Shown: piece by piece, positions 1 through 64,000 of the stretch
How positions within the stretch are numbered: the first letter of the stretch is position 1
Layout of the letters: each line of letters begins with the position of its first letter
Assembly (NCBI RefSeq): GCF_000337535.1
Contig: NZ_AOIP01000032.1
Span: 1-64,000, forward strand
Source: Natrialba aegyptia DSM 13077
GTDB lineage: Archaea; Halobacteriota; Halobacteria; Halobacteriales; Natrialbaceae
DNA length: 64,000 nt
Direction: 5' to 3'
Program-made: the position numbers and the translations under genes
Notes under the pieces: generated by a model
Database searches by the model: none
Seen by the model: the letters and a program-made list of their open reading frames with translations, nothing else
Told to the model about the DNA's origin: nothing

Positions 1-1476
1 CTCGCCGTTGCGGGGTGTCTGGCGAACGATGCAAACAGGGCCGACTTTCGAATCGGTAGCCCGTGGAAACCGAACCGGGACCCGCTCGACGGCGGCAGCA
101 CGATCCGCCGGCTCGGAATCACCGAGGGACTGGTCGGCGTCGATTACGACGCGTCGCCCGCGCCCGAACTGGCGACCGACTGGGAGCGACGCGGCGACCG
201 GGAGTGGGAGTTCACGCTTCGAGAGGACGTTACGTTTCACGACGGAGAGGCGTTCGACGCGACGACCGCCGTCGACTCGCTCACCCGAACCGTCGACGCG
301 CCCGCATTCGAGGACGTTCCGATCGACGCCGTCGAGGCGGTCGACGAGACGACCGTCACCGTCACAACCGAAACGCCGTTCGCGCCGTTGCCGGCTCACC
401 TCTCGCGTAACGAGGCGGTGATCCTCAGCCCCCGCGCCGTCGACGACGACGGGTCGGTCACCGAGACGATCAGTACCGGACCGTTCGCCGTCGAATCGTT
501 CAACCCCAACACTGAGATCCTGACCGCCCGCAACGACGACTACTACGGGCAGGTTCCGGCCCTCGAGTCGGTTCGCTACGAGGTCGTCGACGACGATCAG
601 ACGCGCCGGATGAAACTCGAGAACGGCGAACTCGAGATGGCGCGAATCCTCCCGCACGAAACGGTCGACGCGCTCGAATCGACCGGCGGGATCGACGTCT
701 ACACGCCACCGATTCCGCGAATTCGATTCCTCGCGTTCGATACGGATTCGGAACCGTTCGACGACCGGCGAGTTCGGCAGGCCGTGTCCCTTGCGATAGA
801 CAGGAAGACGATCACCGAGTCGCTCCTGGACGGGCTCGTCGAGCCCGCAGTCGGGCCGTTTTCGCCGTCGATCACCGAGTGGGCGAATCCGGATCTGGAG
901 TCGAATCCCTACGATCCGGACCGGGCCCGGACACTGCTCGACGATGCCGGATGGACCGGAACCGCCGGCGAGACCAGGACGCGCGACGGTGTCGAACTGT
1001 CCGTCGAATTTCTCACCTTCGACGCCAGAAGCCTTCCCCTGATCGCCGAGGTGATGCAAGATCACCTCGCTGCGGTCGGCATCAGCGTCGACGTGCAAAC
1101 GCTCGAGTACAGCGCGATGATCGATCGGGTCACTCAGCGGTCGTTCGACGCCTACTTCACGTCGTGGGGAACGCTTTGGTATCCCGATCCGGACCGACTC
1201 GCGGAGCTGTACCACTCGACGGCCTCGTCGATACCCCACGGCTATGGGAACGATCGCGTCGATACGCTGCTCGAAGACGCACGAGAACTCGACGAGCGCG
1301 GGGCGCGACGGGAACGCTATCGCGAGGTCCAGTCGATCGTCGTCGAAGACGCGCCGATCGTCGTCGTGACCAACGACACGAACGTCATCGCGACCGGGGA
1401 CGATGTCCGTGGCTACGAACCTCACCCGACGGAATTGCACTACGGGCTCGAGGCGATTTCGATGGACAGCGAGTGA
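1..1476 (+). CDS. ABC transporter substrate-binding lipoprotein, family 5 (5' end cut by window)
   Basis: Frame 1 is open from the first base to the TGA at the end. The first visible residues include the lipobox LAVAGC, so only a short signal peptide lies outside the window. The rest has the periplasmic-binding layout of peptide/nickel binding proteins (SBP_bac_5): a WEFTLREDVTFHDGE block, then GPFAVESF, VRQAVSLAIDRK and the late WGTLWYPDPDR block. In archaea such proteins are lipid-anchored outside the cell and hand ligand to a permease. The partner permease and ATPase genes are not in view and would lie upstream. Substrate (oligopeptide, nickel or a metal chelate) cannot be read from the sequence. 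The gene converges on the methyltransferase that follows. Confidence 0.85.
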   Translation, partial: LAVAGCLANDANRADFRIGSPWKPNRDPLDGGSTIRRLGITEGLVGVDYDASPAPELATDWERRGDREWEFTLREDVTFHDGEAFDATTAVDSLTRTVDAPAFEDVPIDAVEAVDETTVTVTTETPFAPLPAHLSRNEAVILSPRAVDDDGSVTETISTGPFAVESFNPNTEILTARNDDYYGQVPALESVRYEVVDDDQTRRMKLENGELEMARILPHETVDALESTGGIDVYTPPIPRIRFLAFDTDSEPFDDRRVRQAVSLAIDRKTITESLLDGLVEPAVGPFSPSITEWANPDLESNPYDPDRARTLLDDAGWTGTAGETRTRDGVELSVEFLTFDARSLPLIAEVMQDHLAAVGISVDVQTLEYSAMIDRVTQRSFDAYFTSWGTLWYPDPDRLAELYHSTASSIPHGYGNDRVDTLLEDARELDERGARRERYREVQSIVVEDAPIVVVTNDTNVIATGDDVRGYEPHPTELHYGLEAISMDSE

Positions 1477-1495
1477 ACGCGGGGCATTCGTCTCC

Positions 1496-2176
1496 TCATT
1501 CGGACACGTCGACGGCCACGAGATACAGTTCCTGCTCCGGCTCTTCCCCCCAGAGCACCGGCTCCGACAGCGGTTCGCACTCGACGGCGTCGAATCCCTC
1601 CTCCCTGAGAAACGCAGTCAATTCCCCGCGCGGACGACCGTCGTACAGCGGTAGGTCGTCGTGAATCGCCTCGTAGCCCTCGAACGGTTCCGGAAAGTCC
1701 CAGTAGCCCTCCACGAGCACGAGACGGCCGCCGGGACGAACGACCCGCTGCCACTCCTGCACCGCCGCCGCGGGCGTCGGAAGCGTCCAGATGAGGTGTC
1801 GCGCCGTCACCACGTCGTAGCCGTTCTCGGGAACTGGTAACTGCTCGGCATCTCCGACGCTGAACTCGATCGACAGTCCCGCCCGCTGTGCCTTCTCTCG
1901 AGCGCGGCCGAGCATTTCGGGCGAGAGGTCGATTCCCGTCACGTCGTGTCCAGCCGCCGCCAACAGCACCGAGAGCGTCCCCGTCCCGCAGCCGAGATCG
2001 AGGACGGATCGGGACCGCTCGCCAACCCACGGACGGAGAACGGACAGCCACGCCTCGCGCTGCTCGTCGGCGTGGACGCCGGAAATGCCGTCGTCGTCGT
2101 ACGACTCGGCCCGTCCGTTCCAGTACTGTTGGACGACCGCTTTGACCGGTTCGTCGGGTCGCTCCGACCGCGTCAT
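1496..2176 (-). CDS. class I SAM-dependent methyltransferase (copy 1 of 2)
   Basis: 226 residues with a standard class I Rossmann methyltransferase core: SAM-binding LDLGCGTG near residue 60, acidic GIDLSPEM after strand 2, GDAEQLPVP (motif II) and a RHLIWTLPTP segment. The C-terminal half carries WDFPEPFEGYEAIHDDLPLY, which is nearly identical in the paralogue at 3240-3920. No specific acceptor can be named. ATG at 2174-2176 is the natural start. It converges with the substrate-binding protein gene and is followed upstream on the same strand by the creatininase-family gene and the second copy, so the three may be co-transcribed. Membership of the fold is secure; the function is unknown. Confidence 0.85.
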   Translation of the reverse strand: MTRSERPDEPVKAVVQQYWNGRAESYDDDGISGVHADEQREAWLSVLRPWVGERSRSVLDLGCGTGTLSVLLAAAGHDVTGIDLSPEMLGRAREKAQRAGLSIEFSVGDAEQLPVPENGYDVVTARHLIWTLPTPAAAVQEWQRVVRPGGRLVLVEGYWDFPEPFEGYEAIHDDLPLYDGRPRGELTAFLREEGFDAVECEPLSEPVLWGEEPEQELYLVAVDVSE

Positions 2177-2491
2177 GACCGATCACCGTCAATCGACCGC
2201 GGGAGTTGCCCCGTTCGTTTCGGGTGCCGACGACACCGCGCGTATCGAACCATGCTCACGACTCCGTCACGCTCCACTAACTGCATTTCGTCACATACGG
2301 CCGAGCGCGAACCGGTTCGGTCGAAACCGCCCCTCCCACACCGCTTCCGTACTGCTCCCCTCACACTGATTCCGTACCGCACCCACCACACGCTCCCGTA
2401 TTGCCCTCACCCCCTACCGCTCCTGTTGCCGCCTTCACGCTCACCTGTGCCCGCTTGACCGCCCTCACTGCCGACTCCACCGCTCCCCGCC
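2177..2491. other. intergenic stretch, strongly C-rich/G-poor on the + strand
   Basis: 315 bases without a convincing gene. From about 2325 to 2515 the + strand is built of short C-, A- and T-rich words with very little G, unlike any coding stretch nearby. Read in the direction of the flanking minus-strand genes it would give a G-rich, C-poor transcript. I find no tRNA fold, palindrome or plausible short reading frame. Confidence 0.5.
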
Positions 2492-3187
2492 CTACTGCAC
2501 GCGCCCCAAAAACGACACGAGCGCATCAACGACCGCTACAAACACTTCTTCGCCCTGTTCCGAACTCGCGTTCGTCGCATCACCGACCGCGCCGTTCTCG
2601 CTGAACTCGTCGGTGAACTCGTGGAGAACCCCGCCGTCGACCGTGCTCGCCCACGTCGTTGCGTCCCCAGCGACCGGATCATCGACATCATCCGGACAGA
2701 GATGAAGGAGAACCGACGTCTCGAGTTCACCGGCGTGTCCGACGTGGTCGTCGAGAGCGCGCATCCATTCCCAGCGGTACGCGGTGAGATCGGTCGCATC
2801 CGACTCGGTCACCTCTCGAGCCAGGTGTGAGAGCGTCTCGCCGTTTCCGCCGTGTCCGTTGACGAATACGACCGTGTCGATGCTCGAACAGGACTTCGCC
2901 AGCGAGTCGACGATATCGCGGGCGTAGCGGCGAAGCGTCTCCGGCGAGATCGACAGGGTTCCGGGGAAGCGGCCGTGGTAGGGTGCGATTCCGACGGGAA
3001 TCGGCGGGAGCACGACTGACGTACCGTCCCACTCTCGGTCGGCCGCAGCGGCGATCGCACGGGCGATGATCGTATCGGTTCCGACCGGTGCGTGCGGACC
3101 GTGTTGCTCCGTGCTGCCGACGGGAACGAGCGCCGCCGTCGGTGCTTCGTCTTCGATCTCCGGCCACGAACTTGTCTCTAGGTGCAT
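2492..3187 (-). CDS. creatininase-family metallohydrolase
   Basis: 231 residues from the ATG at 3185-3187. Upstream in-frame codons overlap the neighbouring methyltransferase gene and look non-coding, so the shorter start is preferred. The family's metal ligands are visible: GSTEQHGPH with E27, H29 and H32, D38 in the following GTDT, and the FVNGHGGNGET block around residue 115. Family members are amidohydrolases: creatininase, the archaeal FAPy deformylase of riboflavin/F420 synthesis, and the MftE peptidase of mycofactocin maturation. No mycofactocin precursor or radical-SAM partner is visible, so that assignment is not supported here. It sits between two paralogous methyltransferases on the same strand, suggesting one pathway. 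Confidence 0.85.
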   Translation of the reverse strand: MHLETSSWPEIEDEAPTAALVPVGSTEQHGPHAPVGTDTIIARAIAAAADREWDGTSVVLPPIPVGIAPYHGRFPGTLSISPETLRRYARDIVDSLAKSCSSIDTVVFVNGHGGNGETLSHLAREVTESDATDLTAYRWEWMRALDDHVGHAGELETSVLLHLCPDDVDDPVAGDATTWASTVDGGVLHEFTDEFSENGAVGDATNASSEQGEEVFVAVVDALVSFLGRVQ

Positions 3188-3239
3188 CGGTCTGATTCGT
3201 TGAACCGCAATCGGAATACGAGCGACGGTTTCCGATCGC

Positions 3240-3920
3240 TCATCGTGGAACGGTACCGACCGCGATATACTGATCATAGTTCGGCTCGTCGCCCCAAAGC
3301 ACCGAATCCATCAGGGGTTCGTACTCGACGGCCTCGAGTCCGTGCTCCGCGAGGAACGCGGCCAACTCCGCGGGCGGACGACCGTCGTACAGCGGCAGGT
3401 CGTCGTGAATCGCCTCGTAGCCCTCGAACGGCTCCGGGAAATCCCAGTGGCCCTCGATGAGCGCAATGTGACCGCCGGGACGGACAACTCGCTGCCACTC
3501 CCGGATCGCGCTCGCGGGCGTCGGAAGCGTCCAGATGAGATGCCGGCCCGTCACCAGATCGAACTCGTTTTCGGGCTCGTCCAGATCCTCCGCGTCTCCC
3601 GCATAGAACTCGGGCGATACCTCGGCCTGACGGGCTTTCTCCTTCGCTCGCTCGAGCATCTCGGTCGAAACATCGACTCCCGTCACGTCGTGGCCGAGTT
3701 CAGCGAGCAATAACGAGATGACGCCGGTCCCGCAGCCGAGATCGAGTATCTGCTGTGGGGGCTCACCCGTCAACGTGCGCAGAACCGAGAGCCACGCCTC
3801 GCGTTGCTCGGTGTCATGGATGGCGTGGTGGCTGTCGTCGTCGTACGTCTCGGCGCGATCGTTCCAGTACGTTTGCACGTGCGCTTTGATATCCTCCGCG
3901 GACGGGTCGGAGCCGGGCAT
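3240..3920 (-). CDS. class I SAM-dependent methyltransferase (copy 2 of 2)
   Basis: 226 residues, the same length as the paralogue at 1496-2176 and sharing long blocks with it: EQREAWLSVLR, LDLGCGTG, RHLIWTLPTPA, EWQRVVRPGG and the WDFPEPFEGYEAIHDDLPLY region. At DNA level the stretch coding for the last block is almost unchanged between copies, which points to a fairly recent duplication or gene conversion. The N-terminal 20 residues and the C-terminus differ. The SAM site and the acidic GVDVSTEM turn are intact. ATG at 3918-3920; the next gene downstream is the creatininase-family hydrolase. Acceptor molecule unknown. Confidence 0.85.
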   Translation of the reverse strand: MPGSDPSAEDIKAHVQTYWNDRAETYDDDSHHAIHDTEQREAWLSVLRTLTGEPPQQILDLGCGTGVISLLLAELGHDVTGVDVSTEMLERAKEKARQAEVSPEFYAGDAEDLDEPENEFDLVTGRHLIWTLPTPASAIREWQRVVRPGGHIALIEGHWDFPEPFEGYEAIHDDLPLYDGRPPAELAAFLAEHGLEAVEYEPLMDSVLWGDEPNYDQYIAVGTVPR

Positions 3921-4635
3921 TATCGGGCACCCCGGATTCGCTCGGTGGACATCCCGCCGCGAGTTCCGCGCGAGCGCAACGGTGTGAGATTTGCGTCTGC
4001 GCTCCGTCGGTTATCGGCTCCGTCTCCCCCGACATCGGAACTACTGCATCTGCTGTCGGGCCTCACTGCGACATCGTTCCTCCGAGCCGCAGCGGCATCG
4101 TCCGTTCGCGCGTTCTGGCGGGCGTCTCCCGGCCGGTTCCGTCCGCCGTCGTCGCCCGTCGTGAGTGAACTCGTCGTTCGAGGCATGTGTTATTAATACT
4201 GAAGCCGGTATTATTTATAATTCCGTATACGGTGACCAGCCGTCGTCTCGCCGGTCGTGTTGGGAGCCGCTACGCGGACTTTCGCGACCGTTGCCCAGCG
4301 GGCCGATGAATATGCTCGTTTCGATCTCGCCGCTTAGACGGAAGTTCAGAACTAATAAGGTATAAATAATTTCAATATTTCCTAACTTTGAATGGTGGTA
4401 TCCCATATTTATAAAAGGATATAAGGGACATGGTGGGGTATACTAACATCAGTTGTAGTAAATACTGACTCTATTTCGGCCGAATAGCGGCACTACAAAC
4501 CCGATGACGATTCACCGGCACGATTCGACCGGTTCCTTTCGTCCGGTATCGCTGATAACTATCATCGAAAACGATGTATATGGCCGGCTGAGCACCTGCA
4601 AGGATTTTTTACCGTTCAACTCACACCCCTATGAT
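3921..4635. other. long intergenic region between methyltransferase 2 and ppc
   Basis: About 715 bases between divergent genes. The first 240 bases are GC-rich with only random-looking frames. From about 4180 to 4480 it becomes AT-rich, with several TATA-like words (near 4193, 4365, 4405 and 4420). These could be extra promoters or mark a small non-coding transcript, but no fold or conserved element is recognisable by eye. An in-frame extension of ppc reaches back to 4504; its residues are unlike the family's N-terminus, and a TATA-like box sits inside it, so I treat it as untranslated. Confidence 0.45.
4604..4612 (+). promoter_or_regulatory. TATA-like box of ppc
   Basis: A T6-A-C-C run centred about 27 bases before the ATG at 4636 fits the haloarchaeal TATA spacing for a leaderless or near-leaderless transcript. 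It supports the 4636 start over the longer in-frame frame. Confidence 0.5.
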
Positions 4636-7326
4636 ATGCGACTACACAACAGGGAAGTCCGGCAGGATGTCCGGGAACTCGGCACCCTACTCGGCGACAT
4701 CCTCGAGGAGCAGACCTCACGCCAGGCCTTCGAAACGGTCGAGTCGTGTCGCCAAGCAGCCATCGATTACCGCGCGGGCGAACTCGACTCAAGAGAGTCA
4801 CTCATCACCGAACTCGAAGGACTCTCACCCCACCAACAACGGATCGTTGCCCGCGCGTTTACGACGTACTTCGAGCTCATCAATCTGGCCGAGGAGCGCG
4901 AACGAGTTCGGTCGATCCGAACCGATTCCCAGGAGGGGGCGCTCGCGGACAGTCTCGAGACGGCGGCGGCTGAACTCGGAGACGAAGATATCGAGACGGT
5001 ACGGCGGGTTCTCGAGGACGTCCTGATCGAGCCGACGTTTACGGCGCACCCGACGGAAGCGCGGCGGAAAACGGTCAAGTCGAAGCTTCGGACGATTGCG
5101 ACGGCGCTCGAAACCTTAGACGAACGGTTGCTCACCGACAAGGAGAAACGACAGGTCTGGAAGGATGTCGACTCCGAGGTGACGAGTCTCTGGCAGACGC
5201 CGCAGGTTCGAAACCGGCAGCCGGAACCGGAAGACGAGGCGCGAAACGTGCAGTGGTATCTGCAGAATACGCTGTTCGACGTGGTCGGCGAGATCTACGA
5301 CGAGTTCGCCGACGCGATCGACGAGGAGGTCGCGGGCGATCTCGATATTCCGAAGCTGTTCGAGTTCAGGTCGTGGGCGGGAAGCGATCGCGACGGAAAC
5401 CCGTACGTGACCCCGGAGGTAACGGCGACGACGCTCGAACGGCAGCGCTCGGTCGTGCTCGAGCGCTACCGCGAGCAACTCAAGCGACTGTCGGGGGTGC
5501 TGAGCCAGGACGGCAGTCGGATCGACACCGGACCGGAGTTCCAGGCTGAACTCGAGGCGGACCGAGAGCGGGTGCCGGGGAGTGCCGAGACCGCGGCAGA
5601 GCGGTATCCGGGCGAGCCGTACCGCCAGAAGCTCAAGTTGATGCGAGAGCGACTGGATCGCGTCGGCGATGTGCGGCCGGGTGGGTACGACGACGCCGAG
5701 GAATTGCGGTCGGATCTGACGGTGATCGCATCGAGCCTCAGGGATAACGGTGCGGAGAGCGTGGTCGATGCCCACGTCGATCCGATTCGCCGACAGGTCG
5801 CGACGTTCAGCTTCTCGCTCGCGAGTCTGGACCTGCGCGATCACCAGCAGAAACACACTGACGCGATCGCGGAGGCACTGGAAGCGGAGGGCGTCGATTA
5901 CCACGGCCTTTCGGAGGACGAGCGCGTCGAGTTGCTGACCGACGCGATCTTGCAGGACGAGCCGGTGATCGACCTGACGGCGACTGCCGACCTCTCGGAC
6001 GATTCCGCTCGCGTCCTCCGCCTGTTCGACCGGCTCGCGGACTGGCAGACCGAGTACGGCGTCGAGGCGATCGACACCTACTGCATCTCGATGACCGAGG
6101 AACCGAGTCACGTCCTCGAAGTCCTGTTCCTGGCCGATCAGTCGGGCGTCATCTCTCTGCCCGAACACTGCGGGATCGATATCGTGCCGCTGCTCGAAAC
6201 CGAGTACGCGCTCTCGGGCGCACGCCGAATCATGGGTTCGCTTTTCGAAAACGAGGCCTACGCGCAGGCGCTCGAAGCGCGCGGACGCACGCAGGAGATC
6301 ATGCTCGGCTACTCGGACTCGAACAAGGAAAACGGCTTCCTGGCGGCGAACTGGTCGCTGTACAAGAACCAGCGCCGACTCGGGGAGATCTGCGACGACC
6401 ACGACGTGACGATGCGGCTGTTCCACGGCCGCGGCGGGTCGATCTCGCGCGGCGGCGGCCCGATGAACGAGGCGTTGCTCGCGCTGCCAAACAGCACCGT
6501 GACGGGCCAGGTCAAGTTCACCGAGCAGGGCGAGGCGATCGCCGAGAAGTACGCCAACCCCCGCATCGCCGAGCGCAACATCGAACAGATGCTCAACGCA
6601 CAGCTTCGGGCGCGTCTCTACGCGGAAGACCAGCCCGAAGAGGAGGTCCGCGAGGAGTGGGTCGACGCCATGGAGACCATGGCCGATGTCGCCCGCCGGG
6701 AGTACCGCGACCTGCTCGAGAGCAACGGCTTCGTCCAGTACTTCGAACAGGCGACGCCGATCACCGTCATCGAGGACCTCGACCTGGGATCCCGTCCCGC
6801 CTCTCGCTCCGGCGAGCGGACCGTCGAGGATCTGCGGGCGATTCCGTGGGTATTCTCCTGGACTCAATCGCGGTGTATCCTACCCGGCTGGTACGCCATC
6901 GCAACCGGGATCGACGCGTACCTCGACGACGGCGGCGACGTGGAAACCCTCCAGGAGATGTACGAGTCGTGGCCGTTCTTCCGGACGACGCTCGACAACG
7001 CCGCACTCTCGCTCTCTCGCACCGAACCCGAAATCGCAGCCCAGTACGCTGAACTCGCGGACGAGGATCTCCGCGAGCAGTTCTTCCCGCGACTGCTCGA
7101 CGAGTACGAGCGAGCGGCCGACCTGATCACGCAAATCGGCCAACGTGAGCAACTGCACACCCGCGACTGGCTGGGCGAAAACCTGGAGCGACGAAACCCC
7201 TACGTCGATCCGCTGAACCTGCTCCAGACGTACCTGCTCGATCGCTCGCACCGGACGGACATCGAAGAGCGAACGCTCCGATTGACGGTCAAAGGGATCG
7301 CTGCCGGGATGAAAAACACCGGATAA
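4636..7326 (+). CDS. ppc: phosphoenolpyruvate carboxylase
   Basis: 896 residues, the usual size of bacterial-type PEPC. It adds bicarbonate to phosphoenolpyruvate to give oxaloacetate, refilling the TCA cycle. Family signatures appear in order: TAHPTEARRKTV (about residue 136, catalytic His), GSDRDGNPYVT (about 249), MLGYSDSNKENGF (about 556), FHGRGGSISRGGGP (about 596), GSRPASRSGE and RAIPWVFSWTQSR (about 735), and the C-terminal MKNTG that the family uses to close its active site. The GYSDSNKENG block has Asn and Glu where many bacterial enzymes have Gly and Asp. The start at 4636 is chosen from the homologous N-terminus and TATA spacing. It converges with the MoxR gene. Confidence 0.97.
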   Translation: MRLHNREVRQDVRELGTLLGDILEEQTSRQAFETVESCRQAAIDYRAGELDSRESLITELEGLSPHQQRIVARAFTTYFELINLAEERERVRSIRTDSQEGALADSLETAAAELGDEDIETVRRVLEDVLIEPTFTAHPTEARRKTVKSKLRTIATALETLDERLLTDKEKRQVWKDVDSEVTSLWQTPQVRNRQPEPEDEARNVQWYLQNTLFDVVGEIYDEFADAIDEEVAGDLDIPKLFEFRSWAGSDRDGNPYVTPEVTATTLERQRSVVLERYREQLKRLSGVLSQDGSRIDTGPEFQAELEADRERVPGSAETAAERYPGEPYRQKLKLMRERLDRVGDVRPGGYDDAEELRSDLTVIASSLRDNGAESVVDAHVDPIRRQVATFSFSLASLDLRDHQQKHTDAIAEALEAEGVDYHGLSEDERVELLTDAILQDEPVIDLTATADLSDDSARVLRLFDRLADWQTEYGVEAIDTYCISMTEEPSHVLEVLFLADQSGVISLPEHCGIDIVPLLETEYALSGARRIMGSLFENEAYAQALEARGRTQEIMLGYSDSNKENGFLAANWSLYKNQRRLGEICDDHDVTMRLFHGRGGSISRGGGPMNEALLALPNSTVTGQVKFTEQGEAIAEKYANPRIAERNIEQMLNAQLRARLYAEDQPEEEVREEWVDAMETMADVARREYRDLLESNGFVQYFEQATPITVIEDLDLGSRPASRSGERTVEDLRAIPWVFSWTQSRCILPGWYAIATGIDAYLDDGGDVETLQEMYESWPFFRTTLDNAALSLSRTEPEIAAQYAELADEDLREQFFPRLLDEYERAADLITQIGQREQLHTRDWLGENLERRNPYVDPLNLLQTYLLDRSHRTDIEERTLRLTVKGIAAGMKNTG

Positions 7327-7334
7327 CACCGGAT
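7315..7334. repeat. 10-bp tandem duplication over the ppc stop codon
   Basis: The word aacaccggat occurs twice head to tail. The first copy runs into the TAA stop of ppc and the second lies just past it. It looks like a small slippage event without effect on the protein. Confidence 0.7.
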
Positions 7335-7359
7335 AACGGCGCGACTGAGAGTCGGTCGG

Positions 7360-8328
7360 CTACGCGTTCTGGTCCGGTGCCTCGACCGTCGGGACCGGAA
7401 CGGACTCGAGGACGCCGTCGACGACCTGCGATTTGTCGACGCCGTTGACGGTCGCGTCCGGCGTCAGTACGAGCCGATGGGCGAGCACCGACCGGGCAAC
7501 GCGCTTGATGTCGTCCGGTGTGACGTACGACCGTCCGGTAATCGCCGCGTAGGCCCGCGCCGCCTCGAACAACCGCTGTGTGCCACGCGGTGAGACGCCC
7601 ACCTCGACGCGACCGTCGCTTCGCGTCTCGCGGGCGAGCGCCGCAATGTACTCCAGTAAGTCCTCGTCAACCCGAATCGTTTCCGGAGCCCGACGGAGCT
7701 GTTCGACCTGCTCGGGTTCGAGCACCCGTTCGACGGACGGACTCGTCGTCTCCCGATCCGCGCGCCGCCGCAAGAGTTCGACTTCGCCGGCCTCGTCGGG
7801 GTATCCCATCGACGTTTTGACGAGGAATCGATCGACCTGGGCTTCCGGAAGCGGGAAGGTCCCCTCCTGTTCGACCGGATTCTGGGTGGCAATCACGATA
7901 AAGGGGTCGGGGAGCTGACGGGTTTCGCCGTCGACGGTGACCTGTCCTTCTTCCATGGCCTCGAGCAGCGCAGCCTGGGTCTTCGGCGGGGCGCGATTGA
8001 TTTCGTCTGCGAGGACGACGTTCGCGAAGATCGGGCCCTTGTTGAACTCGAAGGTGCGTTCGCGTTCGTTGAAGATGTGCGTGCCGGTGACGTCCGCGGG
8101 GAGTAAGTCGGGCGTGAACTGGATGCGGGAGAACGAGAGGCCGAGTGCGGTGGCGACGCTGCGGGCGGTCAGCGTCTTGCCGGTGCCGGGAACGTCCTCG
8201 ACGAGGACGTGGCCGCGACCGACGACCCCGACGAGGATGTCCTCGGGGAAGGATCGGTCGCAGATGACGGCGTCGTCGATCGTCTGGAGGACGGCCGTGC
8301 ACTCGGTGCTGGCCTGGGTGACGTCCAT
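7360..8328 (-). CDS. MoxR-type AAA+ ATPase
   Basis: 322 residues from the ATG at 8326-8328; the in-frame part upstream is Arg/Ser-rich and unlike the family. Walker A is EDVPGTGKT (about residue 44), Walker B is VVLADEINRAPPKTQ, followed by MEEGQVTVDG, sensor IATQNP, and an AAA-lid region ending the protein. MoxR ATPases act as chaperones that load metals or assemble membrane or secreted complexes, usually with DUF58/VWA partners next door. Here no DUF58, VWA or transglutaminase gene is adjacent: one side is ppc (convergent) and the other is tRNA-Ser. Partners must be encoded elsewhere. Confidence 0.92.
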   Translation of the reverse strand: MDVTQASTECTAVLQTIDDAVICDRSFPEDILVGVVGRGHVLVEDVPGTGKTLTARSVATALGLSFSRIQFTPDLLPADVTGTHIFNERERTFEFNKGPIFANVVLADEINRAPPKTQAALLEAMEEGQVTVDGETRQLPDPFIVIATQNPVEQEGTFPLPEAQVDRFLVKTSMGYPDEAGEVELLRRRADRETTSPSVERVLEPEQVEQLRRAPETIRVDEDLLEYIAALARETRSDGRVEVGVSPRGTQRLFEAARAYAAITGRSYVTPDDIKRVARSVLAHRLVLTPDATVNGVDKSQVVDGVLESVPVPTVEAPDQNA

Positions 8329-8539
8329 GAAAGCGTCCTCGGCCGCTCGTGTCAAATGGTTTTCGCTCCTGGTGGCTCTACTGGACCGTGATCGCTGGAA
8401 CGCGTTCGTGACCGGTTCCTCGACTGGCGTCCCCCGTTCGAGGATCGCCGACGGCGGCCAGCCGATCGGACGTGACCGATCCACAGACTCCGAGAGAGAT
8501 CGAAACCGGTAAAAACGTTACCCGAGTATCAACGGATGA

Positions 8540-8624
8540 GCCGAGATAGCCTAGCCCGGCCAAGGCGGCAGATTCGAAATCTGCTGTCCCCACGGACTCG
8601 GGAGTTCAAATCTCCCTCTCGGCG
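8540..8624 (+). tRNA. tRNA-Ser(CGA)
   Basis: 85 nt. Acceptor stem gccgaga (8540-8546) pairs with tctcggc (8617-8623); discriminator G at 8624. The anticodon stem gcaga/tctgc (8568-8572, 8580-8584) encloses loop ttcgaaa, giving anticodon CGA (8575-8577), which reads UCG serine codons. The T arm gggag/ctccc encloses ttcaaat. A long variable arm (about 8585-8599) is typical of class II tRNA-Ser. No CCA is encoded and no intron is seen. A short T run follows at 8625. Confidence 0.95.
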
Positions 8625-8797
8625 TTTTTCGCGAGACGCTACCTCCGAGCGCCGTGTAGCGTGTGCTCGGTCTCGGATGCAACCTGCACTCGTAGCGAGC
8701 ACGAGCTGTACCGGAACGCCGCTGGACGAGAGAAATGCACGCTTTGCTCGCCGTCATCTGCAGGGGACCCCATTATTCACGTCGGGCTGGTCGATAT

Positions 8798-8824
8798 CCC
8801 TGACAATGAGTGTCATAATTCAGG
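8798..8824. promoter_or_regulatory. interrupted palindrome upstream of the iron-sulfur gene
   Basis: TGACA-5 nt-TGTCA (8801-8815) lies inside a looser cctga...tcagg frame, about 30-55 bases before the iron-sulfur gene start at 8855. This is where an operator overlapping an archaeal promoter would sit. No binding protein can be named and chance is possible. Confidence 0.25.
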
Positions 8825-8854
8825 GTGCGATCGGCAGCGGGGTGGGCAGCGACG

Positions 8855-10456
8855 ATGACTGATCCAGGTGACCGGGACGAGCACGACGATCGAGCGGGCA
8901 GCGATCGAACCGATCCGGATGAGCCGGATGACTCCGCCGAGAAACGAGATCGAAAGCGAGACTCGGAGGGACCGTCGGCAGACGACACACGGCCGGACGA
9001 TACACGGCCGGACGACACACAGACTGACGACACACAGACTGACGACACACAGACTGACGAGACTGACCTCGAAACCGGAGAGCTATTCCACCCGCTCGGC
9101 GAGAGCGCACAGACCGATTTCAGGGACATGCTCGAGGAGACCGAGTACGACACGGACCTCGGCATGGAGATGGCCAGAGACGCGATGCGGCTCACGAAAG
9201 GTGAACTCTCCGAGGAAGCGTTCTACGACCGGTACCACGACGAGGTCGTCGACGAGTTCGGCGAGGACGAACGGCCGATGGCCGAACGAGTCGAGGCGGC
9301 CCGCGAGGAGGGACGACTCGACCGGGCGCTGTCGCGGTTCGGCGCGGAAGACGAGTCACGGCGGGAGCTACTCACGAAGATGGGTGCAAGCGCGGGTATT
9401 TTCGGGTTCAGCGCGTGGGGGGCTTCGCACGCCGATGAGTCGGATCCGGTGGCCGGAGCGATACAAAACGAGACGGACGAAGATGGAGGAGATGACGGCG
9501 ACCAAACGCAGTGGGGAATGGTTCTCGACCTCGAAACCTGTGACGGCTGTCTCTCCTGCGTGGTCGCCTGCAACGACGAGCACAACTGGAACGACGGCGC
9601 GAACTGGATGTACATCCTCGCCTACGAGGACGGCACCGTCGAATCCCCCGATGCCGACGAGTTCGAGGACACGCGGGATTTCAACTACCTGATCCGCCCC
9701 TGTCAACACTGTACCGACGCGCCGTGCGAAAAGGTCTGTCCGACGACGGCCCGCCATACCCGCGAGGACGGTGGCCTCGTTCTGACGGATTACAACGTCT
9801 GTATCGGCTGTCGGTACTGCCAGGTTGCCTGTCCCTACGGCGTCAACTACTTCCAGTGGGAGGACCCGGCGTCCGAGGCCCCCTCAGAGGATCTCGGCGA
9901 GGACATGATGTACGACGAGCGCGGCCGCTGGGTGAGTGGCCGCGGTCCGCGCGGCGTCATGGAGAAGTGCATCTTCGATCCGGCCCGCCAGGACGGCAAT
10001 ATGGGCGAGGACATGGTCGGCACGACCGCCTGCGAGGAGGCCTGCCCGCCCGGCGCGATCCAGTTCGGGAATATGAACGATCCCGACAGCGATCCCCAGC
10101 AGTACATCGAGAACGTTCCGCTCGCGCGAGCGCTCGAACACGACCCCGACGACGAGGAACTGCAGGAAGCCATCGCAATCGTCGAGGGCGAGGAGGAACC
10201 GGCGAGCGAGGACGACGAGGACGGCATGACCGAAGAGGACGCGATGCGACTCCTGCGCGGCGAGTACGGCGATAACACTTCGTCGTTCAAACTCCTCGAA
10301 GAGTACAACACCGACCCGAACGTCACCTACCTCGGCAACGAACCCGGATCCGAGGCCGAACAGGTCGAGGGCCCGGTCGCCTACGACGATGTCAATCTGG
10401 TCGATAACCGGATGAACGAAACCGAAGAGCGCACCTTCGGCGGCCTCGAGTTATAG
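8855..10456 (+). CDS. ferredoxin-like electron-transfer subunit with four Fe-S motifs (DmsB/NrfC/PsrB type)
   Basis: 533 residues from the ATG at 8855. The C-terminal part holds four cysteine groups: CDGCLSCVVAC (about 229), CQHCTDAPCEKVCP (about 283), CIGCRYCQVACP (about 316), and a split fourth group with an early C and CEEACPPG. This is the four-[4Fe-4S] layout of the electron-carrying subunit of molybdopterin oxidoreductases. Residues 1-165 are acidic, low-complexity then helical; a twin-arginine segment SRRELLTKMGASAG with a hydrophobic run follows only at about 168-190, far from the N-terminus. No catalytic molybdopterin subunit is in view. A two-helix membrane protein follows 55 bases later and may be its anchor. 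Partner and physiological reaction are unknown. Confidence 0.85.
   Translation: MTDPGDRDEHDDRAGSDRTDPDEPDDSAEKRDRKRDSEGPSADDTRPDDTRPDDTQTDDTQTDDTQTDETDLETGELFHPLGESAQTDFRDMLEETEYDTDLGMEMARDAMRLTKGELSEEAFYDRYHDEVVDEFGEDERPMAERVEAAREEGRLDRALSRFGAEDESRRELLTKMGASAGIFGFSAWGASHADESDPVAGAIQNETDEDGGDDGDQTQWGMVLDLETCDGCLSCVVACNDEHNWNDGANWMYILAYEDGTVESPDADEFEDTRDFNYLIRPCQHCTDAPCEKVCPTTARHTREDGGLVLTDYNVCIGCRYCQVACPYGVNYFQWEDPASEAPSEDLGEDMMYDERGRWVSGRGPRGVMEKCIFDPARQDGNMGEDMVGTTACEEACPPGAIQFGNMNDPDSDPQQYIENVPLARALEHDPDDEELQEAIAIVEGEEEPASEDDEDGMTEEDAMRLLRGEYGDNTSSFKLLEEYNTDPNVTYLGNEPGSEAEQVEGPVAYDDVNLVDNRMNETEERTFGGLEL
8981..9055 (+). repeat. five 15-bp tandem repeats inside the iron-sulfur gene
   Basis: Units of 15 bp begin at 8981, 8996, 9011, 9026 and 9041. 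The first two end in ggccg; the last three are identical and end in agact. Each encodes DDT plus two residues, extending an acidic linker in frame. Copy number can vary without shifting the frame. Confidence 0.9.
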
Positions 10457-10511
10457 CGAGCGCCGAATACGGGGCGTTCATAACGCTGCACACGAACGAG
10501 TTCACATCCAC

Positions 10512-10715
10512 ATGATCAGTCGCGATCGGCTTTTTATCGGAACCCTCTGGATCGGGGTAGCTGCGCTGATGACCGTCCCCCTGTCGCTCGATTCGGGGCT
10601 CCCCAGTTCGGCCGGTGAACTCGCACAGGTGTTCGTGATCGTCCTCGCGCTCTTTCTGGCCGGTATCTACCTCCTCGATCCCTGGGGTGTGCTCAGTCGA
10701 CAGCCGTTTCAGTGA
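10512..10715 (+). CDS. small two-helix membrane protein
   Basis: 67 residues: a short basic start (MISRDR), a hydrophobic helix (LFIGTLWIGVAALMTVPLSL), a polar loop and a second helix (LAQVFVIVLALFLAGIYLL), ending DPWGVLSRQPFQ. No known family is recognised. It follows the iron-sulfur gene on the same strand after 55 bases, so a role as a membrane partner of that protein is a reasonable guess but not shown. Confidence 0.6.
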   Translation: MISRDRLFIGTLWIGVAALMTVPLSLDSGLPSSAGELAQVFVIVLALFLAGIYLLDPWGVLSRQPFQ

Positions 10716-10857
10716 CTCGGGAGGGCGGATCGCTGGCTGAACTCGGTGTGTAGCACTCGACCTGTAGCATTTGTCATGGTGCTCTCGAATCGAAGCGCGG
10801 CACTCGGTTTACCGTTCACCGATTCGATCGTCCGCTGGATTCAGTCGGCTGCCGGAT

Positions 10858-12387
10858 TCAGTCGTCCGCCGGCGTGAGCGGTTGCTGATCGACTGCGAGC
10901 AACCGATCGAGCGCGTCGACCATGGCTTCGACGCTCGCCCGCGTGATGTCCGCTTCACTGCGGGCGACGGTCACGGATCGGTCGTTTCGAACCATGGTTA
11001 CCTCGACGGTCACGACGGCGTCGGTGCCGCCCGTGACGGCATCGACGTGGTAGGATTCGAGTTCAGCCGTGGCGTTCGATCCGAGCGCGTCGCGGATGGC
11101 GGAGACGGCGGCGTCGACGGGGCCGGAGCCGGTGCCGCTGGCGACGCGGTCCTCGCCGTCGACTTCGAGGCGGATGCTCGCGGTGGGAACGGAGCCGCCG
11201 CTCGTGGCGGTGAGATCGTGCAGTTCGACGACGCGCTCGCGGTCGTCGCCGGTTACGTCCTCGGCGACGGCGAGGAGGTCGGCGTCGGTGACGCGGCGGC
11301 CGCGGTCGCCGAGTTCGGTGACGCGGGTCGCGATTTCGGCGACTTCCTCGTCGCTGGCCTCGACGTCGTGTTCCTCGAGTGCGGCGGCGACGCCGGCGCG
11401 GCCGGTGTGCTTGCCGAGGGCCAGGCGTCGCTCGCGGCCGACGGTCTCGGGCGAGTAGGGCTCGTACATCTTGTCGTCTTTGAGGGTGCCGTCGGTGTGG
11501 ATGCCGCTCTCGTGGGTGAAGGCGTTCTCGCCGATGACGGCCTTGTTCGGCGCGAGTTCAACGCCGGTCGCGCGGGCGGCGCGCTGGGCGAGGTCGTACA
11601 GTTCGTCGAGTTCGAGCGTTTCCACGTCGTAGACGTGCGAGAGGGCGATTGCGACCTCCTCCAGGGCGACGTTCCCGGCGCGTTCGCCGAGGCCGTTGAC
11701 GGTGCAGTGGACGAGGTCCGCGCCGGCCGAGACGGCCGCGAGCGCGTTCGCGACGCCGAGACCGAGGTCGTCGTGAGTGTGGGCGCTGACGGGGCCGAGA
11801 GCGGCGAGTCGGGAGACGGCCTCGGTGGTCCGTTCGGGGCCCGTGTGGCCGACGGTGTCGGCGAAACAGAAGCGGTCCGCCCCCGCGTCGAGTGAGGTTT
11901 CGGCGAGGTCCTCGAGATAGTCAAGGTCGGCTCGGGAGCCGTCTTCGCCGATGACTTCGACCCAGAGGTCGTGGTCGGTCGCATACTCGACGAGTTCGGC
12001 CGTCGTCGCGAGGTTGTCCTCGCGGGAGGTGCCGACCTTGCCTTCGACGTGGCGGTCGCTCGAGGGGACGACGATGTGGACGCCGTCGACGGCGCACTCG
12101 AGCGCGAGGTCGATATCGGTCCGCATCCCGCGGCAGAAACTGGTGACGAGGGCGTCGAGGTCGAGGTCGGTGACCCGCGAGATTGCTCGTCGCTCACCCG
12201 CGCCGGTGCAGGCGCTGCCGGCTTCGATGACGGCGACGCCGGCGCGTTCGAGTCCCCGGGCGAGGTCGACCTTTTCGTCGGGCGAGAGGGAGACGCCGGG
12301 TGCCTGCTCGCCGTCGCGAAGCGTGGTGTCGAGTAGTCGAACGGTTCGGTCCGGGTGAATCGTCTGGTCGGGGGTGAGCGAAGTCAT
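10858..12387 (-). CDS. cimA: (R)-citramalate synthase / 2-isopropylmalate synthase family
   Basis: 509 residues with the HMGL-like TIM barrel and a C-terminal allosteric domain. Visible: [18 protein letters not shown] (about 18), metal-binding HTHDDLGLG (about 200), NGLGERAGN (about 230) and the [11 protein letters not shown] block. The enzyme condenses acetyl-CoA with pyruvate (citramalate, isoleucine route) or with 2-ketoisovalerate (isopropylmalate, leucine route). Size and the compact regulatory domain resemble haloarchaeal citramalate synthases, but the two activities cannot be separated by inspection. ATG at 12385-12387. It stands alone, with DUF192 upstream on the same strand. Confidence 0.85.
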
Positions 12388-12612
12388 ATCAGAATCAGGT
12401 GCAGTTTCTGTCGCGGGTTGTAGAGAAGCAGTACCACAGAGCGATGCGGTGTGACTACGTTCGCCGTAGAATTTCGCGTCCAGCCGGGTCGCCCCGACTT
12501 CCTCTATCCTCCGACGATGAGACGGAATCTCGTGCCATTGTACCTCGGTCTACCGTGGCACACCCTCTTAAACGCGCCGGTGACGGTACTATCTGCGACT
12601 GCCGCGTTCGGG

Positions 12613-12969
12613 CTACTCGTCCGCGAGCACGAGTTCGTCGCCGGGTTCGACCCCGTCTGCAGCCCCCGCCGGCAGTTCGAGGATCGTGTCCGCTCGCTCG
12701 CGGGCGAAGCCGAGCCACGGCCGGAGGCGTTCGACCCGCTGGACGACGCCGTCGACGACCCAGACGACATCGAGCGGCACGAAGACGAACAGCATGTGTA
12801 CGTCGCGGGTGCTCGCGGAATCGAATCGGAACGCGAGGGCGAACTCGTCGGGGAGCGACCGTCGGAACATGAGCCCGCGCGTCTGGGCGAGCAGCGAGTC
12901 CGCGAGTTCGACCTGCGAGGCGAGTACCGTCGCGCCGTCGGCTGTCTCGGCGTCGTGAACGAGGTGCAC
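12613..12969 (-). CDS. DUF192 family protein
   Basis: 118 residues if translation starts at the GTG at 12967-12969 (HLVHDAE). The frame stays open another 72 codons upstream, but that part runs through the 10-bp repeat array and reads as low-complexity noise. The family core is clear: QTRGLMFRRSLPDEFALAF, the VHMLFVFVPLDVVWV strand pair, and the ending TILELPAGAADGVEPGDEL. DUF192 is a small beta-barrel domain of unknown function found widely in archaea and bacteria. Confidence 0.8.
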   Translation of the reverse strand: MHLVHDAETADGATVLASQVELADSLLAQTRGLMFRRSLPDEFALAFRFDSASTRDVHMLFVFVPLDVVWVVDGVVQRVERLRPWLGFARERADTILELPAGAADGVEPGDELVLADE

Positions 12970-13070
12970 GGCCGCGAATCGATGCGCAGATGGCAAAAAG
13001 ACTGCCGGTTTCGGCGGCTCGGAGCGCCGTCTCGCGAGTCGTGGATGTCGTCCCGAGGGTGCGGCAGATT

Positions 13071-13130
13071 CCGAGTGGTTCCGAGTGGTTCCGAGCGGTT
13101 CCGAGCGATTCCGAGAGGCTCCGAGGGGTT
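13071..13130. repeat. six imperfect 10-bp tandem repeats
   Basis: Six consecutive 10-mers of form ccgagNggtt start at 13071, 13081, 13091, 13101, 13111 and 13121, in the gap between the divergent DUF192 and HNH-like genes. A 10-bp period places each copy on the same face of the helix. The array ends 32 bases before the ATG at 13163. Confidence 0.85.
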
Positions 13131-13162
13131 CAAACCGATCGACACCGTGGTTCGGGTCGAGG

Positions 13163-13750
13163 ATGGAGCGAACGCCAAACGGCACGTCCGTCGGCGTCGA
13201 CGACCCCTACGAGTTCGCCGGCGTCTGCGACCATCTCACGGGTGAAGGGCAGTGTCGGTACGCCTTCGACCACTACGAGCACGACCCCGAGTTCGCTCGC
13301 GAGCGCGCCGACGAGGACTACGCCTGCCCCGTCGTCGACCCCGAGACGGACGAGACGTGGGCCGACTGTCCGCACTTTCGCTCGCGCAACCGCGACCGCG
13401 AGTGCGTCCGCTGCGGGCTCGCCGAGAAGCGCCTGACTCACGACGACGAACGGCCGTTACTCGAGGAACACCACCTGTCCTACAACGATGGCCATCGTCC
13501 ATCGAGCAATCGGAACGCGACGCGTTCCGAAGACGCCGACGACGGCGAGACGCTCTCTCACGAGATTACGGTCTACCTCTGTCGCTGGTGCCACGCCAAG
13601 GTCCACAACTCGTGGGCGCGGATCACCGACGACGCCGCACCCGACCCCGAGGCGATCGCCGAACTCGAAGGACGGCGCGGCCGCGAACGCGACGAGTTCG
13701 GATTCGAATCCGCGGCGGAGCGGTACGACCGCGCCGACCGCGAGGAGTAG
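13163..13750 (+). CDS. HNH-like zinc-binding protein
   Basis: 195 residues from the ATG at 13163; the extension to 13085 is translation of the repeat array. The protein has many Cys/His: early CDHLTGEGQC, then CVRCGLAEK, LEEHHLSYN and CRWCHAKVHN. The CxxC...HH...CxxCH...H pattern is that of HNH nuclease-like treble-clef proteins. Whether it is a nuclease is open: the central HH is present but a full catalytic set cannot be confirmed by eye. A known haloarchaeal family is likely, function unknown. Confidence 0.7.
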   Translation: MERTPNGTSVGVDDPYEFAGVCDHLTGEGQCRYAFDHYEHDPEFARERADEDYACPVVDPETDETWADCPHFRSRNRDRECVRCGLAEKRLTHDDERPLLEEHHLSYNDGHRPSSNRNATRSEDADDGETLSHEITVYLCRWCHAKVHNSWARITDDAAPDPEAIAELEGRRGRERDEFGFESAAERYDRADREE

Positions 13751-13802
13751 CCGTCCCGGGCCGATTCGCGCCGCTCACAGCGCGGGCGGCGCTCGCCGGG
13801 CC

Positions 13803-13812
13803 ATCGTTTACC
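13803..13812 (+). promoter_or_regulatory. TATA-like box of the saccharopine dehydrogenase-like gene
   Basis: atcgtttacc is centred about 29 bases before the ATG at 13837, consistent with a leaderless transcript and with that start. Confidence 0.4.
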
Positions 13813-13836
13813 CACCGGGAAATCGGATTCGTGCGT

Positions 13837-15027
13837 ATGTCCTCACCATCAGTCCTGCTGTACGGCTCCTACGGGTTCGTCGGAAACCTGGTCGCCCGAG
13901 AGGCGATCGACCGCGACCTCGACGTGCTCCTCGCCGGCCGCGACCGCGAGGCGCTCGCGGAGCAGGTCGACGAACTCGAGCGGCCCGGCCGCGTGTTCCC
14001 CCTCGAAGATCCGGCCGTCGTCACCGACGCGCTCGACGATGACGATGTCGACTGCGTGTTGAACTGCGCCGGCCCGTTCTCGAACACGGCGGACCCGCTC
14101 GTCGAGGGCTGTCTGCGAACCGGCACGGACTACGTCGATATCACCGGCGAAATCCCCGTTATCGAGGGTATCAGAAAGCGGGGCGACGACGCGAGCGACG
14201 CCGGCGTCACGCTCCTCCCGGCGGTCGGATTCTCGGCGGTGCCGATGGACTGCCTCGCCGCCCACCTCGCGGAGCGCCTCCCCGACGCCGACGCGCTCGA
14301 ACTGGGCGTCGACTCGTTTCGCCCGCCGTCGATCGGAACGGTCAGGACGGTCATCGAAGGGATCGAGGACGGCGGTGCGATCTACCGTGACGGCCGGCTC
14401 GAACACGTTCCGGCCGCGTGGCGAACGCGGCGCATCGACTTCGGCCGCGGCAAACGCTCCGCGGTGACGATGCCGATGGGCGACGTGTCGACGGCTCACT
14501 ACACGACCGGGATTCAGAACGTCTCAGTCTACGCGATCGCACCCCGGCCAGCGCGGCTCGCGTTGCAATCCCACCAGTACCTCACGCCGCTGCTCGCCGC
14601 GACGCCCGTCCGAGAGGGGATGAAGCAACTCGCGGGGCTGGTCCGCGAGGGGCCCGGCTCGTGGTCGCGAAAGCGCGGTTCGGCGTACCTCTGGGGTGAG
14701 GCGCGGGTCGAAGGTGAGGAGGAAGGTGAGGAGGGTGACGACGAGCGCGGGTCCGGAGCCGCGGACGATGCTGACGCCGATACCGAAGACACGAACGGCG
14801 GTGAGCGAGCCGTCTCCCGCCTGCAAACGCCGGACCCCTACGTCGTCACCGTCGACGCCGCCGTCGCGGCGACCGAGCGCGTCCTCGACGGTGAGACCGA
14901 GGACGGCTTCCGGACGCCGGCCGGCGCGTTCGGACCCGAGTTCGTTCTCGAACTCGAGGGCGTTGCGGGGTTCTTCGACGAGTCGACGCCCGAATCCGAC
15001 TCGCCAGCGGTCGACGTACCGTCGTGA
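13837..15027 (+). CDS. saccharopine dehydrogenase-like NAD(P)-binding reductase
   Basis: 396 residues. An N-terminal Rossmann fold opens with LLYGSYGFVGNLVA, followed by LLAGRDREAL and the family's CVLNCAGPFSNTADPLVEGC and DYVDITGE blocks, then AVGFSAVPMDCLAAHLA. These match the trans-acting enoyl reductase/saccharopine reductase-like family rather than true lysine-pathway enzymes. A glutamate- and aspartate-rich insert lies at about 290-325 before the C-terminal strands. Substrate unknown. It converges with the alcohol dehydrogenase that follows. Confidence 0.85.
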   Translation: MSSPSVLLYGSYGFVGNLVAREAIDRDLDVLLAGRDREALAEQVDELERPGRVFPLEDPAVVTDALDDDDVDCVLNCAGPFSNTADPLVEGCLRTGTDYVDITGEIPVIEGIRKRGDDASDAGVTLLPAVGFSAVPMDCLAAHLAERLPDADALELGVDSFRPPSIGTVRTVIEGIEDGGAIYRDGRLEHVPAAWRTRRIDFGRGKRSAVTMPMGDVSTAHYTTGIQNVSVYAIAPRPARLALQSHQYLTPLLAATPVREGMKQLAGLVREGPGSWSRKRGSAYLWGEARVEGEEEGEEGDDERGSGAADDADADTEDTNGGERAVSRLQTPDPYVVTVDAAVAATERVLDGETEDGFRTPAGAFGPEFVLELEGVAGFFDESTPESDSPAVDVPS

Positions 15028-15057
15028 GCCGCCAGGGAGACCGGGACCGGGTCGACC

Positions 15058-16233
15058 TTACGGCACGAACACCGGCCGAACGCAGCCGTCTTCCTTGTGC
15101 TTGAACAGGTCGTATCCCCGCGGGGATTCCTCGAGTTCGAGTTCGTGGGTCGCCAGGTACGAGGGATCCATCTCGCCCTCGGCCGCGTACTCGAGCAGGT
15201 CCGGCACGTACCGCTGGCCGTGTTGCTGGGCCGTGCGCACGGTGAGACCCTTGTTCATGACGATTCCGAGCGGGAACTTATCCATCAGGCCGTAGACTCC
15301 CAGGATCGAGAGGGTTCCGCCCTTGCGGCAGGCGACGATGGCCTGACGGAGCGCCTCGCCGCGGTCGGTGTGTAGCTTCAGTTGCTGCTTCGCGCGGTCG
15401 TAGGCGTGAGCCGGGCCGGTGCCGTGGGCCTCCATGCCGACCGCGTCGATGCAGGCGTCCGGACCGCGCCCGCCGGTCGTGGCTTTGAGCGCGTCGACGA
15501 CGCTGTCGACCGCGGTGTAGTCGATCGTCTCCGAGCCCGCCTCCCGCTCGGCGAGTCGCAGCCGCTCCGGGAACCGGTCGATCCCGATCACGCGCTCGGC
15601 ACCCATGAGGGCGGCGCTCTGCTGGGCCATCAGTCCGACGCCGCCGCAGCCCCAGACGGCGACGGTGTCTCCCTCCTCGATGTCGCAGAAGTCAGCGCCC
15701 ATGTAGCCCGTCGCCCAGGCATCGGAGGCGAACAGCGCCTGCTCGTCGTCGAGTTCATCGGGCACGTGAAAACAGTTCTCGTCGGCGTGGGGCACTCGGA
15801 CGTACTCGGCGTGTGACCCCGCGTAGCCGCCGAAGGCGTGCGTGTAGCCGTAGATGCCGGCGGTCGTGTCGCCGAGAACGGGTTCTTGTAGCGCCGCGTT
15901 CGGGTTCGTATTGTCACAGAGCGACCAGAGATCATCCTGGCAGTAGCCACAGCTCCCGCAGCCGATGAACGAGGGGACGACGACGCGGTCCCCCTCCTCG
16001 ACGCCCTCGACCTTGCGGCCGACTTTCGCGACCTCGCCCATGAACTCGTGACCGATCACGTCGCCCTCGCGCATGGTAGGGAGGTAGCCGTCGATGAAGT
16101 GCAGGTCCGACCCGCAGGCCGTCGTCATCGTCACTCGCAGGACGACATCGCGCGGGTTGACGAGTTCGGGTTCGGGCACGTCGTCGACGCGCAGATCGTT
16201 GACGTCGTGCCAGCACAGTGCGCGCATGCTCAT
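15058..16233 (-). CDS. zinc-dependent alcohol dehydrogenase (formaldehyde-dehydrogenase-like MDR)
   Basis: 391 residues. Catalytic zinc ligands: ACGSDLH (Cys about 40) and GHEFMGE (His/Glu about 61). The structural zinc loop CGSCGYCQDDLWSLC carries four cysteines. The cofactor site is VWGCGGVGLMA (about 192), and the IDRF acidic end of the next strand favours NAD. The insert before the C-terminus (DACIDAVGMEAHGTG) is typical of the long-chain glutathione-independent formaldehyde/alcohol dehydrogenase branch. The ATG overlaps the stop of the upstream SRPBCC gene (ATGA), so the two are translationally coupled. Substrate unknown. Confidence 0.88.
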   Translation of the reverse strand: MSMRALCWHDVNDLRVDDVPEPELVNPRDVVLRVTMTTACGSDLHFIDGYLPTMREGDVIGHEFMGEVAKVGRKVEGVEEGDRVVVPSFIGCGSCGYCQDDLWSLCDNTNPNAALQEPVLGDTTAGIYGYTHAFGGYAGSHAEYVRVPHADENCFHVPDELDDEQALFASDAWATGYMGADFCDIEEGDTVAVWGCGGVGLMAQQSAALMGAERVIGIDRFPERLRLAEREAGSETIDYTAVDSVVDALKATTGGRGPDACIDAVGMEAHGTGPAHAYDRAKQQLKLHTDRGEALRQAIVACRKGGTLSILGVYGLMDKFPLGIVMNKGLTVRTAQQHGQRYVPDLLEYAAEGEMDPSYLATHELELEESPRGYDLFKHKEDGCVRPVFVP

Positions 16234-17063
16234 ACCAGATCACCCGCTCCGCGAGCGGAGGGGTTGGCCTCGAGCGTCGGGATTTCTCCCGTTTCGGCGA
16301 GGCTCTTGAACCGGCGGAGCGTCGTGCCGACGAGTACGTCGGGGGCGACATCGAGCCATCGCATGACCGCAGTGCCGAGTGCACCGCCGGGCGGGTCGTA
16401 CTGCACTCGAAGCGTCACCTCGGTTCCGCGGTCGCCCGGTGCCGGACGGAACTCGACCGTTCCGTCGTGAGGAATCGGTGCATCCTCTATCGTCTCCCAG
16501 TGCAGGTCGTCGTCGGATCGAGTCGCGTCCGACCGGTCCCCGTCGGGCTGCTCCGTATCGGGCCGGTCCGAGACGAGTTGCGTATCCCATTCGATCGTTT
16601 GCCCGAGCGGACCGTATACGCGCCAGTTGTATCGGTCTTTGCCCCAGGTGGTCACGTCGGCGAAGTGGCCGACGAGACGCGACAACTGCTCCGGGTCCCG
16701 CCAGTACGAGACGAGTTCGTCTGCCGGCTTCCCGACGGTGATCGAGCGTTCGACCGTGGCGGAGTCAGTTCGCGGTTCGGGGTCTCGGTACTCGTTGCCC
16801 GCCGTGTTCACGCCGAGACGGCGGTACAGGTGACTGTGACCGCGCACGCCGCGGGAGACCAATGCCCCGCCGACGAGTGCCGTCGCCGCGCCGCCGAGCG
16901 AGCGTTTCCGGAGCCCGCGGACGAGGAGGATGCCGCCGAGCGCGGCGGAGCCGAGTCGGTCCCAGCGTCCGACGTTGCCGGTCGGACCGGATTCGGAACG
17001 ACTCGAGGGCGTGGCCGGCTCGTCCGCTGTCGCAAGCGAGGCGTCGTTCGGCTGGGCGGTCAT
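16230..17063 (-). CDS. SRPBCC (polyketide cyclase/START-like) membrane protein
   Basis: 277 residues from the ATG at 17061-17063. Residues about 40-80 form a hydrophobic hairpin (GSAALGGILLVRGL, AATALVGGALVSRG) like DUF2892-type anchors. The rest is a SRPBCC domain opening with ATVERSITVGKPADELVSYW and containing the GPLGQTIEWD core strand and EVTLRVQYDPPGG. Such domains bind hydrophobic ligands. Its last bases overlap the alcohol dehydrogenase start, and a 35-codon frame overlaps its own start, giving a chain of ATGA couplings. A shared ligand for the two proteins is a fair inference. Confidence 0.8.
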   Translation of the reverse strand: MTAQPNDASLATADEPATPSSRSESGPTGNVGRWDRLGSAALGGILLVRGLRKRSLGGAATALVGGALVSRGVRGHSHLYRRLGVNTAGNEYRDPEPRTDSATVERSITVGKPADELVSYWRDPEQLSRLVGHFADVTTWGKDRYNWRVYGPLGQTIEWDTQLVSDRPDTEQPDGDRSDATRSDDDLHWETIEDAPIPHDGTVEFRPAPGDRGTEVTLRVQYDPPGGALGTAVMRWLDVAPDVLVGTTLRRFKSLAETGEIPTLEANPSARGAGDLV

Positions 17064-17167
17064 GGTTCCACCGTCGGGCCGGTTCTCCGCGCGAAAGCGA
17101 GTTCCGTCCCGTCCGGTCGATACGTCCGCCGCTCGTCGCCGACGTGCGCCAGTTTGACTCGTTCCAT
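17060..17167 (-). CDS. possible 35-residue coupled leader protein
   Basis: An ATG at 17165-17167 opens a 35-codon frame (MERVKLAHVGDERRTYRPDG...) whose TGA overlaps the SRPBCC start as ATGA. Codon choice is like the neighbours. The exact overlap, repeated at the next junction, is the main argument that it is translated. No family is recognised, and chance cannot be excluded. Confidence 0.35.
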   Translation of the reverse strand: MERVKLAHVGDERRTYRPDGTELAFARRTGPTVEP

Positions 17168-17333
17168 AGCGTGTCAGTCCGATACGTAATCGGGTGAACC
17201 GATCCATTGGTGATTCGGGCTGCAAGTGCAACGCTGGACGCGACGCAGGCGTGAACGTGGCAAACGGGAACGGCAAAACCCACACGGCAAAATCCACCGA
17301 CGACCGGCGACCGACCGACGCGAGTTCGGCGCG

Positions 17334-17531
17334 CTATGCGAGAATATCGCCGACGCGGCGCGGCTCGCCCTGGAGGTTCGGCTGCTCGGCGACCATCTGC
17401 AGGACCTCGTGATCGGTCACGTCGTAGTAGGACTTCTCGACGGCTTCCTCGATGAGTTCGCGTTCGAGGCGAAACTCGGTGCCTTCGTAGACGACATCGA
17501 CGCCGTCGTCGTCGAATGCAAGCGTTGTCAT
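17334..17531 (-). CDS. small haloarchaeal protein, DUF5800-like
   Basis: 65 residues from the ATG at 17529-17531 (MTTLAFDDDGVDVVYEGTEF). The acidic, well-ordered sequence ending EVLQMVAEQPNLQGEPRRVG resembles a conserved haloarchaeal family I associate with DUF5800; this is from memory, not a search. The upstream 16 in-frame codons are not conserved-looking. No catalytic motif. It stands alone before the cytoskeletal-type gene on the opposite strand. Confidence 0.65.
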   Translation of the reverse strand: MTTLAFDDDGVDVVYEGTEFRLERELIEEAVEKSYYDVTDHEVLQMVAEQPNLQGEPRRVGDILA

Positions 17532-17660
17532 GGCCTGGTGTACGCGATGGGGGATGTAAAAGGAACCGAACGCGGCCACGGGCCGACGGTTCCGTCCGGA
17601 CGGACCGCGATGGTGATACTCCGCTAACAGGCGTCAGACGAACGGCGGACGACGCGCGAG

Positions 17661-17670
17661 GTTTATTACC
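17661..17670 (+). promoter_or_regulatory. TATA-like box of the cytoskeletal-type gene
   Basis: gtttattacc lies about 28 bases before the GTG at 17694 and only 16 before the TTG at 17682, so spacing favours the GTG start. Confidence 0.45.
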
Positions 17671-17693
17671 GGGCACTCACATTGGGTGAGAGT

Positions 17694-18557
17694 GTGGCCG
17701 GACACAGGGACCCGCTCGACGAACTCGTCGTTCCCGACGGGACGGAAGCCAAGGAAGTCGCCCTCGAAACCGATGGAGACGTACTGATCGGCAGTCGCTC
17801 GACCATCGAGTTCGGCGTGCGCGGTCGGAACGTCCTCGCCGGCGAGAGCGTCTCCGTCGACGGCGAGATCGAAGCCGAAGGCGACTGTCGCCTCGACATG
17901 TGGTGTGACGTTGCGGAGAACGTCCTCGTCGGCCAAGACGCCTATATCGGCGAGCGAGTGCATATCGAAGGCGAACTCAAAGTCGCCGGCGACCTGGACA
18001 TCGGCGACGACGTGGACATCGAAGAGGGATTCGAAGCCAACGGCTGGATCGTCATCCGCAACCCCATGCCGACGATCGTCCTCATGTTCGTCTACCTCAA
18101 ACACCTCCTCTTGATCGGCGAGGAAGACACCGCCCAGCGGCTGATCTCCGAACTCGTCGACGAGGATGCGGACGAAGACGACCCCGACACGGAGCCGCTC
18201 GTCATCCCCGGGAACGCAACGGTCGGCGACGACGCCTGGCGCGTCTCGACGCCCGCGACGATCGGCGACGACTGTCGGCTCCACGGCAACGTCCGCGCCG
18301 AAACGATCGTCGTCGGGAACGACTGCAATATCTTCGGGAGTCTCCGCGCCCGCGACGACGTAACCGTCGGCGATGGAACGCGCATCCACGGCGACCTGAC
18401 GACGCGAAACGGCGACGTGACGATCACCGACGACGCGCGCATCCTCGGCGACGTGTCGTGTGCCGATCTCGAACTCGGGCCCGGCGCCGAAATCGACGGC
18501 ACGATCCGGGCCGATGGCGAAATTACGATGGCGACGGGCGAGCGCGATCTCGAGTAG
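17694..18557 (+). CDS. polymer-forming cytoskeletal (bactofilin-like) protein
   Basis: 287 residues from the GTG at 17694 (AGHRDPLDELVVPDG); a TTG four codons earlier is possible but sits too close to the TATA-like box. The protein is two right-handed beta-helix stretches made of short turns such as GEGV/GDGV-type steps (for example VLVGQDAYIGERVHIEGEL and TVGDGTRIHGDL), broken by a hydrophobic link WIVIRNPMPTIVLMFVYL and an acidic spacer near residue 165. That is the build of archaeal bactofilin-like proteins, which form filaments or scaffold membrane sites. Partners unknown. Confidence 0.8.
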   Translation: MAGHRDPLDELVVPDGTEAKEVALETDGDVLIGSRSTIEFGVRGRNVLAGESVSVDGEIEAEGDCRLDMWCDVAENVLVGQDAYIGERVHIEGELKVAGDLDIGDDVDIEEGFEANGWIVIRNPMPTIVLMFVYLKHLLLIGEEDTAQRLISELVDEDADEDDPDTEPLVIPGNATVGDDAWRVSTPATIGDDCRLHGNVRAETIVVGNDCNIFGSLRARDDVTVGDGTRIHGDLTTRNGDVTITDDARILGDVSCADLELGPGAEIDGTIRADGEITMATGERDLE

Positions 18558-18628
18558 ATTCCATTGTAGCGCCACCGCTTGCTCGTCCCACCCGAACAAT
18601 CATCGGGCCACAACCTGGATACCAACCC

Positions 18629-19270
18629 GTGTCCCTCATCGTCGAGTTCGAACTGGAAACGCCGATCCTTCGCACCGCAGCGTCGGCGATCGAAACGTTG
18701 CGGATCGAGGAGCTCTACCGGACCGAAACCGGCGAGCCGAAACTGCTCTTCTGGGCGATGGGCGAGGAGTTCGACGCGTTCGAACGCGCACTGGGGGCCG
18801 ACGACAGCGTCGATCGGTTCGCCGAACTCGAGTCGCTGGCCGAGCGACGCCTGTACAGCGTGGTCCTCTCGGAGGAGGCAACCGCGAAGCTCACCTATCC
18901 GGTCGCCGCCGAACACGACATCGGGATTCTGGACATCGTCGTTACAGAAACGACCGTCGTTCGCGCCCGCGTCCCCTCTCGAGAGGCGCTTCGTGCGTAT
19001 CGCGAGGGCTGTCTCGAGCGAGACATCGGCTTTCTCGTCCGGCGAATATACCAGGAACACCGGACTGAAACCGCACAGTACGATCTGACGGCACACCAAC
19101 GTGAGGCCCTCCTTACCGCCCTCGAACGCGGCTACTTCGAGGTCCCGCGGACAATCACCCTCTCGGAGGTCGCCGCCGAGCTCGATATCTCGGATCAGGC
19201 CCTCTCGGCCCGACTCCGACGCGGACAGGCGAATCTGCTCTGGAATACGCTCGCAGATGCCCTCTCTTAA
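18629..19270 (+). CDS. bacterio-opsin activator-type HTH regulator
   Basis: 213 residues from the GTG at 18629 (SLIVEFELETP). The N-terminal 150 residues form the Bat-associated sensor-like domain. The C-terminus is the HTH_10 domain: YDLTAHQREALLTALERGYF, then TLSEVAAELDISDQALSARL as the helix-turn-helix. The family is very expanded in haloarchaea and usually controls nearby or unlinked genes. No input domain such as PAS or GAF is fused. The HalOD1 gene follows after 54 bases in the same direction. Confidence 0.88.
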   Translation: MSLIVEFELETPILRTAASAIETLRIEELYRTETGEPKLLFWAMGEEFDAFERALGADDSVDRFAELESLAERRLYSVVLSEEATAKLTYPVAAEHDIGILDIVVTETTVVRARVPSREALRAYREGCLERDIGFLVRRIYQEHRTETAQYDLTAHQREALLTALERGYFEVPRTITLSEVAAELDISDQALSARLRRGQANLLWNTLADALS

Positions 19271-19324
19271 AAGGTTGGCCAGTCAACGGACGGTCTTTCC
19301 CGGCTCCCGTTCGTTAGTTGATCC

Positions 19325-19669
19325 ATGAACCAGACACCTCACAGCACTCACGCCGATGCGACCCAGCCGGCCACGAATGACGACCGGTTCGTCTACCAGG
19401 CCGACCCTGAACAACCCTTAAGCGTCGCCGTTATCTCCGCAATTGCGAACCAGGACGGCCGCGACATGATGGAAGTCGCGGACGAACTCGATCCCCTCTA
19501 CAACGTGATCGACCCAGCGGCGCTCGATTCTCTGTTCGAACCCGAGCCGGGTAACGCGTCGGCCGGCTCGTCTCCCCTCGACCGTGCGGGCGGCAGCGTA
19601 ACGTTCTCTTACGCCGGCCGCACCGTCACGGTCGATACGACCGGCCGCGTTGAACTCGAAGATACGTAA
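19325..19669 (+). CDS. HalOD1 output-domain protein
   Basis: 114 residues. A disordered polar N-terminus is followed by the haloarchaeal output domain: PLSVAVISAIANQDGRDMMEV, LDPLYNVIDPAALDSLF and the closing strands SVTFSYAGRTVTVD. HalOD1 occurs alone or at the end of haloarchaeal sensor proteins; its molecular role is not settled. It follows the Bat-type regulator and may share its transcript. Confidence 0.85.
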   Translation: MNQTPHSTHADATQPATNDDRFVYQADPEQPLSVAVISAIANQDGRDMMEVADELDPLYNVIDPAALDSLFEPEPGNASAGSSPLDRAGGSVTFSYAGRTVTVDTTGRVELEDT

Positions 19670-19759
19670 CGAGGACCGCCGTTCAGGTTTGGATTGTTTT
19701 CGGTCTGTCGCTTGATTCGCGCTTGCTCTGTCGGTGTTTAGATCTGATTCGCGTTCGGC

Positions 19760-20431
19760 TCAATAGATCAGTTCGTCGTCGTTCTCGACCATGTACAGCG
19801 TCCGTGCGGCGATGTTGACGGCGTGATCGCCGACCCGTTCGAGGTCTCGAATCGTCAACAGGAGACGCGAAACGTCCTGCAGAAGCCGTTCGACCTCGTC
19901 GGGCGAATCGAGTTCACGTTCGATGAGGTCGCGGACGACGATTTCGCTCGCGCGCTCGGCGAAGTGATCGAGGTCGTCGTCGCGTTCTGCCAGTTCGCGG
20001 CAGCCGTCGGTGTCTTCGCTGTCGTAGGCGAGCATCGCGTCTTCGATCATGTCGAGGGTCATCTCGCCCATCTCCTGCACGTCGACATCGGGGAAGAGGT
20101 CGTGTCTGGCGTCGAGGGTGTACTCGCCGAGGTTGACCGCGAGATCGCCGATTCGTTCGAGGTCCGTGATGATCTTGAACGACGCGGCGATAAACCGCAG
20201 ATCGCTGGCGACGGGTTGCTGGAGGGCCAGCAGTTCGATACACTGCTGTTCGAGGTCGAGGTACTGCTGGTTGACCTCGCTGTCGCCTTCGATGACCTCG
20301 CGGGCGAGATCGTTGTCCTTCTGTTCGAGGGCGTCAAGCCCCATCCGAAGGCGTTCCATGACGATCTCGCTCATGTAGAGGATATCCTCGCGAAGCGTTT
20401 CGAGTTTCTCCTGGTAGGATTGGCGGGCCAT
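19760..20431 (-). CDS. phoU: phosphate signalling protein PhoU
   Basis: 223 residues with two PhoU three-helix repeats: the first around DLARE...DSEVNQQYLDLEQQ and ASFKIITDLERIGDLAVNL (about 80-100), the second around ERDDDLDHFAERAS and LTIRDLERVGDHAVNIA (about 190-207). The E/DxxRxxDH-type metal-binding patches are intact. PhoU restrains phosphate uptake through PstSCAB. Here it lies on the same strand as pst but is separated from pstB by an alcohol dehydrogenase gene, an atypical arrangement. ATG at 20429-20431. Confidence 0.92.
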   Translation of the reverse strand: MARQSYQEKLETLREDILYMSEIVMERLRMGLDALEQKDNDLAREVIEGDSEVNQQYLDLEQQCIELLALQQPVASDLRFIAASFKIITDLERIGDLAVNLGEYTLDARHDLFPDVDVQEMGEMTLDMIEDAMLAYDSEDTDGCRELAERDDDLDHFAERASEIVVRDLIERELDSPDEVERLLQDVSRLLLTIRDLERVGDHAVNIAARTLYMVENDDELIY

Positions 20432-20512
20432 ACTGCAGAAAGCACGCTGGTGGTTGATAAAGATTGGTAGCGATGAACTCTCGTCTCGGTTCGTCGCTGC
20501 CTGTTCCTCGCC

Positions 20513-21670
20513 TTAGGGGTGCAACAATACCTTCGTCACGCCCTCCTCCCGCTCGTCGAACCGTTCGTACATCTCGGGGGCATCCTCGAGTTCAACCTCG
20601 TGGGAGACGAGAAAGCCCGGTTCGGCCCGGCCGGAGACGATCATGTCGCGGAGCCGTCGGTTGTAGCGCTTGACCGGGCACTGTCCGGTGCCGAACTGGA
20701 GGCCTTTTTCGAAGGCGATGCCGAGATCGATGTTGAGTAATCCCTGTTCGTCGACCTGCTCGGGCGGGTCGGGTTCCTCCGAGATGTAGAGGCCGACGAT
20801 GCCGATCTTGCCGGTCGCTTCGACCGCCTGAATCAGTTGGTTGATCACGAGCGAGGGGTTCTCGCGTTCGTGATCGTAGGGGTGGTCGCCGTCGCGTTCG
20901 CTGTCGATCGCCTGGTAGCCGACGGCGTCGACGCCCTTGTCTACCGGGCCGCCGTGGGCGTCGACGATGGCCTCGGCTGCATCCGTCTCCTCGAAGTTGA
21001 TCGTCGTCGCGTCGCAGTGGTCCTCGGCCAATTCGAGGCGGCTCTCGACTCGATCGACGACGTAGATTTCAGAGGCACCCTTGAGTTTCGCGCTGTAAGC
21101 AGCCATGAGGCCGACGGGACCAGCGCCGAAGACGGCGACCGATTCGCCGGGCTGGAGGTCGGCGAGTTCGGTGCCGTGCCAGCCGGTGGGGAACACGTCG
21201 GCGAGCATGATGAAGTCCTCTTCGTGGCCCTCCTCGGGTAAGGAGAGGGCGTTGAAGTCGGCGTAGGGGACGCGGACTTTCTCTGCCTGCCCGCCCTGAT
21301 AGGGGCCCATCTTGACGTAGCCGTAGGCGCCGCCGGGCGTCTCCGCGACGGTTTCACAGTAGTTGTAGTTCCCTTCCTCGCAGTTTTCGCAGAACCCGCA
21401 GGCGATATTGAACGGGAGGACGACTCGGTCGCCGGGTTCGAGCGTGTCGACGCCCTCGCCGACCTCGGCGATTTCGCCCATGATCTCGTGGCCGAAGACC
21501 ATCCCCTCGTCGGCGCCGGCCCGTCCCTCGTACATGTGCAGGTCCGAGCCGCAAATCGCGGTCGTCGTCACGTCGAGTATCGCGTCGTTCGGGTGTTCGA
21601 GCGTCGGTTCGTCGATTTCATCGACCGATACGTCGTGGGAGTCGTGGTAGACAACGCCTCTGATTGACAT
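20513..21670 (-). CDS. zinc-dependent alcohol dehydrogenase lying between pstB and phoU
   Basis: 385 residues from the ATG at 21668-21670; the GTG three codons upstream is less likely. Catalytic zinc motifs ICGSDLHMYEG and GHEIMGEIAEVG; structural zinc loop CGFCENCEEGNYNYC; cofactor site VFGAGPVGLMAAYSAKL followed by VDRV. It belongs to the same long-insert MDR branch as the enzyme at 15058-16233 but is clearly divergent from it. Substrate unknown. It sits where pst operons usually run straight into phoU, so it may be read with the phosphate genes. Confidence 0.85.
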   Translation of the reverse strand: MSIRGVVYHDSHDVSVDEIDEPTLEHPNDAILDVTTTAICGSDLHMYEGRAGADEGMVFGHEIMGEIAEVGEGVDTLEPGDRVVLPFNIACGFCENCEEGNYNYCETVAETPGGAYGYVKMGPYQGGQAEKVRVPYADFNALSLPEEGHEEDFIMLADVFPTGWHGTELADLQPGESVAVFGAGPVGLMAAYSAKLKGASEIYVVDRVESRLELAEDHCDATTINFEETDAAEAIVDAHGGPVDKGVDAVGYQAIDSERDGDHPYDHERENPSLVINQLIQAVEATGKIGIVGLYISEEPDPPEQVDEQGLLNIDLGIAFEKGLQFGTGQCPVKRYNRRLRDMIVSGRAEPGFLVSHEVELEDAPEMYERFDEREEGVTKVLLHP

Positions 21671-21767
21671 CGGTGACACCTATTGGCCGCGACTTCGACC
21701 CTGTCCCTAAAGATTCGCGGTGCACGTGCAACTCGGTGACGAACCGACCGCCCGAGCGCTGAACGCT

Positions 21768-21797
21768 GAGCGTGGAGCGGAGAGCGTGGAGCGTGGA
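21768..21797. repeat. three copies of gagcgtgga
   Basis: The 9-mer occurs at 21768, 21782 and 21789 in the pstB downstream region; the last two overlap slightly. Part of a purine-biased, repeat-rich non-coding stretch. Confidence 0.7.
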
Positions 21798-21824
21798 AAA
21801 CCGAGTGCGAATCGGAAAGGGAAC

Positions 21825-21856
21825 GAGAGAGAGAGAGAGAGAGAGAGAGAAAAAAA
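21825..21856. repeat. (GA)13 microsatellite plus A run; T-rich end of the pstB transcript
   Basis: Thirteen GA dinucleotides (21825-21850) lead into a run of A (to 21856). In the minus-strand transcript leaving pstB this reads U6 then (UC)13, a pyrimidine tract about 85 bases past the pstB stop. It could act as an archaeal U-rich terminator. Dinucleotide arrays of this length are rare in prokaryotic genomes and prone to length change. Confidence 0.85.
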
Positions 21857-21891
21857 CGCCGAAGCGAAGCCCAGAACAGCGAACAACCTGT

Positions 21892-21931
21892 CGAAGCGGA
21901 GCGCCACTATACCCTTCCGAAGCGGAGCGCC
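21892..21931. repeat. direct repeat of cgaagcggagcgcc
   Basis: The 14-mer occurs at 21892-21905 and 21918-21931, 26 bases apart, just past the pstB stop codon. Meaning unknown. Confidence 0.75.
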
Positions 21932-21940
21932 GATCGTCGA

Positions 21941-22840
21941 CTACCCGAACTTGCCCGTGATGTAATCCTCGACCCGATCGCTTTCCGGGTTCTCGAAGAT
22001 TTTCGTCGTGTCGTCGAACTCGACGAGGTTTCCTCCGGTGAGGAAGACGGCGGTCTTGTCGGAGATACGCGCCGCCTGCTGCATGTTGTGGGTGACGATA
22101 ATCACCGTGTACTCCTCGGCCAGATCCTCGATCAGATCCTCGATCTTCGAGGTTGCGACGGGGTCGAGCGCCGACGCCGGCTCGTCCATCAGGATGACCT
22201 CGGGGTCGGGCGCGATCGCCCGCGCGATACACAGGCGCTGTTGTTGGCCGCCCGAGAGATCGAGGCCGCTCGAGTCGAGTTGATCCTCGACCTCGTCGAG
22301 CAACGCGGCGCGTTCGAGGGCCGTGTGGACCTTCTCGTCCAAGTTGTCGTCCTGGCCCTGCACCCGGAGCCCGTAGGCGACGTTGTCGTAGATGCTCTTC
22401 GGGAACGGGTTCGGCGACTGGAACACCATGCCGATCCGCCGGCGCAACGCAACCGGGTCGACATCGTCGTCGTAGACGTCCTTTTCGCGGAAGAACAACT
22501 CCCCGTCGACGCGGGCGATATCGATGAGGTCGTTCATGCGGTTGATCGAGCGCAGGAACGTCGATTTCCCACAGCCCGAGGGCCCGATGAGTGCCGTCAC
22601 CTGCTGTTCGGGGATCTCCATCGAAATCCCGTTCAGCGCCTGGTCGTCGCCGTAGTACACGTCCAGATCGCGCGACTCGATGATCGTTCGGTCGGGCACC
22701 GTCGCCGGATCGTCTCGTGAACTCGTCTCGACGCCGATATCGGTTCCGCGGTCCGCGAGACTATCGGTGCCCGGCGTGGGATTGGGCTGCTGGTCGTCAG
22801 TCTGTTCCGTTTCCGAGGACGTCATCTGTTTGTTAGTCAT
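21941..22840 (-). CDS. pstB: phosphate ABC transporter ATP-binding protein
   Basis: 299 residues. Walker [10 protein letters not shown], the PstB-typical INRMNDL, Q loop [18 protein letters not shown], signature LSGGQQQR and Walker [14 protein letters not shown], then switch THNMQQAA. Residues 1-50 are a disordered acidic tail, longer than in bacterial PstB. It powers phosphate import through PstC/PstA. The start codon lies two bases after the pstA stop, so the gene is read within the pstSCAB operon. An alternative ATG five codons in is possible. Confidence 0.96.
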
Positions 22841-22842
22841 TG

Positions 22843-23733
22843 TCAGGTTCGCTGTTGATATCGATTCCGGATGATGATCGCGACCGAGTTGATCGTTAGC
22901 AGGATCACGAGCAGCGTCACGACGCCAGCCGCAACGACGCCGTACTGGAACTCAGTCTGCGGGTACGACGCCCAGTTGTAGATTTGTAAGGGCATGGCGC
23001 TAACCTTGCTGAGAAGGCTGTTCGGGACCCCGAAGACGGTCGTCGGTGCCGCGATCATGATCAGCGGTGCCGTCTCGCCGATTGCGCGACCGAGTGCGAG
23101 GATCGTCCCGGTCATGATCCCGGGCATTGCCCGTGGAAGAACGACGTTCCGGATCGTCTGCCACTTCGTCGCGCCCATCCCGTAGGATGCCTGTCGCTGC
23201 GAGTCGGGGACCGATCGTATCGCTTCCTGTGCCGAGATGATCACGATCGGCAGGATGAGCAAGGCGACGGTAAACGCCGCGGCCAGCACCGACCCGTAGC
23301 CGATGTTAAAGAGCCCCACGAACAGCCCCAGCCCTAACAGACCGTACACAACTGAAGGAACGCCCGCAAGATTGGCGATGTTGAGCTGGATGAACCGCGT
23401 GAGGTAGCCGTCACTGGCGTACTCTTCGAGGTAGATCGCAGCCCCGACACCGAGCGGGAAGGTGACGAGCGCGATCATGATCATGATCGCGATGGAGCCG
23501 ACGAGCGCTGGCAGGAATCCGGCATTGTTCGGGTTCGGATGGGGCGGGTTCGTGAGGAACCCCCAGTCGAGCCAGCCAACCGCGTCGACGGCGACGTTCA
23601 GGAGCAACGCCGCGAGCGAGACGATGCCGATGAGCGTCGCCGCCAGTGCGAGCAGCCGGAACGCCACGTCTTTCGTACGGCTGATCTGGCCAAACCCGGA
23701 GTCGACCGACGCCTCCTGCGTATCGGCAGCCAT
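22843..23733 (-). CDS. pstA: phosphate ABC transporter permease PstA
   Basis: 296 residues with six hydrophobic segments. The permease EAA-type loop is seen at [21 protein letters not shown], and conserved [12 protein letters not shown] and [11 protein letters not shown] follow the family. It forms the membrane channel with PstC. Its ATG shares one base with the pstC stop, which indicates tight coupling in the operon. Confidence 0.95.
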
Positions 23734-24656
23734 TAGCGATACACCTCCCGGTAGCGCGAGGCGACGAGTTCACTGACGAGGTTCATGACGAAGGTGATGA
23801 CGAACAGGGTGAGCCCGACTGCAAAGAGGCTCTTGTAAGCGGCTCCCTGACCGACGATGTCGCCGGTTCCGATCTGGACCATGGCAGAAGTCATGGGTTG
23901 GATCGAATCCAGGAACATCCCCGCCGGATCGGTCAGATCGACCATCCGCGGTGTCTGCCCCGCTGCGATCGCGACGATCATCGTTTCGCCGATCGCCCGC
24001 GAGAGAGCGAGGATGAACGACGAGATGATTCCCGAAAGCGCTGCCGGCACGACGACGGATGTCGAGACGGTAAACTTCGTCGCCCCGAGTCCGTAACTGG
24101 CCTGTCGAAGCGAGTCCGGGACTGCGCTCATCGCGTCCTCGCTGATCGAGGACACCATCGGGATGATCATGATTCCCACCATGATCGATGCCGAGAGCGC
24201 GTTGAACGTCGAGAGCGGTAAGATCGTGTCCAGCGCCGGCGTCACGTAGACGAGCGCGAAGTAGCCGTAGACGACCGTCGGCACGCCAGCCAGCACCTCG
24301 AGCGCCGGCTTGAGGTAGGCTCGTCGGCGCTCGGAGGCGTACTCGCTGAGGTAGATCGCGGTCAGCAATCCGATCGGCAGCGCGACCAGCGCCGAGCCGA
24401 GGGTAATGATCAACGTGCCCGAAATCAACGGCAACACGCCGAACGCGACCGGGTCGTTCGTCGGACTCCACCGCGTTCCCGTGAGGAACTCGATCGGCGA
24501 GACGGTCGCGAAGAAATCGATCGCGTCGATGAGAAGCGTCGCGACGATGGCGACGGTGGTCAGGATCGACAGGAGCGCACACAGCATGAAGAGATAGCGA
24601 AATGCCGTGCCGCGCGCGGTTCGGATGCCGTCGTGAGAGAAGTCTGGCTGGCTCAT
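23733..24656 (-). CDS. pstC: phosphate ABC transporter permease PstC
   Basis: 307 residues with six predicted helices, the loop SAVPDSLRQASYGLGATKF, GVPTVVYGYFAL and RAIGETMIVAIAAG, all typical of PstC. The start overlaps the pstS stop by four bases and the end overlaps pstA by one, so pstS-C-A-B is a single coupled unit. Confidence 0.95.
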   Translation of the reverse strand: MSQPDFSHDGIRTARGTAFRYLFMLCALLSILTTVAIVATLLIDAIDFFATVSPIEFLTGTRWSPTNDPVAFGVLPLISGTLIITLGSALVALPIGLLTAIYLSEYASERRRAYLKPALEVLAGVPTVVYGYFALVYVTPALDTILPLSTFNALSASIMVGIMIIPMVSSISEDAMSAVPDSLRQASYGLGATKFTVSTSVVVPAALSGIISSFILALSRAIGETMIVAIAAGQTPRMVDLTDPAGMFLDSIQPMTSAMVQIGTGDIVGQGAAYKSLFAVGLTLFVITFVMNLVSELVASRYREVYR

Positions 24657-25627
24657 TCGGTCACCTCGGCGATCGCCTCGTCGAGTTTCGATACGTTTTC
24701 ATCGCGTTGATCCTCGGTGATCGGGACGTACCCGACTTCGGAGACCAGGTCCGTCGCGGCTCGTTCCATATAGAAGCGAGCGAAGTCGCGGACGGCTGGA
24801 TCTGCGAGCGATTCCTTCGCGACGTAGATGAACAGCGGCCGCGAGAGCGGGGTATACTCACCGGACATCGCCGTCTCGATCGAGGGCTCCACGCAAGCGC
24901 CGTCGTCGTCGATCGAGAGCGCCTTGATCGAGTTCGGATTTTCGCTGTAATACGAGAAGCCGAAGTAGCCCATCGCGTATTCCGATCCCTGCACGCCCTG
25001 TACGATCGTTCGGTCGCGCTCGGTCGCGTGGTAGTCGCTTCGGTGGTTTTCCTCCTCGCCGATGATTGCCTCGTTGAAGTAATCGAACGTGCCGGAGGTC
25101 GTCGCAGCGCCGTACAGTTCGAACTCCTCGTCGGGCCAGTCTTCGTTGATATCGCTCCAGCGCTCGGCTCCACCGGCGCGCCAGATATCGTGGAGTTCGT
25201 CGACGGTAAGACAATCGACCCAGTCGGCCTCGGGATTGACGACGACCGTCAACGCGTCCGTCGCGACCTGGAACTCGATCGGCGTAATATCGTTCTCTCC
25301 ACACTGTTCGATTTCGGCGTCGGCGATCGCCCGACTCGCGTTGTTAATGTCGGTCCGTCCCGCACAGAAGAAGTTCCCGAACCCGCCGCCGGTCCCGGTT
25401 TTACTGAGCGAGAGGTTGACGGTCGGGTTTTCCTCGGAGAATGCGGAAGCGATCGCCTCGGTCACGGGAAACACGGTACTGCTTCCCGCGATATTCACTT
25501 GATTGCCCTCTTCGGCGAAGACACCGGCACAACCGGCCATTCCGCCGGAGAGAGCAACACTTGCCGCGGCGAGAAAATCACGCCGACCGAGTCCGGTCGG
25601 CAAGGACGCCGTGGTATCTCTCGACAT
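24653..25627 (-). CDS. pstS: phosphate-binding lipoprotein PstS (Tat-exported)
   Basis: 324 residues from the ATG at 25625-25627; the GTG one codon earlier is less likely. Twin-arginine signal GRRDFLAAASVALSGGMAGC ends in a lipobox cysteine, so the protein is exported folded and lipid-anchored. Phosphate-site motifs: IAGSSTVFPVTEA, LSKTGTGGGFGNF, RTDINNASRA and TTSGTFDYF. It captures phosphate outside the cell for PstCAB. A TATA-like box on the minus strand near 25645-25657 fits a leaderless start at 25627. Confidence 0.95.
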   Translation of the reverse strand: MSRDTTASLPTGLGRRDFLAAASVALSGGMAGCAGVFAEEGNQVNIAGSSTVFPVTEAIASAFSEENPTVNLSLSKTGTGGGFGNFFCAGRTDINNASRAIADAEIEQCGENDITPIEFQVATDALTVVVNPEADWVDCLTVDELHDIWRAGGAERWSDINEDWPDEEFELYGAATTSGTFDYFNEAIIGEEENHRSDYHATERDRTIVQGVQGSEYAMGYFGFSYYSENPNSIKALSIDDDGACVEPSIETAMSGEYTPLSRPLFIYVAKESLADPAVRDFARFYMERAATDLVSEVGYVPITEDQRDENVSKLDEAIAEVTE

Positions 25628-26020
25628 CACTGAAGACTCGCCAGCACCTAAATAAGTACTCTACTATGATGGCTATATATCTATATATAATATCCATCCT
25701 GAGTTTCCGCAATGAGCTAGATAGCCAGTCTAGTCGTCACCCCCGCCATGCGCCTGGATGACGAACGATTACGAAGTCGTTACGAATCAGTAGTCTCCAC
25801 GTAGCTTTGAACGTCTATACTGTATTGCTGTCGTCTCGCATACAGACGGAACGGTTCCGGAGTGATCCTCAGTTATATGTATTCAGCCACACTATTCGTT
25901 CTGATGGCCATCGTCATCGGTGAATAGTGCGTTTCTGGTCCCAACACGCCCGTTTTATAGTTGGCATTGATCTCTATAGATAGCAGAGTATTTATATTCG
26001 AACGCTCAAACACCTCCGGT
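25628..26020. promoter_or_regulatory. divergent control region of pstS and the AbrB-PhoU gene
   Basis: 393 AT-rich bases without a gene. pstS side: a TATA-like actt attta word near 25645-25657, and a denser tatatatc block at 25670-25695 that could serve a second promoter. AbrB-PhoU side: tttatatt at about 25990-25997, close to 27 bases before its ATG at 26021. In between, ACGAA occurs at 25761, 25771 and 25782, i.e. at 10- and 11-base steps. Two-promoter control with a phosphate box is known for a Halobacterium pst operon; whether these ACGAA words play that part is inference. Confidence 0.6.
25761..25786. repeat. helically phased ACGAA repeats, candidate operator
   Basis: ACGAA at 25761-25765, 25771-25775 and 25782-25786; the last two sit in the longer word TTACGAA, 11 bases apart. 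Same-face spacing between two divergent phosphate genes is what a regulator site would look like. No protein assigned. Confidence 0.4.
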
Positions 26021-27016
26021 ATGGAAACGCGGAAGGTTCAGGTGACCGGCGGGTCGACGTACACCGTCTCACTGCCCAAGACGTGGGCGACCGAAAACGA
26101 TGTCGAGGCCGGAACGACAGTCGAGTTCTATCCCGAGGACGATGCGCTCTTGCTCACGCCGGCGAGCGACACCGAGCGCCAGGAAGGAACGCTCGACGTC
26201 TCCGATCTCGAAGGCGAACGCCTGACCAGGGCCGTGATGACCATGTACGTCAGCGGGTTCGACCTCATCCGGCTCGAGGCGACCCGGATCACGACCGACC
26301 AGCGGCGGGCGATTCGGAACGCCACGCAGAGCCTCGTCGGCGTCGAAGTTTTAGAGGAGACGAACGACAGCGTCGTCATCCAGGATCTGCTCGACTCCGC
26401 CGAACTCTCGATCGTCAACGCCGTCTCGCGCATGCGCCTGATCGCGAGTTCGATGCTCGCGGATGCGATCACCGCCCTCGTCGAGAACGACGACGACATC
26501 GCACTCGACGTGATCCAGCGCGACGACGACGTCGACCGACTCTGGCTCGTCGTCTCGCGCATCTTCCGGGCGACGCTTCGCTCCCCGCGCGCCGCGGAAG
26601 AACTCGGCGTACCCCGCGAGGACTGTTTCGACTACCACTCGAGCGCGCGCCAACTCGAGCGCATCGCCGACCACGCCACCAAGATCAGCAATCTCGCGCT
26701 CAAACTCCAGGAGATTCCGGAATCGGTCGCCGAGGCGGTCGTTGCGCTTCACAAGGACGCTGCCGACGTCTTAGAGAAGTCGATGGACGCGCTGGTCGCC
26801 GACGACTCCGAAGAAGCGAATCGGCTGGGACACGCCGCCCGCCAGGCCGTCGTCGAAATCGACGAACATACCCGAACGATCGACGACATGCTCCGTGAAC
26901 TCGATCCCGTCCAGGCCCAGTCGCTCGGGCTGATCGTCGACTCGCTTTCGCGAAGCGCAGACTACGGTGGGAACATCGCCGAGACGGCGTTGCAGAAGGC
27001 GGCTCCGCGGCCCTAA
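26021..27016 (+). CDS. AbrB-PhoU domain regulator, divergent from pst
   Basis: 331 residues from the ATG at 26021, supported by a TATA-like box at the right distance. Residues 1-50 are a SpoVT/AbrB swapped-hairpin DNA-binding domain (RKVQVTGGSTYTVSLPKTWA). The rest holds two PhoU helical repeats, with DDDVDRLWLVVSRIF in the first and QLERIADHATKISNLAL and SADYGGNIAETAL as metal-site segments. Known in archaea as a PhoU-like protein fused to a DNA-binding domain; its position suggests it senses or relays phosphate status to pst. The exact target is unproven. Confidence 0.88.
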   Translation: METRKVQVTGGSTYTVSLPKTWATENDVEAGTTVEFYPEDDALLLTPASDTERQEGTLDVSDLEGERLTRAVMTMYVSGFDLIRLEATRITTDQRRAIRNATQSLVGVEVLEETNDSVVIQDLLDSAELSIVNAVSRMRLIASSMLADAITALVENDDDIALDVIQRDDDVDRLWLVVSRIFRATLRSPRAAEELGVPREDCFDYHSSARQLERIADHATKISNLALKLQEIPESVAEAVVALHKDAADVLEKSMDALVADDSEEANRLGHAARQAVVEIDEHTRTIDDMLRELDPVQAQSLGLIVDSLSRSADYGGNIAETALQKAAPRP

Positions 27017-27127
27017 TCGTAATCGTAACTCTAACCGGTTCTCCGGGCGCCAGCGTTCGTTCTCCGCACTGTTCCGCCGCGGCGGGTTTGACTCGAATTC
27101 AATTGAAATCCGGTGTGCAATCCACGA

Positions 27128-27454
27128 TCACGACCAGCGGTCGGAGACGCGACGGGCCAGCGGTCCCGTCTCGGCGTCAATCTGTCGGTGAAACAGGTAC
27201 TGGGCGAACGCCGGGAACGCCCCGAAGATACCGATGAGTCCGAGTACCGTCATCTGGGAGACGGCATTCGTGGCGATCGCAACCAGTCCGCCCACGCCGA
27301 GTAACACCAAGAGGAGGACGGAACCGAGATATATGCGCGACCGGACAGGGGCCGCCGCCTTCTCGTCCGCATCGTACAGGAAGAACTCGTAAAGACAGAG
27401 GGTCCCCGCGAGCACGACAATGAACGAGAGGACGGCGGCGAACGGAGCGAGCAT
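27128..27454 (-). CDS. small membrane protein, three helices
   Basis: 108 residues with hydrophobic stretches at about 3-24, 43-64 and 70-90 and a charged C-terminus. No family recognised. A TATA-like tataaaata near 27477-27486 is the right distance for a leaderless start at 27454. It stands between the AbrB-PhoU gene (convergent) and an empty stretch. Confidence 0.6.
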   Translation of the reverse strand: MLAPFAAVLSFIVVLAGTLCLYEFFLYDADEKAAAPVRSRIYLGSVLLLVLLGVGGLVAIATNAVSQMTVLGLIGIFGAFPAFAQYLFHRQIDAETGPLARRVSDRWS

Positions 27455-27760
27455 ACGTACTAGTTAGCAAGGCGCTACTATAAAATAACCGACCCCACCG
27501 ATCCCTTCGGTAGTGACCGGTGCGGGTGTCGGCGTGAGAGAGGCACCCTGAAAACAAATCGTCGGCGTAGCGAGAGCGGACGGGTGCGACGAGTCACCGC
27601 GTATTGGTCCTGCTGTCCCGTCTGCAACCGGTCGCAGTTCTCAGCAGTTGATTCGTTCGTGGCTGCCGACAGGGATCCGACAGGGCCACAGAATAGGCGT
27701 CGGATTCGGCCACTGCTGGAGCTACGGAACCAGCGTCGAAGAGGATCGAGTCGGCGTCGA
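27455..27760. other. intergenic stretch with no recognised element
   Basis: About 306 bases between two minus-strand genes. Apart from the promoter-like AT run near 27477-27486 I see no frame with convincing composition, no hairpin and no RNA fold. Confidence 0.5.
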
Positions 27761-28135
27761 TCAGTTATCGAGCAACACGGCGTTGACCTGGCCGGTCTGG
27801 CCGGGCCGGGACGTGACGCGGGCCTCACCCTCGGAGGTCGCGATAACGGCACCCTTCGTGATGATGTTTCGGCGGACGTAGTTCGGGTTCGCGTCGTTCT
27901 CGACGACGTCCTCGATGTCCGCGGCGACCGTCTCGTCGCCGGTATTGACGCTTGCAACGTCCGTCGCGAGTGCACGCGTCTTCGTGTCGTTACCGCGGAC
28001 ATCGACGGTCCGGAAGCGCGGTTCGCCGACCTGCGTCTCCGTCGGCAGTCGGCCGAGTTCGTCCTTTCGGCGCTTGCGAACGTTCTTCAGTCGACCGCCG
28101 GTTCGCTTTCGCGTAGAGCGTCCCTGATCTTGCAT
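27761..28135 (-). CDS. rps8e: 30S ribosomal protein S8e
   Basis: 124 residues from the ATG at 28133-28135 (MQDQGRSTRKRTGGRL). Recognisable S8e features: basic N-terminus with RSTRKRTGGRLKNVRKRRK, the NDTKTRALATD core and the C-terminal NYVRRNIITKGAVIAT block. It binds 16S rRNA in the small subunit. A seven-codon extension upstream is not family-like. It stands alone here. Confidence 0.97.
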   Translation of the reverse strand: MQDQGRSTRKRTGGRLKNVRKRRKDELGRLPTETQVGEPRFRTVDVRGNDTKTRALATDVASVNTGDETVAADIEDVVENDANPNYVRRNIITKGAVIATSEGEARVTSRPGQTGQVNAVLLDN

Positions 28136-28201
28136 ACGCGGGAACAATCCCGGCAAATACTTGAATGCACGCTTTCGTACCGGCGAGACTGGTACTGAGT
28201 C

Positions 28202-29593
28202 TCAGTCGTCGGCGACCAGACAGTACGCGTGCCCCGGTTCCTCGAGCGTCGTCTCCTCGTCATCGTCGTAGTAATTCGAAATCACGCCGCGCTCGGCGTA
28301 GTAGATCCGCCCGTCGACGGGAACTGGAGCGCTGGTGACCCGCCCGCGGTTTTCGACGCGCCAGCGACGGTCTCCGGTCTCCTTGTCCAGTGCGTACAGG
28401 TGCGAATCGTACGAGCCGGCGAGCACCGTTTCGGCCGTGACCGTCAGCGCCCCGATGACGCGCCCGTTGACGTCCGTCGACCACAGTTCCTCGCCGGATT
28501 TGGCATCGAGCGCGTAGACGTAGTTGTCGTCGCTTCCCATGTAGACGATATCTTCTTCGACATCGACCGCCGGATTCGACATCACCGACGCTCCCGTCTC
28601 GAACACCCACTCCTCCTCGCCGTCCGCCAGATCGAGACAGTAGAAGTTGTTGTCCCAACTGCCAACGTAGCCGTAGCCGTCGTGGGCCGCGACGGTCCCC
28701 TTGATCTGGGCACCCTTCCGAAACGCACCATCCGCGGCTTCTTCGCCGTCCGCGTCGGCCTGGTATTGCCAACTGAACTCGAGTTCGGGAAACTCCCAGC
28801 AGTAGACGGCACCGTCGTTCGAGCCGGCGAGTATCCGTCCGGCGTCGAGGTCGATCGTCGGCGAGGGATGGGCCTGCCCCCAAATGCGGTCGTCGCTCCA
28901 GGTTGGGTCGCCAGTGTTCGGGTCGATCGCCCAGAGCGCACCGCTCGAGGGCGGGGCGAATTCGGAGATGACGTACAGCGTGCCGTCGTGGTAGGCCGGG
29001 CTCGAGCCGATCGCGAGCGCGCCGTCGAGTTCGGCGGAGCGGGTGCGCCAGACGGTGTCGCCGCTGTCGGTGTCGAGCGCGTAGAGGTCGCCGTCGTAGC
29101 CGCCGATGTAGGCGGTATCACCGACGATGGCGGGGGAGCCGTGGAAGCCGAGTTCGGTCGCGCCGGTTTGAGTCGTCCAGCGGAGTTCGCCCGCGGGCGT
29201 GTAGGCGTGAACGCGGCCGGTGTCGCCGGCGAACAGGATCGTCTCGCCGTCGGGCGTCGGGAGGGGGCTAGATTTGGCTGCGGTGTGGCCGACGTAGTTG
29301 ATCGGGAAGGTCCAGTCGACGTGTACGGCGTCGGGGACGACCTCGTCGGGGTAGTAGCCGAGTCGCCGCAGGTCGTTCTGGAACAGGGAGACGTCTTCGG
29401 AGCCGTCGACGAGGCCGCCGAGCGTGTTCGGCAGGTCGACGCAGCCGGCGAGGCCCGTCGCCGCGGCGGTTGCAGTCGCGGTCGCGCCGAGAAAACGGCG
29501 TCGCGACGCGTTCGCCTCGCCGTCGGCAGGGGAGGTTCGAGAGCGAGGGCGGGTTCGGGATCGACGAGATCGAGGTCGGTGTGGCGGTTCCAT
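28202..29593 (-). CDS. Tat-exported PQQ-type beta-propeller lipoprotein
   Basis: 463 residues from the ATG at 29591-29593. Signal: SRRRFLGATATATAAATGLAGC, a twin-arginine motif running into a lipobox. The mature part has repeated blades with motifs LYALDTDSGDTVW, FYCLDLADGEEEW, VYALDAKSGEELW and LYALDKETGDRRW, the WD/PQQ-like repeat of BamB and quinoprotein propellers. No catalytic alcohol-dehydrogenase residues can be assigned, so a binding or scaffold role is as likely as an enzyme. Located on the outer face of the membrane. A TATA-like box at 29613-29627 fits the start. Confidence 0.85.
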   Translation of the reverse strand: MEPPHRPRSRRSRTRPRSRTSPADGEANASRRRFLGATATATAAATGLAGCVDLPNTLGGLVDGSEDVSLFQNDLRRLGYYPDEVVPDAVHVDWTFPINYVGHTAAKSSPLPTPDGETILFAGDTGRVHAYTPAGELRWTTQTGATELGFHGSPAIVGDTAYIGGYDGDLYALDTDSGDTVWRTRSAELDGALAIGSSPAYHDGTLYVISEFAPPSSGALWAIDPNTGDPTWSDDRIWGQAHPSPTIDLDAGRILAGSNDGAVYCWEFPELEFSWQYQADADGEEAADGAFRKGAQIKGTVAAHDGYGYVGSWDNNFYCLDLADGEEEWVFETGASVMSNPAVDVEEDIVYMGSDDNYVYALDAKSGEELWSTDVNGRVIGALTVTAETVLAGSYDSHLYALDKETGDRRWRVENRGRVTSAPVPVDGRIYYAERGVISNYYDDDEETTLEEPGHAYCLVADD

Positions 29594-29802
29594 AGCGGGC
29601 TCTAGCAACAGCCACGGTCGAGACCGGCTAAATACCGGCGATTTATTGTGCGAGTCGACCGGTGAGTGGTGCCGGGGAGAAAGCAGCGGCGAGGTGACTC
29701 CAGGGAGCGGTTTGCATGCTGGGATCGTTTCTTCGCCTGAGTCTTCACTAAACTACCGACCCAGGCACTGGAGAAAAACGTTTAGAAACGACTGCGAATG
29801 AA

Positions 29803-30606
29803 TTATTTACCGAATTGTATCAACTCTTGGTTGAGTTTCTCCTTTTCCTCGTAGAAGAGTGCATGGCCACTCTCCTCAAAGCGAACGAGTTCCGTGTTTG
29901 CAATTCCATCGTGGAGTTTCTCCGCCGTCAGCTCGAACGGACAAGCCTGATCGTGAACGCCATGACAGATGAGCGTCGGAACAGAGATGTCCGTGAGGTC
30001 AGCACGCAGATCCATGTCACCGACCGCTTCGATGGAATCGGCCATGGCTTGCGGCGATGATTCCATGCTCATACTCTGGAACCACTCTTTCAGCGCAGGA
30101 CTCGGTGCAGAATGAAACATGGAATCGGTGAAGTCACTACTTACCGTTGGTCGGTCGCGGTAGCATCCCTCAGCGAGGTCCGTGAACGCAGCTTTATCGA
30201 TGCCTTCCGGGAAGTCGGGCTTTTCGGCCAGGAGAGGGCTCGCAGCACCAAGCAAAACAAGTTTTCGTATATATTCTTCGTTATGTCGGTGCATATACCG
30301 GGTTACCACCCCGCCGCCCATTGAAAAACCCACAAGTATTACGTCATCGACATCGAGTTCATCGAGAACCGTCTTGAGATCGTCGGCGAACGTATCGAAG
30401 TCGTATTCACTCCACGGTTTACTAGATCGTCCGTAGCCACGGAGATCGATACCGATACACCGGATGTCCTCCCTCGGGAGTTGGATGAACTGGTATTCGA
30501 ACATTCTGTGGTTCAGTGGCCATCCGTGGACAAACACGAACGGAGTACCAGATCCCCAGTCTTGGACGAACAGTTCTACCTCCTCTTCAACTTCTATTCG
30601 GGTCAT
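29803..30606 (-). CDS. alpha/beta hydrolase, non-heme haloperoxidase/esterase-like
   Basis: 267 residues from the ATG at 30604-30606. Oxyanion-hole motif VHGWPLNHRMFEYQF, nucleophile elbow GFSMGGG (Ser about 95), late Asp in CHGVHDQACP and catalytic His in EESGHALFYEE. The HGWPL opening and overall size are those of the cofactor-free haloperoxidase/aryl esterase branch. Base composition is visibly lower in GC than the neighbours, and codon use includes many A/T-ending codons, which suggests acquisition. Substrate unknown. Confidence 0.85.
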   Translation of the reverse strand: MTRIEVEEEVELFVQDWGSGTPFVFVHGWPLNHRMFEYQFIQLPREDIRCIGIDLRGYGRSSKPWSEYDFDTFADDLKTVLDELDVDDVILVGFSMGGGVVTRYMHRHNEEYIRKLVLLGAASPLLAEKPDFPEGIDKAAFTDLAEGCYRDRPTVSSDFTDSMFHSAPSPALKEWFQSMSMESSPQAMADSIEAVGDMDLRADLTDISVPTLICHGVHDQACPFELTAEKLHDGIANTELVRFEESGHALFYEEKEKLNQELIQFGK

Positions 30607-31012
30607 AATGACCAAAGCCAGGGTCAACATGGGTGTCTATAGCTGTTTCGTCCATATCTCCGACTAACAGCGGGTATCTCTATTTTACCATAGCAAGTCG
30701 TTAGTTCTCAGAGTCGCTATGAGACGTTCAACATCCATTTTAAGCGCTTCTGTGAGAGTGGGCGACGAGAGCGCGGTGGCAGTCCGAAGAAATCGTTTAC
30801 TGCGCTCGCAAACACCGTATTGAATCGTGATCGAATCAGCCGATAGCATGGCGTTAGGAGTGACGTCTGACAGTTCAGTTCTCTAATCATCATAGAATCG
30901 CTCTGTGATCCGCTCTACGTCCGGCCTAGCACTATTCAACACGGCAGAAGCTATCGCGACCACTATGCGGTATTCGCTTCACGGGAACGAAGAGCACGCG
31001 GTCTGTATTCAC
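30607..31012. other. lower-GC intergenic stretch
   Basis: 406 bases between two minus-strand genes. Composition follows the atypical hydrolase gene. A frame ending at 31020 reads plausibly for about 30 residues but lacks a start. No inverted terminal repeats or transposase motif are visible; it may be the eroded edge of an insertion. Confidence 0.4.
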
Positions 31013-32359
31013 CTATGGCTTGAACACGCGCCAGACGACGCGGGGGCGCAGTAGTGCGGTCGGTGGTTTCTCCATCATTTGCACGCTGAAGAAGAGTTCC
31101 CAGAGTTCGCCGTCGGTGTGGGCCTTCCGAAGAAAGCGAGATAGATACCAGTTCAGGAAATCCGTTCCGCGCGGTTTCGGCCCCTCGGTTTGGGGGAACT
31201 GGTGGTCGCTACCGACCGCCAAGTTCCACGCCAGATCCACCGTCTCCTCGATTCGGTCGAAAAATCGAGGCGCGAGATTCGTGTGACTATCCGCCGCGAG
31301 CGCGTGTTGGAGCTGGGCGGCTTCGAAGGCCGCAACCGACATGCCCTGGCCGTAGATGGGATTAAAGCTGGCGACCCCATCGCCGATAACGATCAGTCCC
31401 TCCGGGAATCGGTCAAGGTCCTCGTATCGGCGGCGAAGGTTGGACGGAAACGGGTAGTGTGCGATATCGTCGGTTCGCCACGGCTGGTCGTCGAGCATCC
31501 GCTTCAGGTCGGGAACGGGAAGACTGGCTGCAAAGTTTGCAAAGCCCGCCGGATCGGTCGGGGGAGCATCACCGTGCATCCCCCACAACGTCATCACCCA
31601 TCGTCCGCCTTCGACGGGGACGAACGTGCCGCCGCGAGGGCGCTGCGGTGAGGGTGTCACGATGATACCGCGGCGGTCGGTAGCAGGACGCTCGACAGTG
31701 GTGCTGCTGTAGGCCACGTCGATACGAACCTCGTCAATGGACGGCCGAGTGTACCCGTGCTCGTCCAACCACCGCGGGGTCCGGCTCGTACGGCCGGTGG
31801 CATCAACGGTCAGGTCGGTAGTAATCGCCGTCGTCTCCCCGCCTTCATCCTGCACCAGAATGCCCGTTACGCTCGTTGCTGCATCCGTAACGAGGTAGTC
31901 AGTGAACTGGCTGTTCGAGCGGAAGTGAACGCCCTCAAGCGCAGCGACCTGCTCGCGTACTACCTGCTCGTACAGTGGCCGGGTCGCACCGTACACGGTG
32001 CAGCGCCGGGGACCGTTTGCGAGAAAATCACCTTCCATGTAGAATTTTACGTCACGCGCGGCATCGTGTGACACGCCGCCAGCCGAGAGCAGTTCCTCGC
32101 CGAAGCCCGGAAACAGGTCCTCCAGCGTGGCCCGTCCTCCTTCAAGAAGGACATGGATGTGTTGGGATTGGGGAACCCCGCGACGGGCAACTGGCTCGTC
32201 GGCCAGCGAATCTCGCTCGACGATCGTGACTTCGGTGAACCCGTCGGCGAGAACTCGAGCCGCGCACAGACCGGCCATTCCGGCCCCGATAACTACGGCA
32301 TGATCACCACCCTCGAAACTCCGAGTCGGATCGTACCGGGAAACGGTTTCGAGAGTCAT
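31013..32359 (-). CDS. FAD-dependent monooxygenase/oxidoreductase
   Basis: 448 residues. An N-terminal dinucleotide fold AVVIGAGMAGLCAARVLAD (about 21-39), acidic VERD at the end of strand 2, the VDATGRTSRTPRW mid-motif, and the second FAD motif GDGVASFNPIYGQGMSVAAF near 320. This is the PHBH/aromatic hydroxylase-like fold, also used by geranylgeranyl-reductase-type enzymes. Substrate unknown. Located next to the low-GC hydrolase but with more usual composition. ATG at 32357-32359. Confidence 0.85.
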   Translation of the reverse strand: MTLETVSRYDPTRSFEGGDHAVVIGAGMAGLCAARVLADGFTEVTIVERDSLADEPVARRGVPQSQHIHVLLEGGRATLEDLFPGFGEELLSAGGVSHDAARDVKFYMEGDFLANGPRRCTVYGATRPLYEQVVREQVAALEGVHFRSNSQFTDYLVTDAATSVTGILVQDEGGETTAITTDLTVDATGRTSRTPRWLDEHGYTRPSIDEVRIDVAYSSTTVERPATDRRGIIVTPSPQRPRGGTFVPVEGGRWVMTLWGMHGDAPPTDPAGFANFAASLPVPDLKRMLDDQPWRTDDIAHYPFPSNLRRRYEDLDRFPEGLIVIGDGVASFNPIYGQGMSVAAFEAAQLQHALAADSHTNLAPRFFDRIEETVDLAWNLAVGSDHQFPQTEGPKPRGTDFLNWYLSRFLRKAHTDGELWELFFSVQMMEKPPTALLRPRVVWRVFKP

Positions 32360-32595
32360 CGTGGCTCCCCCTCGGTACGTAGTTCTCGGAGTAGTATGTT
32401 AAATGTTACCACATCACTCGCCATTGATGCGTAGACTACTGCTGAACGCAGACGACTATCCCGGACAATCCGCCGAAAACAGTCGGAACCGCACACAGTG
32501 TCCACCAGTACAGTTGAACAGATACTGATCGGACAGCACTCCTGTCCAACCGTTTCGAACGGAAGAATTCGCCTTCCAAACGCCGGTGCTCGTCG

Positions 32596-34845
32596 CTACT
32601 CCTGTTGTGCGTCGACGACCGCGACGCTCGCCAGATTCACGATGTCCTTGACCTCGTCGCCGCGCTGGAGGACGTGCACCGGACGGTCCATGCCGACCAG
32701 CATCGGACCGATGGCGTCCGCGCCGCCGAGACGCTGGAGGAGTTTGTAGCCGATGTTCCCCGATTCGAGGTTCGGGAAGACGAGCACGTTCGCCGGCTCC
32801 TCGAGTTCGGAGAAGCCGTAGGTGCCCTCGAGAATGTCGTCGACGACGGCGGTATCCGCCTGCATCTCGCCGTCGACGGGGAAGTCGACCTCGGGATCGT
32901 CCTGCAGCATCGTCGCGGCGCGACGCGGTTTGCGCGTGCCGTCGTTGTCGACGCTGCCGAAGTTCGAGTACGACAGCAGTGCGGCGCGCGGTTCGACGTT
33001 GAACCGGCGAGCGAGTTTGCCGGTCTGTTTGGTGACCTCCGCGAGGACCTCCTCGTCGGGAGCCTGATTGACCGTCGCGTCGGCAACGAAGACGACGCGA
33101 TTCTTGAAGGTGAGCATGTAGACCCCGGCGGCGTAGTCGACATCGTCCGCGGTGCCGATCACCTGCAGCGGCGGCCGCAGCGCCGAGGGGTAGTGATGGG
33201 AGAGACCCGTCAAGAGTGCGTCAGCGTCGCCCTGTTCGACCATCACGCTGCCGAAGTAGTTCGAATCGCCCTCGATGAGTTCGCCGGCTTCCGTTCGCGT
33301 GATACCCTTGCGTGCGCGGAGTTCGTGCAGGCGGTCGGCGTACGCCTCGTAGTCGCCGACCGAGGGATCCGCGACCTGCGGCGTGAACTCGAGGCCGAGG
33401 CTCGATGCGGTCTGGCGGATCTCTGACTCGTCGCCGATGAGAATCGGTGCGGCGATGCCTTGCTCCTGAATCTGGTAGGCCGCCCGGATCATCTTCTCGT
33501 TTTCGCCCTCGGCGAGCGCGACCGTCTTGGGGTCGCTCTTTGCCTTGTTGAGGACGACGCGCATCATCTCCCGGGACTTGCCGAGGCGGGCCTCGAGTTC
33601 TTCCTCGTAGGCGTCGAGGTCGAAGTCAGTGCGGGCAGCGCCGGACTCGATCGCGGCCTCGGCGACCGTCGGGGCGACCTGGAAGAGCACGCGCGGGTCG
33701 ACGGGCTTCGGAATGATGTAGTCGGGGCCGTACTGGAGCGGTTCGTCGCCGTAGGCTTTGACGACGGCGTCGGGAACGTCCTGGCGGGCGAGGTCGGCGA
33801 GCGCCTCGGCGCAGGCGACTTTCATCTCTTCGTTGATCTCCGTCGCGCGCACGTCGAGTGCGCCCCGGAAGATGAAGGGGAACCCGAGGACGTTGTTGAC
33901 CTGATTCGGGTAGTCAGAGCGGCCGGTCGCCATGATGACGTCGTCGTCGCGGGCGGCCTTTGCCTCCTCGTAGCCGATTTCGGGATCTGGGTTGGCCATC
34001 GCGAAAATGACCGGGTTGCTGGCCATCGACCGGACCATCTCCTGGGAGACGATACCGCCGACCGAGAGGCCGACGAAGACGTCCGCTCCCTCCATCGCGT
34101 CCGCGAGATCGCCGCCGGGAATGTCGCGAGCGAACTGGCGTTTGTACTCGTTGACCTCCTGCGCCCGAGTTTCGGTGATGATACCCGAGGAGTCACACAT
34201 CGTGATGTTCTCGGCGCGACAGCCGAGCGAGACGTAAAACCGGGCCGTCGCGATGGCGCTCGCGCCCGCTCCCGAGAACACGATCTCGAGGTCTTCGAGA
34301 TCCTTACCCGCAATATCCGCCGCATTGAGCAGTGCAGCACCGGAGATGATCGCCGTCCCGTGCTGATCGTCGTGAAACACCGGAATGTCGATCTCCTCGC
34401 GCAGGCGCTCCTCGATCGTGAAACACGACGGTGCCGTGATGTCCTCTAAGTTGATCCCGCCGAAGGTCGGCTCCATCATCTTCACCGCCTCGACGAACTC
34501 GTGTGGGTCCGACTCGTCGAGTTCAATGTCGAAGACGTCGATGTCGGCGAAGCGTTTGAACAGGACGCCCTTGCCTTCCATGACGGGCTTTGAGGCCTGT
34601 GCACCGATATCACCGAGTCCGAGCACGGCAGAGCCGTTCGAGACGACACCGACGAGGTTCCCTTTTGCCGTGTACGTGTACGCTTGGGTCTCGTCGTCGT
34701 CGATCTCTCGGCAGGGCGCAGCAACCCCCGGCGAATACGCGAGCGAGAGGTCTCGCTGCGTGTTCGTCGACTTCGTCGTCGAAATTTCGATCTTCCCCGG
34801 CGGATCAGTCTGGTGGTACTCCAGCGCGTCCTCATCAAGTCCCAT
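32596..34845 (-). CDS. maeB: NADP-type malic enzyme fused to phosphotransacetylase-like domain
   Basis: 750 residues from the ATG at 34843-34845; the extra in-frame codons upstream are ruled out by the TATA-like run near 34866-34875. Residues 1-430 are the malic enzyme: [29 protein letters not shown] and the cofactor loop [15 protein letters not shown]. Residues about 430-750 are the phosphate acetyl/butyryltransferase-like domain typical of MaeB, which usually regulates rather than catalyses. It oxidatively decarboxylates malate to pyruvate, opposing the PEPC present at 4636-7326. It diverges from coaD. Confidence 0.93.
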
Positions 34846-34983
34846 ACCATGGACAGTGTGGGCATTCACTAAAAACAATTCGAAGGCGGATATCGACAAT
34901 CGTCGAATTACGGGTATCGCTCGTCTCGCTCACCCGTTTCCGGATGCGACCGTTTTATACGGGCCGCGCCAGTGAGGTGGGGT

Positions 34984-35451
34984 ATGGACGTCGCGCTTGG
35001 TGGGACGTTCGACCCCGTTCACGACGGCCACCGGCGGCTCTTCGAACGGGCGTTCGAACTCGGAGACGTCACTGTCGGCTTAACCAGCGACGAACTCGCC
35101 CCGAAGACACGACATGTAGAGCGAACGGTCCGGTCGTTCGACGACCGACGGGCCGACCTCGAAACCGAACTCGAAGCGATCGCAACCGAGCACGATCGCT
35201 CGTTCGAAATCCGACGGCTCGAGGAACCGACCGGCATCGCGACTGAACCTCAGTTCGACTACCTGGTCGTCTCGCCGGAGACCAGATCCGGCGGCGAACG
35301 GATCAATGAGATTCGCCGTGAGCGCGGCCACGACCCGCTCGAGGTCGTCGTCGTCCCGCACCTGCGTGCCGACGACGGCGATATCATCTCCAGTACCCGA
35401 ATTGTCCACGGGGAAATCGACGAACACGGCACCGTTCTCGACGGCGACTAG
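34984..35451 (+). CDS. coaD: phosphopantetheine adenylyltransferase, archaeal type
   Basis: 155 residues from the ATG at 34984. Nucleotidyltransferase signatures: GGTFDPVHDGHRRLF with the HxGH motif and the late ISSTRI motif. Archaeal PPAT (COG1019 type) differs from bacterial CoaD but makes dephospho-CoA from 4'-phosphopantetheine and ATP. TATA-like gttttatac at 34951-34959 is set for a near-leaderless start. Divergent from maeB, sharing a 138-base control region. Confidence 0.9.
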   Translation: MDVALGGTFDPVHDGHRRLFERAFELGDVTVGLTSDELAPKTRHVERTVRSFDDRRADLETELEAIATEHDRSFEIRRLEEPTGIATEPQFDYLVVSPETRSGGERINEIRRERGHDPLEVVVVPHLRADDGDIISSTRIVHGEIDEHGTVLDGD

Positions 35452-35653
35452 TCACCGACCGTGTCCGTCGCGGAATCTGCACGGACTGCACTGAACTCGA
35501 ACCGAATCGAGTGAACTCGGCAGTTCTATCGCCAATGGAAATTACAGGGGGCTACTAATACCGTCTTTCCAGCCATGTATCGTAAACTTACGGTCGGTAA
35601 CGGTCGGTGGCGTGGTGGTGTGGACAGGCGTCGGTTCTGATCAATCAATCGCG

Positions 35654-35962
35654 TTACCAGTTGGGCGGTTCGAGACCGGCTGCAGCCAGTCGGTCCTTCC
35701 AGCGGGTCTGGATCGAGAGGCGAGAGACATCCGCCGCGTCGGCAACGGCACCCTGCGTTCGGCCATCCCCGGCGACGAGCGAGCCGGCGTAGATACTCGC
35801 AGCGAGGACGGCCCGTTTCGAGCGGTCTTCCGGCGGTACGTCGCCGAGGAAGAGTTCAGTAGCACAGGAGCGAGCGTCGCTGGAGAGGTCGAGTCGGTCG
35901 GCGATCTGCTCGAGTTCGGTGAGCCAGGTATCGTACTCGATGCGATCGCGGGCGCTGTGCAT
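35654..35962 (-). CDS. TFIIB cyclin-fold-like small protein
   Basis: 102 residues. The stretch TELFLGDVPPEDRSKRAVLAASIYAGSLVAGDGRTQGAVADAAD..., read in parts, matches the second cyclin repeat of TFB (compare the tfb at 57766-58755), ending with a helix-turn-helix-like VSRLSIQTRWKDRL. There is no zinc ribbon and no first repeat, so it cannot act as a full TFB. A regulatory or decoy role is possible. ATG at 35960-35962. Confidence 0.75.
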   Translation of the reverse strand: MHSARDRIEYDTWLTELEQIADRLDLSSDARSCATELFLGDVPPEDRSKRAVLAASIYAGSLVAGDGRTQGAVADAADVSRLSIQTRWKDRLAAAGLEPPNW

Positions 35963-36293
35963 GGGCGAGGTAGCGCACCACCGGAAATAAATCTGCGGAC
36001 GTGAGCGTCGGCGAACAGGGGCGGGGTAGTCGGGACGTGGACCGTCGTAGTCGGTGGGTGACTGGAGTATGTGTAATGGAGAATCAGTGTAGTGGCCCTC
36101 GGAACGGGTCTGTTTCAGATCGTTGTGAATCCCAATAGCGCGCTACTTGCGCCAAGAGCCAGCTACGAACAGGTCGCCGAATCGGCCGTTCTGCCTGGGT
36201 TTCACTAGGAGACAACTACTAAAGCCCGAGAATCGCCAAGTGAGAAACACCGTTGGGTTCCGGTCTCGGTACGGGCTGGACCTGCGTCCCGTC
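35963..36293. other. intergenic stretch with no recognised element
   Basis: 331 bases of somewhat lower GC between divergent small genes. A frame to the next gene stays open from 36147, but its residues before 36294 look random. No hairpin or repeat found by eye. Confidence 0.45.
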
Positions 36294-36467
36294 ATGAAGG
36301 AGCCAACTTGCAAGCTCGTCTGCACCGGCTGTGGTCTCGAGATGCCGTACCGAGACCGATCGTTAGCCGAGCAGGCGGCAGAGCTACACCAACTTCGCGA
36401 TGCCGAGCACGTGACCTTTATCGTTCCACCGGACTGGTCGCCCGAAGAGCCGGTGAAACATCAGTAG
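36294..36467 (+). CDS. small CxxC protein
   Basis: 57 residues from the ATG at 36294: MKEPTCKLVCTGCGLEMPYR, then a helical DRSLAEQAAELHQLRDAEH and FIVPPDWSPEEP. CTGC and downstream histidines (LHQ, EHV) may hold one metal ion. Many short haloarchaeal zinc proteins look like this. No clear promoter; tRNA-Leu follows 66 bases on. Confidence 0.6.
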   Translation: MKEPTCKLVCTGCGLEMPYRDRSLAEQAAELHQLRDAEHVTFIVPPDWSPEEPVKHQ

Positions 36468-36533
36468 TGGGAAGTCACGAGGTGCCGTCCGGACCGACAG
36501 TTACTTACTGGATTCGTGAAAAGCGAAAGGTGC

Positions 36534-36618
36534 GCGCGGGTAGCCAAGCTAGGCCAACGGCGCAGCGCTTAGGACGCTGTCCCGTAGGGGTCCGCCGGTT
36601 CGAATCCGGTCCCGCGCA
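36534..36618 (+). tRNA. tRNA-Leu(TAG)
   Basis: 85 nt. Acceptor gcgcggg (36534-36540) pairs with cccgcgc (36611-36617); discriminator A at 36618. The anticodon stem cagcg/cgctg encloses cttagga, giving anticodon TAG, which reads CUA leucine codons. T arm ccggttcgaatccgg and a long variable arm, as expected for tRNA-Leu. No CCA encoded, no intron. Confidence 0.95.
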
Positions 36619-36650
36619 TTCTCCGCGAACAACATCGTGAGCGGAGACTG

Positions 36651-36721
36651 CGATCAGCGGGTTCGAACCCTGCAAAACGCAGTGAGAGCCCGTCTTGCTC
36701 CGATTCGAATCCGGTCCTGCA
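36651..36721 (+). repeat. tRNA 3'-end-like scars downstream of tRNA-Leu
   Basis: Two T-arm-like words follow the tRNA: gcgggttcgaaccctgc near 36657-36673, and attcgaatccggtcctgca at 36703-36721. The second repeats 14 bases of the tRNA-Leu T arm and 3' stem exactly (36599-36612 versus 36704-36717), about 105 bases apart. tRNA 3' ends are the usual attachment sites of archaeal integrases, so these look like att remnants. No integrase is present in the window. Confidence 0.55.
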
Positions 36722-36818
36722 CTGTCTCATCTATTATACTTTCCCGACTCTGTGTATAAATACGAGATATTTGAGTCGGAATAATGTCGGCAGCCTTTTG
36801 CCACACGCGCGATAAGAC

Positions 36819-36854
36819 AAGGGTATGCCGGGCACCACGAGCTGGCATACCCTT
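36819..36854. promoter_or_regulatory. 11-bp perfect inverted repeat over a start codon
   Basis: aagggtatgcc (36819-36829) and ggcataccctt (36844-36854) are perfect complements around a 14-base loop. The left arm contains the ATG (36825) of the gene that follows. In RNA it would hide the start codon; in DNA it could be an operator. Confidence 0.6.
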
Positions 36855-37832
36855 CTCGAGACCGTCGCGGAGTTACCACCCGATGCGACACTCCTCACGC
36901 CACTCTCGCGGGACCCCTTCCGGATAACTGAGACGCAGGAACACCGGCTTTTCGTCGAGTACAAACGCGAATCTGAGACGGTTCCGCTGCAACGCGAACA
37001 GTTCGAGACGCTGCTTCAACGAGTTCAGGACGCGGCCGGCGGCTTCAGTCTTGATCGGCTTCCCTCGGAGGCGGAACCCTACGCGACGGTGCTCAGTCTT
37101 CATCCGCAGTTTGAACTCGATGACAAGGCTGGAACGCTGACCGAAACCGACACGCCATCCGGCTCTCCGCTCGTCGATACAGATGTCGGCTTCGAGTCCG
37201 GTTCGGCTGCCGCCACAAAGCGCACGGAGCGCGAAGAGCCCGAACTCCCCGTCTACGCCGACGCCCTGCTGTTGATCGACGCTCTGGAGCGACACGATCC
37301 AACCGCACTCGACGGGATGGAGACGGCGGCGTTGGTCAATCTCTATACGCTCCTCTCGGACGTGCAACGAAACGCCGACGACCTTCGACAGGATGTCAGT
37401 GCCGTCTTGCTCGATCGACTCCACCACGATCACCCGGTGAACGGACAATACGGGTCCGTCCAGCGGACTGCCCGCCGAAATCGCTCGCTCAAGGACGACG
37501 AGGACGTACTGACCGTCCTGGCGGACGCCGGAATCGACCCCGAGCGCGTCACGAGCGTGGACCCGGCGAAGGTCGACGAGGCGCTCGCGGTGACTGAACT
37601 CGCCGAATCCGCGGTGTACGAGATCGAACGCAGCGAGTACGTCCGCAAAGCCGAGGTCGATGAGGAAGAGAAAGAATCGCGACTGCAGGGGCTCAAGGAT
37701 CAACTCACCGGGACGGACGAGGAAACCGACGAACTGCAGCGAGAAATCGAAGCCCTGGAGGCGCGTATCGACGATCTCACCAGCTTCGATTCCGGTGCGT
37801 CGTTTCGCTCTCCATCCGGTGGGGAAACCTGA
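36825..37832 (+). CDS. uncharacterised protein with C-terminal coiled coil
   Basis: 335 residues, no family recognised. The N-terminal 90 residues look globular (LLTPLSRDPFRITETQEHRLFVEY), a variable acidic linker follows, then a helical middle (ALLLIDALERHDPTALDGME). Residues about 275-320 form a heptad-rich coiled coil (VRKAEVDEEEKESRLQGLKD ... ELQREIEALEARIDDL). A DNA-associated or structural role is possible, but nothing fixes it. Its start codon is inside an 11-bp inverted repeat and its stop inside a 13-bp duplication. Confidence 0.7.
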   Translation: MPGTTSWHTLLETVAELPPDATLLTPLSRDPFRITETQEHRLFVEYKRESETVPLQREQFETLLQRVQDAAGGFSLDRLPSEAEPYATVLSLHPQFELDDKAGTLTETDTPSGSPLVDTDVGFESGSAAATKRTEREEPELPVYADALLLIDALERHDPTALDGMETAALVNLYTLLSDVQRNADDLRQDVSAVLLDRLHHDHPVNGQYGSVQRTARRNRSLKDDEDVLTVLADAGIDPERVTSVDPAKVDEALAVTELAESAVYEIERSEYVRKAEVDEEEKESRLQGLKDQLTGTDEETDELQREIEALEARIDDLTSFDSGASFRSPSGGET

Positions 37833-37853
37833 TCACAATCCCTGATCACAACC
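37828..37853. repeat. 13-bp tandem duplication over a stop codon
   Basis: cctgatcacaatc (37828-37840) is followed directly by cctgatcacaacc (37841-37853), 12 of 13 bases alike. The first copy carries the TGA of the coiled-coil gene. Confidence 0.7.
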
Positions 37854-37973
37854 GCCCGCATAGCGATGACCTTCCCATAGTGACTGCTCCACGATTAAAG
37901 CACAGCCTGCTGTGGCAGACATACGTCTGACGCTCCATAACGCTTATTCGCGCGGAAACGGCTTGTATGAGCA

Positions 37974-38786
37974 ATGGCCGGGTTAGACGATGTGTTCGGG
38001 CAGCTCTTCTCGAACGCCGATGCCGTCGCTCTCTTTTCACCGAGTAGCTCCGATTACGAACGCTGTCAAACAGCCGACGACCTCGACGTACTCGTCGTCG
38101 CCACCACCAACGATGTCGGCGCAGAGACGTTCGTCGAACTCCCCCTCGAGTTCGAGGACGTTGCCGAACGGATCAGCTTCGGCCTCGAGGGGGCGCTCGA
38201 GCAGGACGTTATCGAGGACGGCGACGAACTCGTCTGTGCGACGCGCGTCTTCGGGGACGAAATCGACACCATCTCGCGCGTGCGAGCCAACGCGGACGAC
38301 CGGACCGGGATCTACGACCTCTTCGCGAAGTCGCGGGCCGAACCGACCGTCATCAAAGCCGTCCTCGAACTCGCGATTGAACTCGGCAAGAAGGGTCAGA
38401 AGGGCAAGCCGGTGGGAGCACTCTTCGTCGTCGGCGATGCGGGAAAGGTGATGAACAAGTCTCGGCCGCTGTCGTACAACCCCTTCGAGAAGTCACACGT
38501 TCACGTCGGCGATCCGATCGTGAACGTCATGTTGAAGGAGTTCTCTCGGCTCGACGGCGCGTTCGTCATCTCCGATGCGGGGAAAATCGTCTCAGCCTAT
38601 CGGTATCTCGAGCCATCCGCGGAGGGTGTCGACATTCCGAAAGGGCTCGGCGCACGCCACATGGCCGGCGGCGCGATCACGCGCGATACGAACGCGATCA
38701 CGATCGTGCTGTCGGAAAGCGATGGGCTCGTCCGGGCGTTCAAGGCCGGCGAGCTCATCATGGAGGTCGATCCGGAGGCGTACTGA
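37974..38786 (+). CDS. dacZ: diadenylate cyclase DacZ
   Basis: 270 residues. The N-terminal 110 residues form the archaeal pyruvate-kinase-like/GGDEF-lacking accessory domain. The rest is a DisA_N cyclase domain with DGA at 194-196 (SRLDGAFVISDAG) and RHM at 228-230 (GLGARHMAGGAITRDTNA), the equivalents of the DGA and RHR catalytic motifs. It condenses two ATP into c-di-AMP, which is essential in Haloferax. The TATA-like gcttattcg near 37942-37950 suits a leaderless start. The channel gene begins one base after its stop. Confidence 0.9.
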   Translation: MAGLDDVFGQLFSNADAVALFSPSSSDYERCQTADDLDVLVVATTNDVGAETFVELPLEFEDVAERISFGLEGALEQDVIEDGDELVCATRVFGDEIDTISRVRANADDRTGIYDLFAKSRAEPTVIKAVLELAIELGKKGQKGKPVGALFVVGDAGKVMNKSRPLSYNPFEKSHVHVGDPIVNVMLKEFSRLDGAFVISDAGKIVSAYRYLEPSAEGVDIPKGLGARHMAGGAITRDTNAITIVLSESDGLVRAFKAGELIMEVDPEAY

Positions 38787-38787
38787 C

Positions 38788-39552
38788 ATGAACTGGCAGA
38801 CCCTTATCGACGAGCCGGCCGTCATAGCTGCGGCGGTGCTCGTACTCGGGCTGGTCATCGGCTACCTGGTCGGTCGACTCAACAAGGAACTGCTCTCGGC
38901 CTCAGGTGTGCCAGAAGCCGTTGAGGGGACGCCGTTCGAGCGCACCGCCCAGTCGATCGGTACCTCGTTGGTCGACATCGTCGCCAGATTGAGTTCGTGG
39001 TTCATTTACGGGATCGCCGTTCTGACGGCGATTCATATCGCGCAATTACTCGACACCGAGGCGTTCTGGATTCGCGTCGTCGAGTACATCCCGCAGGTGT
39101 TCATCGCCGTCCTCGTGCTCATCTTCGGGTTCATCGTCGCGGACAAGGCGGAGTTAGCCGTCAGTGAGTATCTTCGCAGCGTCAAACTCCCCGAAGCCTC
39201 GCTTATTCCTCGGGTCCTCAAGTACTCCGTCCTGTACGTCGCCTTTCTCATCGCACTGGGGCAGATCGGCGTCTACGTCCTGCCACTGCTCATCCTGCTT
39301 GCCGTCTACGCACTCGGCCTCGTCTTCGTCGGTTCCGTCGTCTTTAAGGACTTCCTGATCTCGAGTGCCGCAGGGATTTACCTGCTGCTCAACCAGCCCT
39401 ACGGAATCGGCGATCGGGTCCGTATCGGCGACCAGGCCGGTATCGTCCAGGAAGTCGACCTCTTCGTCACCAAAATCGAAGACAACTCCGAGGAGTACAT
39501 CATCCCGAACCGGAAGGTCTTCGAAGACGAACTCGTTCGTATCCGGGACTGA
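38788..39552 (+). CDS. MscS-like mechanosensitive channel, coupled to dacZ
   Basis: 254 residues from the ATG at 38788, one base past the dacZ stop; long in-frame upstream sequence is antisense-like noise inside dacZ. An N-terminal membrane helix (VIAAAVLVLGLVIGYLVG), further helices at about 70-90, 105-125 and 150-190, then the MscS beta domain (SAAGIYLLLNQPYGIGDRV, IGDQAGIVQEVDLFVTKI) ending shortly after NRKVFEDELV. It lacks the large C-terminal cage. Tight linkage to dacZ suggests c-di-AMP and turgor control act together, which is inference. Confidence 0.88.
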   Translation: MNWQTLIDEPAVIAAAVLVLGLVIGYLVGRLNKELLSASGVPEAVEGTPFERTAQSIGTSLVDIVARLSSWFIYGIAVLTAIHIAQLLDTEAFWIRVVEYIPQVFIAVLVLIFGFIVADKAELAVSEYLRSVKLPEASLIPRVLKYSVLYVAFLIALGQIGVYVLPLLILLAVYALGLVFVGSVVFKDFLISSAAGIYLLLNQPYGIGDRVRIGDQAGIVQEVDLFVTKIEDNSEEYIIPNRKVFEDELVRIRD

Positions 39553-39586
39553 GACCACCCGCAAATCGGATACGGATACAGACCGC

Positions 39587-40408
39587 TTACTCCAGCGAGA
39601 GCCCGGGATGCCACCGATCCGCCCCCGCCTCGCGCTTGATCGCATCCATTCTTGCGAGCAAGTGCGTCGCAAGCGTCGCCGTTTCGGCCGCACGGGACTC
39701 GCCTTCCGTTCTGAACTCGCCAGTCTGACGGTTCGCGTAGACGGAACAGACCGCACCGGCGCGCAGCCCGTAGATGTTCGCGAGCGTGAAAATCGAACTC
39801 GCCTCCATTTCGATGTTCTTGACGTTCGCCTCGACGAGTTCATCGATCAGGTCGTCCGCGCCGGCGGCTTCGAACTCGTCGTAGCCGGGACGGCCCTGGC
39901 CGGCGTAGAAGGAGTCGGCGCTCATCGTGATGCCGGTGTGGTAGTCGTAGCCGAGTCGTTCGGCGGCGGCGACGAGTGCGGAGACGACCTCGTAGTCCGC
40001 GCTCGCGGGGTAATCCTCGCGGACGTATTCGTCGCTCGTGCCCTCCTGTCGGACCGCGCCGGTGCTGATAACGAGGTCGCCGACGTCCATGTCGGCCTGG
40101 ATCGCCCCGCAGGAGCCGACCCGAATGAACGTCTCGCAGCCGACGCGGGCCAGTTCCTCGACGGCGATCGCGGCCGACGGGCTGCCGATTCCGGTCGAGG
40201 TGACCGAAATGGGCGTGTCCTCGTAGGTGCCGGTCGCGGTCCGGTACTCGCGGTGGTGAGCGCGAATTTCGTGGTCGTCCCAGTGGGCCACGATCTTCTC
40301 GAGGCGTTCGGGATTGCCGGGCAGGAGGACGGTATCGGCCACGTCCGCGCCGCTGACCTCGAGATGGTACTGTACGTCTGCGTTCGGGTCTTCGCTGTCG
40401 CCGGTCAT
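39587..40408 (-). CDS. udp: uridine phosphorylase (nucleoside phosphorylase family I)
   Basis: 273 residues from the ATG at 40406-40408; codons further upstream are antisense to the DUF488 gene. Motifs: LLPGNPERLEKI, VTSTGIGSPSAAIAVEELA, FIRVGSCGAIQADMDVGD and NIEMEASSIFTLA, the phosphate- and base-binding sites of NP-I phosphorylases, with the EMEASSIF form of uridine phosphorylases. It releases uracil and ribose-1-phosphate from uridine. Together with cytidine deaminase and the BMP transporter on the same strand it makes a pyrimidine nucleoside breakdown set. Confidence 0.9.
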   Translation of the reverse strand: MTGDSEDPNADVQYHLEVSGADVADTVLLPGNPERLEKIVAHWDDHEIRAHHREYRTATGTYEDTPISVTSTGIGSPSAAIAVEELARVGCETFIRVGSCGAIQADMDVGDLVISTGAVRQEGTSDEYVREDYPASADYEVVSALVAAAERLGYDYHTGITMSADSFYAGQGRPGYDEFEAAGADDLIDELVEANVKNIEMEASSIFTLANIYGLRAGAVCSVYANRQTGEFRTEGESRAAETATLATHLLARMDAIKREAGADRWHPGLSLE

Positions 40409-40435
40409 CGAGTGGCGGCGATTCGCACCGACGCC

Positions 40436-40445
40436 GTATATAAAT
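40436..40445. promoter_or_regulatory. TATA box shared by udp and the DUF488 gene
   Basis: gtatataaat is centred about 28 bases before the plus-strand ATG at 40469 and about 32 bases before the minus-strand ATG at 40408. With only 60 bases between the two starts, no other AT-rich word is available, so one nearly symmetrical TATA box seems to serve both directions. Confidence 0.55.
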
Positions 40446-40468
40446 GCGGGGCGGCCGTATCGATGGGT

Positions 40469-40894
40469 ATGGCACGCGGAACCCTCACGGACACGTACGT
40501 CGCCGCGCTCCAGCACGAGTTCGCCGACGTGCCCGCGGACGCGACGCGAGTCGGCGTCGTCCGCAGTCCGACCTCGTGGTTTCACGCCGCGGTCGACGAG
40601 AACGTTCCCGAACTCGGGCCGCCGGCCGACCTGCTCGACGCGATCCGCACCGCCGAAGAGGACCTCAAGATGCGCGGCATTTGCGACGAGGAAGCCCACA
40701 ACGCCGCGTGGGACCAGGTCGCGTTCGGAGACGCCTACCGCGAGCACCTCGCGACGGCCGACGAGGCGCGGACGGCACTCGCGGCCCTCTCGACGCGGCT
40801 CGACGACGGCGAGGACCTGGCGCTCGTCTGCTACGAAAACACCGAGAAAAAACGCTGCCATCGAACGATCCTTCGCGCTGAACTCGAGCGGTAG
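40469..40894 (+). CDS. DUF488-family protein
   Basis: 141 residues from the ATG at 40469 (MARGTLTDTYVAALQHEF); an ATG two codons earlier is also possible. The DUF488 C-terminal signature LALVCYENTEKKRCHRTIL is clear, and RSPTSWFHAAVDENV lies in the centre. DUF488 proteins are small Rossmann-like folds of unknown function. Sandwiched between udp and cdd on the opposite strand, so a link to nucleoside salvage is possible only by position. Confidence 0.75.
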   Translation: MARGTLTDTYVAALQHEFADVPADATRVGVVRSPTSWFHAAVDENVPELGPPADLLDAIRTAEEDLKMRGICDEEAHNAAWDQVAFGDAYREHLATADEARTALAALSTRLDDGEDLALVCYENTEKKRCHRTILRAELER

Positions 40895-40919
40895 CGTCGG
40901 CGCTCGAGCCACAAGCCGG

Positions 40920-41393
40920 CTACTCCAGGGTCTCCTCGGTGATCGTATTCGGCAAGAGTTCACCGAGCGTGTACTCGGTTACCTGAATCGCAGTCACATC
41001 CGCTTCGTCGTCGGTATTCTCGTCGCTCACGTCTCCTTCGTCGCACCACACCACGAGTTCGTCGTCGCAGAACTCGGCCAGCGTCTGCCGGCACATCCCA
41101 CAGGGCGTGACGCCGTCTCGTCGGTCGGAACTCACGGCGAGGTGACTGAACTCGCGGTGGCCGTTCTTGACCGCTTCGGCGATGGCGACCTCCTCGGCGT
41201 GGAGGCTGTTGCTGAAATTGGCGTTTTCGAGATTGCAGCCGACGAAGACGTCGCCGGCTTCGGTTTCGAGTGCGGCACCGACGCGGTACTCGGAGTAGGG
41301 GACGTGGGCGGCTGACTGGGCGTCGCGGGCGGCCGCGACGAGGGCGGTACGGTGATCGGTGGCGACGCTATTGCTGTCGTCGTGCGGAGTCAC
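40920..41393 (-). CDS. cdd: cytidine deaminase
   Basis: 157 residues from the GTG at 41391-41393 (TPHDDSNSVATDH); a TTG nine codons upstream is possible. Family motifs: HVPYSEYRVGAALET, GCNLENANFSNSLHAEEVA (zinc His, catalytic Glu) and TPCGMCRQTL (two zinc Cys). Converts cytidine to uridine, feeding uridine phosphorylase. A variable acidic tail (DEGDVSDENTDDEAD) lies after the core. Confidence 0.93.
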   Translation of the reverse strand: MTPHDDSNSVATDHRTALVAAARDAQSAAHVPYSEYRVGAALETEAGDVFVGCNLENANFSNSLHAEEVAIAEAVKNGHREFSHLAVSSDRRDGVTPCGMCRQTLAEFCDDELVVWCDEGDVSDENTDDEADVTAIQVTEYTLGELLPNTITEETLE

Positions 41394-41494
41394 ACCGGAT
41401 AGTACCGCGAGTGAGCGCAAGAAGGCATCGACCGCTCTTCAGGTCTAGGTCCAGATCCAGTCCAGGGAATGGGATCCACCGTGCTACCCGGCTC

Positions 41495-41573
41495 ATACGG
41501 ACTGCTGTAAGTCATTTCCGGCGCAACCGCAGGACAGACAGTTGCGCCGGTAAATCGTTACGGCAGACCGTAT
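41495..41573 (-). terminator. 79-base imperfect hairpin after the nucleoside ABC operon
   Basis: The arm 41495-41527 pairs with 41541-41573 around a 13-base loop. The inner ten pairs (ccggcgcaac/gttgcgccgg) are perfect, the outer part (atacggactgctgtaa against ttacggcagaccgtat) has two mismatches, and a small internal loop and one bulge lie between. The outermost base is the first base of the permease stop codon. It may act as a transcript end or mRNA-protecting structure, or be a small inverted-repeat element. Confidence 0.55.
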
Positions 41574-42619
41574 CAGTCCTCGCCGGACTCGTAGTGGTCG
41601 CCGGCGGCGTCCGGCAACCGCGTCCGGCCGACGAGCACGAGGACGACGATGACCGACATGTGCGGGATCGTGCGAATCAGTTCGGTCGGGATCGCGTAGC
41701 CGGCCGACTGCAGTGCAGTCTGGAGCGAGTTCAGTCCCGCGAAGAGGAACGAACTCAGAACGGCACCGACGGGGTGGTAGTTCGCGAGGAGGTAGGTCGC
41801 GATCGCGATGAACCCGCGGCCGTTGATCGCCGTGTCGCCGCCGCCGGCGAACGTCCCGAGGGTGCCGAGCGCGAAGCCGGCACCGCCGAGGCCGGCGAAG
41901 ACGCCCGAGAGCAACACCGCAGCGTACCGGACCTTGCGAACGTCGACGCCGGCCGTATCGAGCGCCTTCGGATTCTCGCCGCTGGCGACGACCCAGCGGC
42001 CGAAGGTGGTTCTGGAGAGCAGGTACCAGCCCGCGAGCGTGCCGGCCAGCATGAGATAGACCTGCGGTTCCGTATCGAACAGGAGATAGCCGACGATCGG
42101 AATTTCCGACAGTCCGGGGACCGTCACGCTTCCAAAGCGCGCGACGCTCGCGGTGTTGGGGCTGCCGAAGACGATCCGCGACGCAAAGGGCGCGAGCCCC
42201 AGCGAGATGAGCCAGATCGCGAGACCGGCGATGATCTGGTCGGCCTTGAACTCGATGCAGACGATCGCGAAGATCAGCGCGAACAGGACGCTGACGAGGA
42301 TGCCGACCAGCAGTCCCCACCACAGGTTCGACACGCCCATCGTCGCGCCGCCGTCGCCCAGCCAGTAGACCGCGATGATCGAGCTAAACGCCGAGACGAT
42401 GAGCAGGCCCTCGATACCGATGTTGATGACGCCGCTTTTCTCGGCGAAGATGCCGCCGATCGCCGCGAGCGCGATCGGCACGGCGAGCCGGAGCGTCGAG
42501 GTCTGCCAGCTCGCGGGAGTCGCCCAGAGGAACGCCAGGACGATGGCGACGGCACTCAGACTCGCCGCGCGCGGGTGTCGACCGATGAACTCGCGCGTGC
42601 GGCGGAATCGCTTACGCAT
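41573..42619 (-). CDS. nucleoside ABC transporter permease 2 (YufQ/BmpF-like)
   Basis: 348 residues from the ATG at 42617-42619. About eight to nine hydrophobic segments with the branched-chain/sugar-type permease motifs IGGIFAEKSGVINIGIEGLLIV and the GENPKALDTAGVDVRKVRYAAVLLSG loop (read in parts). This second permease pairs with the one upstream; the start overlaps the upstream stop by eight bases. Forms the channel for nucleosides delivered by the BMP lipoprotein. Ends at the base of the long hairpin. Confidence 0.9.
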   Translation of the reverse strand: MRKRFRRTREFIGRHPRAASLSAVAIVLAFLWATPASWQTSTLRLAVPIALAAIGGIFAEKSGVINIGIEGLLIVSAFSSIIAVYWLGDGGATMGVSNLWWGLLVGILVSVLFALIFAIVCIEFKADQIIAGLAIWLISLGLAPFASRIVFGSPNTASVARFGSVTVPGLSEIPIVGYLLFDTEPQVYLMLAGTLAGWYLLSRTTFGRWVVASGENPKALDTAGVDVRKVRYAAVLLSGVFAGLGGAGFALGTLGTFAGGGDTAINGRGFIAIATYLLANYHPVGAVLSSFLFAGLNSLQTALQSAGYAIPTELIRTIPHMSVIVVLVLVGRTRLPDAAGDHYESGED

Positions 42620-43901
42620 CGTCCTCACCCCCGGATTCGTCGGCCACCTTGTTGTTGTCGTCGGGAACGCTTCCCCCGTCGGCTCTGGCGGGTTTCGGTG
42701 AGCGAACGTCAACGTACCGCGTCCCGATCATGCGGAAGAACTCCGGCATCGCGACGAAGAGGATGATCAACCCGGAGAGAATGCCGACCAGGTCGGGCGG
42801 CACGTTCGTCGCGGAGCCGATTGCGCTCTTGCCGCTATCGAGCATGCCGAACAGGAACGCCGATGCGCCGACGCCCAGCGGATTGCTGCCGGCCAGCACC
42901 GAGACGGCGATCCCATCGAACCCGATCGACGGGACGTTCTTGAGCCACCGTCCGTGGACCATCAGCACCCAGAACGCGCCGGCGACGCCGCCGAGTGCGC
43001 CCGAAAGCGACATGGTCGCGACGGTCATGCGCTTCTCGTCGACGCCGCCGTAGGCGGCTGCGGCCGGCTGAATGCCGCTCGTGCGGAGTTCGTAGCCGAA
43101 CGAGGTGCGGGAGAACAGCCAGGCGATGCCGAGCATGAGCACGACGGCGAACCCGAGCGCGAGCAGCGAAAAATCCACCCGTTCGTCGAATCCGATGTAC
43201 GGAATGGTCGGAACCTCGGCGTACTCCGGGACCGGCGCAGTTTGTGCGGTAGTGCTGTTGTTATCCTGGAACTGCCAGGACAGTAGCGTCGACGTGATAC
43301 CGACCGCGACGAAGTTGAGCATGATCGTCGTGATCACCTCGTTCGCGTCGGCGTAGGCCTTCAGGGCTCCCGGAATCGCGCCGTAGAGGCCGCCACCGAT
43401 CGCGCCCGCGAGCACGCCGAGGGGGATGAGAACGAGCATCCCGACCAGGCCGCCAGGAACGATCGATTCCGCGAAGACGACGGTGATGGCCGTCACGAAC
43501 CCGCCGATAACGAGTTGGCCTTGTGTTCCGATGTTGAGGAGGCCAGCGCGAAACGCCACCGCGACCGACAATCCCGCGAAGATCAGCAGCGTCGTCTGCT
43601 GGAGCGTCTTCGCGAGGCTCAAGTTTGTCGGCGACCAGCCACCCTGCAGCGGGTTGCCAAGCGCCCCAAGGAACAGCTCGTAGAAGACCTGCATCGGGTT
43701 GTAACAGAACGTCACGCCGGCTATGTCGAGTCCGGACCGACACGAGGCGACGCCGCCCGAGACGAAGACGAACGCACCGCCGACGAGCACCGCTGCGAAC
43801 AGCGCCGCGACGCTAATGGCGATCCGTTCCATGGCTGACGCCCGGACAAGCCGTTCGAGGAGTCGCCGTATCCGACCGGGCGCATCCGAATCCGAACTCA
43901 T
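42612..43901 (-). CDS. nucleoside ABC transporter permease 1 (YufP/BmpE-like)
   Basis: 429 residues with about nine hydrophobic segments. Signature parts: LLIFAGLSVAVAFRAGLLNIG, TQGQLVIGGF, ADANEVITTIMLNFVAVGI and SGIQPAAAAYGGVDEKRMTV. These match the BmpE/YufP half of Med-family nucleoside importers. A periplasm-facing insert with two cysteines (VASCRSGLDIAGVTFCYNP) follows helix 1; a disulfide is possible outside the cell. Start overlaps the ATPase stop by four bases. Confidence 0.9.
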   Translation of the reverse strand: MSSDSDAPGRIRRLLERLVRASAMERIAISVAALFAAVLVGGAFVFVSGGVASCRSGLDIAGVTFCYNPMQVFYELFLGALGNPLQGGWSPTNLSLAKTLQQTTLLIFAGLSVAVAFRAGLLNIGTQGQLVIGGFVTAITVVFAESIVPGGLVGMLVLIPLGVLAGAIGGGLYGAIPGALKAYADANEVITTIMLNFVAVGITSTLLSWQFQDNNSTTAQTAPVPEYAEVPTIPYIGFDERVDFSLLALGFAVVLMLGIAWLFSRTSFGYELRTSGIQPAAAAYGGVDEKRMTVATMSLSGALGGVAGAFWVLMVHGRWLKNVPSIGFDGIAVSVLAGSNPLGVGASAFLFGMLDSGKSAIGSATNVPPDLVGILSGLIILFVAMPEFFRMIGTRYVDVRSPKPARADGGSVPDDNNKVADESGGEDDA

Positions 43902-45574
43902 CGCGACTCACCGCCGTTCGTTCCGACCGTGCCAGCATCGCTGGCACCCTTTCCGGTCTCGTCCACCTGCTGGCCCGCCATGAGTAATCCGAGTTCTTCT
44001 TCGGTGATCGCATCCGGGTCGGTGACGTCGATGAACTCGCCTTCGTACATCACGGCCAGCCGATCGGACAGCGCCTGCACCTCGTCGAGCTTCGAGGAAA
44101 CCAGCACGATCGCGACTCCCTCCCGGCGGAGTTCGAGCAGTCGGTCGTGGATGAACTCGGTCGACCCGATGTCGACCCCGCGGGTGGGATACGTCGCGAT
44201 AACCAGCGAGGGATCGCGCTCGAACTCGCGGCCGACGATGAACTTCTGTTGGTTCCCGCCGGAGAACGAGCTGGCATCGGCGTCGGCGTCCGGCGGTCGG
44301 ACGTCGTAGGTGTCGATGAGGTCGTCCGTGTGGTCGCGGACGGCGGTCCAGTCGATGCGGCCGTCGGCTGCGAACTCGGGGGAACGCTGGCTTCCGAGGA
44401 TGCTGTTTTCGACGAGGTCGAACGGCATGACCAGCCCGCGCTCGTGGCGGTCCTCCGGAATGTAGGACATGCCGGCGTCGATCCGCCGGCGGCGAGACCA
44501 GTCGGTGATGTCCGTGCCTTCGTAGGCAATCGTTCCCGCATCGGGCGTTCGGAGGCCGGTGATCGCCTCGATCAGTTCGGCCTGGCCGTTCCCGTCGACG
44601 CCCGCGATACCAACGATCTCGCCGGCGCGAACGTCGAGATCGATGCCGGAGACGACATCGACGCCGCGAGCGTCCTCGACGGCGACGTTCCGCGTCGAGA
44701 GGACGACCTTACCCGTCGTGACGGGGTCGGCGTCGACCTCGAGAAGCACCTCGCGACCGACCATGCGCTCGGCCAGGTCTTCGCGGTCCGTGCGTTCGGG
44801 CGCGACCGTCCCCACGGATTCGCCGTCCCGGAGAATCGTAATCGCGTCGGCTGCGTGGGTCGCCTCCTCGAGTTTGTGCGTGATGAAGATGACCGTCTTT
44901 CCCTGGGCAGTGAGTTCGTCGAGCACGTCGTAGAGGTCCTCGACCTCCTGGGGTGTGAGGACGGCCGTCGGTTCGTCGAGAATCAGTACGTCCGTGCCGC
45001 GAAACAGCGCTTTGAGAATTTCGACGCGTTGCTGGACGCCGACGCTCAGGTCCTCGACGGTCGCCTCGGGATCGACATCGAACCCGTACCGATCGCAGAG
45101 GTCGTCGATCTCGCGGGCGATCTGCTCGCGGTCGACCGCCATGCCGAACCACTTGGTCGGCTCGTTCCCCAGGGCGATGTTCTCGGCGACCGTCATGGAG
45201 TCGACCAGCATGAAGTGCTGGTGGATCATCCCGATACCGGCGTCGATGGCATCCTGCGGCGAGCCGAACCCGCGCTCGGTTCCATCGACGACGACACGCC
45301 CCGCCTCCGGTTCGTAGAGCCCGTAGAGGACGTTCATCAGCGTCGTCTTCCCCGCGCCGTTCTCGCCGAGCAAGGCGTGAACGCTCCCCCGTTCGACGCG
45401 CAAATCGACGTCGTCGTTCGCGACGACGCCGGGGAATCGCTTGGTGATTCCGTCGAGGTGGACGGCGAGATCCGTCCCCGTCTCCCCCGTTCTCGTCCCG
45501 CGGTCGGCGGTATCTACCTCCGACCCGGCGGCCAGTTCTGCTCCGTCCGTCGTTCCCGGTCCCGGCTTGGTCAT
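43898..45574 (-). CDS. nucleoside ABC transporter, duplicated ATP-binding protein
   Basis: 558 residues from the ATG at 45572-45574; the longer in-frame stretch is antisense noise inside the BMP gene. Two ABC cassettes. First: Walker A LLGENGAGKTTLM, signature LSVGVQQR, Walker B VLILDEPTAVLTP. Second: degenerate P loop GVDGNGQAEL, signature FSGGNQQKF, Walker B replaced by LVIATYPTRGVD, as in RbsA-type and YufO ATPases, where the second site is weak. Drives the two downstream permeases. N-terminal 45 residues are disordered. Confidence 0.93.
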   Translation of the reverse strand: MTKPGPGTTDGAELAAGSEVDTADRGTRTGETGTDLAVHLDGITKRFPGVVANDDVDLRVERGSVHALLGENGAGKTTLMNVLYGLYEPEAGRVVVDGTERGFGSPQDAIDAGIGMIHQHFMLVDSMTVAENIALGNEPTKWFGMAVDREQIAREIDDLCDRYGFDVDPEATVEDLSVGVQQRVEILKALFRGTDVLILDEPTAVLTPQEVEDLYDVLDELTAQGKTVIFITHKLEEATHAADAITILRDGESVGTVAPERTDREDLAERMVGREVLLEVDADPVTTGKVVLSTRNVAVEDARGVDVVSGIDLDVRAGEIVGIAGVDGNGQAELIEAITGLRTPDAGTIAYEGTDITDWSRRRRIDAGMSYIPEDRHERGLVMPFDLVENSILGSQRSPEFAADGRIDWTAVRDHTDDLIDTYDVRPPDADADASSFSGGNQQKFIVGREFERDPSLVIATYPTRGVDIGSTEFIHDRLLELRREGVAIVLVSSKLDEVQALSDRLAVMYEGEFIDVTDPDAITEEELGLLMAGQQVDETGKGASDAGTVGTNGGESR

Positions 45575-45578
45575 GCGG

Positions 45579-46628
45579 TTACAGTGCTGTTGGAACGTCG
45601 ATCTCGCCGTCGATGATCGCCTGTCTGGACTCCTCGACCTGCGTCTTGACTTCCTCGGGAATCTCGTCGCCGATCGTATCGCCGTAGACCGCAGCGACAC
45701 CGTCTTCTTCAAGCCCCAGGCGCTCCTCGCCGGCCTCGAACTCGTCGTTGACGGCGGACTCGACGGCGGAATACACCGCGTTGTCGACGCGCTTGACCAT
45801 ACTCGCGAGAATCACGTCGGCGAGGTCCTCGTTCGAGACGGACTGGTCGTCGTCGACGCCGATCGCGAACCGCCCCTCGTCTCGCGCCGCCTGGAAGACG
45901 CCGATACCGGTTCGGCCGGCCGCGTGGAAGATGATGTCCGCGTCCTCGTTCTGGTACATCGTTCTGGCGGTTTGCTGCCCGCCGCCGGTGTCCTCGAAGC
46001 TCCCGACGTACGCCGAGACGACCTCGGCATCATCGTTTGCGTACTCGACGCCGGCTCGGAATCCGGCCTCGAAGGACTCGATCAGTGGCGATTCAGTCGC
46101 CCCGACGAAGCCGACCACGTCGGCGTCCGGATTCGTCTCGCCCTCGCCGGCCGCGAACTCGCGATCCGTCAGCAGTCCGGCCAGATGACCGACCTGGAAC
46201 GATCCTGCGGGCTCGTCGAAGATGTAGCTTCGAACGTTATCCGCCTCGACGACCTCGTCGACGATGATGAAGTTCTGCTCCGGATACGCCGGCGCGTTCT
46301 CCCCGAGAGCCTGCGCCTGTGCGTACCCGATACAGTTGACCAGATCGTACTCGCCGGACTCCGCAAACGTGCTCTGTGCGCTGCTAAACTCCCCGTTCGA
46401 ATCCGGCTCCCGCTTGTCAACCGCGATATTGAACTCGTCCCGCGCCTGGTCGAGTCCTTTCTTTGCCATGTCGTTGAACGAATCGTCGCCGAGGCCACCG
46501 ACCGCATACACCGTTCCGATCTGAACATCGGCACTCCCCTCGTCACCGAACCCGCCGACACATCCGGCAAGGCCTGCCAACCCAACAGTGCCCACTCCCG
46601 TAAGGAACCGCCGTCGATCTCGTGACAT
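45579..46628 (-). CDS. BMP-family nucleoside-binding lipoprotein (Tat-exported)
   Basis: 349 residues from the ATG at 46626-46628. Signal DRRRFLTGVGTVGLAGLAGC has twin arginines and a lipobox. The mature protein has the Med/PnrA/BmpA fold: GGLGDDSFNDMAKKGLDQA, the SAYVGSFEDTGGGQQTA loop, and AGRTGIGVFQAARDEGRFAIGVDDDQS. PnrA-type proteins bind purine or pyrimidine nucleosides. First gene of a coupled binding protein-ATPase-permease-permease operon, followed by cdd and udp in the same direction. Confidence 0.92.
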   Translation of the reverse strand: MSRDRRRFLTGVGTVGLAGLAGCVGGFGDEGSADVQIGTVYAVGGLGDDSFNDMAKKGLDQARDEFNIAVDKREPDSNGEFSSAQSTFAESGEYDLVNCIGYAQAQALGENAPAYPEQNFIIVDEVVEADNVRSYIFDEPAGSFQVGHLAGLLTDREFAAGEGETNPDADVVGFVGATESPLIESFEAGFRAGVEYANDDAEVVSAYVGSFEDTGGGQQTARTMYQNEDADIIFHAAGRTGIGVFQAARDEGRFAIGVDDDQSVSNEDLADVILASMVKRVDNAVYSAVESAVNDEFEAGEERLGLEEDGVAAVYGDTIGDEIPEEVKTQVEESRQAIIDGEIDVPTAL

Positions 46629-46647
46629 ACGACCGGCTAGCGTACAC

Positions 46648-46660
46648 AATTGGTTTATAC
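46648..46660 (-). promoter_or_regulatory. TATA-like box of the nucleoside transporter operon
   Basis: On the minus strand cgggtataaacc is centred about 27 bases before the ATG at 46628, fitting a leaderless or near-leaderless start. Confidence 0.5.
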
Positions 46661-46793
46661 CCGTCGAAATTCCCGCTTAGAGTTCACGATTCGAGACACA
46701 GTTCAACAGCCGATCACGACTCACCCCAGACAGTGAGACAATCTCACAAAAGCCGCCGGCGGAATTCCGAGTTCAGCCGTGCGATCGACGCCC

Positions 46794-48164
46794 CTAGGCG
46801 GCGTCCGCGACCGCCGTCTCGATGACCGCTTGCGCCTCGGCGACGAGTTCATCGACGGCCTCGCTTTCGGCGTAGAGGCGGACGTACGGTTCGGTGCCGC
46901 TCGGCCGAACGAGGAGCCACGACGCGTCGTCGAACTCGAGGCGGATGCCGTAGTCGGTGTCGACGGTCGTCTCGGGGAACGCCGCGGGCAGTTCGCTCTC
47001 GAGCGCCGCCATCACGTCGGCTTTGCGCTGGTCCGGACACTCGACGCTGACCTTCCGGTAGGGTCGTTCGGTAACGGGGGCGCGGAGAGCGTCGGTGTCG
47101 CCCGCGGCGGCGACCAGTGCGGCGACGACGGCCGCGCTCGTGACGCCGTCGATCCACCCGCCGAAGGCCGTGTGGATGTGCTTCCAGGGCTCGGCCGCGA
47201 AAACGACCTCGGTGAACTCGTCTCCGGCGGCGCGTTCCCGGGCGATGCCCTCGTGAAGCGCCCCCAGACGGACGCGTTCGACGCGCCCGCCTGCGTCCCG
47301 AACTCGCTCGTCGATCCGCGCCGAGGCGTTCGGCGTCGTGACGACGACCGGATCGTCGGCGTCGCTCGTGGCCGTATAGTGCGCTGCAACGACGGCCAGG
47401 ATGGTGTCTTCGTGGATCACGTTGCCGTCGGGATCGAGGACGACCAGCCGGTCCGCGTCGCCGTCGTGTGCCAGCCCGAGGTCGAACGAGCCCTCCGCGA
47501 GGAACGCGGTGAACGACGAGAGCGTTTCCGGCGTCGGTTTGCTCTCTCGAGCCGGGAAGTGGCCGTCGACGGTCGCGTTCACGCCGACGACGGTCGCGCC
47601 GAGGGCGTCGAGGACCTGCGGCGTCGCGAGCGCGCCGACGCCGTTTCCGCAGTCGACGGCGATCGAAAGACCGGCGAGGGGCGACTCTCCAAACTCGTCG
47701 AACTGGTCGCGAACGTACGCAGCGACCGCGGTTCGGTACGGGTCGAGTATCTCGAGTTCGTTCGATCGACCCCACTGATCCCACGCGGATTGCGACGAGC
47801 CGGCGTCGATGGCACCCTCGATGCGCTGTTCGGCGTCGCGATCGAACTCGACCCCGTCGGCGAAGAGTTTGATGCCGTTGTCCGTCGGCGGGTTGTGACT
47901 CGCGGTGAGCATGACGCCCGTTCGTCCTCGCGAGGCGAAGGCGAGCGCCGGCGTCGGCACCTGGCCGAGACGGCACACGTCCGCGCCGGCACTCTCCAGA
48001 CCGGCTTCCATCGCCGCTGCCAGTGCCGGTCCCGTTTCGCGTCCGTCGCGGCCGACGACGACCGTCTCGCCGGGTTCGCCGACGGCCTGCCCGACCGAGA
48101 GGGCGAGCGACGGCGTGATTTGCTCGACCGGTCCGCGGATGCCCGCGGTCCCGAATAGTGTCAT
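46794..48164 (-). CDS. phosphohexomutase-family enzyme (phosphoglucosamine/phosphomanno- or pentomutase)
   Basis: 456 residues from the ATG at 48162-48164 (TLFGTAGIRGPV). Active-site serine loop MLTASHNPPTDNG, metal loop AHDGDADRLVV, sugar loop region FAAEPWKHIHTAFGGWIDG and phosphate-binding VRPSGTEPYVRLY are all intact. Family members interconvert sugar-1 and sugar-6 (or -5) phosphates. Usual archaeal annotation is phosphoglucosamine or phosphomannomutase; its place directly upstream of the nucleoside operon makes ribose-1-phosphate a possible substrate, but that is inference. Confidence 0.88.
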   Translation of the reverse strand: MTLFGTAGIRGPVEQITPSLALSVGQAVGEPGETVVVGRDGRETGPALAAAMEAGLESAGADVCRLGQVPTPALAFASRGRTGVMLTASHNPPTDNGIKLFADGVEFDRDAEQRIEGAIDAGSSQSAWDQWGRSNELEILDPYRTAVAAYVRDQFDEFGESPLAGLSIAVDCGNGVGALATPQVLDALGATVVGVNATVDGHFPARESKPTPETLSSFTAFLAEGSFDLGLAHDGDADRLVVLDPDGNVIHEDTILAVVAAHYTATSDADDPVVVTTPNASARIDERVRDAGGRVERVRLGALHEGIARERAAGDEFTEVVFAAEPWKHIHTAFGGWIDGVTSAAVVAALVAAAGDTDALRAPVTERPYRKVSVECPDQRKADVMAALESELPAAFPETTVDTDYGIRLEFDDASWLLVRPSGTEPYVRLYAESEAVDELVAEAQAVIETAVADAA

Positions 48165-48235
48165 ACTGGCCCGTTCCGCGAGCAACTACTTATATGACGT
48201 GACACGAGCGCTGCGCGCTGGACCCATCGGAGCAG

Positions 48236-48623
48236 TCAGGAGACGATTGCACGCCAGCCCGGTTCGTAACAGAGACCGTACGCCGCGGGGAGCGTAACCA
48301 CCGACAGCGCCGGGACGAACAGGAGCACGCTGAACGGATCCGGCGGCGCGATGATCGACCCGACGATGTATGCGGTACCGATACCGATACCGGCCGTGCC
48401 GATCAACCGTTCGCGTCGCGTGGCCGGTTCGCTCCGGTCGGGAAGCCGCCGCCTGTAGACGAGGTACGCAAGGGCGGCGATAGACAGGGTAAAGAAGGTA
48501 GCCAATCCAGGTACCTCCGTCCGCTCCGCGAGCGGCAGCATCGGCGCTGACGGCGTAGCTGAGACAGAGTCCAGTCAGCGGGAGCGCGAGGAGGAACACG
48601 AATCAGACAAGAACGGGGATCAT
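48236..48623 (-). pseudogene. broken small membrane protein gene (in-frame TGA plus frameshift)
   Basis: An ATG at 48621-48623 opens MIPVLV, meets TGA at 48603-48605, then continues in frame as FVFLLALPLTGLCLSYAVSA. The same protein resumes in another frame near 48541 (MLPLAERTEVPGLATFFTLS, then three further hydrophobic segments to the stop at 48236). Joined, it is a plausible four-helix protein of about 128 residues. A minus-strand TATA-like box (tattattttcg, centred near 48651) is correctly spaced for the ATG. If TGA came from TGG, one base change and one indel separate it from an intact gene. The second part could still be made from its own ATG. Confidence 0.6.
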
Positions 48624-48738
48624 TGTTTGTAACGTGGATGAAGACCGAAAATAATACTGTTTCGGCCACCGGCCGCGAAGACGTATCCGTCCGTTCCGTA
48701 CGCCAGCGAACCGCGAGCCGAGTTCGTACGCCCGGTGC

Positions 48739-48756
48739 GCTAAAATATATTTTAGC
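48739..48756. promoter_or_regulatory. 18-bp perfect AT-rich palindrome, likely TATA box of the proteasome pair
   Basis: gctaaaatatattttagc reads the same on both strands. Centred 51 bases before the beta-subunit ATG, it would place a transcription start near 48774, leaving a leader with a gagga ribosome-binding word ahead of the ATG. A symmetrical TATA box could also be a regulator site. Confidence 0.55.
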
Positions 48757-48798
48757 TACCACCTATTCCGACGGGGACCCTCGATTCTCACGAGGATA

Positions 48799-49464
48799 AT
48801 GCACGGGACAGACTCCGACGGAATCATCACGACAGGCACGACGACGGTCGGCCTCGTCGGCGCGGACGGCGTCGTCCTCGCAGCCGACAGCCGAGCGAGC
48901 CTCGGCGGCCGATTCGTCACGAACCGCACGGCCCGGAAGGTCGTCCCCGTCGACGACCGAACGGCGCTCACCTTCGCCGGCAGCGTCGGCGACGCCCAGT
49001 CGTTCGTCCGCCGCCTCCGCGCCGAACTCGCGCTGTACGATATGGATCACGAACCCGGCGCGTCGGTCGACACCGCGGCGACGGTCGCCGCCGATCTCAT
49101 CCGCCGCGACGGAACTCCTCAACTCGAACTCGTTCTGGGCGGGGTCGCTCCCGAATCGACCGTCTACCAGATCGACCCCGCTGGCGGTGTTATGGACGCA
49201 CCGATCGCCGCCAGCGGGAGCGGGATGCAACTCGCCTACGGCTACCTGGAAGACGCCTACGACCCCGAACAGTCGGTTGCGGAACTCCGAGCCGTCGCCG
49301 CGATGGCCGTCCGAAACGCGACCGAGCGCGACACCGCCAGCGGCGACGGCATGACCGTCGCGACGATCACCGCAGACGAACTCGAACGCGAGCAGTACGA
49401 CGGCATCGAACGCGCCGTTTCCGCCGCTACCAGCCAGCCCACAGACTCGGAGGTGGCCCGATGA
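48799..49464 (+). CDS. psmB: proteasome beta-subunit paralogue
   Basis: 221 residues. A short propeptide (MHGTDSDGIITTG) precedes the catalytic threonine of TTTVGLVGADGVVLAADSRA. With Thr as residue 1, Asp17 and Arg19 are kept, and the active-site lysine appears as K34 after a one-residue insertion in GGRFVTNRTARK. The Gly-Ser-Gly of SGSGMQ and GDGMTVATI are kept too, so an active peptidase is predicted. It self-processes and degrades unfolded proteins inside the 20S barrel. The stop overlaps the alpha-type gene by four bases. Shorter than typical haloarchaeal PsmB. Confidence 0.92.
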   Translation: MHGTDSDGIITTGTTTVGLVGADGVVLAADSRASLGGRFVTNRTARKVVPVDDRTALTFAGSVGDAQSFVRRLRAELALYDMDHEPGASVDTAATVAADLIRRDGTPQLELVLGGVAPESTVYQIDPAGGVMDAPIAASGSGMQLAYGYLEDAYDPEQSVAELRAVAAMAVRNATERDTASGDGMTVATITADELEREQYDGIERAVSAATSQPTDSEVAR

Positions 49465-50345
49465 ACGCGAGTTCACGCCAGCAAGCCTACGACCGCGGGC
49501 ACACGATTTTCTCTCCTGACGGCCGGCTTTACCAGGTCGAGTACGCCCGGGAGGCGGTCGAGCGCGGCTCGCCGAGCGTCGGCGTCGTGACGAGCGAGGG
49601 CGTCGTCCTCGCGGCGCGCAAGCGCGTTCGGTCGCCGCTGCTCGAGCCGGATTCGGTCGAAAAGATCCACCGCGTCGACGATCATCTCGCCGTCGCGACC
49701 GCCGGCCACGCCGCCGACGCGCGCCAACTCGTCGACGCGGCCCGCAAGCGCTGTCAGCAGCATCGCCTGCAGTACGGGGAACCGATCACCGTCTCGGTCC
49801 TCGCGAGCGACCTCGCGGATCACATCCAGGAGCAGACCCAATCTGGCGGGACGCGACCGTACGGGGCTGCGGTGCTCGTCGGGGGTGTCGATCCAGGCCC
49901 GGGCCCGAGTCCGGACCCGAGTCCCAATCCGGATTCCTCCCCCGCCTCCGACAACCGATCCGCCGACGAAATCGAGCCCGAACCCGAGCACGAGTCGGTC
50001 ACGGACCGGACCGCACAGCCGGCACTCTACGAGGTCGATCCGGGCGGCACGTTCTACGGCTGGCGCGGAACCGCCATCGGCGACGGTACCGCCGAGATCC
50101 GATCGTTCCTCGAGACTGAACTCGGTGGCGGCGATTCCAGTGAAACGCAAGCCTTGACCCGGGATCACGGGCTCTCGATCGCTCTCGACGCACTCGCAAC
50201 CACGGCCGCGGACGACCGCCCGCTCTCACCGACGACGGTCACGGCTCGCGTTCTCGGACCCGAACCGGAATCGGAATCGAGTTCGGGACAGTCGACGCCA
50301 GTCGGCGACGACGAACTCGAACGGATACTCGACGCGCTCGAATAA
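49461..50345 (+). CDS. psmA: proteasome alpha-subunit paralogue with Pro/acidic insert
   Basis: 294 residues. The alpha N-terminus is intact: QQAYDRGHTIFSPDGRLYQVEYAREAVERG, in two family blocks, forming the gate, and RSPLLEPDSVEKIH with the pocket lysine follows. Between the strand ending LVGGVD and LYEVDPGGTFYGW lies an insert of about 42 residues (145-186) rich in Pro, Asp, Ser and Glu, absent from usual PsmA. The C-terminus adds a further disordered acidic tail and lacks an obvious HbYX-related feature, as expected for alpha rings. Coupled to the beta gene, so a dedicated alternative 20S particle is likely. Confidence 0.9.
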   Translation: MNASSRQQAYDRGHTIFSPDGRLYQVEYAREAVERGSPSVGVVTSEGVVLAARKRVRSPLLEPDSVEKIHRVDDHLAVATAGHAADARQLVDAARKRCQQHRLQYGEPITVSVLASDLADHIQEQTQSGGTRPYGAAVLVGGVDPGPGPSPDPSPNPDSSPASDNRSADEIEPEPEHESVTDRTAQPALYEVDPGGTFYGWRGTAIGDGTAEIRSFLETELGGGDSSETQALTRDHGLSIALDALATTAADDRPLSPTTVTARVLGPEPESESSSGQSTPVGDDELERILDALE

Positions 50346-50384
50346 CACGACACGGCGTCGTCACGCCACGTTTACCGCTTTCAC

Positions 50385-51413
50385 TTATTCTACCGTTTCT
50401 GCCGTTTCCACCGTCTCCGCCGTCTCCGCTGTTGCCCGTTGCGTCTCGATCACGTCCACTCGTTCATCGACGTACAACGCGAGCACCGAGTCGTCGAGTT
50501 CAACCACGACGCGGACGGCGAGCGGGTCCTCCGAGAGCACCGTCTCGGCCCACTCGTGGCCGACGTTCCAGATCGGGCGGTCGCGCACGTCCCGGTCGTG
50601 ATCGTGGTAGAACGAGACGACGGCCGGGTGCGAGAGCAACGAGAGCGCGACGGGCGCACGCAGCGTCATCCCGCAGCGCGAACAGCTGAACTCGGCCTGG
50701 ACGTGGTCGGTGTGCTCGGCCGGGAGCAGGTCTTCGGTCGCCGGCGAGAGCGTCGCGAGCCGAGCATCGACCGCGCCGCTGCAGTCGGGACAGACGCCGT
50801 CGCGCACGAGCGAGAGCCGGTGTCTGTGGTGGCGGTCGAAGGCGGCCGGAAACGCCGCGCCGTGGGAGTCGAGCCCGGCGGGCGGAAAGCCGAGCCGAAG
50901 GAGCCGCCGGTCGCAGTGCTCGCAGCGCACCGTCACTCTGTTATCGTTCGCCTGCGCCGTCAGCGCCGCCCGGCTACAGAACGGACAGTCGTCGTCGAGT
51001 TCGGTCGGGGGATGATCGACCCGCTGGGTGTACGTTCCGGTGGCGATCGCTCGCGCGATCCGCTCGCCGGCGTAGGTGAGTTCGTAGCCCTCACCGCCGT
51101 CCTCGGCACCGGACTCCACCTTTCGGAGGTACGGCCCGACGAGTTCGTCCAGGTGATAGGCGAATCCGGCGGTGGTGTCGACCTCGGAGGCGTCAAAGAG
51201 CGCCGAGAAGGTGGGCGTCGAAGGCGTGGATTCAGCGTGGTCTCCGTCGTCGCTCTCGGCGGTGGTGTCCCCGTCGCTGAACTCGAGCATCGTCTCGAGA
51301 ATCCCCATCCGGATCTCGTTGCCGAGCGCCTGGAAGGCGTCGCTCGGGTCCGAGACGCGGTCGCTGGGCTCGGGGGCGGCGATCGGTAATTCCTCTCCGT
51401 CCTCTGCGGACAT
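50385..51413 (-). CDS. ArsR-like HTH protein with zinc ribbons
   Basis: 342 residues from the ATG at 51411-51413 (MSAEDGEELPIAAP). An N-terminal winged-helix begins with DAFQALGNEIRMGILETML and TAGFAYHLDELVGPYL; ELTYAGERIARAI ends the domain. Then two zinc-ribbon pairs: CPFCSRA/CEHCDRR and CPDCSGA/CSRCGM, and a C-terminal domain. This is a haloarchaeal regulator family (DUF7351-like by recollection). The last 16 residues are a TAETVE-type repeat coded by 9-base units. Target unknown. Confidence 0.8.
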   Translation of the reverse strand: MSAEDGEELPIAAPEPSDRVSDPSDAFQALGNEIRMGILETMLEFSDGDTTAESDDGDHAESTPSTPTFSALFDASEVDTTAGFAYHLDELVGPYLRKVESGAEDGGEGYELTYAGERIARAIATGTYTQRVDHPPTELDDDCPFCSRAALTAQANDNRVTVRCEHCDRRLLRLGFPPAGLDSHGAAFPAAFDRHHRHRLSLVRDGVCPDCSGAVDARLATLSPATEDLLPAEHTDHVQAEFSCSRCGMTLRAPVALSLLSHPAVVSFYHDHDRDVRDRPIWNVGHEWAETVLSEDPLAVRVVVELDDSVLALYVDERVDVIETQRATAETAETVETAETVE

Positions 51414-51454
51414 AGGATACTGTATACTCGGGCTGCGTGGAGAAGTAGCTTCGT

Positions 51455-51970
51455 TTATCCCCGGTGCTTTTCCTTCTCGAGTACCCGCACGTTCTCGATT
51501 CCGGTCTCCGGATACTGGCCGCTCTCGTCCTTCTCGACGGCCTTGACCATATCCCAGACGACGTTGAGGCCGGTCGTGACGCCCTCGAGCGCCTCCATCT
51601 CGCAGCCGGTCTTGCCCGTCGTCTCGACCGCCACCGCGAGTTCGACGCGGTTCTCGGCGATCGAGAACTCGGTGTCGACGTTCGTGATCGGGATCTGGTG
51701 GCACATCGGGACCGTCTCCCAGGTGTGTTTGACGGCCTGGATCGCGCCGATACGGGCGGTTGCGAGCACGTCTCCTTTGCCGATTTCGTCCTCGCGGATG
51801 GCCTCGACGGTCGACTCTTGCAGCCGGATTTCGCCCGCCGCGACGGCCCGGCGCTCGCTGTCGGGCTTGTCGCCGACGTCGACCATCTGCACGTCGCCGT
51901 CGTCGGTGGTGTGCGTGAGGTCGCCGGTATCGGCGTCCTCGCCGTCCGCCGGCGGTGAATCGTCAGTCAT
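51455..51970 (-). CDS. moaC: cyclic pyranopterin monophosphate synthase
   Basis: 171 residues from the ATG at 51968-51970. Family motifs: VDVGDKPDSERRAVAAGEI, MCHQIPITNV and KTGCEMEALEGVTTGLNVVW, followed by DMVKA. Acts with MoaA in the first step of molybdenum cofactor synthesis. The N-terminal 28 residues are an acidic disordered tail. Its ATG overlaps the nnrDE stop by eight bases, so both are read together. Relevant to a cell that has molybdopterin-type iron-sulfur proteins. Confidence 0.94.
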   Translation of the reverse strand: MTDDSPPADGEDADTGDLTHTTDDGDVQMVDVGDKPDSERRAVAAGEIRLQESTVEAIREDEIGKGDVLATARIGAIQAVKHTWETVPMCHQIPITNVDTEFSIAENRVELAVAVETTGKTGCEMEALEGVTTGLNVVWDMVKAVEKDESGQYPETGIENVRVLEKEKHRG

Positions 51971-53432
51971 CGGATCCACCCTCGTTCCAGAGCGCCTTGG
52001 GGATTTCCTCGAGAACCTCCGAGGCGAGGAAGCCGAACTCCCGTGACGTAGCCAGGCGTTCGCCGGCGACGCCGTTGACCTGCGCACCGGCGGCGGCCGC
52101 GTCGAGCGGATCGGCGTGTTCCATGAGCGCGGCGACGATACCGGTGAGCACGTCGCCCGTCCCGCCGACTTTCATCCCCGCCGTTCCCGAGCGGCTGAGT
52201 CGCGTGCGCTCGCCGTCCGTCGCCACGTCGGTCGCGCCCTTCGCGAGGACGACGTGTCCCAGGTCGGCCGCGAAGGCCTCGATCTCGTCCGCGGCTTCCC
52301 GCAGGTCGTCAACGTCGGGGCCGCCCATCCCGGCGAGTTCACCGCGGTTGGGCGTACAGATCAGCGTCGCCTCGGTCTCGAGTTCGGGAACGACCGAGAG
52401 CGCGTCGGCGTCGACGACCGCGGGGCCGGTGTAGGTTTCGAGGAACTGACGGGTAGCCGCGAGCGTCTCGTCGGCGGTGCCGAGTCCCGGGCCGAGGATC
52501 ACCACGTCGTCGTAGCGTTCGGCGGTGTCGACGAGGTCGTCGACCTGGTCGGGCGTCAGGCGGTCGCTCTCGTAGGACTGGACGATCAGGTCCTCGGCGT
52601 AGCCCTGGATCTCGCCGGCGACGGACTCGGGCGCGGCGACGAAGGAGAGTTCCATGCCGGCCCGGAGCGCGGACTGGGCGGCCAGCGCCGGCGCGCCGGT
52701 GTAGGGACCGCCGCCGACGACGAAGGCCCGACCGCCACGGTCGTCGGGCCGCGCGAGGCGCACGTCACCGGGGCCGACGAACCGTTCCGCCGCCGCCGGA
52801 ATGCCGATGTCGGCGACGGTCACGTCCGCGTCGAGCGCCGAGAGGCCGGGTTTGGCGTCGTGAAAGGTGACGATGCGGTCGGCCTCGACGGCGTTGGCTG
52901 CGAGCGGCTTCTCCGAACCGCGATTGCCGTCGTCCGCGCCGACAGCAGCGTTCGCGTCGAATCCGGACGGGACGTCGACCGACACGACGGTCGCGTCGGC
53001 CTCGTTGATCGCCCGTGCCGCCGTCGCTTCGGGTTCCCGCAGGTCGCCGCTGATCCCCGTTCCGAGCATCGCGTCGACGACCACGTCGCACTCCGGCACC
53101 TCGAACGCCGTGGAATCGGTGACCTCGCGGGCGTCGTCCCCCGCCCGCCGAAGCGCGTCCCAGTTCTCGCGGGCGATTTCGGTCCCGATCGTCTCGGCCC
53201 GTCCGAGCAGGAGCGTCCGCACGTCGAACGAATCGAGAAAGCGAGCGGCGACGAACGCGTCCCCGCCGTTGTTGCCGCGGCCGGCGACGATCACAACGCT
53301 CGCGTCCGGCTCTGCGACCTCCCGAACGACGCGGGCAACGGCGTTCCCGCTCGACTCCATCAGCTGCTTTCGCGGAACGCCGAGCGCCGCGGCGTTCGCG
53401 TCGACGGCGGCCATTCGTTCGCCTGTAATCAT
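51963..53432 (-). CDS. nnr: bifunctional NAD(P)H-hydrate epimerase and dehydratase
   Basis: 489 residues from the ATG at 53430-53432. The epimerase half (YjeF_N, 1-215) shows VIVAGRGNNGGDAFVAAR, VVDAMLGTGISGDLR and SVDVPSGFDANAAVG. The dehydratase half (about 225-489) shows FVVGGGPYTGAPALAA, VILGPGLGT, CTPNRGELAG, VLAKGATDVATDG and GGTGDVLTGIVAAL. Repairs NAD(P)H hydrates, damaged cofactors formed by heat or GAPDH. Directly upstream of moaC in an overlapping pair. Confidence 0.94.
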   Translation of the reverse strand: MITGERMAAVDANAAALGVPRKQLMESSGNAVARVVREVAEPDASVVIVAGRGNNGGDAFVAARFLDSFDVRTLLLGRAETIGTEIARENWDALRRAGDDAREVTDSTAFEVPECDVVVDAMLGTGISGDLREPEATAARAINEADATVVSVDVPSGFDANAAVGADDGNRGSEKPLAANAVEADRIVTFHDAKPGLSALDADVTVADIGIPAAAERFVGPGDVRLARPDDRGGRAFVVGGGPYTGAPALAAQSALRAGMELSFVAAPESVAGEIQGYAEDLIVQSYESDRLTPDQVDDLVDTAERYDDVVILGPGLGTADETLAATRQFLETYTGPAVVDADALSVVPELETEATLICTPNRGELAGMGGPDVDDLREAADEIEAFAADLGHVVLAKGATDVATDGERTRLSRSGTAGMKVGGTGDVLTGIVAALMEHADPLDAAAAGAQVNGVAGERLATSREFGFLASEVLEEIPKALWNEGGSDD

Positions 53433-53507
53433 GGGCGAGCGTTCGACGGGCCGACCGTTGAAGATTGCGGACGACACCCTCAATATCCCCGATCACCTCT
53501 CGTAGAC

Positions 53508-54005
53508 GTGAACGTCTTCTGGCTCGACGAGGACCCGCGGCTCGCGGCGCGCTATCACTGCGATCAGCACGTCAACAAGTTGCTACTCGAGGCCGCACAG
53601 GTCCTCTGTACGGCGGCCCGCGAGAACGGGTACGACGCCGAGTTCTGCTACCGGTCGACCCACGTCGACCATCCCGTCACGAAGTGGGCGACGGAATCGC
53701 GGGCGAACTGGCTGCGCCTGCGCGAACACGCCGAGGCACTCAACGCCGAGTTCACCGAGCGCTACGAGAAGGACGAAGACCACGCGAGCTGGCAGGTCAT
53801 CGAGCGGATCGACCCGGACCGAATCGAGTTCCCGTCCGCGGAACCGACGCCGCGGCCGCAGGCGATGCCCGACGAGTACAAGCGTCCCGGCGACCCGGTC
53901 GCCGCCTACCGCGCCTACTACGCCGGCGAGAAGGCCGAGTGGGCCGAATGGAAGTATACCGAGGAACCGCCGTGGCTCGCGGCGTCCCTCGCCGAGACGG
54001 CCTGA
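53508..54005 (+). CDS. conserved protein, DP/CDxHVxK family (also seen in phages)
   Basis: 165 residues from the GTG at 53508 (NVFWLDEDPRLAARYHCDQH). The block DEDPRLAA..CDQHVNKLLLEAAQVLCTA recalls a small family found in phages and some archaea, with D/CD/H/K likely to be functional. I do not know a proven activity. The remainder has Trp-rich helices (ATESRANWLRLREHAEAL) and ends PPWLAASLAETA. It diverges from nnr. Whether it was taken from a virus is unclear: composition is normal. Confidence 0.6.
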   Translation: MNVFWLDEDPRLAARYHCDQHVNKLLLEAAQVLCTAARENGYDAEFCYRSTHVDHPVTKWATESRANWLRLREHAEALNAEFTERYEKDEDHASWQVIERIDPDRIEFPSAEPTPRPQAMPDEYKRPGDPVAAYRAYYAGEKAEWAEWKYTEEPPWLAASLAETA

Positions 54006-54021
54006 TAGATCCCGTACGCCG

Positions 54022-54306
54022 TCAGTACCGGATCTCGAATCCGTCCTCGCCCTCCGGGTCGTCGAACTCGGCGTCGACAGCCTCGACGTCGGCGGCCGGA
54101 CTGCCCGTGTGACACCACTCGACCATCGATTCGACGGCGTCTTCGGGACCCTCGAAGACCGCTTCGACGCGGCCGTCGTCGAGGTTCTTCACCCAGCCGT
54201 CGATTCCCTTCTCCCTGGCCGTATCGCGCGTATTCGCCCGGTAGTAGACGCCCTGGACCGTTCCCGACACGAAAACGTGCGCTCGCGTTCGCGTTGTGTC
54301 TGCCAT
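54022..54306 (-). CDS. acyP: acylphosphatase
   Basis: 94 residues from the ATG at 54304-54306. Family motif AHVFVSGTVQGVYYRANTRD with the catalytic arginine of VQGVYYR, then GWVKNLDDGRVEAVFEG with the catalytic asparagine. Hydrolyses acyl phosphates such as carbamoyl or 1,3-bisphosphoglycerate. Converges with the CDxHVxK-family gene. Confidence 0.93.
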   Translation of the reverse strand: MADTTRTRAHVFVSGTVQGVYYRANTRDTAREKGIDGWVKNLDDGRVEAVFEGPEDAVESMVEWCHTGSPAADVEAVDAEFDDPEGEDGFEIRY

Positions 54307-54362
54307 GTGCGGGCGGTCGATTGCGAGCGGCAAAAATCCCGTCGTCTGCGATTCCCCGCGTC

Positions 54363-54695
54363 CTACCGTTCATGGTCGCGTTCTCGTTCGTAGCGCCGCG
54401 ATCCGACGACCATCCAGCCTGCCAGTGCGACCACGGCGACGAAAAAGACGATCCAGGCGACATCGGTTGCAGCGCCGTCGGCCGGCTCGGTGAACTCGAC
54501 GAGTGCGAGGACGACGAGGAGCCCGGCGACGGCGAGCGCGTTCGTCCCGATGAACGACGCCAGCCCCTCCTCGTCGGTGACGCGGTCCGGATCGTAACCC
54601 GCGATCAGTTCGACCCGCCCGAAGTACGTGATCAGGATTCCGAGCGCGCCGACGAACGCGGCACACGCGAGGAGGATGACGGAGCCGGTACTCAT
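54363..54695 (-). CDS. DUF3784-type membrane protein
   Basis: 110 residues with three hydrophobic segments (about 5-25, 47-67, 78-98). The stretch LITYFGRVELIAGYDPDRVTDEEGLASFIGTN, read in parts, is the DUF3784 core between helices 1 and 2. Function unknown. A minus-strand attacaata word lies 12-30 bases before the start. Confidence 0.75.
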   Translation of the reverse strand: MSTGSVILLACAAFVGALGILITYFGRVELIAGYDPDRVTDEEGLASFIGTNALAVAGLLVVLALVEFTEPADGAATDVAWIVFFVAVVALAGWMVVGSRRYERERDHER

Positions 54696-54827
54696 ACGCA
54701 GTTAGTTATTGTAATCCAACAAAAGTGCTTCCACCGCCCGTCCGTAGAGTTGCTACCGCGTTCGAAGACTCTGGGAGGGAGAGTCGTCTCCGGGTCGGAA
54801 CGGCCACACTGAACTCGAGCAGCGGGG

Positions 54828-55204
54828 TCAGGCGATTCGACGGGAAACGTGGCGTTCGATCCTGGAACTCACCAGCATCAGCGCGATGCCGATCGGTGCC
54901 GTCACGAAAACGAGCCCGACGAGCGGATCGCCCGGACCCCGCTCGGTCTCCGCTCGGTCTCCGCGCGGACCCAGAGGGCGACGATCAACACAGCAATGAG
55001 CGGTGGTGTAAGCGCTCGTTTTTGGAGGAGGAACACCGGCAGCCCGCTGAGAACGAAAAACACCGCCACCACCAGCACCTGAACCGGATGTTCGAGCGCG
55101 AACAGCGGATAGTCCAGCCGTGTGGCGTACCACGAGAGAAGCACCGCGCCTGCGCCACCGCCGAGCACGAACGCACCAGTCTCCGACGGACGACCACCAG
55201 CCAT
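54828..55204 (-). pseudogene. membrane protein frameshifted by an 11-bp duplication
   Basis: The ATG at 55202-55204 opens MAGGRPSETGAFVLGGGAGA, three hydrophobic helices and VLIVALWVRAETERR, after which the frame goes off into RPSGVRAIRSSG. The word gctcggtctcc occurs twice in a row (54941-54951, 54952-54962). Removing one copy restores the frame: ...ETERGPGDPLVGLVFVTAP, IGIALMLVSSRI, ending at the TGA at 54828-54830. The repaired protein would have about 121 residues and four helices. Not a known family. The lesion could be a switchable slip or a fixed break. Confidence 0.7.
54941..54962. repeat. 11-bp tandem duplication causing a frameshift
   Basis: Two perfect copies of gctcggtctcc, head to tail, inside the membrane protein gene. 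Eleven is not a multiple of three, so the second copy throws the frame. Confidence 0.9.
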
Positions 55205-55268
55205 GAGCGTCGCATCGTGACTAGTGCGTATACTGTTTTGGAATGACACTCGGCGACCCCCACCGCGA

Positions 55269-56150
55269 TCAGTCGCCGGTCCGGAGATGATGAAAGACGT
55301 ACGTCTGAGCGTACCCCGCGTACTCCCCGCCGAACTGCTCACGAAGCGCTCGCGAGGTCTCGGCGTACGAGCCGCGATCGCAGTCGGGATAATACTCCTC
55401 GATCGCCGACCGCAGCCAGGTGTCGAGCGGCACCGCCTCGTCGAACTCGAGGGCGAACAGGAGCACGCAGTCGGCCACCTTGTCGCCGACGCCGACGAAC
55501 TGGCAGAGGAACTCGCGGGCCGCCTCGTACTCGAGTTCACGCGCGTCGGCCGGGTGAGCTTCGCCGTCGGCGACCATCTCCGCGGTGCGGACGACGTAGG
55601 GGGCGCGGTAGCCGAGGCCGAGGTCCCGAAGCTCGCTTTCGGTGGCGGTCGCGAGTTGTGCCGGCGCCGGGAACGCGTGGTACGTTTCGCCGTCGAAGGA
55701 GACCGCGTCGCCGTACTCCCGGGCGAGCGTCGAGACCATCGAGTGGATGCGGCTGACGCGCATCTGCGCGGAACAGATGAACGAGATCAGGGTTCCAAAG
55801 GGCGGGTCCGTGACGAGGCGCATGCCTCGGTGGGCTTCGTAGGCCTCGTCTAACAGCGGATCGTTAGGTGCGGCGTCGACGATCGCTTCGAGGTCGTCGT
55901 CCAGGCGGAGGAGGCGGCGCACGGTCGGTTCGGCGTCCGTCGTCGACTCCCATTCGAGCGCGGCGTCGGTCGTCCGCACCCGGATCACCTCGCCGTCGAC
56001 GACGGTGACGTACCACTCGCCGGGCGCGGGCGTCCCGCCGTACATGTCGCCGTCGCCGCGCCGCCAGAGGTAGGTCTGGCCGCTCTCGAGCGTCCGATAC
56101 AGATCGAGTCCGCCCGCGAGTTCATCGCGGCGGATCGTCCCCGTTTCCAT
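55269..56150 (-). CDS. ogg: 8-oxoguanine DNA glycosylase/AP lyase, OGG1-like
   Basis: 293 residues. N-terminal OGG-type domain (LESGQTYLWRRGDGDMYGG) then the HhH-GPD core: FICSAQMRVSRIHSMVSTLA and QFVGVGDKVADCVLLFAL with the catalytic lysine of GVGDKVAD, and DEAVPLDTWLRSAI with the conserved aspartate. Excises oxidised guanine and cuts the abasic site. The start at 56148-56150 is clean. Tyr/His-rich C-terminus SYAETSRALREQFGGEYAGY is normal for the family. Confidence 0.9.
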   Translation of the reverse strand: METGTIRRDELAGGLDLYRTLESGQTYLWRRGDGDMYGGTPAPGEWYVTVVDGEVIRVRTTDAALEWESTTDAEPTVRRLLRLDDDLEAIVDAAPNDPLLDEAYEAHRGMRLVTDPPFGTLISFICSAQMRVSRIHSMVSTLAREYGDAVSFDGETYHAFPAPAQLATATESELRDLGLGYRAPYVVRTAEMVADGEAHPADARELEYEAAREFLCQFVGVGDKVADCVLLFALEFDEAVPLDTWLRSAIEEYYPDCDRGSYAETSRALREQFGGEYAGYAQTYVFHHLRTGD

Positions 56151-56281
56151 TCGTTCGTCCCTACGGTGGCGTCGGCTTGGGCCTTTCGAACCGGCCGCTT
56201 TGCCCGTGGGAGGGAGCCGTGAACTCGCGCTGCGTGTCGCTGAGGCGAACCTTCATACTGCAGGCGATACAATGGCTCTGT

Positions 56282-56770
56282 ATGAACTGCAGGGTTGTCG
56301 TCGAGGCCGCGGTGCCGGTATTCGACGTCGAAACAGCAGACGAGGCGATTCGGATCGCCATCTCGAAGACGGGCGAGATGCTGAACCCTGACTTAAATTA
56401 CGTCGAGATCAACATGAGCGAGCGAACCTCTCCCGAAGGAGAGGAGCTCCCGCCTGCGTTTATCGCCGCCGACGAGGCGCTCGTCGCACTCGAACTCGAG
56501 ATGACCGTGTTCAACGTCGAGCGAGAGGAACACGCCTCGCGGATCGCCCGCAAGGAGATCGGGCAGCGACTCGAGAACATCCCGCTCGAGGTCGAGCAAG
56601 TCGAGGTCATCGAGGAGGAAGACGAGGGGACCGACGAAGACGACGAGACGGATGAAGACGAGATGGCTGATGACGAGTCAACCGACGCTGCTGTGACGGA
56701 CGACCAAGACGAGGACGCACAATCTGACGACGACGAAATTCTTCCCGAGTTCGAGGATTTAGTCGAGTAA
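56282..56770 (+). CDS. DUF555 / UPF0212 family protein
   Basis: 162 residues from the ATG at 56282 (MNCRVVVEAAVPVFDVETAD). A conserved archaeal family with EAIRIAISKTGEMLNPDL and TVFNVEREEHASRIARKEIG. The last 60 residues are a long acidic tail of Glu/Asp steps. Function unknown; widely present in Euryarchaeota, so likely housekeeping. Divergent from ogg. Confidence 0.85.
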   Translation: MNCRVVVEAAVPVFDVETADEAIRIAISKTGEMLNPDLNYVEINMSERTSPEGEELPPAFIAADEALVALELEMTVFNVEREEHASRIARKEIGQRLENIPLEVEQVEVIEEEDEGTDEDDETDEDEMADDESTDAAVTDDQDEDAQSDDDEILPEFEDLVE

Positions 56771-56993
56771 GCGCTGCTTACCGGCTCACTTGCGGGCCCT
56801 TCAGTCGAATTGCTGCGTTTTTATCGGATGGGAAACGGAGTCATTTCGGGGTAGTCACGGGTATCGCGAGATCGAGCAGAACGTGGACGGCGGCAGGAGC
56901 ACGGCGTTCGAACCCTGTGTGGAGACGAGCCAGACGAGTCTGAGCACTCTTACCAGTAGGAGACGATAGTACCTGAAGGATGCTCCGAGTGCT

Positions 56994-57230
56994 TCAGTCT
57001 GCGGTGGCGGCGACTGCTTCCTGTTCGTCCTCGCGCATGTTCATCGTGATTCCGCCGGCGAGTGCAAAAACAGCGGCTTTGTGATCGGTCTTCGATTTGT
57101 GGATCGATGTCGGTCGAATACCGAGAGAATCGTACTCCTCCAGGTCGATTTGGCAGTTGTCCCACTCCGCACACTGGTTCGATACTTCCGCGAGAAGGCC
57201 GTGAAGGTGAATGAGCTCCTGCTTCTTCAT
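56994..57230 (-). CDS. UPF0058 family protein
   Basis: 78 residues from the ATG at 57228-57230 (MKKQELIHLHGLLAEVSNQC). UPF0058 proteins bind a metal through the histidines of ELIHLHGLL and nearby Cys, and are known only from archaea. Here HLH, C18 and C24 are present, with HKSKTDHKAAVFALAGGI following. A TATA-like tatattat at 57260-57268 fits a leaderless start. An ATG two codons upstream is the alternative. Confidence 0.8.
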   Translation of the reverse strand: MKKQELIHLHGLLAEVSNQCAEWDNCQIDLEEYDSLGIRPTSIHKSKTDHKAAVFALAGGITMNMREDEQEAVAATAD

Positions 57231-57465
57231 AACCATGCAATGCTATCCACTGCAGGGTTATATTATTATCTTGAGTCGCGTTACCATGCAACCTGTATCA
57301 GGGTGAGAGATAGTCAGAAAAAACAACCGTTCGAAGAGGGGGTCTAGTTGCGTGAAACAGTCTCCAAGCTACTGTTAGTTCAGTCATAGACCTCCCATAA
57401 ATCCGAGTGATATCGTCCACAGCGCCCCTCATTCGAGCTAGTGATTCTGCCTGAAACGGCCTCTC

Positions 57466-57645
57466 CTATCCGAGTTGCTTCAACGTCTGGAGGTCGCGGT
57501 CGGTCCGCATGAACTCGGCGGTCCGCCGGGAGGCATGACAGTTCGGGCAATGAAACATTTCGGTCGATGTCGGTAACTCACCCGGTTCCGTTTGCCAATC
57601 CTTCGTACACTCCGGACACAATAGTTGGACGGTCGTCTCGACCAT
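57466..57645 (-). CDS. 59-residue zinc-finger protein (two CPxC motifs)
   Basis: ATG at 57643-57645, TAG at 57466-57468. The protein starts MVETTVQLLCPECTKDW and carries a second knuckle HCPNCHASR, then a helical end FMRTDRDLQTLKQLG. CPEC and CPNC would hold one zinc ion, the hallmark of haloarchaeal small zinc-finger proteins. A T-run in the promoter (gtttttcacc near 57670-57679) sits about 28 bases upstream. It lies directly downstream of the tfb gene on the same strand, 120 bases away. Confidence 0.82.
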   Translation of the reverse strand: MVETTVQLLCPECTKDWQTEPGELPTSTEMFHCPNCHASRRTAEFMRTDRDLQTLKQLG

Positions 57646-57765
57646 GGCAGGCCATTACACACCACGGGTGAAAAACCTTGTCTCAGCACAGTCGTGTACA
57701 CCGAAGCAAACGGAGATCGGCAGCGTCGGGGTATTCAGCTAGGATTCGAAACGGCGCTGAACTCG

Positions 57766-58755
57766 TTATGCCGGTGCTGCCGTGTCCGAGGCTTCGAGGA
57801 GTTCCTTGTAGCGGTTTCGGATGGTGACCTCGGAGATGCTTGCAACTTCGCTGACCTCGTTCTGGGTCACCTTCTCGTTGGTCAAGAGCGCCGCAGCGTA
57901 GACGCCGGCAGCCGCGAGGCCGACCGGCGACTTGCCGCTGTGGACGCCCTCCTGACGGGCCGACTCGAGCAGTTCGCGGGCCATCCGCTCAGTTTCGTCT
58001 GAGAGGTCGAGGTCGCTGACGAATCGCGGGACGTAGTGTTCCGGATCGGCGGGCTTGACCTCCAGGCCGAGTTCACGAATGATGTAGCGGTAGGTCCGCG
58101 TGAGTTCCATCTTGTCGACGCGGCTGACGGCCGAAATCTCGTCGAGGCTGCGCGGCGTGCCGGCCTGACGGGCGGCGGCGTACAGCGAGGACGTGGCGAC
58201 GCCCTCGATCGAGCGGCCGGGAAGCAGGTCCTCCTCGAGCGCGCGTCGGTAGATCACGCTTGCGGTCTCGCGGACGTTCTCGGGGAGGCCGAGCGCGCTT
58301 GCCATGCGGTCGATCTCGCCGAGTGCCTGCTTGAGGTTGCGCTCTTTCGAGTCGCGGGTGCGGAAGCGCTCGTTCCAGGTGCGCAGGCGCTGCATCTTCT
58401 GGCGCTGGCGGCTCGAGAGGGACTTGCCGTAGGCGTCTTTGTCCTGCCAGCCGATGTTGGTCGAGAGCCCCTGGTCGTGCATCATGTTCGTCGTCGGGGC
58501 ACCGACGCGGGACTTTTCGTCCTTCTCTGCGGCGTCGAACGCCCGCCACTCCGGACCGCGGTCGATCTCGTCCTCTTCGACGACGAGTCCGCAGTCCTCA
58601 CAGACGGTCTCGGCATGTTCGTCGTCCGCGATGAGCCGACCACCACACTCCGGACAGCGCTCTCGCTCCTCGGAGCGCGTTGTCTCCTCCGTTTCGGTCT
58701 CGGTCTGCTCCTCGGTTCGTTCGTTCGAGTAGGTTCGGATGTTCGTATCTGTCAT
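57766..58755 (-). CDS. tfb: transcription initiation factor TFB (TFIIB homologue)
   Basis: 329 residues. Zinc ribbon CPECGG (34-39)/CEDCG (about 52), B-reader/linker with RVGAPTTNMMHDQGLSTNIGW, then two cyclin repeats: ERNLKQALGEIDRMASAL...SIEGVATSSLYAAARQAG, and VSDLDLSDETERMARELLE...SPVGLAAAGVYAAALLTN, ending in a helix-turn-helix ITSEVTIRNRYKEL-like VASISEVTIRNRYKELLEA. Recruits RNA polymerase with TBP. Haloarchaea carry several tfb genes, so the specific paralogue is not assigned. Tail ends SDTAAPA. Confidence 0.96.
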   Translation of the reverse strand: MTDTNIRTYSNERTEEQTETETEETTRSEERERCPECGGRLIADDEHAETVCEDCGLVVEEDEIDRGPEWRAFDAAEKDEKSRVGAPTTNMMHDQGLSTNIGWQDKDAYGKSLSSRQRQKMQRLRTWNERFRTRDSKERNLKQALGEIDRMASALGLPENVRETASVIYRRALEEDLLPGRSIEGVATSSLYAAARQAGTPRSLDEISAVSRVDKMELTRTYRYIIRELGLEVKPADPEHYVPRFVSDLDLSDETERMARELLESARQEGVHSGKSPVGLAAAGVYAAALLTNEKVTQNEVSEVASISEVTIRNRYKELLEASDTAAPA

Positions 58756-59069
58756 GGTGTATCGGGTTGGTTACTCGGGGCTCCCGGGTGGGGTAACCAG
58801 AAGAAACCCGGTCGCCTTCAGCTAACATAGAGTTAGGCCGTAAGTCATATAAAGCTTTCGCCTTTCTTATAAAGAAACGCGTTTTCTTGTATATGTGTTT
58901 CGGATATATGCTTATTAATCGTGTTCCATATCTTGCTCGGATCGGCGGTGATAATCGAGCAATAAATCACACTCGAAGCGACCCTCGCTATCGGACTGTG
59001 CAGGTCGGCCCGCGCTAATCACGTACTACGGGTCGAATCTTTTTCGAACTCCGCCGGTAACGAGTTCCT
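58756..59069. promoter_or_regulatory. tfb upstream region, AT-rich
   Basis: 314 bases between tfb and the metallo-beta-lactamase pseudogene, diverging. From about 58840 to 58925 the composition drops sharply in GC, with several TATA-like words (cataaagc, cttataaag, tgtatatg, ggatatatg). These could be several overlapping tfb promoters with a leader of about 85 bases or more. No gene inside; the remaining bases to 59069 hold nothing recognisable. Confidence 0.5.
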
Positions 59070-59771
59070 ATGACCGTTCGATTCGGCGCGATCACTGTCG
59101 ATTGGCTCGGCCGGGCAACCGTCTGACTCGAAGGAGAGACGGGGACCGTCATCTACGCCGATCCCGGCCCCGAGACGGATAGCAGAGTCGACGGTCAAGC
59201 CCCCCACGACGGCGACCTCATTCTCGTCTCACACGGCGCTCACTACGATCCCGACTCGATCCGCCGTCTCGCCCACGAGAACTCGATCGTCGTCGTCCAC
59301 GAATCGATCGACGCCGAGACGATCGACCGGGCCGCCGAGCAACCCGACGCTCTCCCCTTCGAAGTCGCTCGTGTCCAGGAAAACGAGTCGTTCATCCTCG
59401 GCCCGCTCGACCTCTCGACGACGCCGACCGAGACCGAACCGGACGGCCCCCGCGCCGATGAACGAAGCCAACCCGGTGGCGCGTCCGACGAGGGCTGCGG
59501 CTTTCTCGTCACCATCGATGGCATCACGGCGTTCTGGCCCGGCAACACGGAGCCGCTGTCGTCCCACGACGAACTCGCCGTGGATCTCTTCTTGGCTCCA
59601 ATCGGCGGTGGCCCCACGATGGATCGACACGAGGCTGCCGCCCTGGCGACGCGACTTGACCCGGATCTCGTGCTGCCGGTCCGGTACGAACCGACCGACG
59701 CTCGCACCGACGACGAGGCGTTCGTCGTCGACGTTGCTACCCGCGGCATTCCGGTGGTCTTGGACCGGTAG
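59070..59771 (+). pseudogene. MBL-fold metallohydrolase gene with an in-frame TGA at codon 19
   Basis: ATG at 59070 begins MTVRFGAITVDWLGRATV, then TGA at 59124-59126, then the same frame continues open to the TAG at 59769-59771: LEGETGTVIYADPGPETDSR, ILVSHGAHYDPDSIRRLA, FWPGNTEPLSSHDELAVDLF, ending VVDVATRGIPVVLDR. Family members have an arginine-like residue at this spot (ATVRLE), so CGA to TGA is the simplest change. The metal motif is also altered: HGAHYD instead of HxHxDH. Haloarchaea are not known to use selenocysteine. Most likely an eroding MBL gene; a start downstream would leave out the first strands. Confidence 0.7.
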
Positions 59772-59915
59772 CGTTCGCCCGTACACATGGCGATAGACCC
59801 GTACCTATAAGTCACAACTCGCTAATCCTCGCACGTGATACTGTGATGGATATTGACAATCATATATTTCTCCACCGGATGACGATGGCACCCGGGTCCG
59901 GATGGCAAGCGGGGC

Positions 59916-61286
59916 GTGACTCGAGAGGTGAGCCGCGTGGGAACTAACACCGGTTCCGAAACCGACATCGAGGCGGATCTCTCCTACCCGGCCAGCAGTT
60001 GGCGAGGTTTTTTCACGAATCACTTCGGCCCGTCGATGCTCTGGGCGCTGATCAGCATCGGCGGCAGCCACATCGTCCTCGCGCCGACGCTCGGGGGGAC
60101 GTTCGGGCTCTTTGCCATCTGGATGTTCGCACTCATCTACCTCGCAAAGTACGGCGGCTGGGAACTCGGCATCCGCTACAACTACGGCGTCGGCGGCAAC
60201 CCCGTCGAAGCCTACGATCAGCTCCCCGGCCCGAAAAACTGGATGCAGTGGTTCACCGTCGGCGTCTTTACGATCATCTACACGGGAATCACCGCCGCAG
60301 TCGGAATGAGTACGGCCGCGTTCGTCGAAGCATTGACCCCGCTGTCGTTCCAGCAGGCGTTCGTCGTCTTCGTCGGTCTGGCGGGCGTCCTCGTCCTGTT
60401 CACCCGCTACAGTCTCCTCGAGAAGATCCTGATCGGCTTTACGGTCGCGCTTGGCGTCCTCATCGTTCTCGGCGTCCTCGTCGGTCCCCCGTCGGGTGAA
60501 GTCGTCGCGGCCACGACCTTCACCGCGCCGGATCTCACCGGGCCGCTGTTCATCGGCCTGTTCGCCGCCGCCGCCGGATTCGCGCCGACCGGATTCAGTA
60601 CCAGCGTCCTCATCGGTAGCTGGAGCACCGCCAAAGGCGAGGGCGCGAGCGAACTCCGGGCCCGAAACCTCGATCCGAACGACGACCGGTATCACGACTA
60701 CATCCGCGCCTGGATCCGAACCGGTCGCCGCGACTTCAACATCGGCTACGCCTTCAGCTTCACGCTGATCGTTGCGATGGTGATCCTCGCCTCGAACGTC
60801 CTCTACCCCACCCCGCCCGAAGACGCCAATCTCGCCGTCACCATCGGGTCGATCCTGAGCGACTCCTTCGGCGAGTGGTCCTACTACGCGATGGTCCTCG
60901 GCGCGTTCGCAGCCCTCTACTCGACCGTCATCACGCTGCTCGACGGGGCCGCCCGAGCCACCGGCGACGTCCTTCCGATGGCACTCGACCGACCCGAACT
61001 CGATAGCGAGCGGATCCGCAAACTCGTCGTCGTCGGCATCGTCGCCGTCAGCTGCGGCGTCGTCGTCACGCTCGGTACCGTCCCGGTCACCTTCCTCATC
61101 TGGATCTCGGCGATCCTCGCGGTCACGGAGATCCTCTTTTACCCCGCAAACTGGTACGTCGTCCGGGAGAACCTCCCCGAACGGTTCCAGCCATCCCGCG
61201 CGTGGGTCGCCTACTACGCCGTCAGTCTCGTCGTCGTTCTCGCGTTCGGCATCATGGGCGCGGCATCCGAGTTCGGCTACGTCTGA
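59916..61286 (+). CDS. Nramp-family transporter lacking the metal-site motifs
   Basis: 456 residues from the GTG at 59916; GTG codons at 59928 and 59937 are equally plausible (TSS expected near 59887 from catatatttc at 59861-59870). About eleven hydrophobic helices. TM1 reads GPSMLWALISIGGSHIVLAP: the helix-break DPGN of Nramp is replaced by GGSH. In TM6 AAAGFAPTGFSTSV stands where Nramp has MPH. Both are the metal-binding sites, so transport of Mn/Fe is unlikely. Other parts (SLLEKILIGFTVALG, DGAARATGDVLPMAL, SAILAVTEILFYPANWYV) keep the fold. Substrate unknown. Confidence 0.8.
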   Translation: MTREVSRVGTNTGSETDIEADLSYPASSWRGFFTNHFGPSMLWALISIGGSHIVLAPTLGGTFGLFAIWMFALIYLAKYGGWELGIRYNYGVGGNPVEAYDQLPGPKNWMQWFTVGVFTIIYTGITAAVGMSTAAFVEALTPLSFQQAFVVFVGLAGVLVLFTRYSLLEKILIGFTVALGVLIVLGVLVGPPSGEVVAATTFTAPDLTGPLFIGLFAAAAGFAPTGFSTSVLIGSWSTAKGEGASELRARNLDPNDDRYHDYIRAWIRTGRRDFNIGYAFSFTLIVAMVILASNVLYPTPPEDANLAVTIGSILSDSFGEWSYYAMVLGAFAALYSTVITLLDGAARATGDVLPMALDRPELDSERIRKLVVVGIVAVSCGVVVTLGTVPVTFLIWISAILAVTEILFYPANWYVVRENLPERFQPSRAWVAYYAVSLVVVLAFGIMGAASEFGYV

Positions 61287-61358
61287 ACTCGGGCCCCGGT
61301 TCGCTCTTCTGGACCCGTCTCATCCACCTTTATCTCGGCTGGACGAGAGCAATCGGCC

Positions 61359-61670
61359 ATGGAACGGGAGTACGACAAACTCGTTCGCGATGCCATTCCG
61401 GCGATCATCGAAGACAACGGGGAGGTCCCGGTCACCCGGACGGTCTCCGGTGACGAGTACGAATCGTATCTGCGCGACAAACTGCAGGAGGAAGTCGCGG
61501 AGTACCTCGCCGACCGAGACGCGGACGAACTGGCGGACATCTTGGAGGTCGTTCACGCGCTCGGGCACGTCGAAGGTCTCTCCCCGCAAGAACTCGCCGA
61601 GCGCAGGGAACGAAAGGCGAACTCGCGGGGCGGATTCGAGGACGGCATCGTCCTCGAGCGGGTGAACTGA
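61359..61670 (+). CDS. MazG-like nucleoside triphosphate pyrophosphohydrolase
   Basis: 103 residues. The four-helix MazG/HisE-like core shows EYDKLVRDAIPAIIEDN, LRDKLQEEVAEYLADRD and DELADILEVVHALGHVEG, with the metal-binding EE..E and E..D positions kept. Removes or recycles nucleotides, probably as a house-cleaning enzyme. TATA-like cctttatctc (61326-61335) is right for a leaderless ATG at 61359. Converges with top6A. Confidence 0.88.
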   Translation: MEREYDKLVRDAIPAIIEDNGEVPVTRTVSGDEYESYLRDKLQEEVAEYLADRDADELADILEVVHALGHVEGLSPQELAERRERKANSRGGFEDGIVLERVN

Positions 61671-61696
61671 AGTTCAGCCGCCAGGCACGCAGTTGG

Positions 61697-62788
61697 TTAG
61701 ATAACACCCATCGCGTCGAGCCGTTCCGGCAGATACGTATCCGTCACGAAATCGAGGCCGTGAGAGGCCAGCGACTGCTGTTCTGACTTCTTCCCGATCT
61801 CGAGTTGTAGCTCGATCTGCTCCTCCCAGTAATCGGTCTGGAAGCGCGGGTCCTCGAGTTCACTTTCCAGGGCGTTGATGTCCGAGTCGCTGAGCGGATC
61901 GGTCGGCAGATCGTACTCGACGATGTCGGCGGGCTGGATGCCGATGTAGTCGGCTTCGGGGGTTGCGAGGTACTCGGAGAGGTGGGCCGACTTGATCGAG
62001 CCGTAGGCGACGGAGCCGTAGATGCGGTAGGACCAGGGGTCGCCGTCGGTAAAGACCACCACTGGAAGGCCGAGTTCGTCGTGGAAGCGCTTCGTCAGTC
62101 GGCGCGTGGCCCGCGCGGGCTGGCCGCCGAGGTGGACGACGATCGCGTCGTACTCCTCGTCGAAGCCGTTCTCGACGAGTCGGTCGCGCATCCCGCCGGT
62201 CTCCACGCAGAGGACGAAGTCGGCGTCGTTGTCGAGGAACTCGATCATGTCCGGGTTGTTCGGGATCTGGTACCCGCCCTGGCCCACGTCGAGCTGGCAG
62301 TGGATGTCGCGATCGCCGCGTTTGGTTTGCTCGCGGATGTGGAGCGGTCCCATCACCTTCGCACCGGATTCCTCCGGGCGCATGTGAAAGTCCTCGCGGG
62401 TGACTCCCGAGACGATCTCTAAGTCCTCGACCAGGCTGTTCGACTCGTCCTGGCTGGTGAACTGCGCGTTGTCGTTGTCCCAGCTTTCCGAGAGGTAGTA
62501 GAGTTCACGCAGTGTCGAGGAACGGTCTTCCTCGAGTTGGTCCGCGAGGAACTCGATGGTGTAGACGGCCTTTAAGAGCTTTCTCGCGCCGCGGACGGAG
62601 TTCGCCGACCGGGTCGACTCGCGGTCGCCGTAGACCCAGACGTCCTTGTCCTCGTCGTACTCGATGTTGTTCTTCGTCCGCGTCGGGACGGACATGTGCG
62701 GGATTTCGCCGAGTTCGAACTGGTCGTAAAACTGCGCGGCGAGATCGATCAACTGTTCTCTGGCCTGCTGGTCGTTGTCTGCGCTCAT
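61697..62788 (-). CDS. top6A: DNA topoisomerase VI subunit A
   Basis: 363 residues. The CAP-like 5Y domain holds the catalytic tyrosine of [12 protein letters not shown] (97-98). The Toprim domain shows VLCVETGGM with the metal glutamate and [16 protein letters not shown] with DxD. Cuts both DNA strands to relax supercoils and decatenate, as the Spo11 relative. Its ATG overlaps the top6B stop by four bases, so top6B-top6A is one coupled pair. Confidence 0.96.
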
Positions 62789-64000
62789 TGTTTCACCGTG
62801 AGTTTCTCGCTTTCGACGCCTTTCACGTCTAGATCGAAGCTCGCGTCATCAGGGGCGACGTACTCTAGGGCGGCCTCGTCGTCGCTGGATACCTCGGCTT
62901 CCCACTTGACGAACCACTCGCCGTCCATCTCGACGACGGTCGCGCCGTCCGAGAGGTCGGTCGGCTCGGCCGAGACGATCTCGGTGATTTCGAGGGTCTC
63001 GTTCGTTCCCGAGTTGTTCTCGACGACGACGGAGACGGCCTTGCCGTCGCCGTTTGGCTTGACCTCGCGCTCGACGAGGACGTTGTTCATGATGCGGGCG
63101 ATGGCGTCGTCGATGTTCGGTTCGTCGCGCTCGGTGACCTCGGCGACCTTTTCGGCCATCTCCGGCAGGATGGTGCCGAGGACGTTCTGTTTCTTCCGGC
63201 GCTTTTGCATCGACCGGCGCTTGTTGAGGAAGCTCTTCAAGTCGCGAGCGGCCTCGCGGATCGCGAGTTCGATTTCGTCCTCGATTTCGGGGACGTTCGC
63301 GACGGCGTCTTTCGACTCGCTCGTGAAGGGGACGTTCGTCGAGGCGACGTGAACCATGATGACGACGGGGCCGTTCGGCAGGCCCGAGCCGCCGGGCTGG
63401 TCTAACCCGTAGTTGCGCCAGCCGATAGATTTGACCACGTCGGTCGTGGCGCACGCGCCGCGCTGGTAGACCAGCGGGACGCGGTTTGCAAAGCGCATTA
63501 CGTTCGCGCTGCCCTCGGCGGGCAGGTCGTCGCCGTAGGCGATGCCGGCCTCGACGATGAAGGGGTCGCCGCCGTGGACCTCGGCGTCTCGCGTCGCCGA
63601 AGCGTAGAAGTCGGCGTCGAACTCCTTCTCGAGGCCGGCCTCGATGAGGTCGGCGGAGATGGGCGAGAGACACCGCGTCGGCGGTGCCATGATGTCGGTC
63701 GCGCGCATTCCGTCGACGAGATCGCTGGTCGCGTCGCGGTCGCCCTCCAGTTCGCGCACGAGCGGCGGGTCGTCGGGGACGGTCACCATCACGTCCCAGA
63801 TCGCATCGGTGACGTTCTCGCGAGCCGTGTCGCCGAAGGCGACGTCGTCGTACTCCTCGGTGAGTTCGGCGGCGCGGTCGACGTACTCGCGGAGCGTCCG
63901 GTGGGTGAGCCGGTGGCGCGGATCGTCGTCGGTTTCGTCCTCGAAGGTGCCGGCGAGACGGACCGCGAAGGCTTGCACGATTTCGTCGTCCTTGCGGGTG
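62785..64000 (-). CDS. top6B: DNA topoisomerase VI subunit B (5' end cut by window)
   Basis: The last 405 codons, running open to the window edge. Visible are the H2TH region at the start, the transducer domain with [21 protein letters not shown] as its conserved lysine/Trp loop, [20 protein letters not shown], a basic helical segment [19 protein letters not shown], and a C-terminal immunoglobulin-like domain to KQ. The GHKL ATPase domain is outside the window. Supplies ATP-driven gating to TopVI-A. Confidence 0.95.

Follow-up and report, generated by a model that had tools for sequence, protein, structure and literature searches.

The window, a stretch of 64,000 nucleotides of Natrialba aegyptia DSM 13077, carries two genes for 20S proteasome subunits, preceded by a palindrome and followed by a convergent gene, here called F1. 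The beta subunit gene psmB2 (48799-49464, plus strand) encodes 221 amino acids and matches PF00227 with an E-value of 1.9e-44. The alpha subunit gene psmA2 (49461-50345, plus strand) encodes 294 amino acids and matches both PF00227 and PF10584, the alpha N-terminal signature. As originally predicted, the reading frames share 4 bp (49461-49464) in an ATG/TGA overlap. The psmB2 product begins with a propeptide of 13 amino acids, followed by Thr1, and retains Thr1, Asp17, Arg19, Lys33, Ser129, Asp166, and Ser169. All the active-site residues expected beforehand (Thr1, Asp17, and Lys34) were located, Lys33 being residue 34 in haloarchaeal numbering. Judged by these residues, psmB2 is a catalytically intact, predicted threonine protease. 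At S1 residue 45, psmB2 has Phe, and the majority of canonical betas have Met or Leu. In psmA2, the alpha signature YDR...PDGRLYQVEYA is present and Y10, D11, R12, and K68 are invariant; K68 presumably corresponds to the lysine conserved in the pocket for ATPase tails. The AlphaFold model of psmA2 has the proteasome fold, with a pLDDT of 81.

Both products score below the NCBIfam equivalog cut-offs for the standard archaeal subunits, psmB2 with 182.8 bits against 224 for TIGR03634 (beta) and psmA2 with 238.4 bits against 287.35 for TIGR03633 (alpha), and are therefore divergent paralogs rather than standard PsmB and PsmA. The low score of psmA2 is partly due to a loop insert; with the subfamily model NF003075, it scores above the cut-off. 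A search of the same genome for other psmA and psmB genes found canonical copies on other contigs (G000:C8 and G000:C9), so that psmB2-psmA2 is a second set and not the main proteasome. The linkage of the two genes had also been taken as a sign of a second particle, on the premise that haloarchaeal psmA and psmB are unlinked. The genes of Haloferax volcanii are unlinked. The general premise does not hold, as alpha-to-beta adjacency occurs in seven other genomes (G012, G014, G015, G026, G029, G030, and G035), and linkage alone was rejected as an indication of a second particle.

Among named species, N. taiwanensis and N. asiatica are the nearest relatives. The pair is present in all seven Natrialba genomes examined, and beta-to-alpha pairs are also found in other genera. 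Trees were built from 63 alphas and 57 betas; in them, the 15 pair members from Natrialbaceae group into clades with support of 100/98 (alpha) and 100/99 (beta). In a larger, quickly built beta tree, two label changes are needed to divide 85 pair betas from the other 38. Deeper placements are unsure owing to long branches. Between close Natrialba species, dN/dS is 0.09-0.26 for the pair versus 0-0.05 for the canonical genes. By these sequence comparisons, the pair is old and under purifying selection. Its faster evolution relative to the canonical genes, its patchy distribution, and one broken beta frame (L205) might be expected of a redundant duplicate heading for loss. This reading is hardly credible in view of the purifying selection, the conservation of the operator over many genera, and the catalytic residues, which are kept in 85/85 aligned pair betas, a count that left out four betas with first-hairpin insertions or a broken frame.

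Some divergent beta-like sequences were encountered along the way. The apparently broken psmB2 frame at L205 (G380) may reflect a pseudogene or an assembly error. A lone, very divergent beta-like protein at L081 (G020:C1:2426838-2427407), seemingly lacking Asp17 and Lys33, is possibly an inactive paralog. At L064 (G010:C3:14017-14616), there is an extra lone beta paralog in a genome that also has the canonical beta and the pair. Weak extra beta-like matches of about 30% identity in G033, G036, G037, G038, and G040 are perhaps HslV-like or belong to another proteasome-fold protein.

The loop insert of psmA2, rich in Pro, Asp, Ser, and Glu, comprises approximately residues 145-185 (49893-50015, plus strand), as delimited by alignment, loop lengths, and low pLDDT. 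The loop between the RPxG and DPxG motifs measures 18 amino acids in 41/42 canonical haloarchaeal alphas and about 57 in psmA2; the extra residues that had been noticed are thus real, about 39 by this comparison, and are not shared by haloarchaeal alphas in general. The canonical psmA of the same genome, with 253 amino acids, also lacks the insert. Among linked alphas, the loop ranges from 17 to 66 amino acids in 73/76 (two scored 8 and one was unmeasurable), and in the majority of pair alphas the insert is small or absent. Its composition is Pro/Asp/Ser/Glu rich in the species group of the window and Gly/Ser rich in other Natrialba, where three of the four Gly/Ser-rich loops contain an Arg/Lys stretch. 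The loop is hypervariable. In the AlphaFold model, strands 136-144 and 186-192 enclose the insert, whose block pLDDT values of about 51-56 suggest that it is probably disordered. It had been proposed that the insert could alter access of the cap or of substrates; it would then be the main distinguishing feature of a specialised particle, a view consistent with a real insert in a surface turn. Such a role is highly improbable and found no support, as the loop differs greatly in length and composition from one alpha to the next, the insert is nearly or wholly missing in most pair alphas, and disorder is predicted. Variability and disorder also ruled out a conserved functional domain. The insert is treated here as a tolerated, quickly changing surface loop, the feature of the locus that matters least.

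The palindromic operator and the promoter of psmB2

The strongest and newest part of the locus is the palindrome together with the downstream regulator gene. The 18-bp perfect palindrome GCTAAAATATATTTTAGC, listed without strand at 48739-48756, had been reported in the promoter and was confirmed there; dinucleotide shuffles of the window gave no copy of it, even when 3 mismatches were allowed. It is an instance of the dyad GCTAA-N8-TTAGC, and the palindrome or the dyad is conserved upstream of psmB in 98 loci read across the Halobacteriales. The exact palindrome occurs in 59/392 genomes of the order, with psmB directly downstream in 58/58 contexts read, and the 16-bp core with at most one mismatch occurs in 81/392, mostly as a single copy. 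Flanks and proteins have diverged among loci, and the palindrome is retained. The shuffles, the psmB context, and the near-single occurrence per genome rule out a chance AT-rich sequence. Seven genomes with one-mismatch matches (G100, G130, G172, G234, G237 on contig 2, G279, and G341) had no psm gene near the match, and these matches look like chance. A general proteasome promoter element was also excluded, the dyad being present in 0/84 upstream regions of canonical psm genes.

Half-sites are invariant over the 98 loci, and the inner positions show no compensatory change, which favours recognition as DNA rather than RNA. A hairpin in RNA is further disfavoured by the distance from the start, the gap between the dyad and the first in-frame start being 34-37 bp in 66 of the 95 loci scored and 42-43 bp in the window. 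In 21 sites reached via the F1 gene, GCTA and TTAGC are nearly invariant and the middle drifts, sometimes to GC; for the degenerate dyads among them, the best-matching site in a 330-bp stretch was chosen, which introduces some bias and leaves the start distance unaffected. A relaxed form of the dyad was found once in each relative bearing the pair, versus 0-7 occurrences of a reversed control pattern, with one extra copy in two Natrialba genomes (G001 and G004). Apart from that extra copy, no sign of a broad regulon was seen. The additional relaxed dyad, GCTAAACCGAGTTTTAGC (G001:C4:52389-52406 and G004:C26:77575-77592), could possibly be a second target or be due to chance.

Directly downstream of the palindrome lies a TAACA-like plus TTATCC-like stretch, here TACCACCTATTCC (48757-48769, plus strand), the presumed BRE/TATA of the operon. 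The columns just downstream of the dyad are conserved in 44 and in 21 aligned promoters. Judged by spacing, TACCACCTATTCC is probably a weak BRE/TATA and psmB2 probably leaderless. Since the dyad lies just upstream of the BRE/TATA expected of a leaderless gene, its position would favour an activator, with a repressor as a possible alternative. The palindrome is itself AT-rich and close to the start, and could be conceived as a special core-promoter element, a TATA/BRE variant read by particular TBP or TFB paralogs. This is very unlikely, as its centre drifts, partly to GC, with the dyad ends kept, a separate TATA-like stretch is present downstream at the expected distance, and the dyad occurs at one operon only.

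The convergent gene F1

F1 (50385-51413, minus strand) encodes a winged-helix/zinc-ribbon protein. Its winged-helix domain, DUF7347 (PF24038, E-value 3.6e-20, residues 23-123), lies at 51045-51347 on the minus strand, and its DUF7351 domain (PF24042, E-value 6.8e-51, residues 140-321) at 50451-50996 on the same strand. The winged helix is also visible in the secondary structure of the model. The DUF7351 domain contains eight invariant cysteines in two sets of four (C143, C146, C164, C167 and C208, C211, C244, C247). Winged-helix regulators of the MarR, HxlR, and ArsR types bind palindromes as dimers. In fold comparison, F1 resembles the DNA-binding domains of MarR/HxlR regulators, such as QsrR-DNA (4hqe) and MepR-DNA (4lll), with a probability of 1.00 and marginal E-values of only about 0.05; it differs from these types in its additional DUF7351 zinc-ribbon domain. 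A sequence search with F1 against the PDB gave no match. With NF033788, the curated model of ArsR/SmtB metalloregulators, relatives of F1 score 14-17 bits, where the cut-off is 55, and the F1 of the window is not among the matches listed.

In 24/24 loci of about 11-12 kb each, F1 is the sole neighbour shared besides the pair, always downstream and convergent. A phosphoglucomutase-type gene, MoaC, and other neighbours are not conserved among loci and were discarded as partners. A profile search of the 392 genomes gave 88 F1 orthologs (E-value at most 1e-99), clearly separated from paralogs (at least 1e-79), and in 87 of these 88 genomes psmB2 is on the same contig stretch; in G378, F1 is present and no psmB was found within the 15.6 kb read. 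All 61 palindrome-F1 pairs measured are convergent on the same contig, 54 of them at most 2.5 kb apart; the largest distance is 13.6 kb, and F1 is at least 5 kb away in G151, G325, and G080. An F1 ortholog accompanies the exact palindrome in 55/59 genomes, compared with 33/333 genomes without it, a strong association whose figures overstate independence because the genomes are related. The four exceptions are G011 and three genomes of one family with truncated or undetected F1.

From adjacency and co-occurrence, we infer that F1 binds the dyad. That indirect link would also suit a different reading, in which another conserved factor binds the dyad and F1 is linked otherwise, e.g., because its product interacts with the proteasome. 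In G011, G071, G107, and G139, the dyad is kept and F1 is truncated, broken, or undetected. Such a factor is nevertheless unlikely, as the fold of F1 is that of a DNA-binding protein, no other neighbour is conserved, and one family retains only the winged helix, which would suggest that DNA binding is the essential function. Binding by F1 itself is therefore preferred.

Individual F1 genes depart from the common form. The match at L017 (G011) covers part of F1 and is interrupted by a stop, which may reflect a pseudogene or an assembly error. At L154, L155, and L156 (family f12), F1 has about 120-210 amino acids and consists of the winged helix without the DUF7351 zinc ribbon. No F1 was detected beside the psmB2 locus of G071.

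Proposed regulation and relation to known proteasomes

Positions 48739-51413 can be read as one module, made up of an operator, an alternative-proteasome operon, and F1 as a transcription factor devoted to that single operon, an interpretation considered probable from the sequence comparisons. F1, probably as a dimer, would bind the dyad GCTAA-N8-TTAGC about 37-52 bp before the probably leaderless start, just upstream of the weak BRE/TATA, and would switch the psmB2-psmA2 operon alone, presumably by activation. When switched on, the operon would yield a beta2 predicted to be competent and an alpha2 whose gate region is standard; either by themselves or together with canonical subunits, the two would build an alternative core particle. 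It is speculated that the DUF7351 cysteines convey a zinc or redox signal to F1. Such a signal would agree with findings in H. volcanii, where hypochlorite tolerance is linked to alpha type (PMC6267482); one family has an F1 without the cysteine domain. That haloarchaea possess an inducible alternative proteasome with its private single-operon factor and operator is thought somewhat likelier to be right than wrong.

The original prediction of a dedicated second 20S particle stands as regards the second set of genes; its exclusiveness is questioned by the operator, which precedes a lone beta in several genomes, so that mixing with canonical alpha is possible. Within the same module, beta2, with or without alpha2, could act mainly in mixed particles with canonical alpha and beta, in the manner of the immunoproteasome. 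At L157, L158, L159, L172, L178, L184, and L186, loci of family f5, a beta2 without a linked alpha lies alone between the operator and F1, and H. volcanii combines alpha1 and alpha2 with one beta (PMC6267482). Against this, alpha2 is directly downstream in most genomes, and both subunits diverge jointly, with fixed differences from the canonical ones. Predominantly mixed particles are a real, if somewhat less than even, prospect. L202 of family f5 also has a lone beta at such a locus, and first-hairpin insertions are found in the betas of L184, L186, and L202.

In eukaryotes, Rpn4 and Nrf1 exert dedicated transcriptional control of proteasome genes, and the immunoproteasome betas are conditional alternative catalytic subunits. 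The module proposed here resembles these systems in dedicated control and conditional catalytic subunits, and it differs from Rpn4 and Nrf1 in that F1 is not homologous to them, a single operon is concerned instead of a regulon, and the promoter is of the archaeal type. If correct, the model would describe an archaeal counterpart, in logic, of dedicated proteasome gene control and of the stress-dependent swapping of catalytic subunits. We know of no transcription factor or operator specific to archaeal proteasome genes, and searches of open-licence papers found no report of either, nor any paper on DUF7351. F1 would thus be the first protein proposed as a dedicated regulator of proteasome genes in archaea.

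The 20S of H. volcanii contains alpha1, alpha2 (PsmC), and beta in several particle types, and the alpha type affects stress tolerance (PMC6267482). Paralogous core subunits are common to both haloarchaea; H. volcanii has a single beta, whereas the window has an additional beta and alpha in one operon, served by an operator of its own and a candidate regulator. The same arrangement, an alpha plus beta operon besides separate canonical genes, was described in 2012 in the same genus for Natrialba magadii, with the 20S operon Nmag_0514-0515 and the separate genes Nmag_3313 and Nmag_3351 (PMC3403918). Nmag_0514-0515 is very probably the ortholog of psmB2-psmA2. The passages found in that report list the genes and do not mention an operator, a regulator, an order-wide spread, or the insert, and the search of open-licence papers likewise gave no report of an operator, regulator, or order-wide module. 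The parts are of known kinds and their combination appears to be new. With a sharply defined 18-bp site, a single target operon, and a genus in which the operon is known, the module is a concrete candidate, and makes it testable under which conditions many haloarchaea use their second proteasome and why they have kept it. A second psm set with its own operator and adjoining F1 occurs in about a quarter of the relatives sampled. The whole module is also carried by a plasmid of Halomontanus rarus (NZ_CP119800.1), in whose annotation F1 appears as an ArsR family regulator and psmB2 (L220, 1707-2594) as 'proteasome subunit alpha', the latter likely a misannotation.

Follow-up and report, generated by a model that had tools for sequence, protein, structure and literature searches.

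Besides the canonical Nramp/MntH (SLC11) carriers, the Pfam family PF01566 holds Nramp-related proteins, which a 2026 preprint describes as paraphyletic and diverse at both the TM1 and the TM6 motif (PMC12873925). In the available text of that preprint, a characterised or hypothesised member is given only for the NRMT-like and 'G-motif 3' (MntG) groups, and most Nramp-related groups are stated to be uncharacterised (legend of Fig. 1); Cellier has described an outgroup of PF01566 (PMC9606685, PMC10606218). MntG/YcsG of Bacillus subtilis (PMC10448178) and MumT (PMC5050338), both Nramp-related and encoded in catabolic operons, are reported Mn importers, the latter with ICP-MS data. PxpT of Corynebacterium glutamicum shares 50% identity with YcsG; growth on 5-oxoproline requires it, complementation in trans was obtained, and the authors do not exclude metal transport (PMC13274462). 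EleNRMT is a Mg transporter (PMC8806188), and an M-box Mg riboswitch lies upstream of some NRMT members. In BfraNramp, exchange of the TM1 aspartate for alanine (D38A) abolished transport (PMC12873925).

In this work we focused on a protein of this kind encoded in a window of 64,000 nucleotides, which is the whole stretch of Natrialba aegyptia DSM 13077 DNA that was analysed. Like the 'G-motif', orphan and outgroup proteins as their sources describe them, it belongs to PF01566 and has neither DPGN, nor MPH, nor the TM3 proton-pathway acids; as it also stands outside the canonical Nramp clade in our tree, it is Nramp-related. The clade to which it belongs, named here GxSH after its TM1 motif, was compared with the named G-motif groups by description only (PMC12873925, PMC9606685, PMC10606218). 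Since the wider Nramp-related group is already in print, motif loss is a known class, and it is not rare, because none of the five PF01566 proteins of the N. aegyptia genome (TM1 motifs GPGT, GPAT, GPGS, GSGS and GGSH) carries DPGN and the motif-lacking group in print is broad. A literature search, mostly restricted to papers outside subscription, found neither the GxSH clade nor its contexts, and on organic transport by PF01566 proteins it found only the 5-oxoproline work.

The gene, its family and its fold

The transporter gene occupies positions 59916..61286 of the forward strand, starts with GTG and encodes 456 amino acids. Its reading frame is intact, with a third-position GC of 0.86, and each of the 28 related loci found has it open too; over the best segments the protein is 98% identical to that of Natrialba asiatica (L006) and 97% to that of N. 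taiwanensis (L013). The match to PF01566 is weak but passes (42.2 bits against a cut-off of 29.8). The protein also scores 70 bits, against a cut-off of 50, with the NCBIfam model NF037982, whose product name is 'Nramp family divalent metal transporter' and whose cut-off was passed as well by all ten motif-lacking relatives scanned. No match to the curated MntH models PRK00701 and TIGR01197 was obtained up to an E-value of 1. Against solved chains, phmmer returned two weak, unrelated matches only (E 0.13 and 0.17), the close-family profile returned none, and of the sequence profiles the mixed profile A3 alone reached Nramps. Between positions 57500 and 62000 there was no Rfam match up to E 1, to the M-box Mg riboswitch, another metal riboswitch or otherwise, and two scans for relatives in viral contigs confirmed none.

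The LeuT fold is common to Nramps and other carriers. The low-confidence AlphaFold model of the window protein has this fold at a mean pLDDT of only 63, and Foldseek matched it to Nramp chains in the 1e-6 range of E-values, the best match being an integrative model of YcsG (E 9e-7). The VIA-align Z-scores were 21.5 for NRAMP1, 21.4 for EleNRMT and 20.3 each for NKCC1, the YcsG model and SLC7A10. By modelled fold, then, metal and organic carriers are indistinguishable, NKCC1 and SLC7 scoring nearly as high as the Nramps. Since the pLDDT falls below 50 at residues 37-63 and 190-240, which are exactly TM1 and TM6, no binding site was read from the model. The LeuT fold thus has the support of a model of modest quality, and the protein would be a secondary carrier from the Nramp-related branch of PF01566.

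The helix breaks of TM1 and TM6

GGSH is encoded at 60060..60071 of the forward strand (codons 49-52), in the broken TM1 helix. As the TM1 alignment is free of gaps between Gly38-Pro39 and Trp69, GGSH covers DPGN, with Gly49 in place of Asp, Gly50 of Pro, Ser51 of Gly and His52 of Asn. This register, which had been proposed from direct reading of the sequence, is gap-free in MAFFT and in the HMM alignment to BfraNramp, EleNRMT and DraNramp, and also in both hhalign runs, where the per-column confidence is low. The counterpart of Asp38 of BfraNramp in the GxSH clade is therefore a glycine. GGSH is exact in 27 of the 29 close loci (the window and 28 others) and reads GASH in L011 and L012; Gly49, Ser51 and His52 are invariant in the 23 aligned clade members and in two gammaproteobacterial relatives, L108 and L109 (25/25). 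Whatever the register, residues 37-68 of the window protein contain no Asp or Glu, and His52 is the sole titratable residue of the TM1 core. In other groups the fourth position of the TM1 motif is Glu or Asp (GSGE, GAAD, GTAD, ATGE), which suggests, without proving it, that this position carries a role in binding or coupling.

The case of TM6 is less settled. APT (60582..60590, forward strand, codons 223-225) likely stands at the place of MPH, as the first-pass annotation had it, and it forms part of a GFAPTG stretch found in all 29 close loci. The register is unproven, since one hhalign run places MPH opposite APT, a gap breaks up the motif in the other, and the MAFFT and HMM alignments shift it by about four residues. 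In any register, residues 209-239 of the window protein hold no Met and no His. As a refutation the first-pass annotation had named an alignment that places an Asp/Asn and Met/His elsewhere in these positions; the two stretches of the window protein hold no acid and no Met or His, respectively, but those of some relatives do. Glu58 is present in L018, L021 and L026, Met-Pro (Met223, with Pro224 as anchor) in six relatives (L060, L063, L068, L071, L108, L109) and His227 in L028, L030, L031 and L074. Asp/Glu228 occurs in seven non-haloarchaeal GxSH rows (L060, L063, L071, L076, L077, L108, L109).

In TM3 (residues 109-140) the sole acid is Glu138, at the far end. TM8 carries a signature, STxxTxxDGxxR (60921..60956, forward strand, codons 336-347), whose positions are invariant in 23/23; in L108 and L109, which retain GxSH and Asp-Gly of TM8, Ser336 is not conserved. 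Twenty-nine positions do not vary among the 23 clade members, including Gly49, Ser51, His52, Lys78, Gly221, Pro224, Ser336, Thr337, Thr340, Asp343, Gly344 and Arg347; alignment A1 comprises 22 of the 29 close sequences.

Compared with DraNramp and BfraNramp, the window protein thus shares the gap-free TM1 alignment and the LeuT fold, but DPGN is absent and MPH is not kept. With EleNRMT it has in common the superfamily, the replacement of the TM6 Met by Ala and the high Z-score given above, whereas both the Asp of TM1 and the Glu of TM3 are retained in EleNRMT (PMC8806188); the window protein has Gly at the first of these places and is free of acids in that stretch of TM3. Where the NRMT signature is DxxG in TM1 and TxxA/T in TM6, the window protein has GxxH and, in the likely TM6 register, AxxA.

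The GxSH clade and its gene neighbourhoods

In a tree of 45 rows, the 16 GxSH rows form one clade (support 100/99). Its members are haloarchaea, two Azospirillaceae, two gammaproteobacteria, L071 and L068, an archaeon from a different family. Together with rows of the GSGE and ATGE kinds the clade makes up a group of 26 rows (97/96). The seven DPGN rows (100/99) stand apart from it, with NRMT (90/85) and the GPGT type (94/92) close to them, and the window protein is likewise apart from NRMT. The phylogeny that had been called for thus gives a single branch apart from Mn/Fe Nramps and NRMT. An earlier 36-row tree recovered the clade again (97/97); long branches were flagged in both trees, and midpoint rooting served for drawing only. 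The 45-row tree used 11 of the 18 rows of alignment A2, with L060, L063, L115 and the cut-off gene L098b left out.

Among 392 sampled genomes of the phylum, 57 had a match to the window protein at E 0.001 and 12 a long match with at least 45% identity, while G215 had a fragment at a contig end. Among the relatives, L076 and L077 from Azospirillum and Skermanella plasmids and L108 and L109 from gammaproteobacteria share GxSH and the TM8 DGxxR with the window protein, but differ by the acid at position 228 and have no neighbour genes in common. In other archaea (L053, L055, L056, L058, L059, L062) PF01566-like proteins are encoded in open frames about 660-680 residues long, in which an extended hydrophobic C-terminal stretch follows the transporter part.

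Downstream of the window gene lie a gene for a 103-aa protein without a Pfam match and those of topoisomerase VI A and B. No metal regulator adjoins the transporter in the window, none being annotated or recognised by Pfam, in agreement with the first-pass annotation. Upstream, a gene for a metallo-beta-lactamase (MBL)-fold, UlaG-like hydrolase (59070..59771, forward strand) ends 144 bases before the transporter start codon. An in-frame TGA stands at codon 19 (59124-59126) and interrupts this gene, the rest of the frame being open and the copies of relatives intact, with PF13483 found in the intact hydrolases of L006 and L014; a sequencing error and a real loss cannot be told apart here.

An MBL hydrolase gene precedes the transporter on the same strand in 20 of the 29 loci, the window and L024 included, with a small opposite-strand ORF in between in six loci and an unassigned ORF in L030. 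It is absent upstream in eight (L012, L018, L021, L026, L028, L029, L031, L032), and the contig of L011 begins too near the transporter to judge. In 11 loci an FAH-family gene stands before the hydrolase gene on the same strand (Pfam was run on L016 only). These loci are not independent, because nearly all are from Natrialbaceae and L016 and L017 are two copies from one organism, and the upstream genes in the group of the window may be plain synteny among close relatives. In Natronorubrum bangense (L016, L017, L078), the block of FAH, hydrolase, transporter and topoisomerase VI genes, with gyrase beyond, is found on chromosome and plasmid records. In L024 (Natribaculum breve, 20335-21015) a gene that by eye resembles one for a DtxR-type metal regulator lies about 9 kb from the transporter. 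The context is different in L064 and L065, two genomes of the GxSH clade in which the gene divergent to the transporter codes for a TPP enzyme and has SDR, M24 and IclR genes behind it (Pfam on L064 only), with another MBL-fold gene on the other side of the transporter, and in L032 (Halovivax asiaticus, 8398-9764), where two TenA-like genes, the second confirmed by Pfam, are directly upstream.

Among the N. aegyptia paralogues, L001 (L116 6946-8166, C3; TM1 GPGT), of which the Haloarcula litorea gene L113 is a relative, is separated by 85 bases from the HyuA gene (PF01968) that comes after it and has upstream a CopG-family regulator, of which Pfam found the ribbon-helix-helix part only. L003 (L118 5965-7215, C61; TM1 GPGS) is followed at 168 bases by a xylose-isomerase-like gene, and FAH and Gfo/Idh/MocA genes are nearby. 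A Sensor-domain gene stands next to L002, and the surroundings of L004 gave nothing telling.

For wider relatives we considered 21 annotated plasmid loci (L074-L078, L098-L107, L110-L115), which hold 22 genes that lack the TM1 Asp, two of them in L098; the bacterial neighbourhoods come from plasmids only, and the hits were hand-picked from ranked or spread listings. Catabolic gene sets (sugar-acid, CoA-acid, hydantoin or similar) surround ten of the 22. On a Rubrobacter plasmid (L098, 4908-11182) two Nramp-related genes flank genes for a UxaA-family hydrolase and a GntR-type regulator. L104 has thiolase and CoA transferase; the close pair L105 and L110 has PdxA, a four-carbon acid sugar kinase, an aldolase and a dehydrogenase; L111 has a family 43 glycosyl hydrolase. 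L112 is accompanied by mannonate dehydratase, an aldolase-family protein, aldehyde dehydrogenase and IclR, L113 by a HyuA-HyuB-racemase operon (hydantoinase/oxoprolinase) with a CopG-family regulator upstream, L114 by UxaA and MFS genes, and L078 by MBL and FAH genes.

For the other 12 the catabolic link is not clear. L074, L075, L076, L077, L101, L102, L103 and L106 have no clear one; a TrmB-family regulator follows the transporter in L075, an NhaA gene stands beside the Azospirillum relative L076, and an MgtC/SapB gene lies two genes away in L102. Ambiguous are the close pair L099 and L115 (SLC13 permease), L107 (creatininase family, with a heavy-metal ATPase about 5 kb off) and L100 (Roseomonas plasmid, 1-6350), where a GSGE-type relative stands beside catecholate-siderophore-type genes, a possible metal link. 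The unannotated L108 and L109, judged from ORFs by eye, showed no recognisable catabolic or metal gene set.

None of the 22 genes has a neighbour annotated as a metal-responsive regulator, against three of five DPGN genes (L079, L080, L081, but not L083, which adjoins a dienelactone hydrolase gene, nor L084); L082, with DPSG, entered neither count. Fisher's exact test gave p 0.003, which is a hint only, because the rows are related and hand-picked.

Candidate substrates

Our best reading of these sequence comparisons, which we hold to have about an even chance of being right, is that the GxSH transporter imports a small organic, perhaps anionic, solute, possibly a carboxylate, and not Mn or Fe. 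Candidates would be sugar acids and keto acids, or else derivatives of a lactone or a lactam. Such a solute would bind at the TM1/TM6 break, His52 would take part in binding or in proton coupling, and the hydrolases encoded just upstream in many haloarchaea would act on the imported compound. Several observations support this: the metal-binding Asp is replaced by Gly in a gap-free register, the clade is separate from DPGN and NRMT proteins, FAH and MBL hydrolase genes lie upstream and catabolic sets surround 10 of 22 relatives, to which the TPP-enzyme sets of L064 and L065, the TrmB regulator of L075 and the contexts of L001 and L003 may be added, and PxpT is required for growth on 5-oxoproline (PMC13274462). 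The organic reading is weakened by the 12 of 22 relatives without a clear catabolic link, one of them (L102) near MgtC/SapB, by the possible synteny and the interrupted hydrolase gene of the window, and by a fold that does not discriminate.

PxpT and YcsG/MntG, likened to the window protein by description and by the match to the YcsG model, are Nramp-related as well, but their genes sit with pxpABC (PMC13274462, PMC10448178), whereas the N. aegyptia genome gave no match to PF03746 (PxpA). With no PxpA-family gene, 5-oxoproline use via PxpABC is unsupported for this organism. PxpA was found in 8 of the 392 sampled genomes, and in two of the 12 with a relative of at least 45% identity, there on another contig; five of the eight PxpA regions held no Nramp-like gene (tblastn with 19 Nramp-type queries).

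The idea of another substrate had come from the first-pass annotation, which also held that a related protein shown to carry Mn or Fe would count against it. The lost Asp, the invariant Ser-His, the separate clade and the catabolic contexts of relatives speak for that idea, but the Mn import reported for MumT (PMC5050338) and for MntG/YcsG (PMC10448178), from catabolic operons, speaks against it and lends weight to a transporter that still carries a divalent metal through a rebuilt site. In that site the usual ligands would give way to Ser51, His52 and backbone carbonyls, joined in some relatives by a Met or an acid of TM6; Ser-His is invariant at the place of Gly-Asn, Met-Pro occurs in six relatives, and the Asp/Glu228 of sister GxSH groups and some Met223 could bind a cation. 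We consider this unlikely on balance, since the TM1 core of the window protein lacks acids and its TM6 lacks both Met and His, and the hand-picked counts put an annotated metal regulator beside none of 22 relatives against three of five DPGN genes. Quite unlikely, in our estimate, is the carriage of an inorganic ion or a neutral solute rather than an acid (urea-like, a thiamine precursor or a monovalent ion): the TenA-type genes directly upstream in Halovivax and the NhaA gene in Azospirillum would fit it, and LeuT-fold carriers of ions and neutral solutes score equally high in the fold comparison, but each such neighbour occurs in one lineage only. That the protein is a sensor or transceptor without transport, which the loss of the residues for the known ligands had brought to mind, seems highly improbable; this reading is unsupported because the single transporter domain has no added domain and no conserved regulatory partner, and the helix-bundle residues are kept across the clade.

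Beyond this clade, it is conceivable, though we regard it as rather doubtful, that the part of the 'Nramp family' without the TM1 Asp consists largely of organic-acid or lactam importers, in which the fourth TM1 residue (His, Glu or Asp for Asn) binds or couples; GxSH would be one member, and the metal Nramps would have arisen from such carriers. For the GxSH proteins, a clade of their own within a class that has been described but little studied, an organic substrate class is plausible, and a testable class is useful because most Nramp-related groups are stated to be uncharacterised (PMC12873925). If the organic reading is true, importers are mis-named as divalent metal transporters in many genomes, and the branch would illustrate a path by which a metal site could emerge in an organic-carrying fold.
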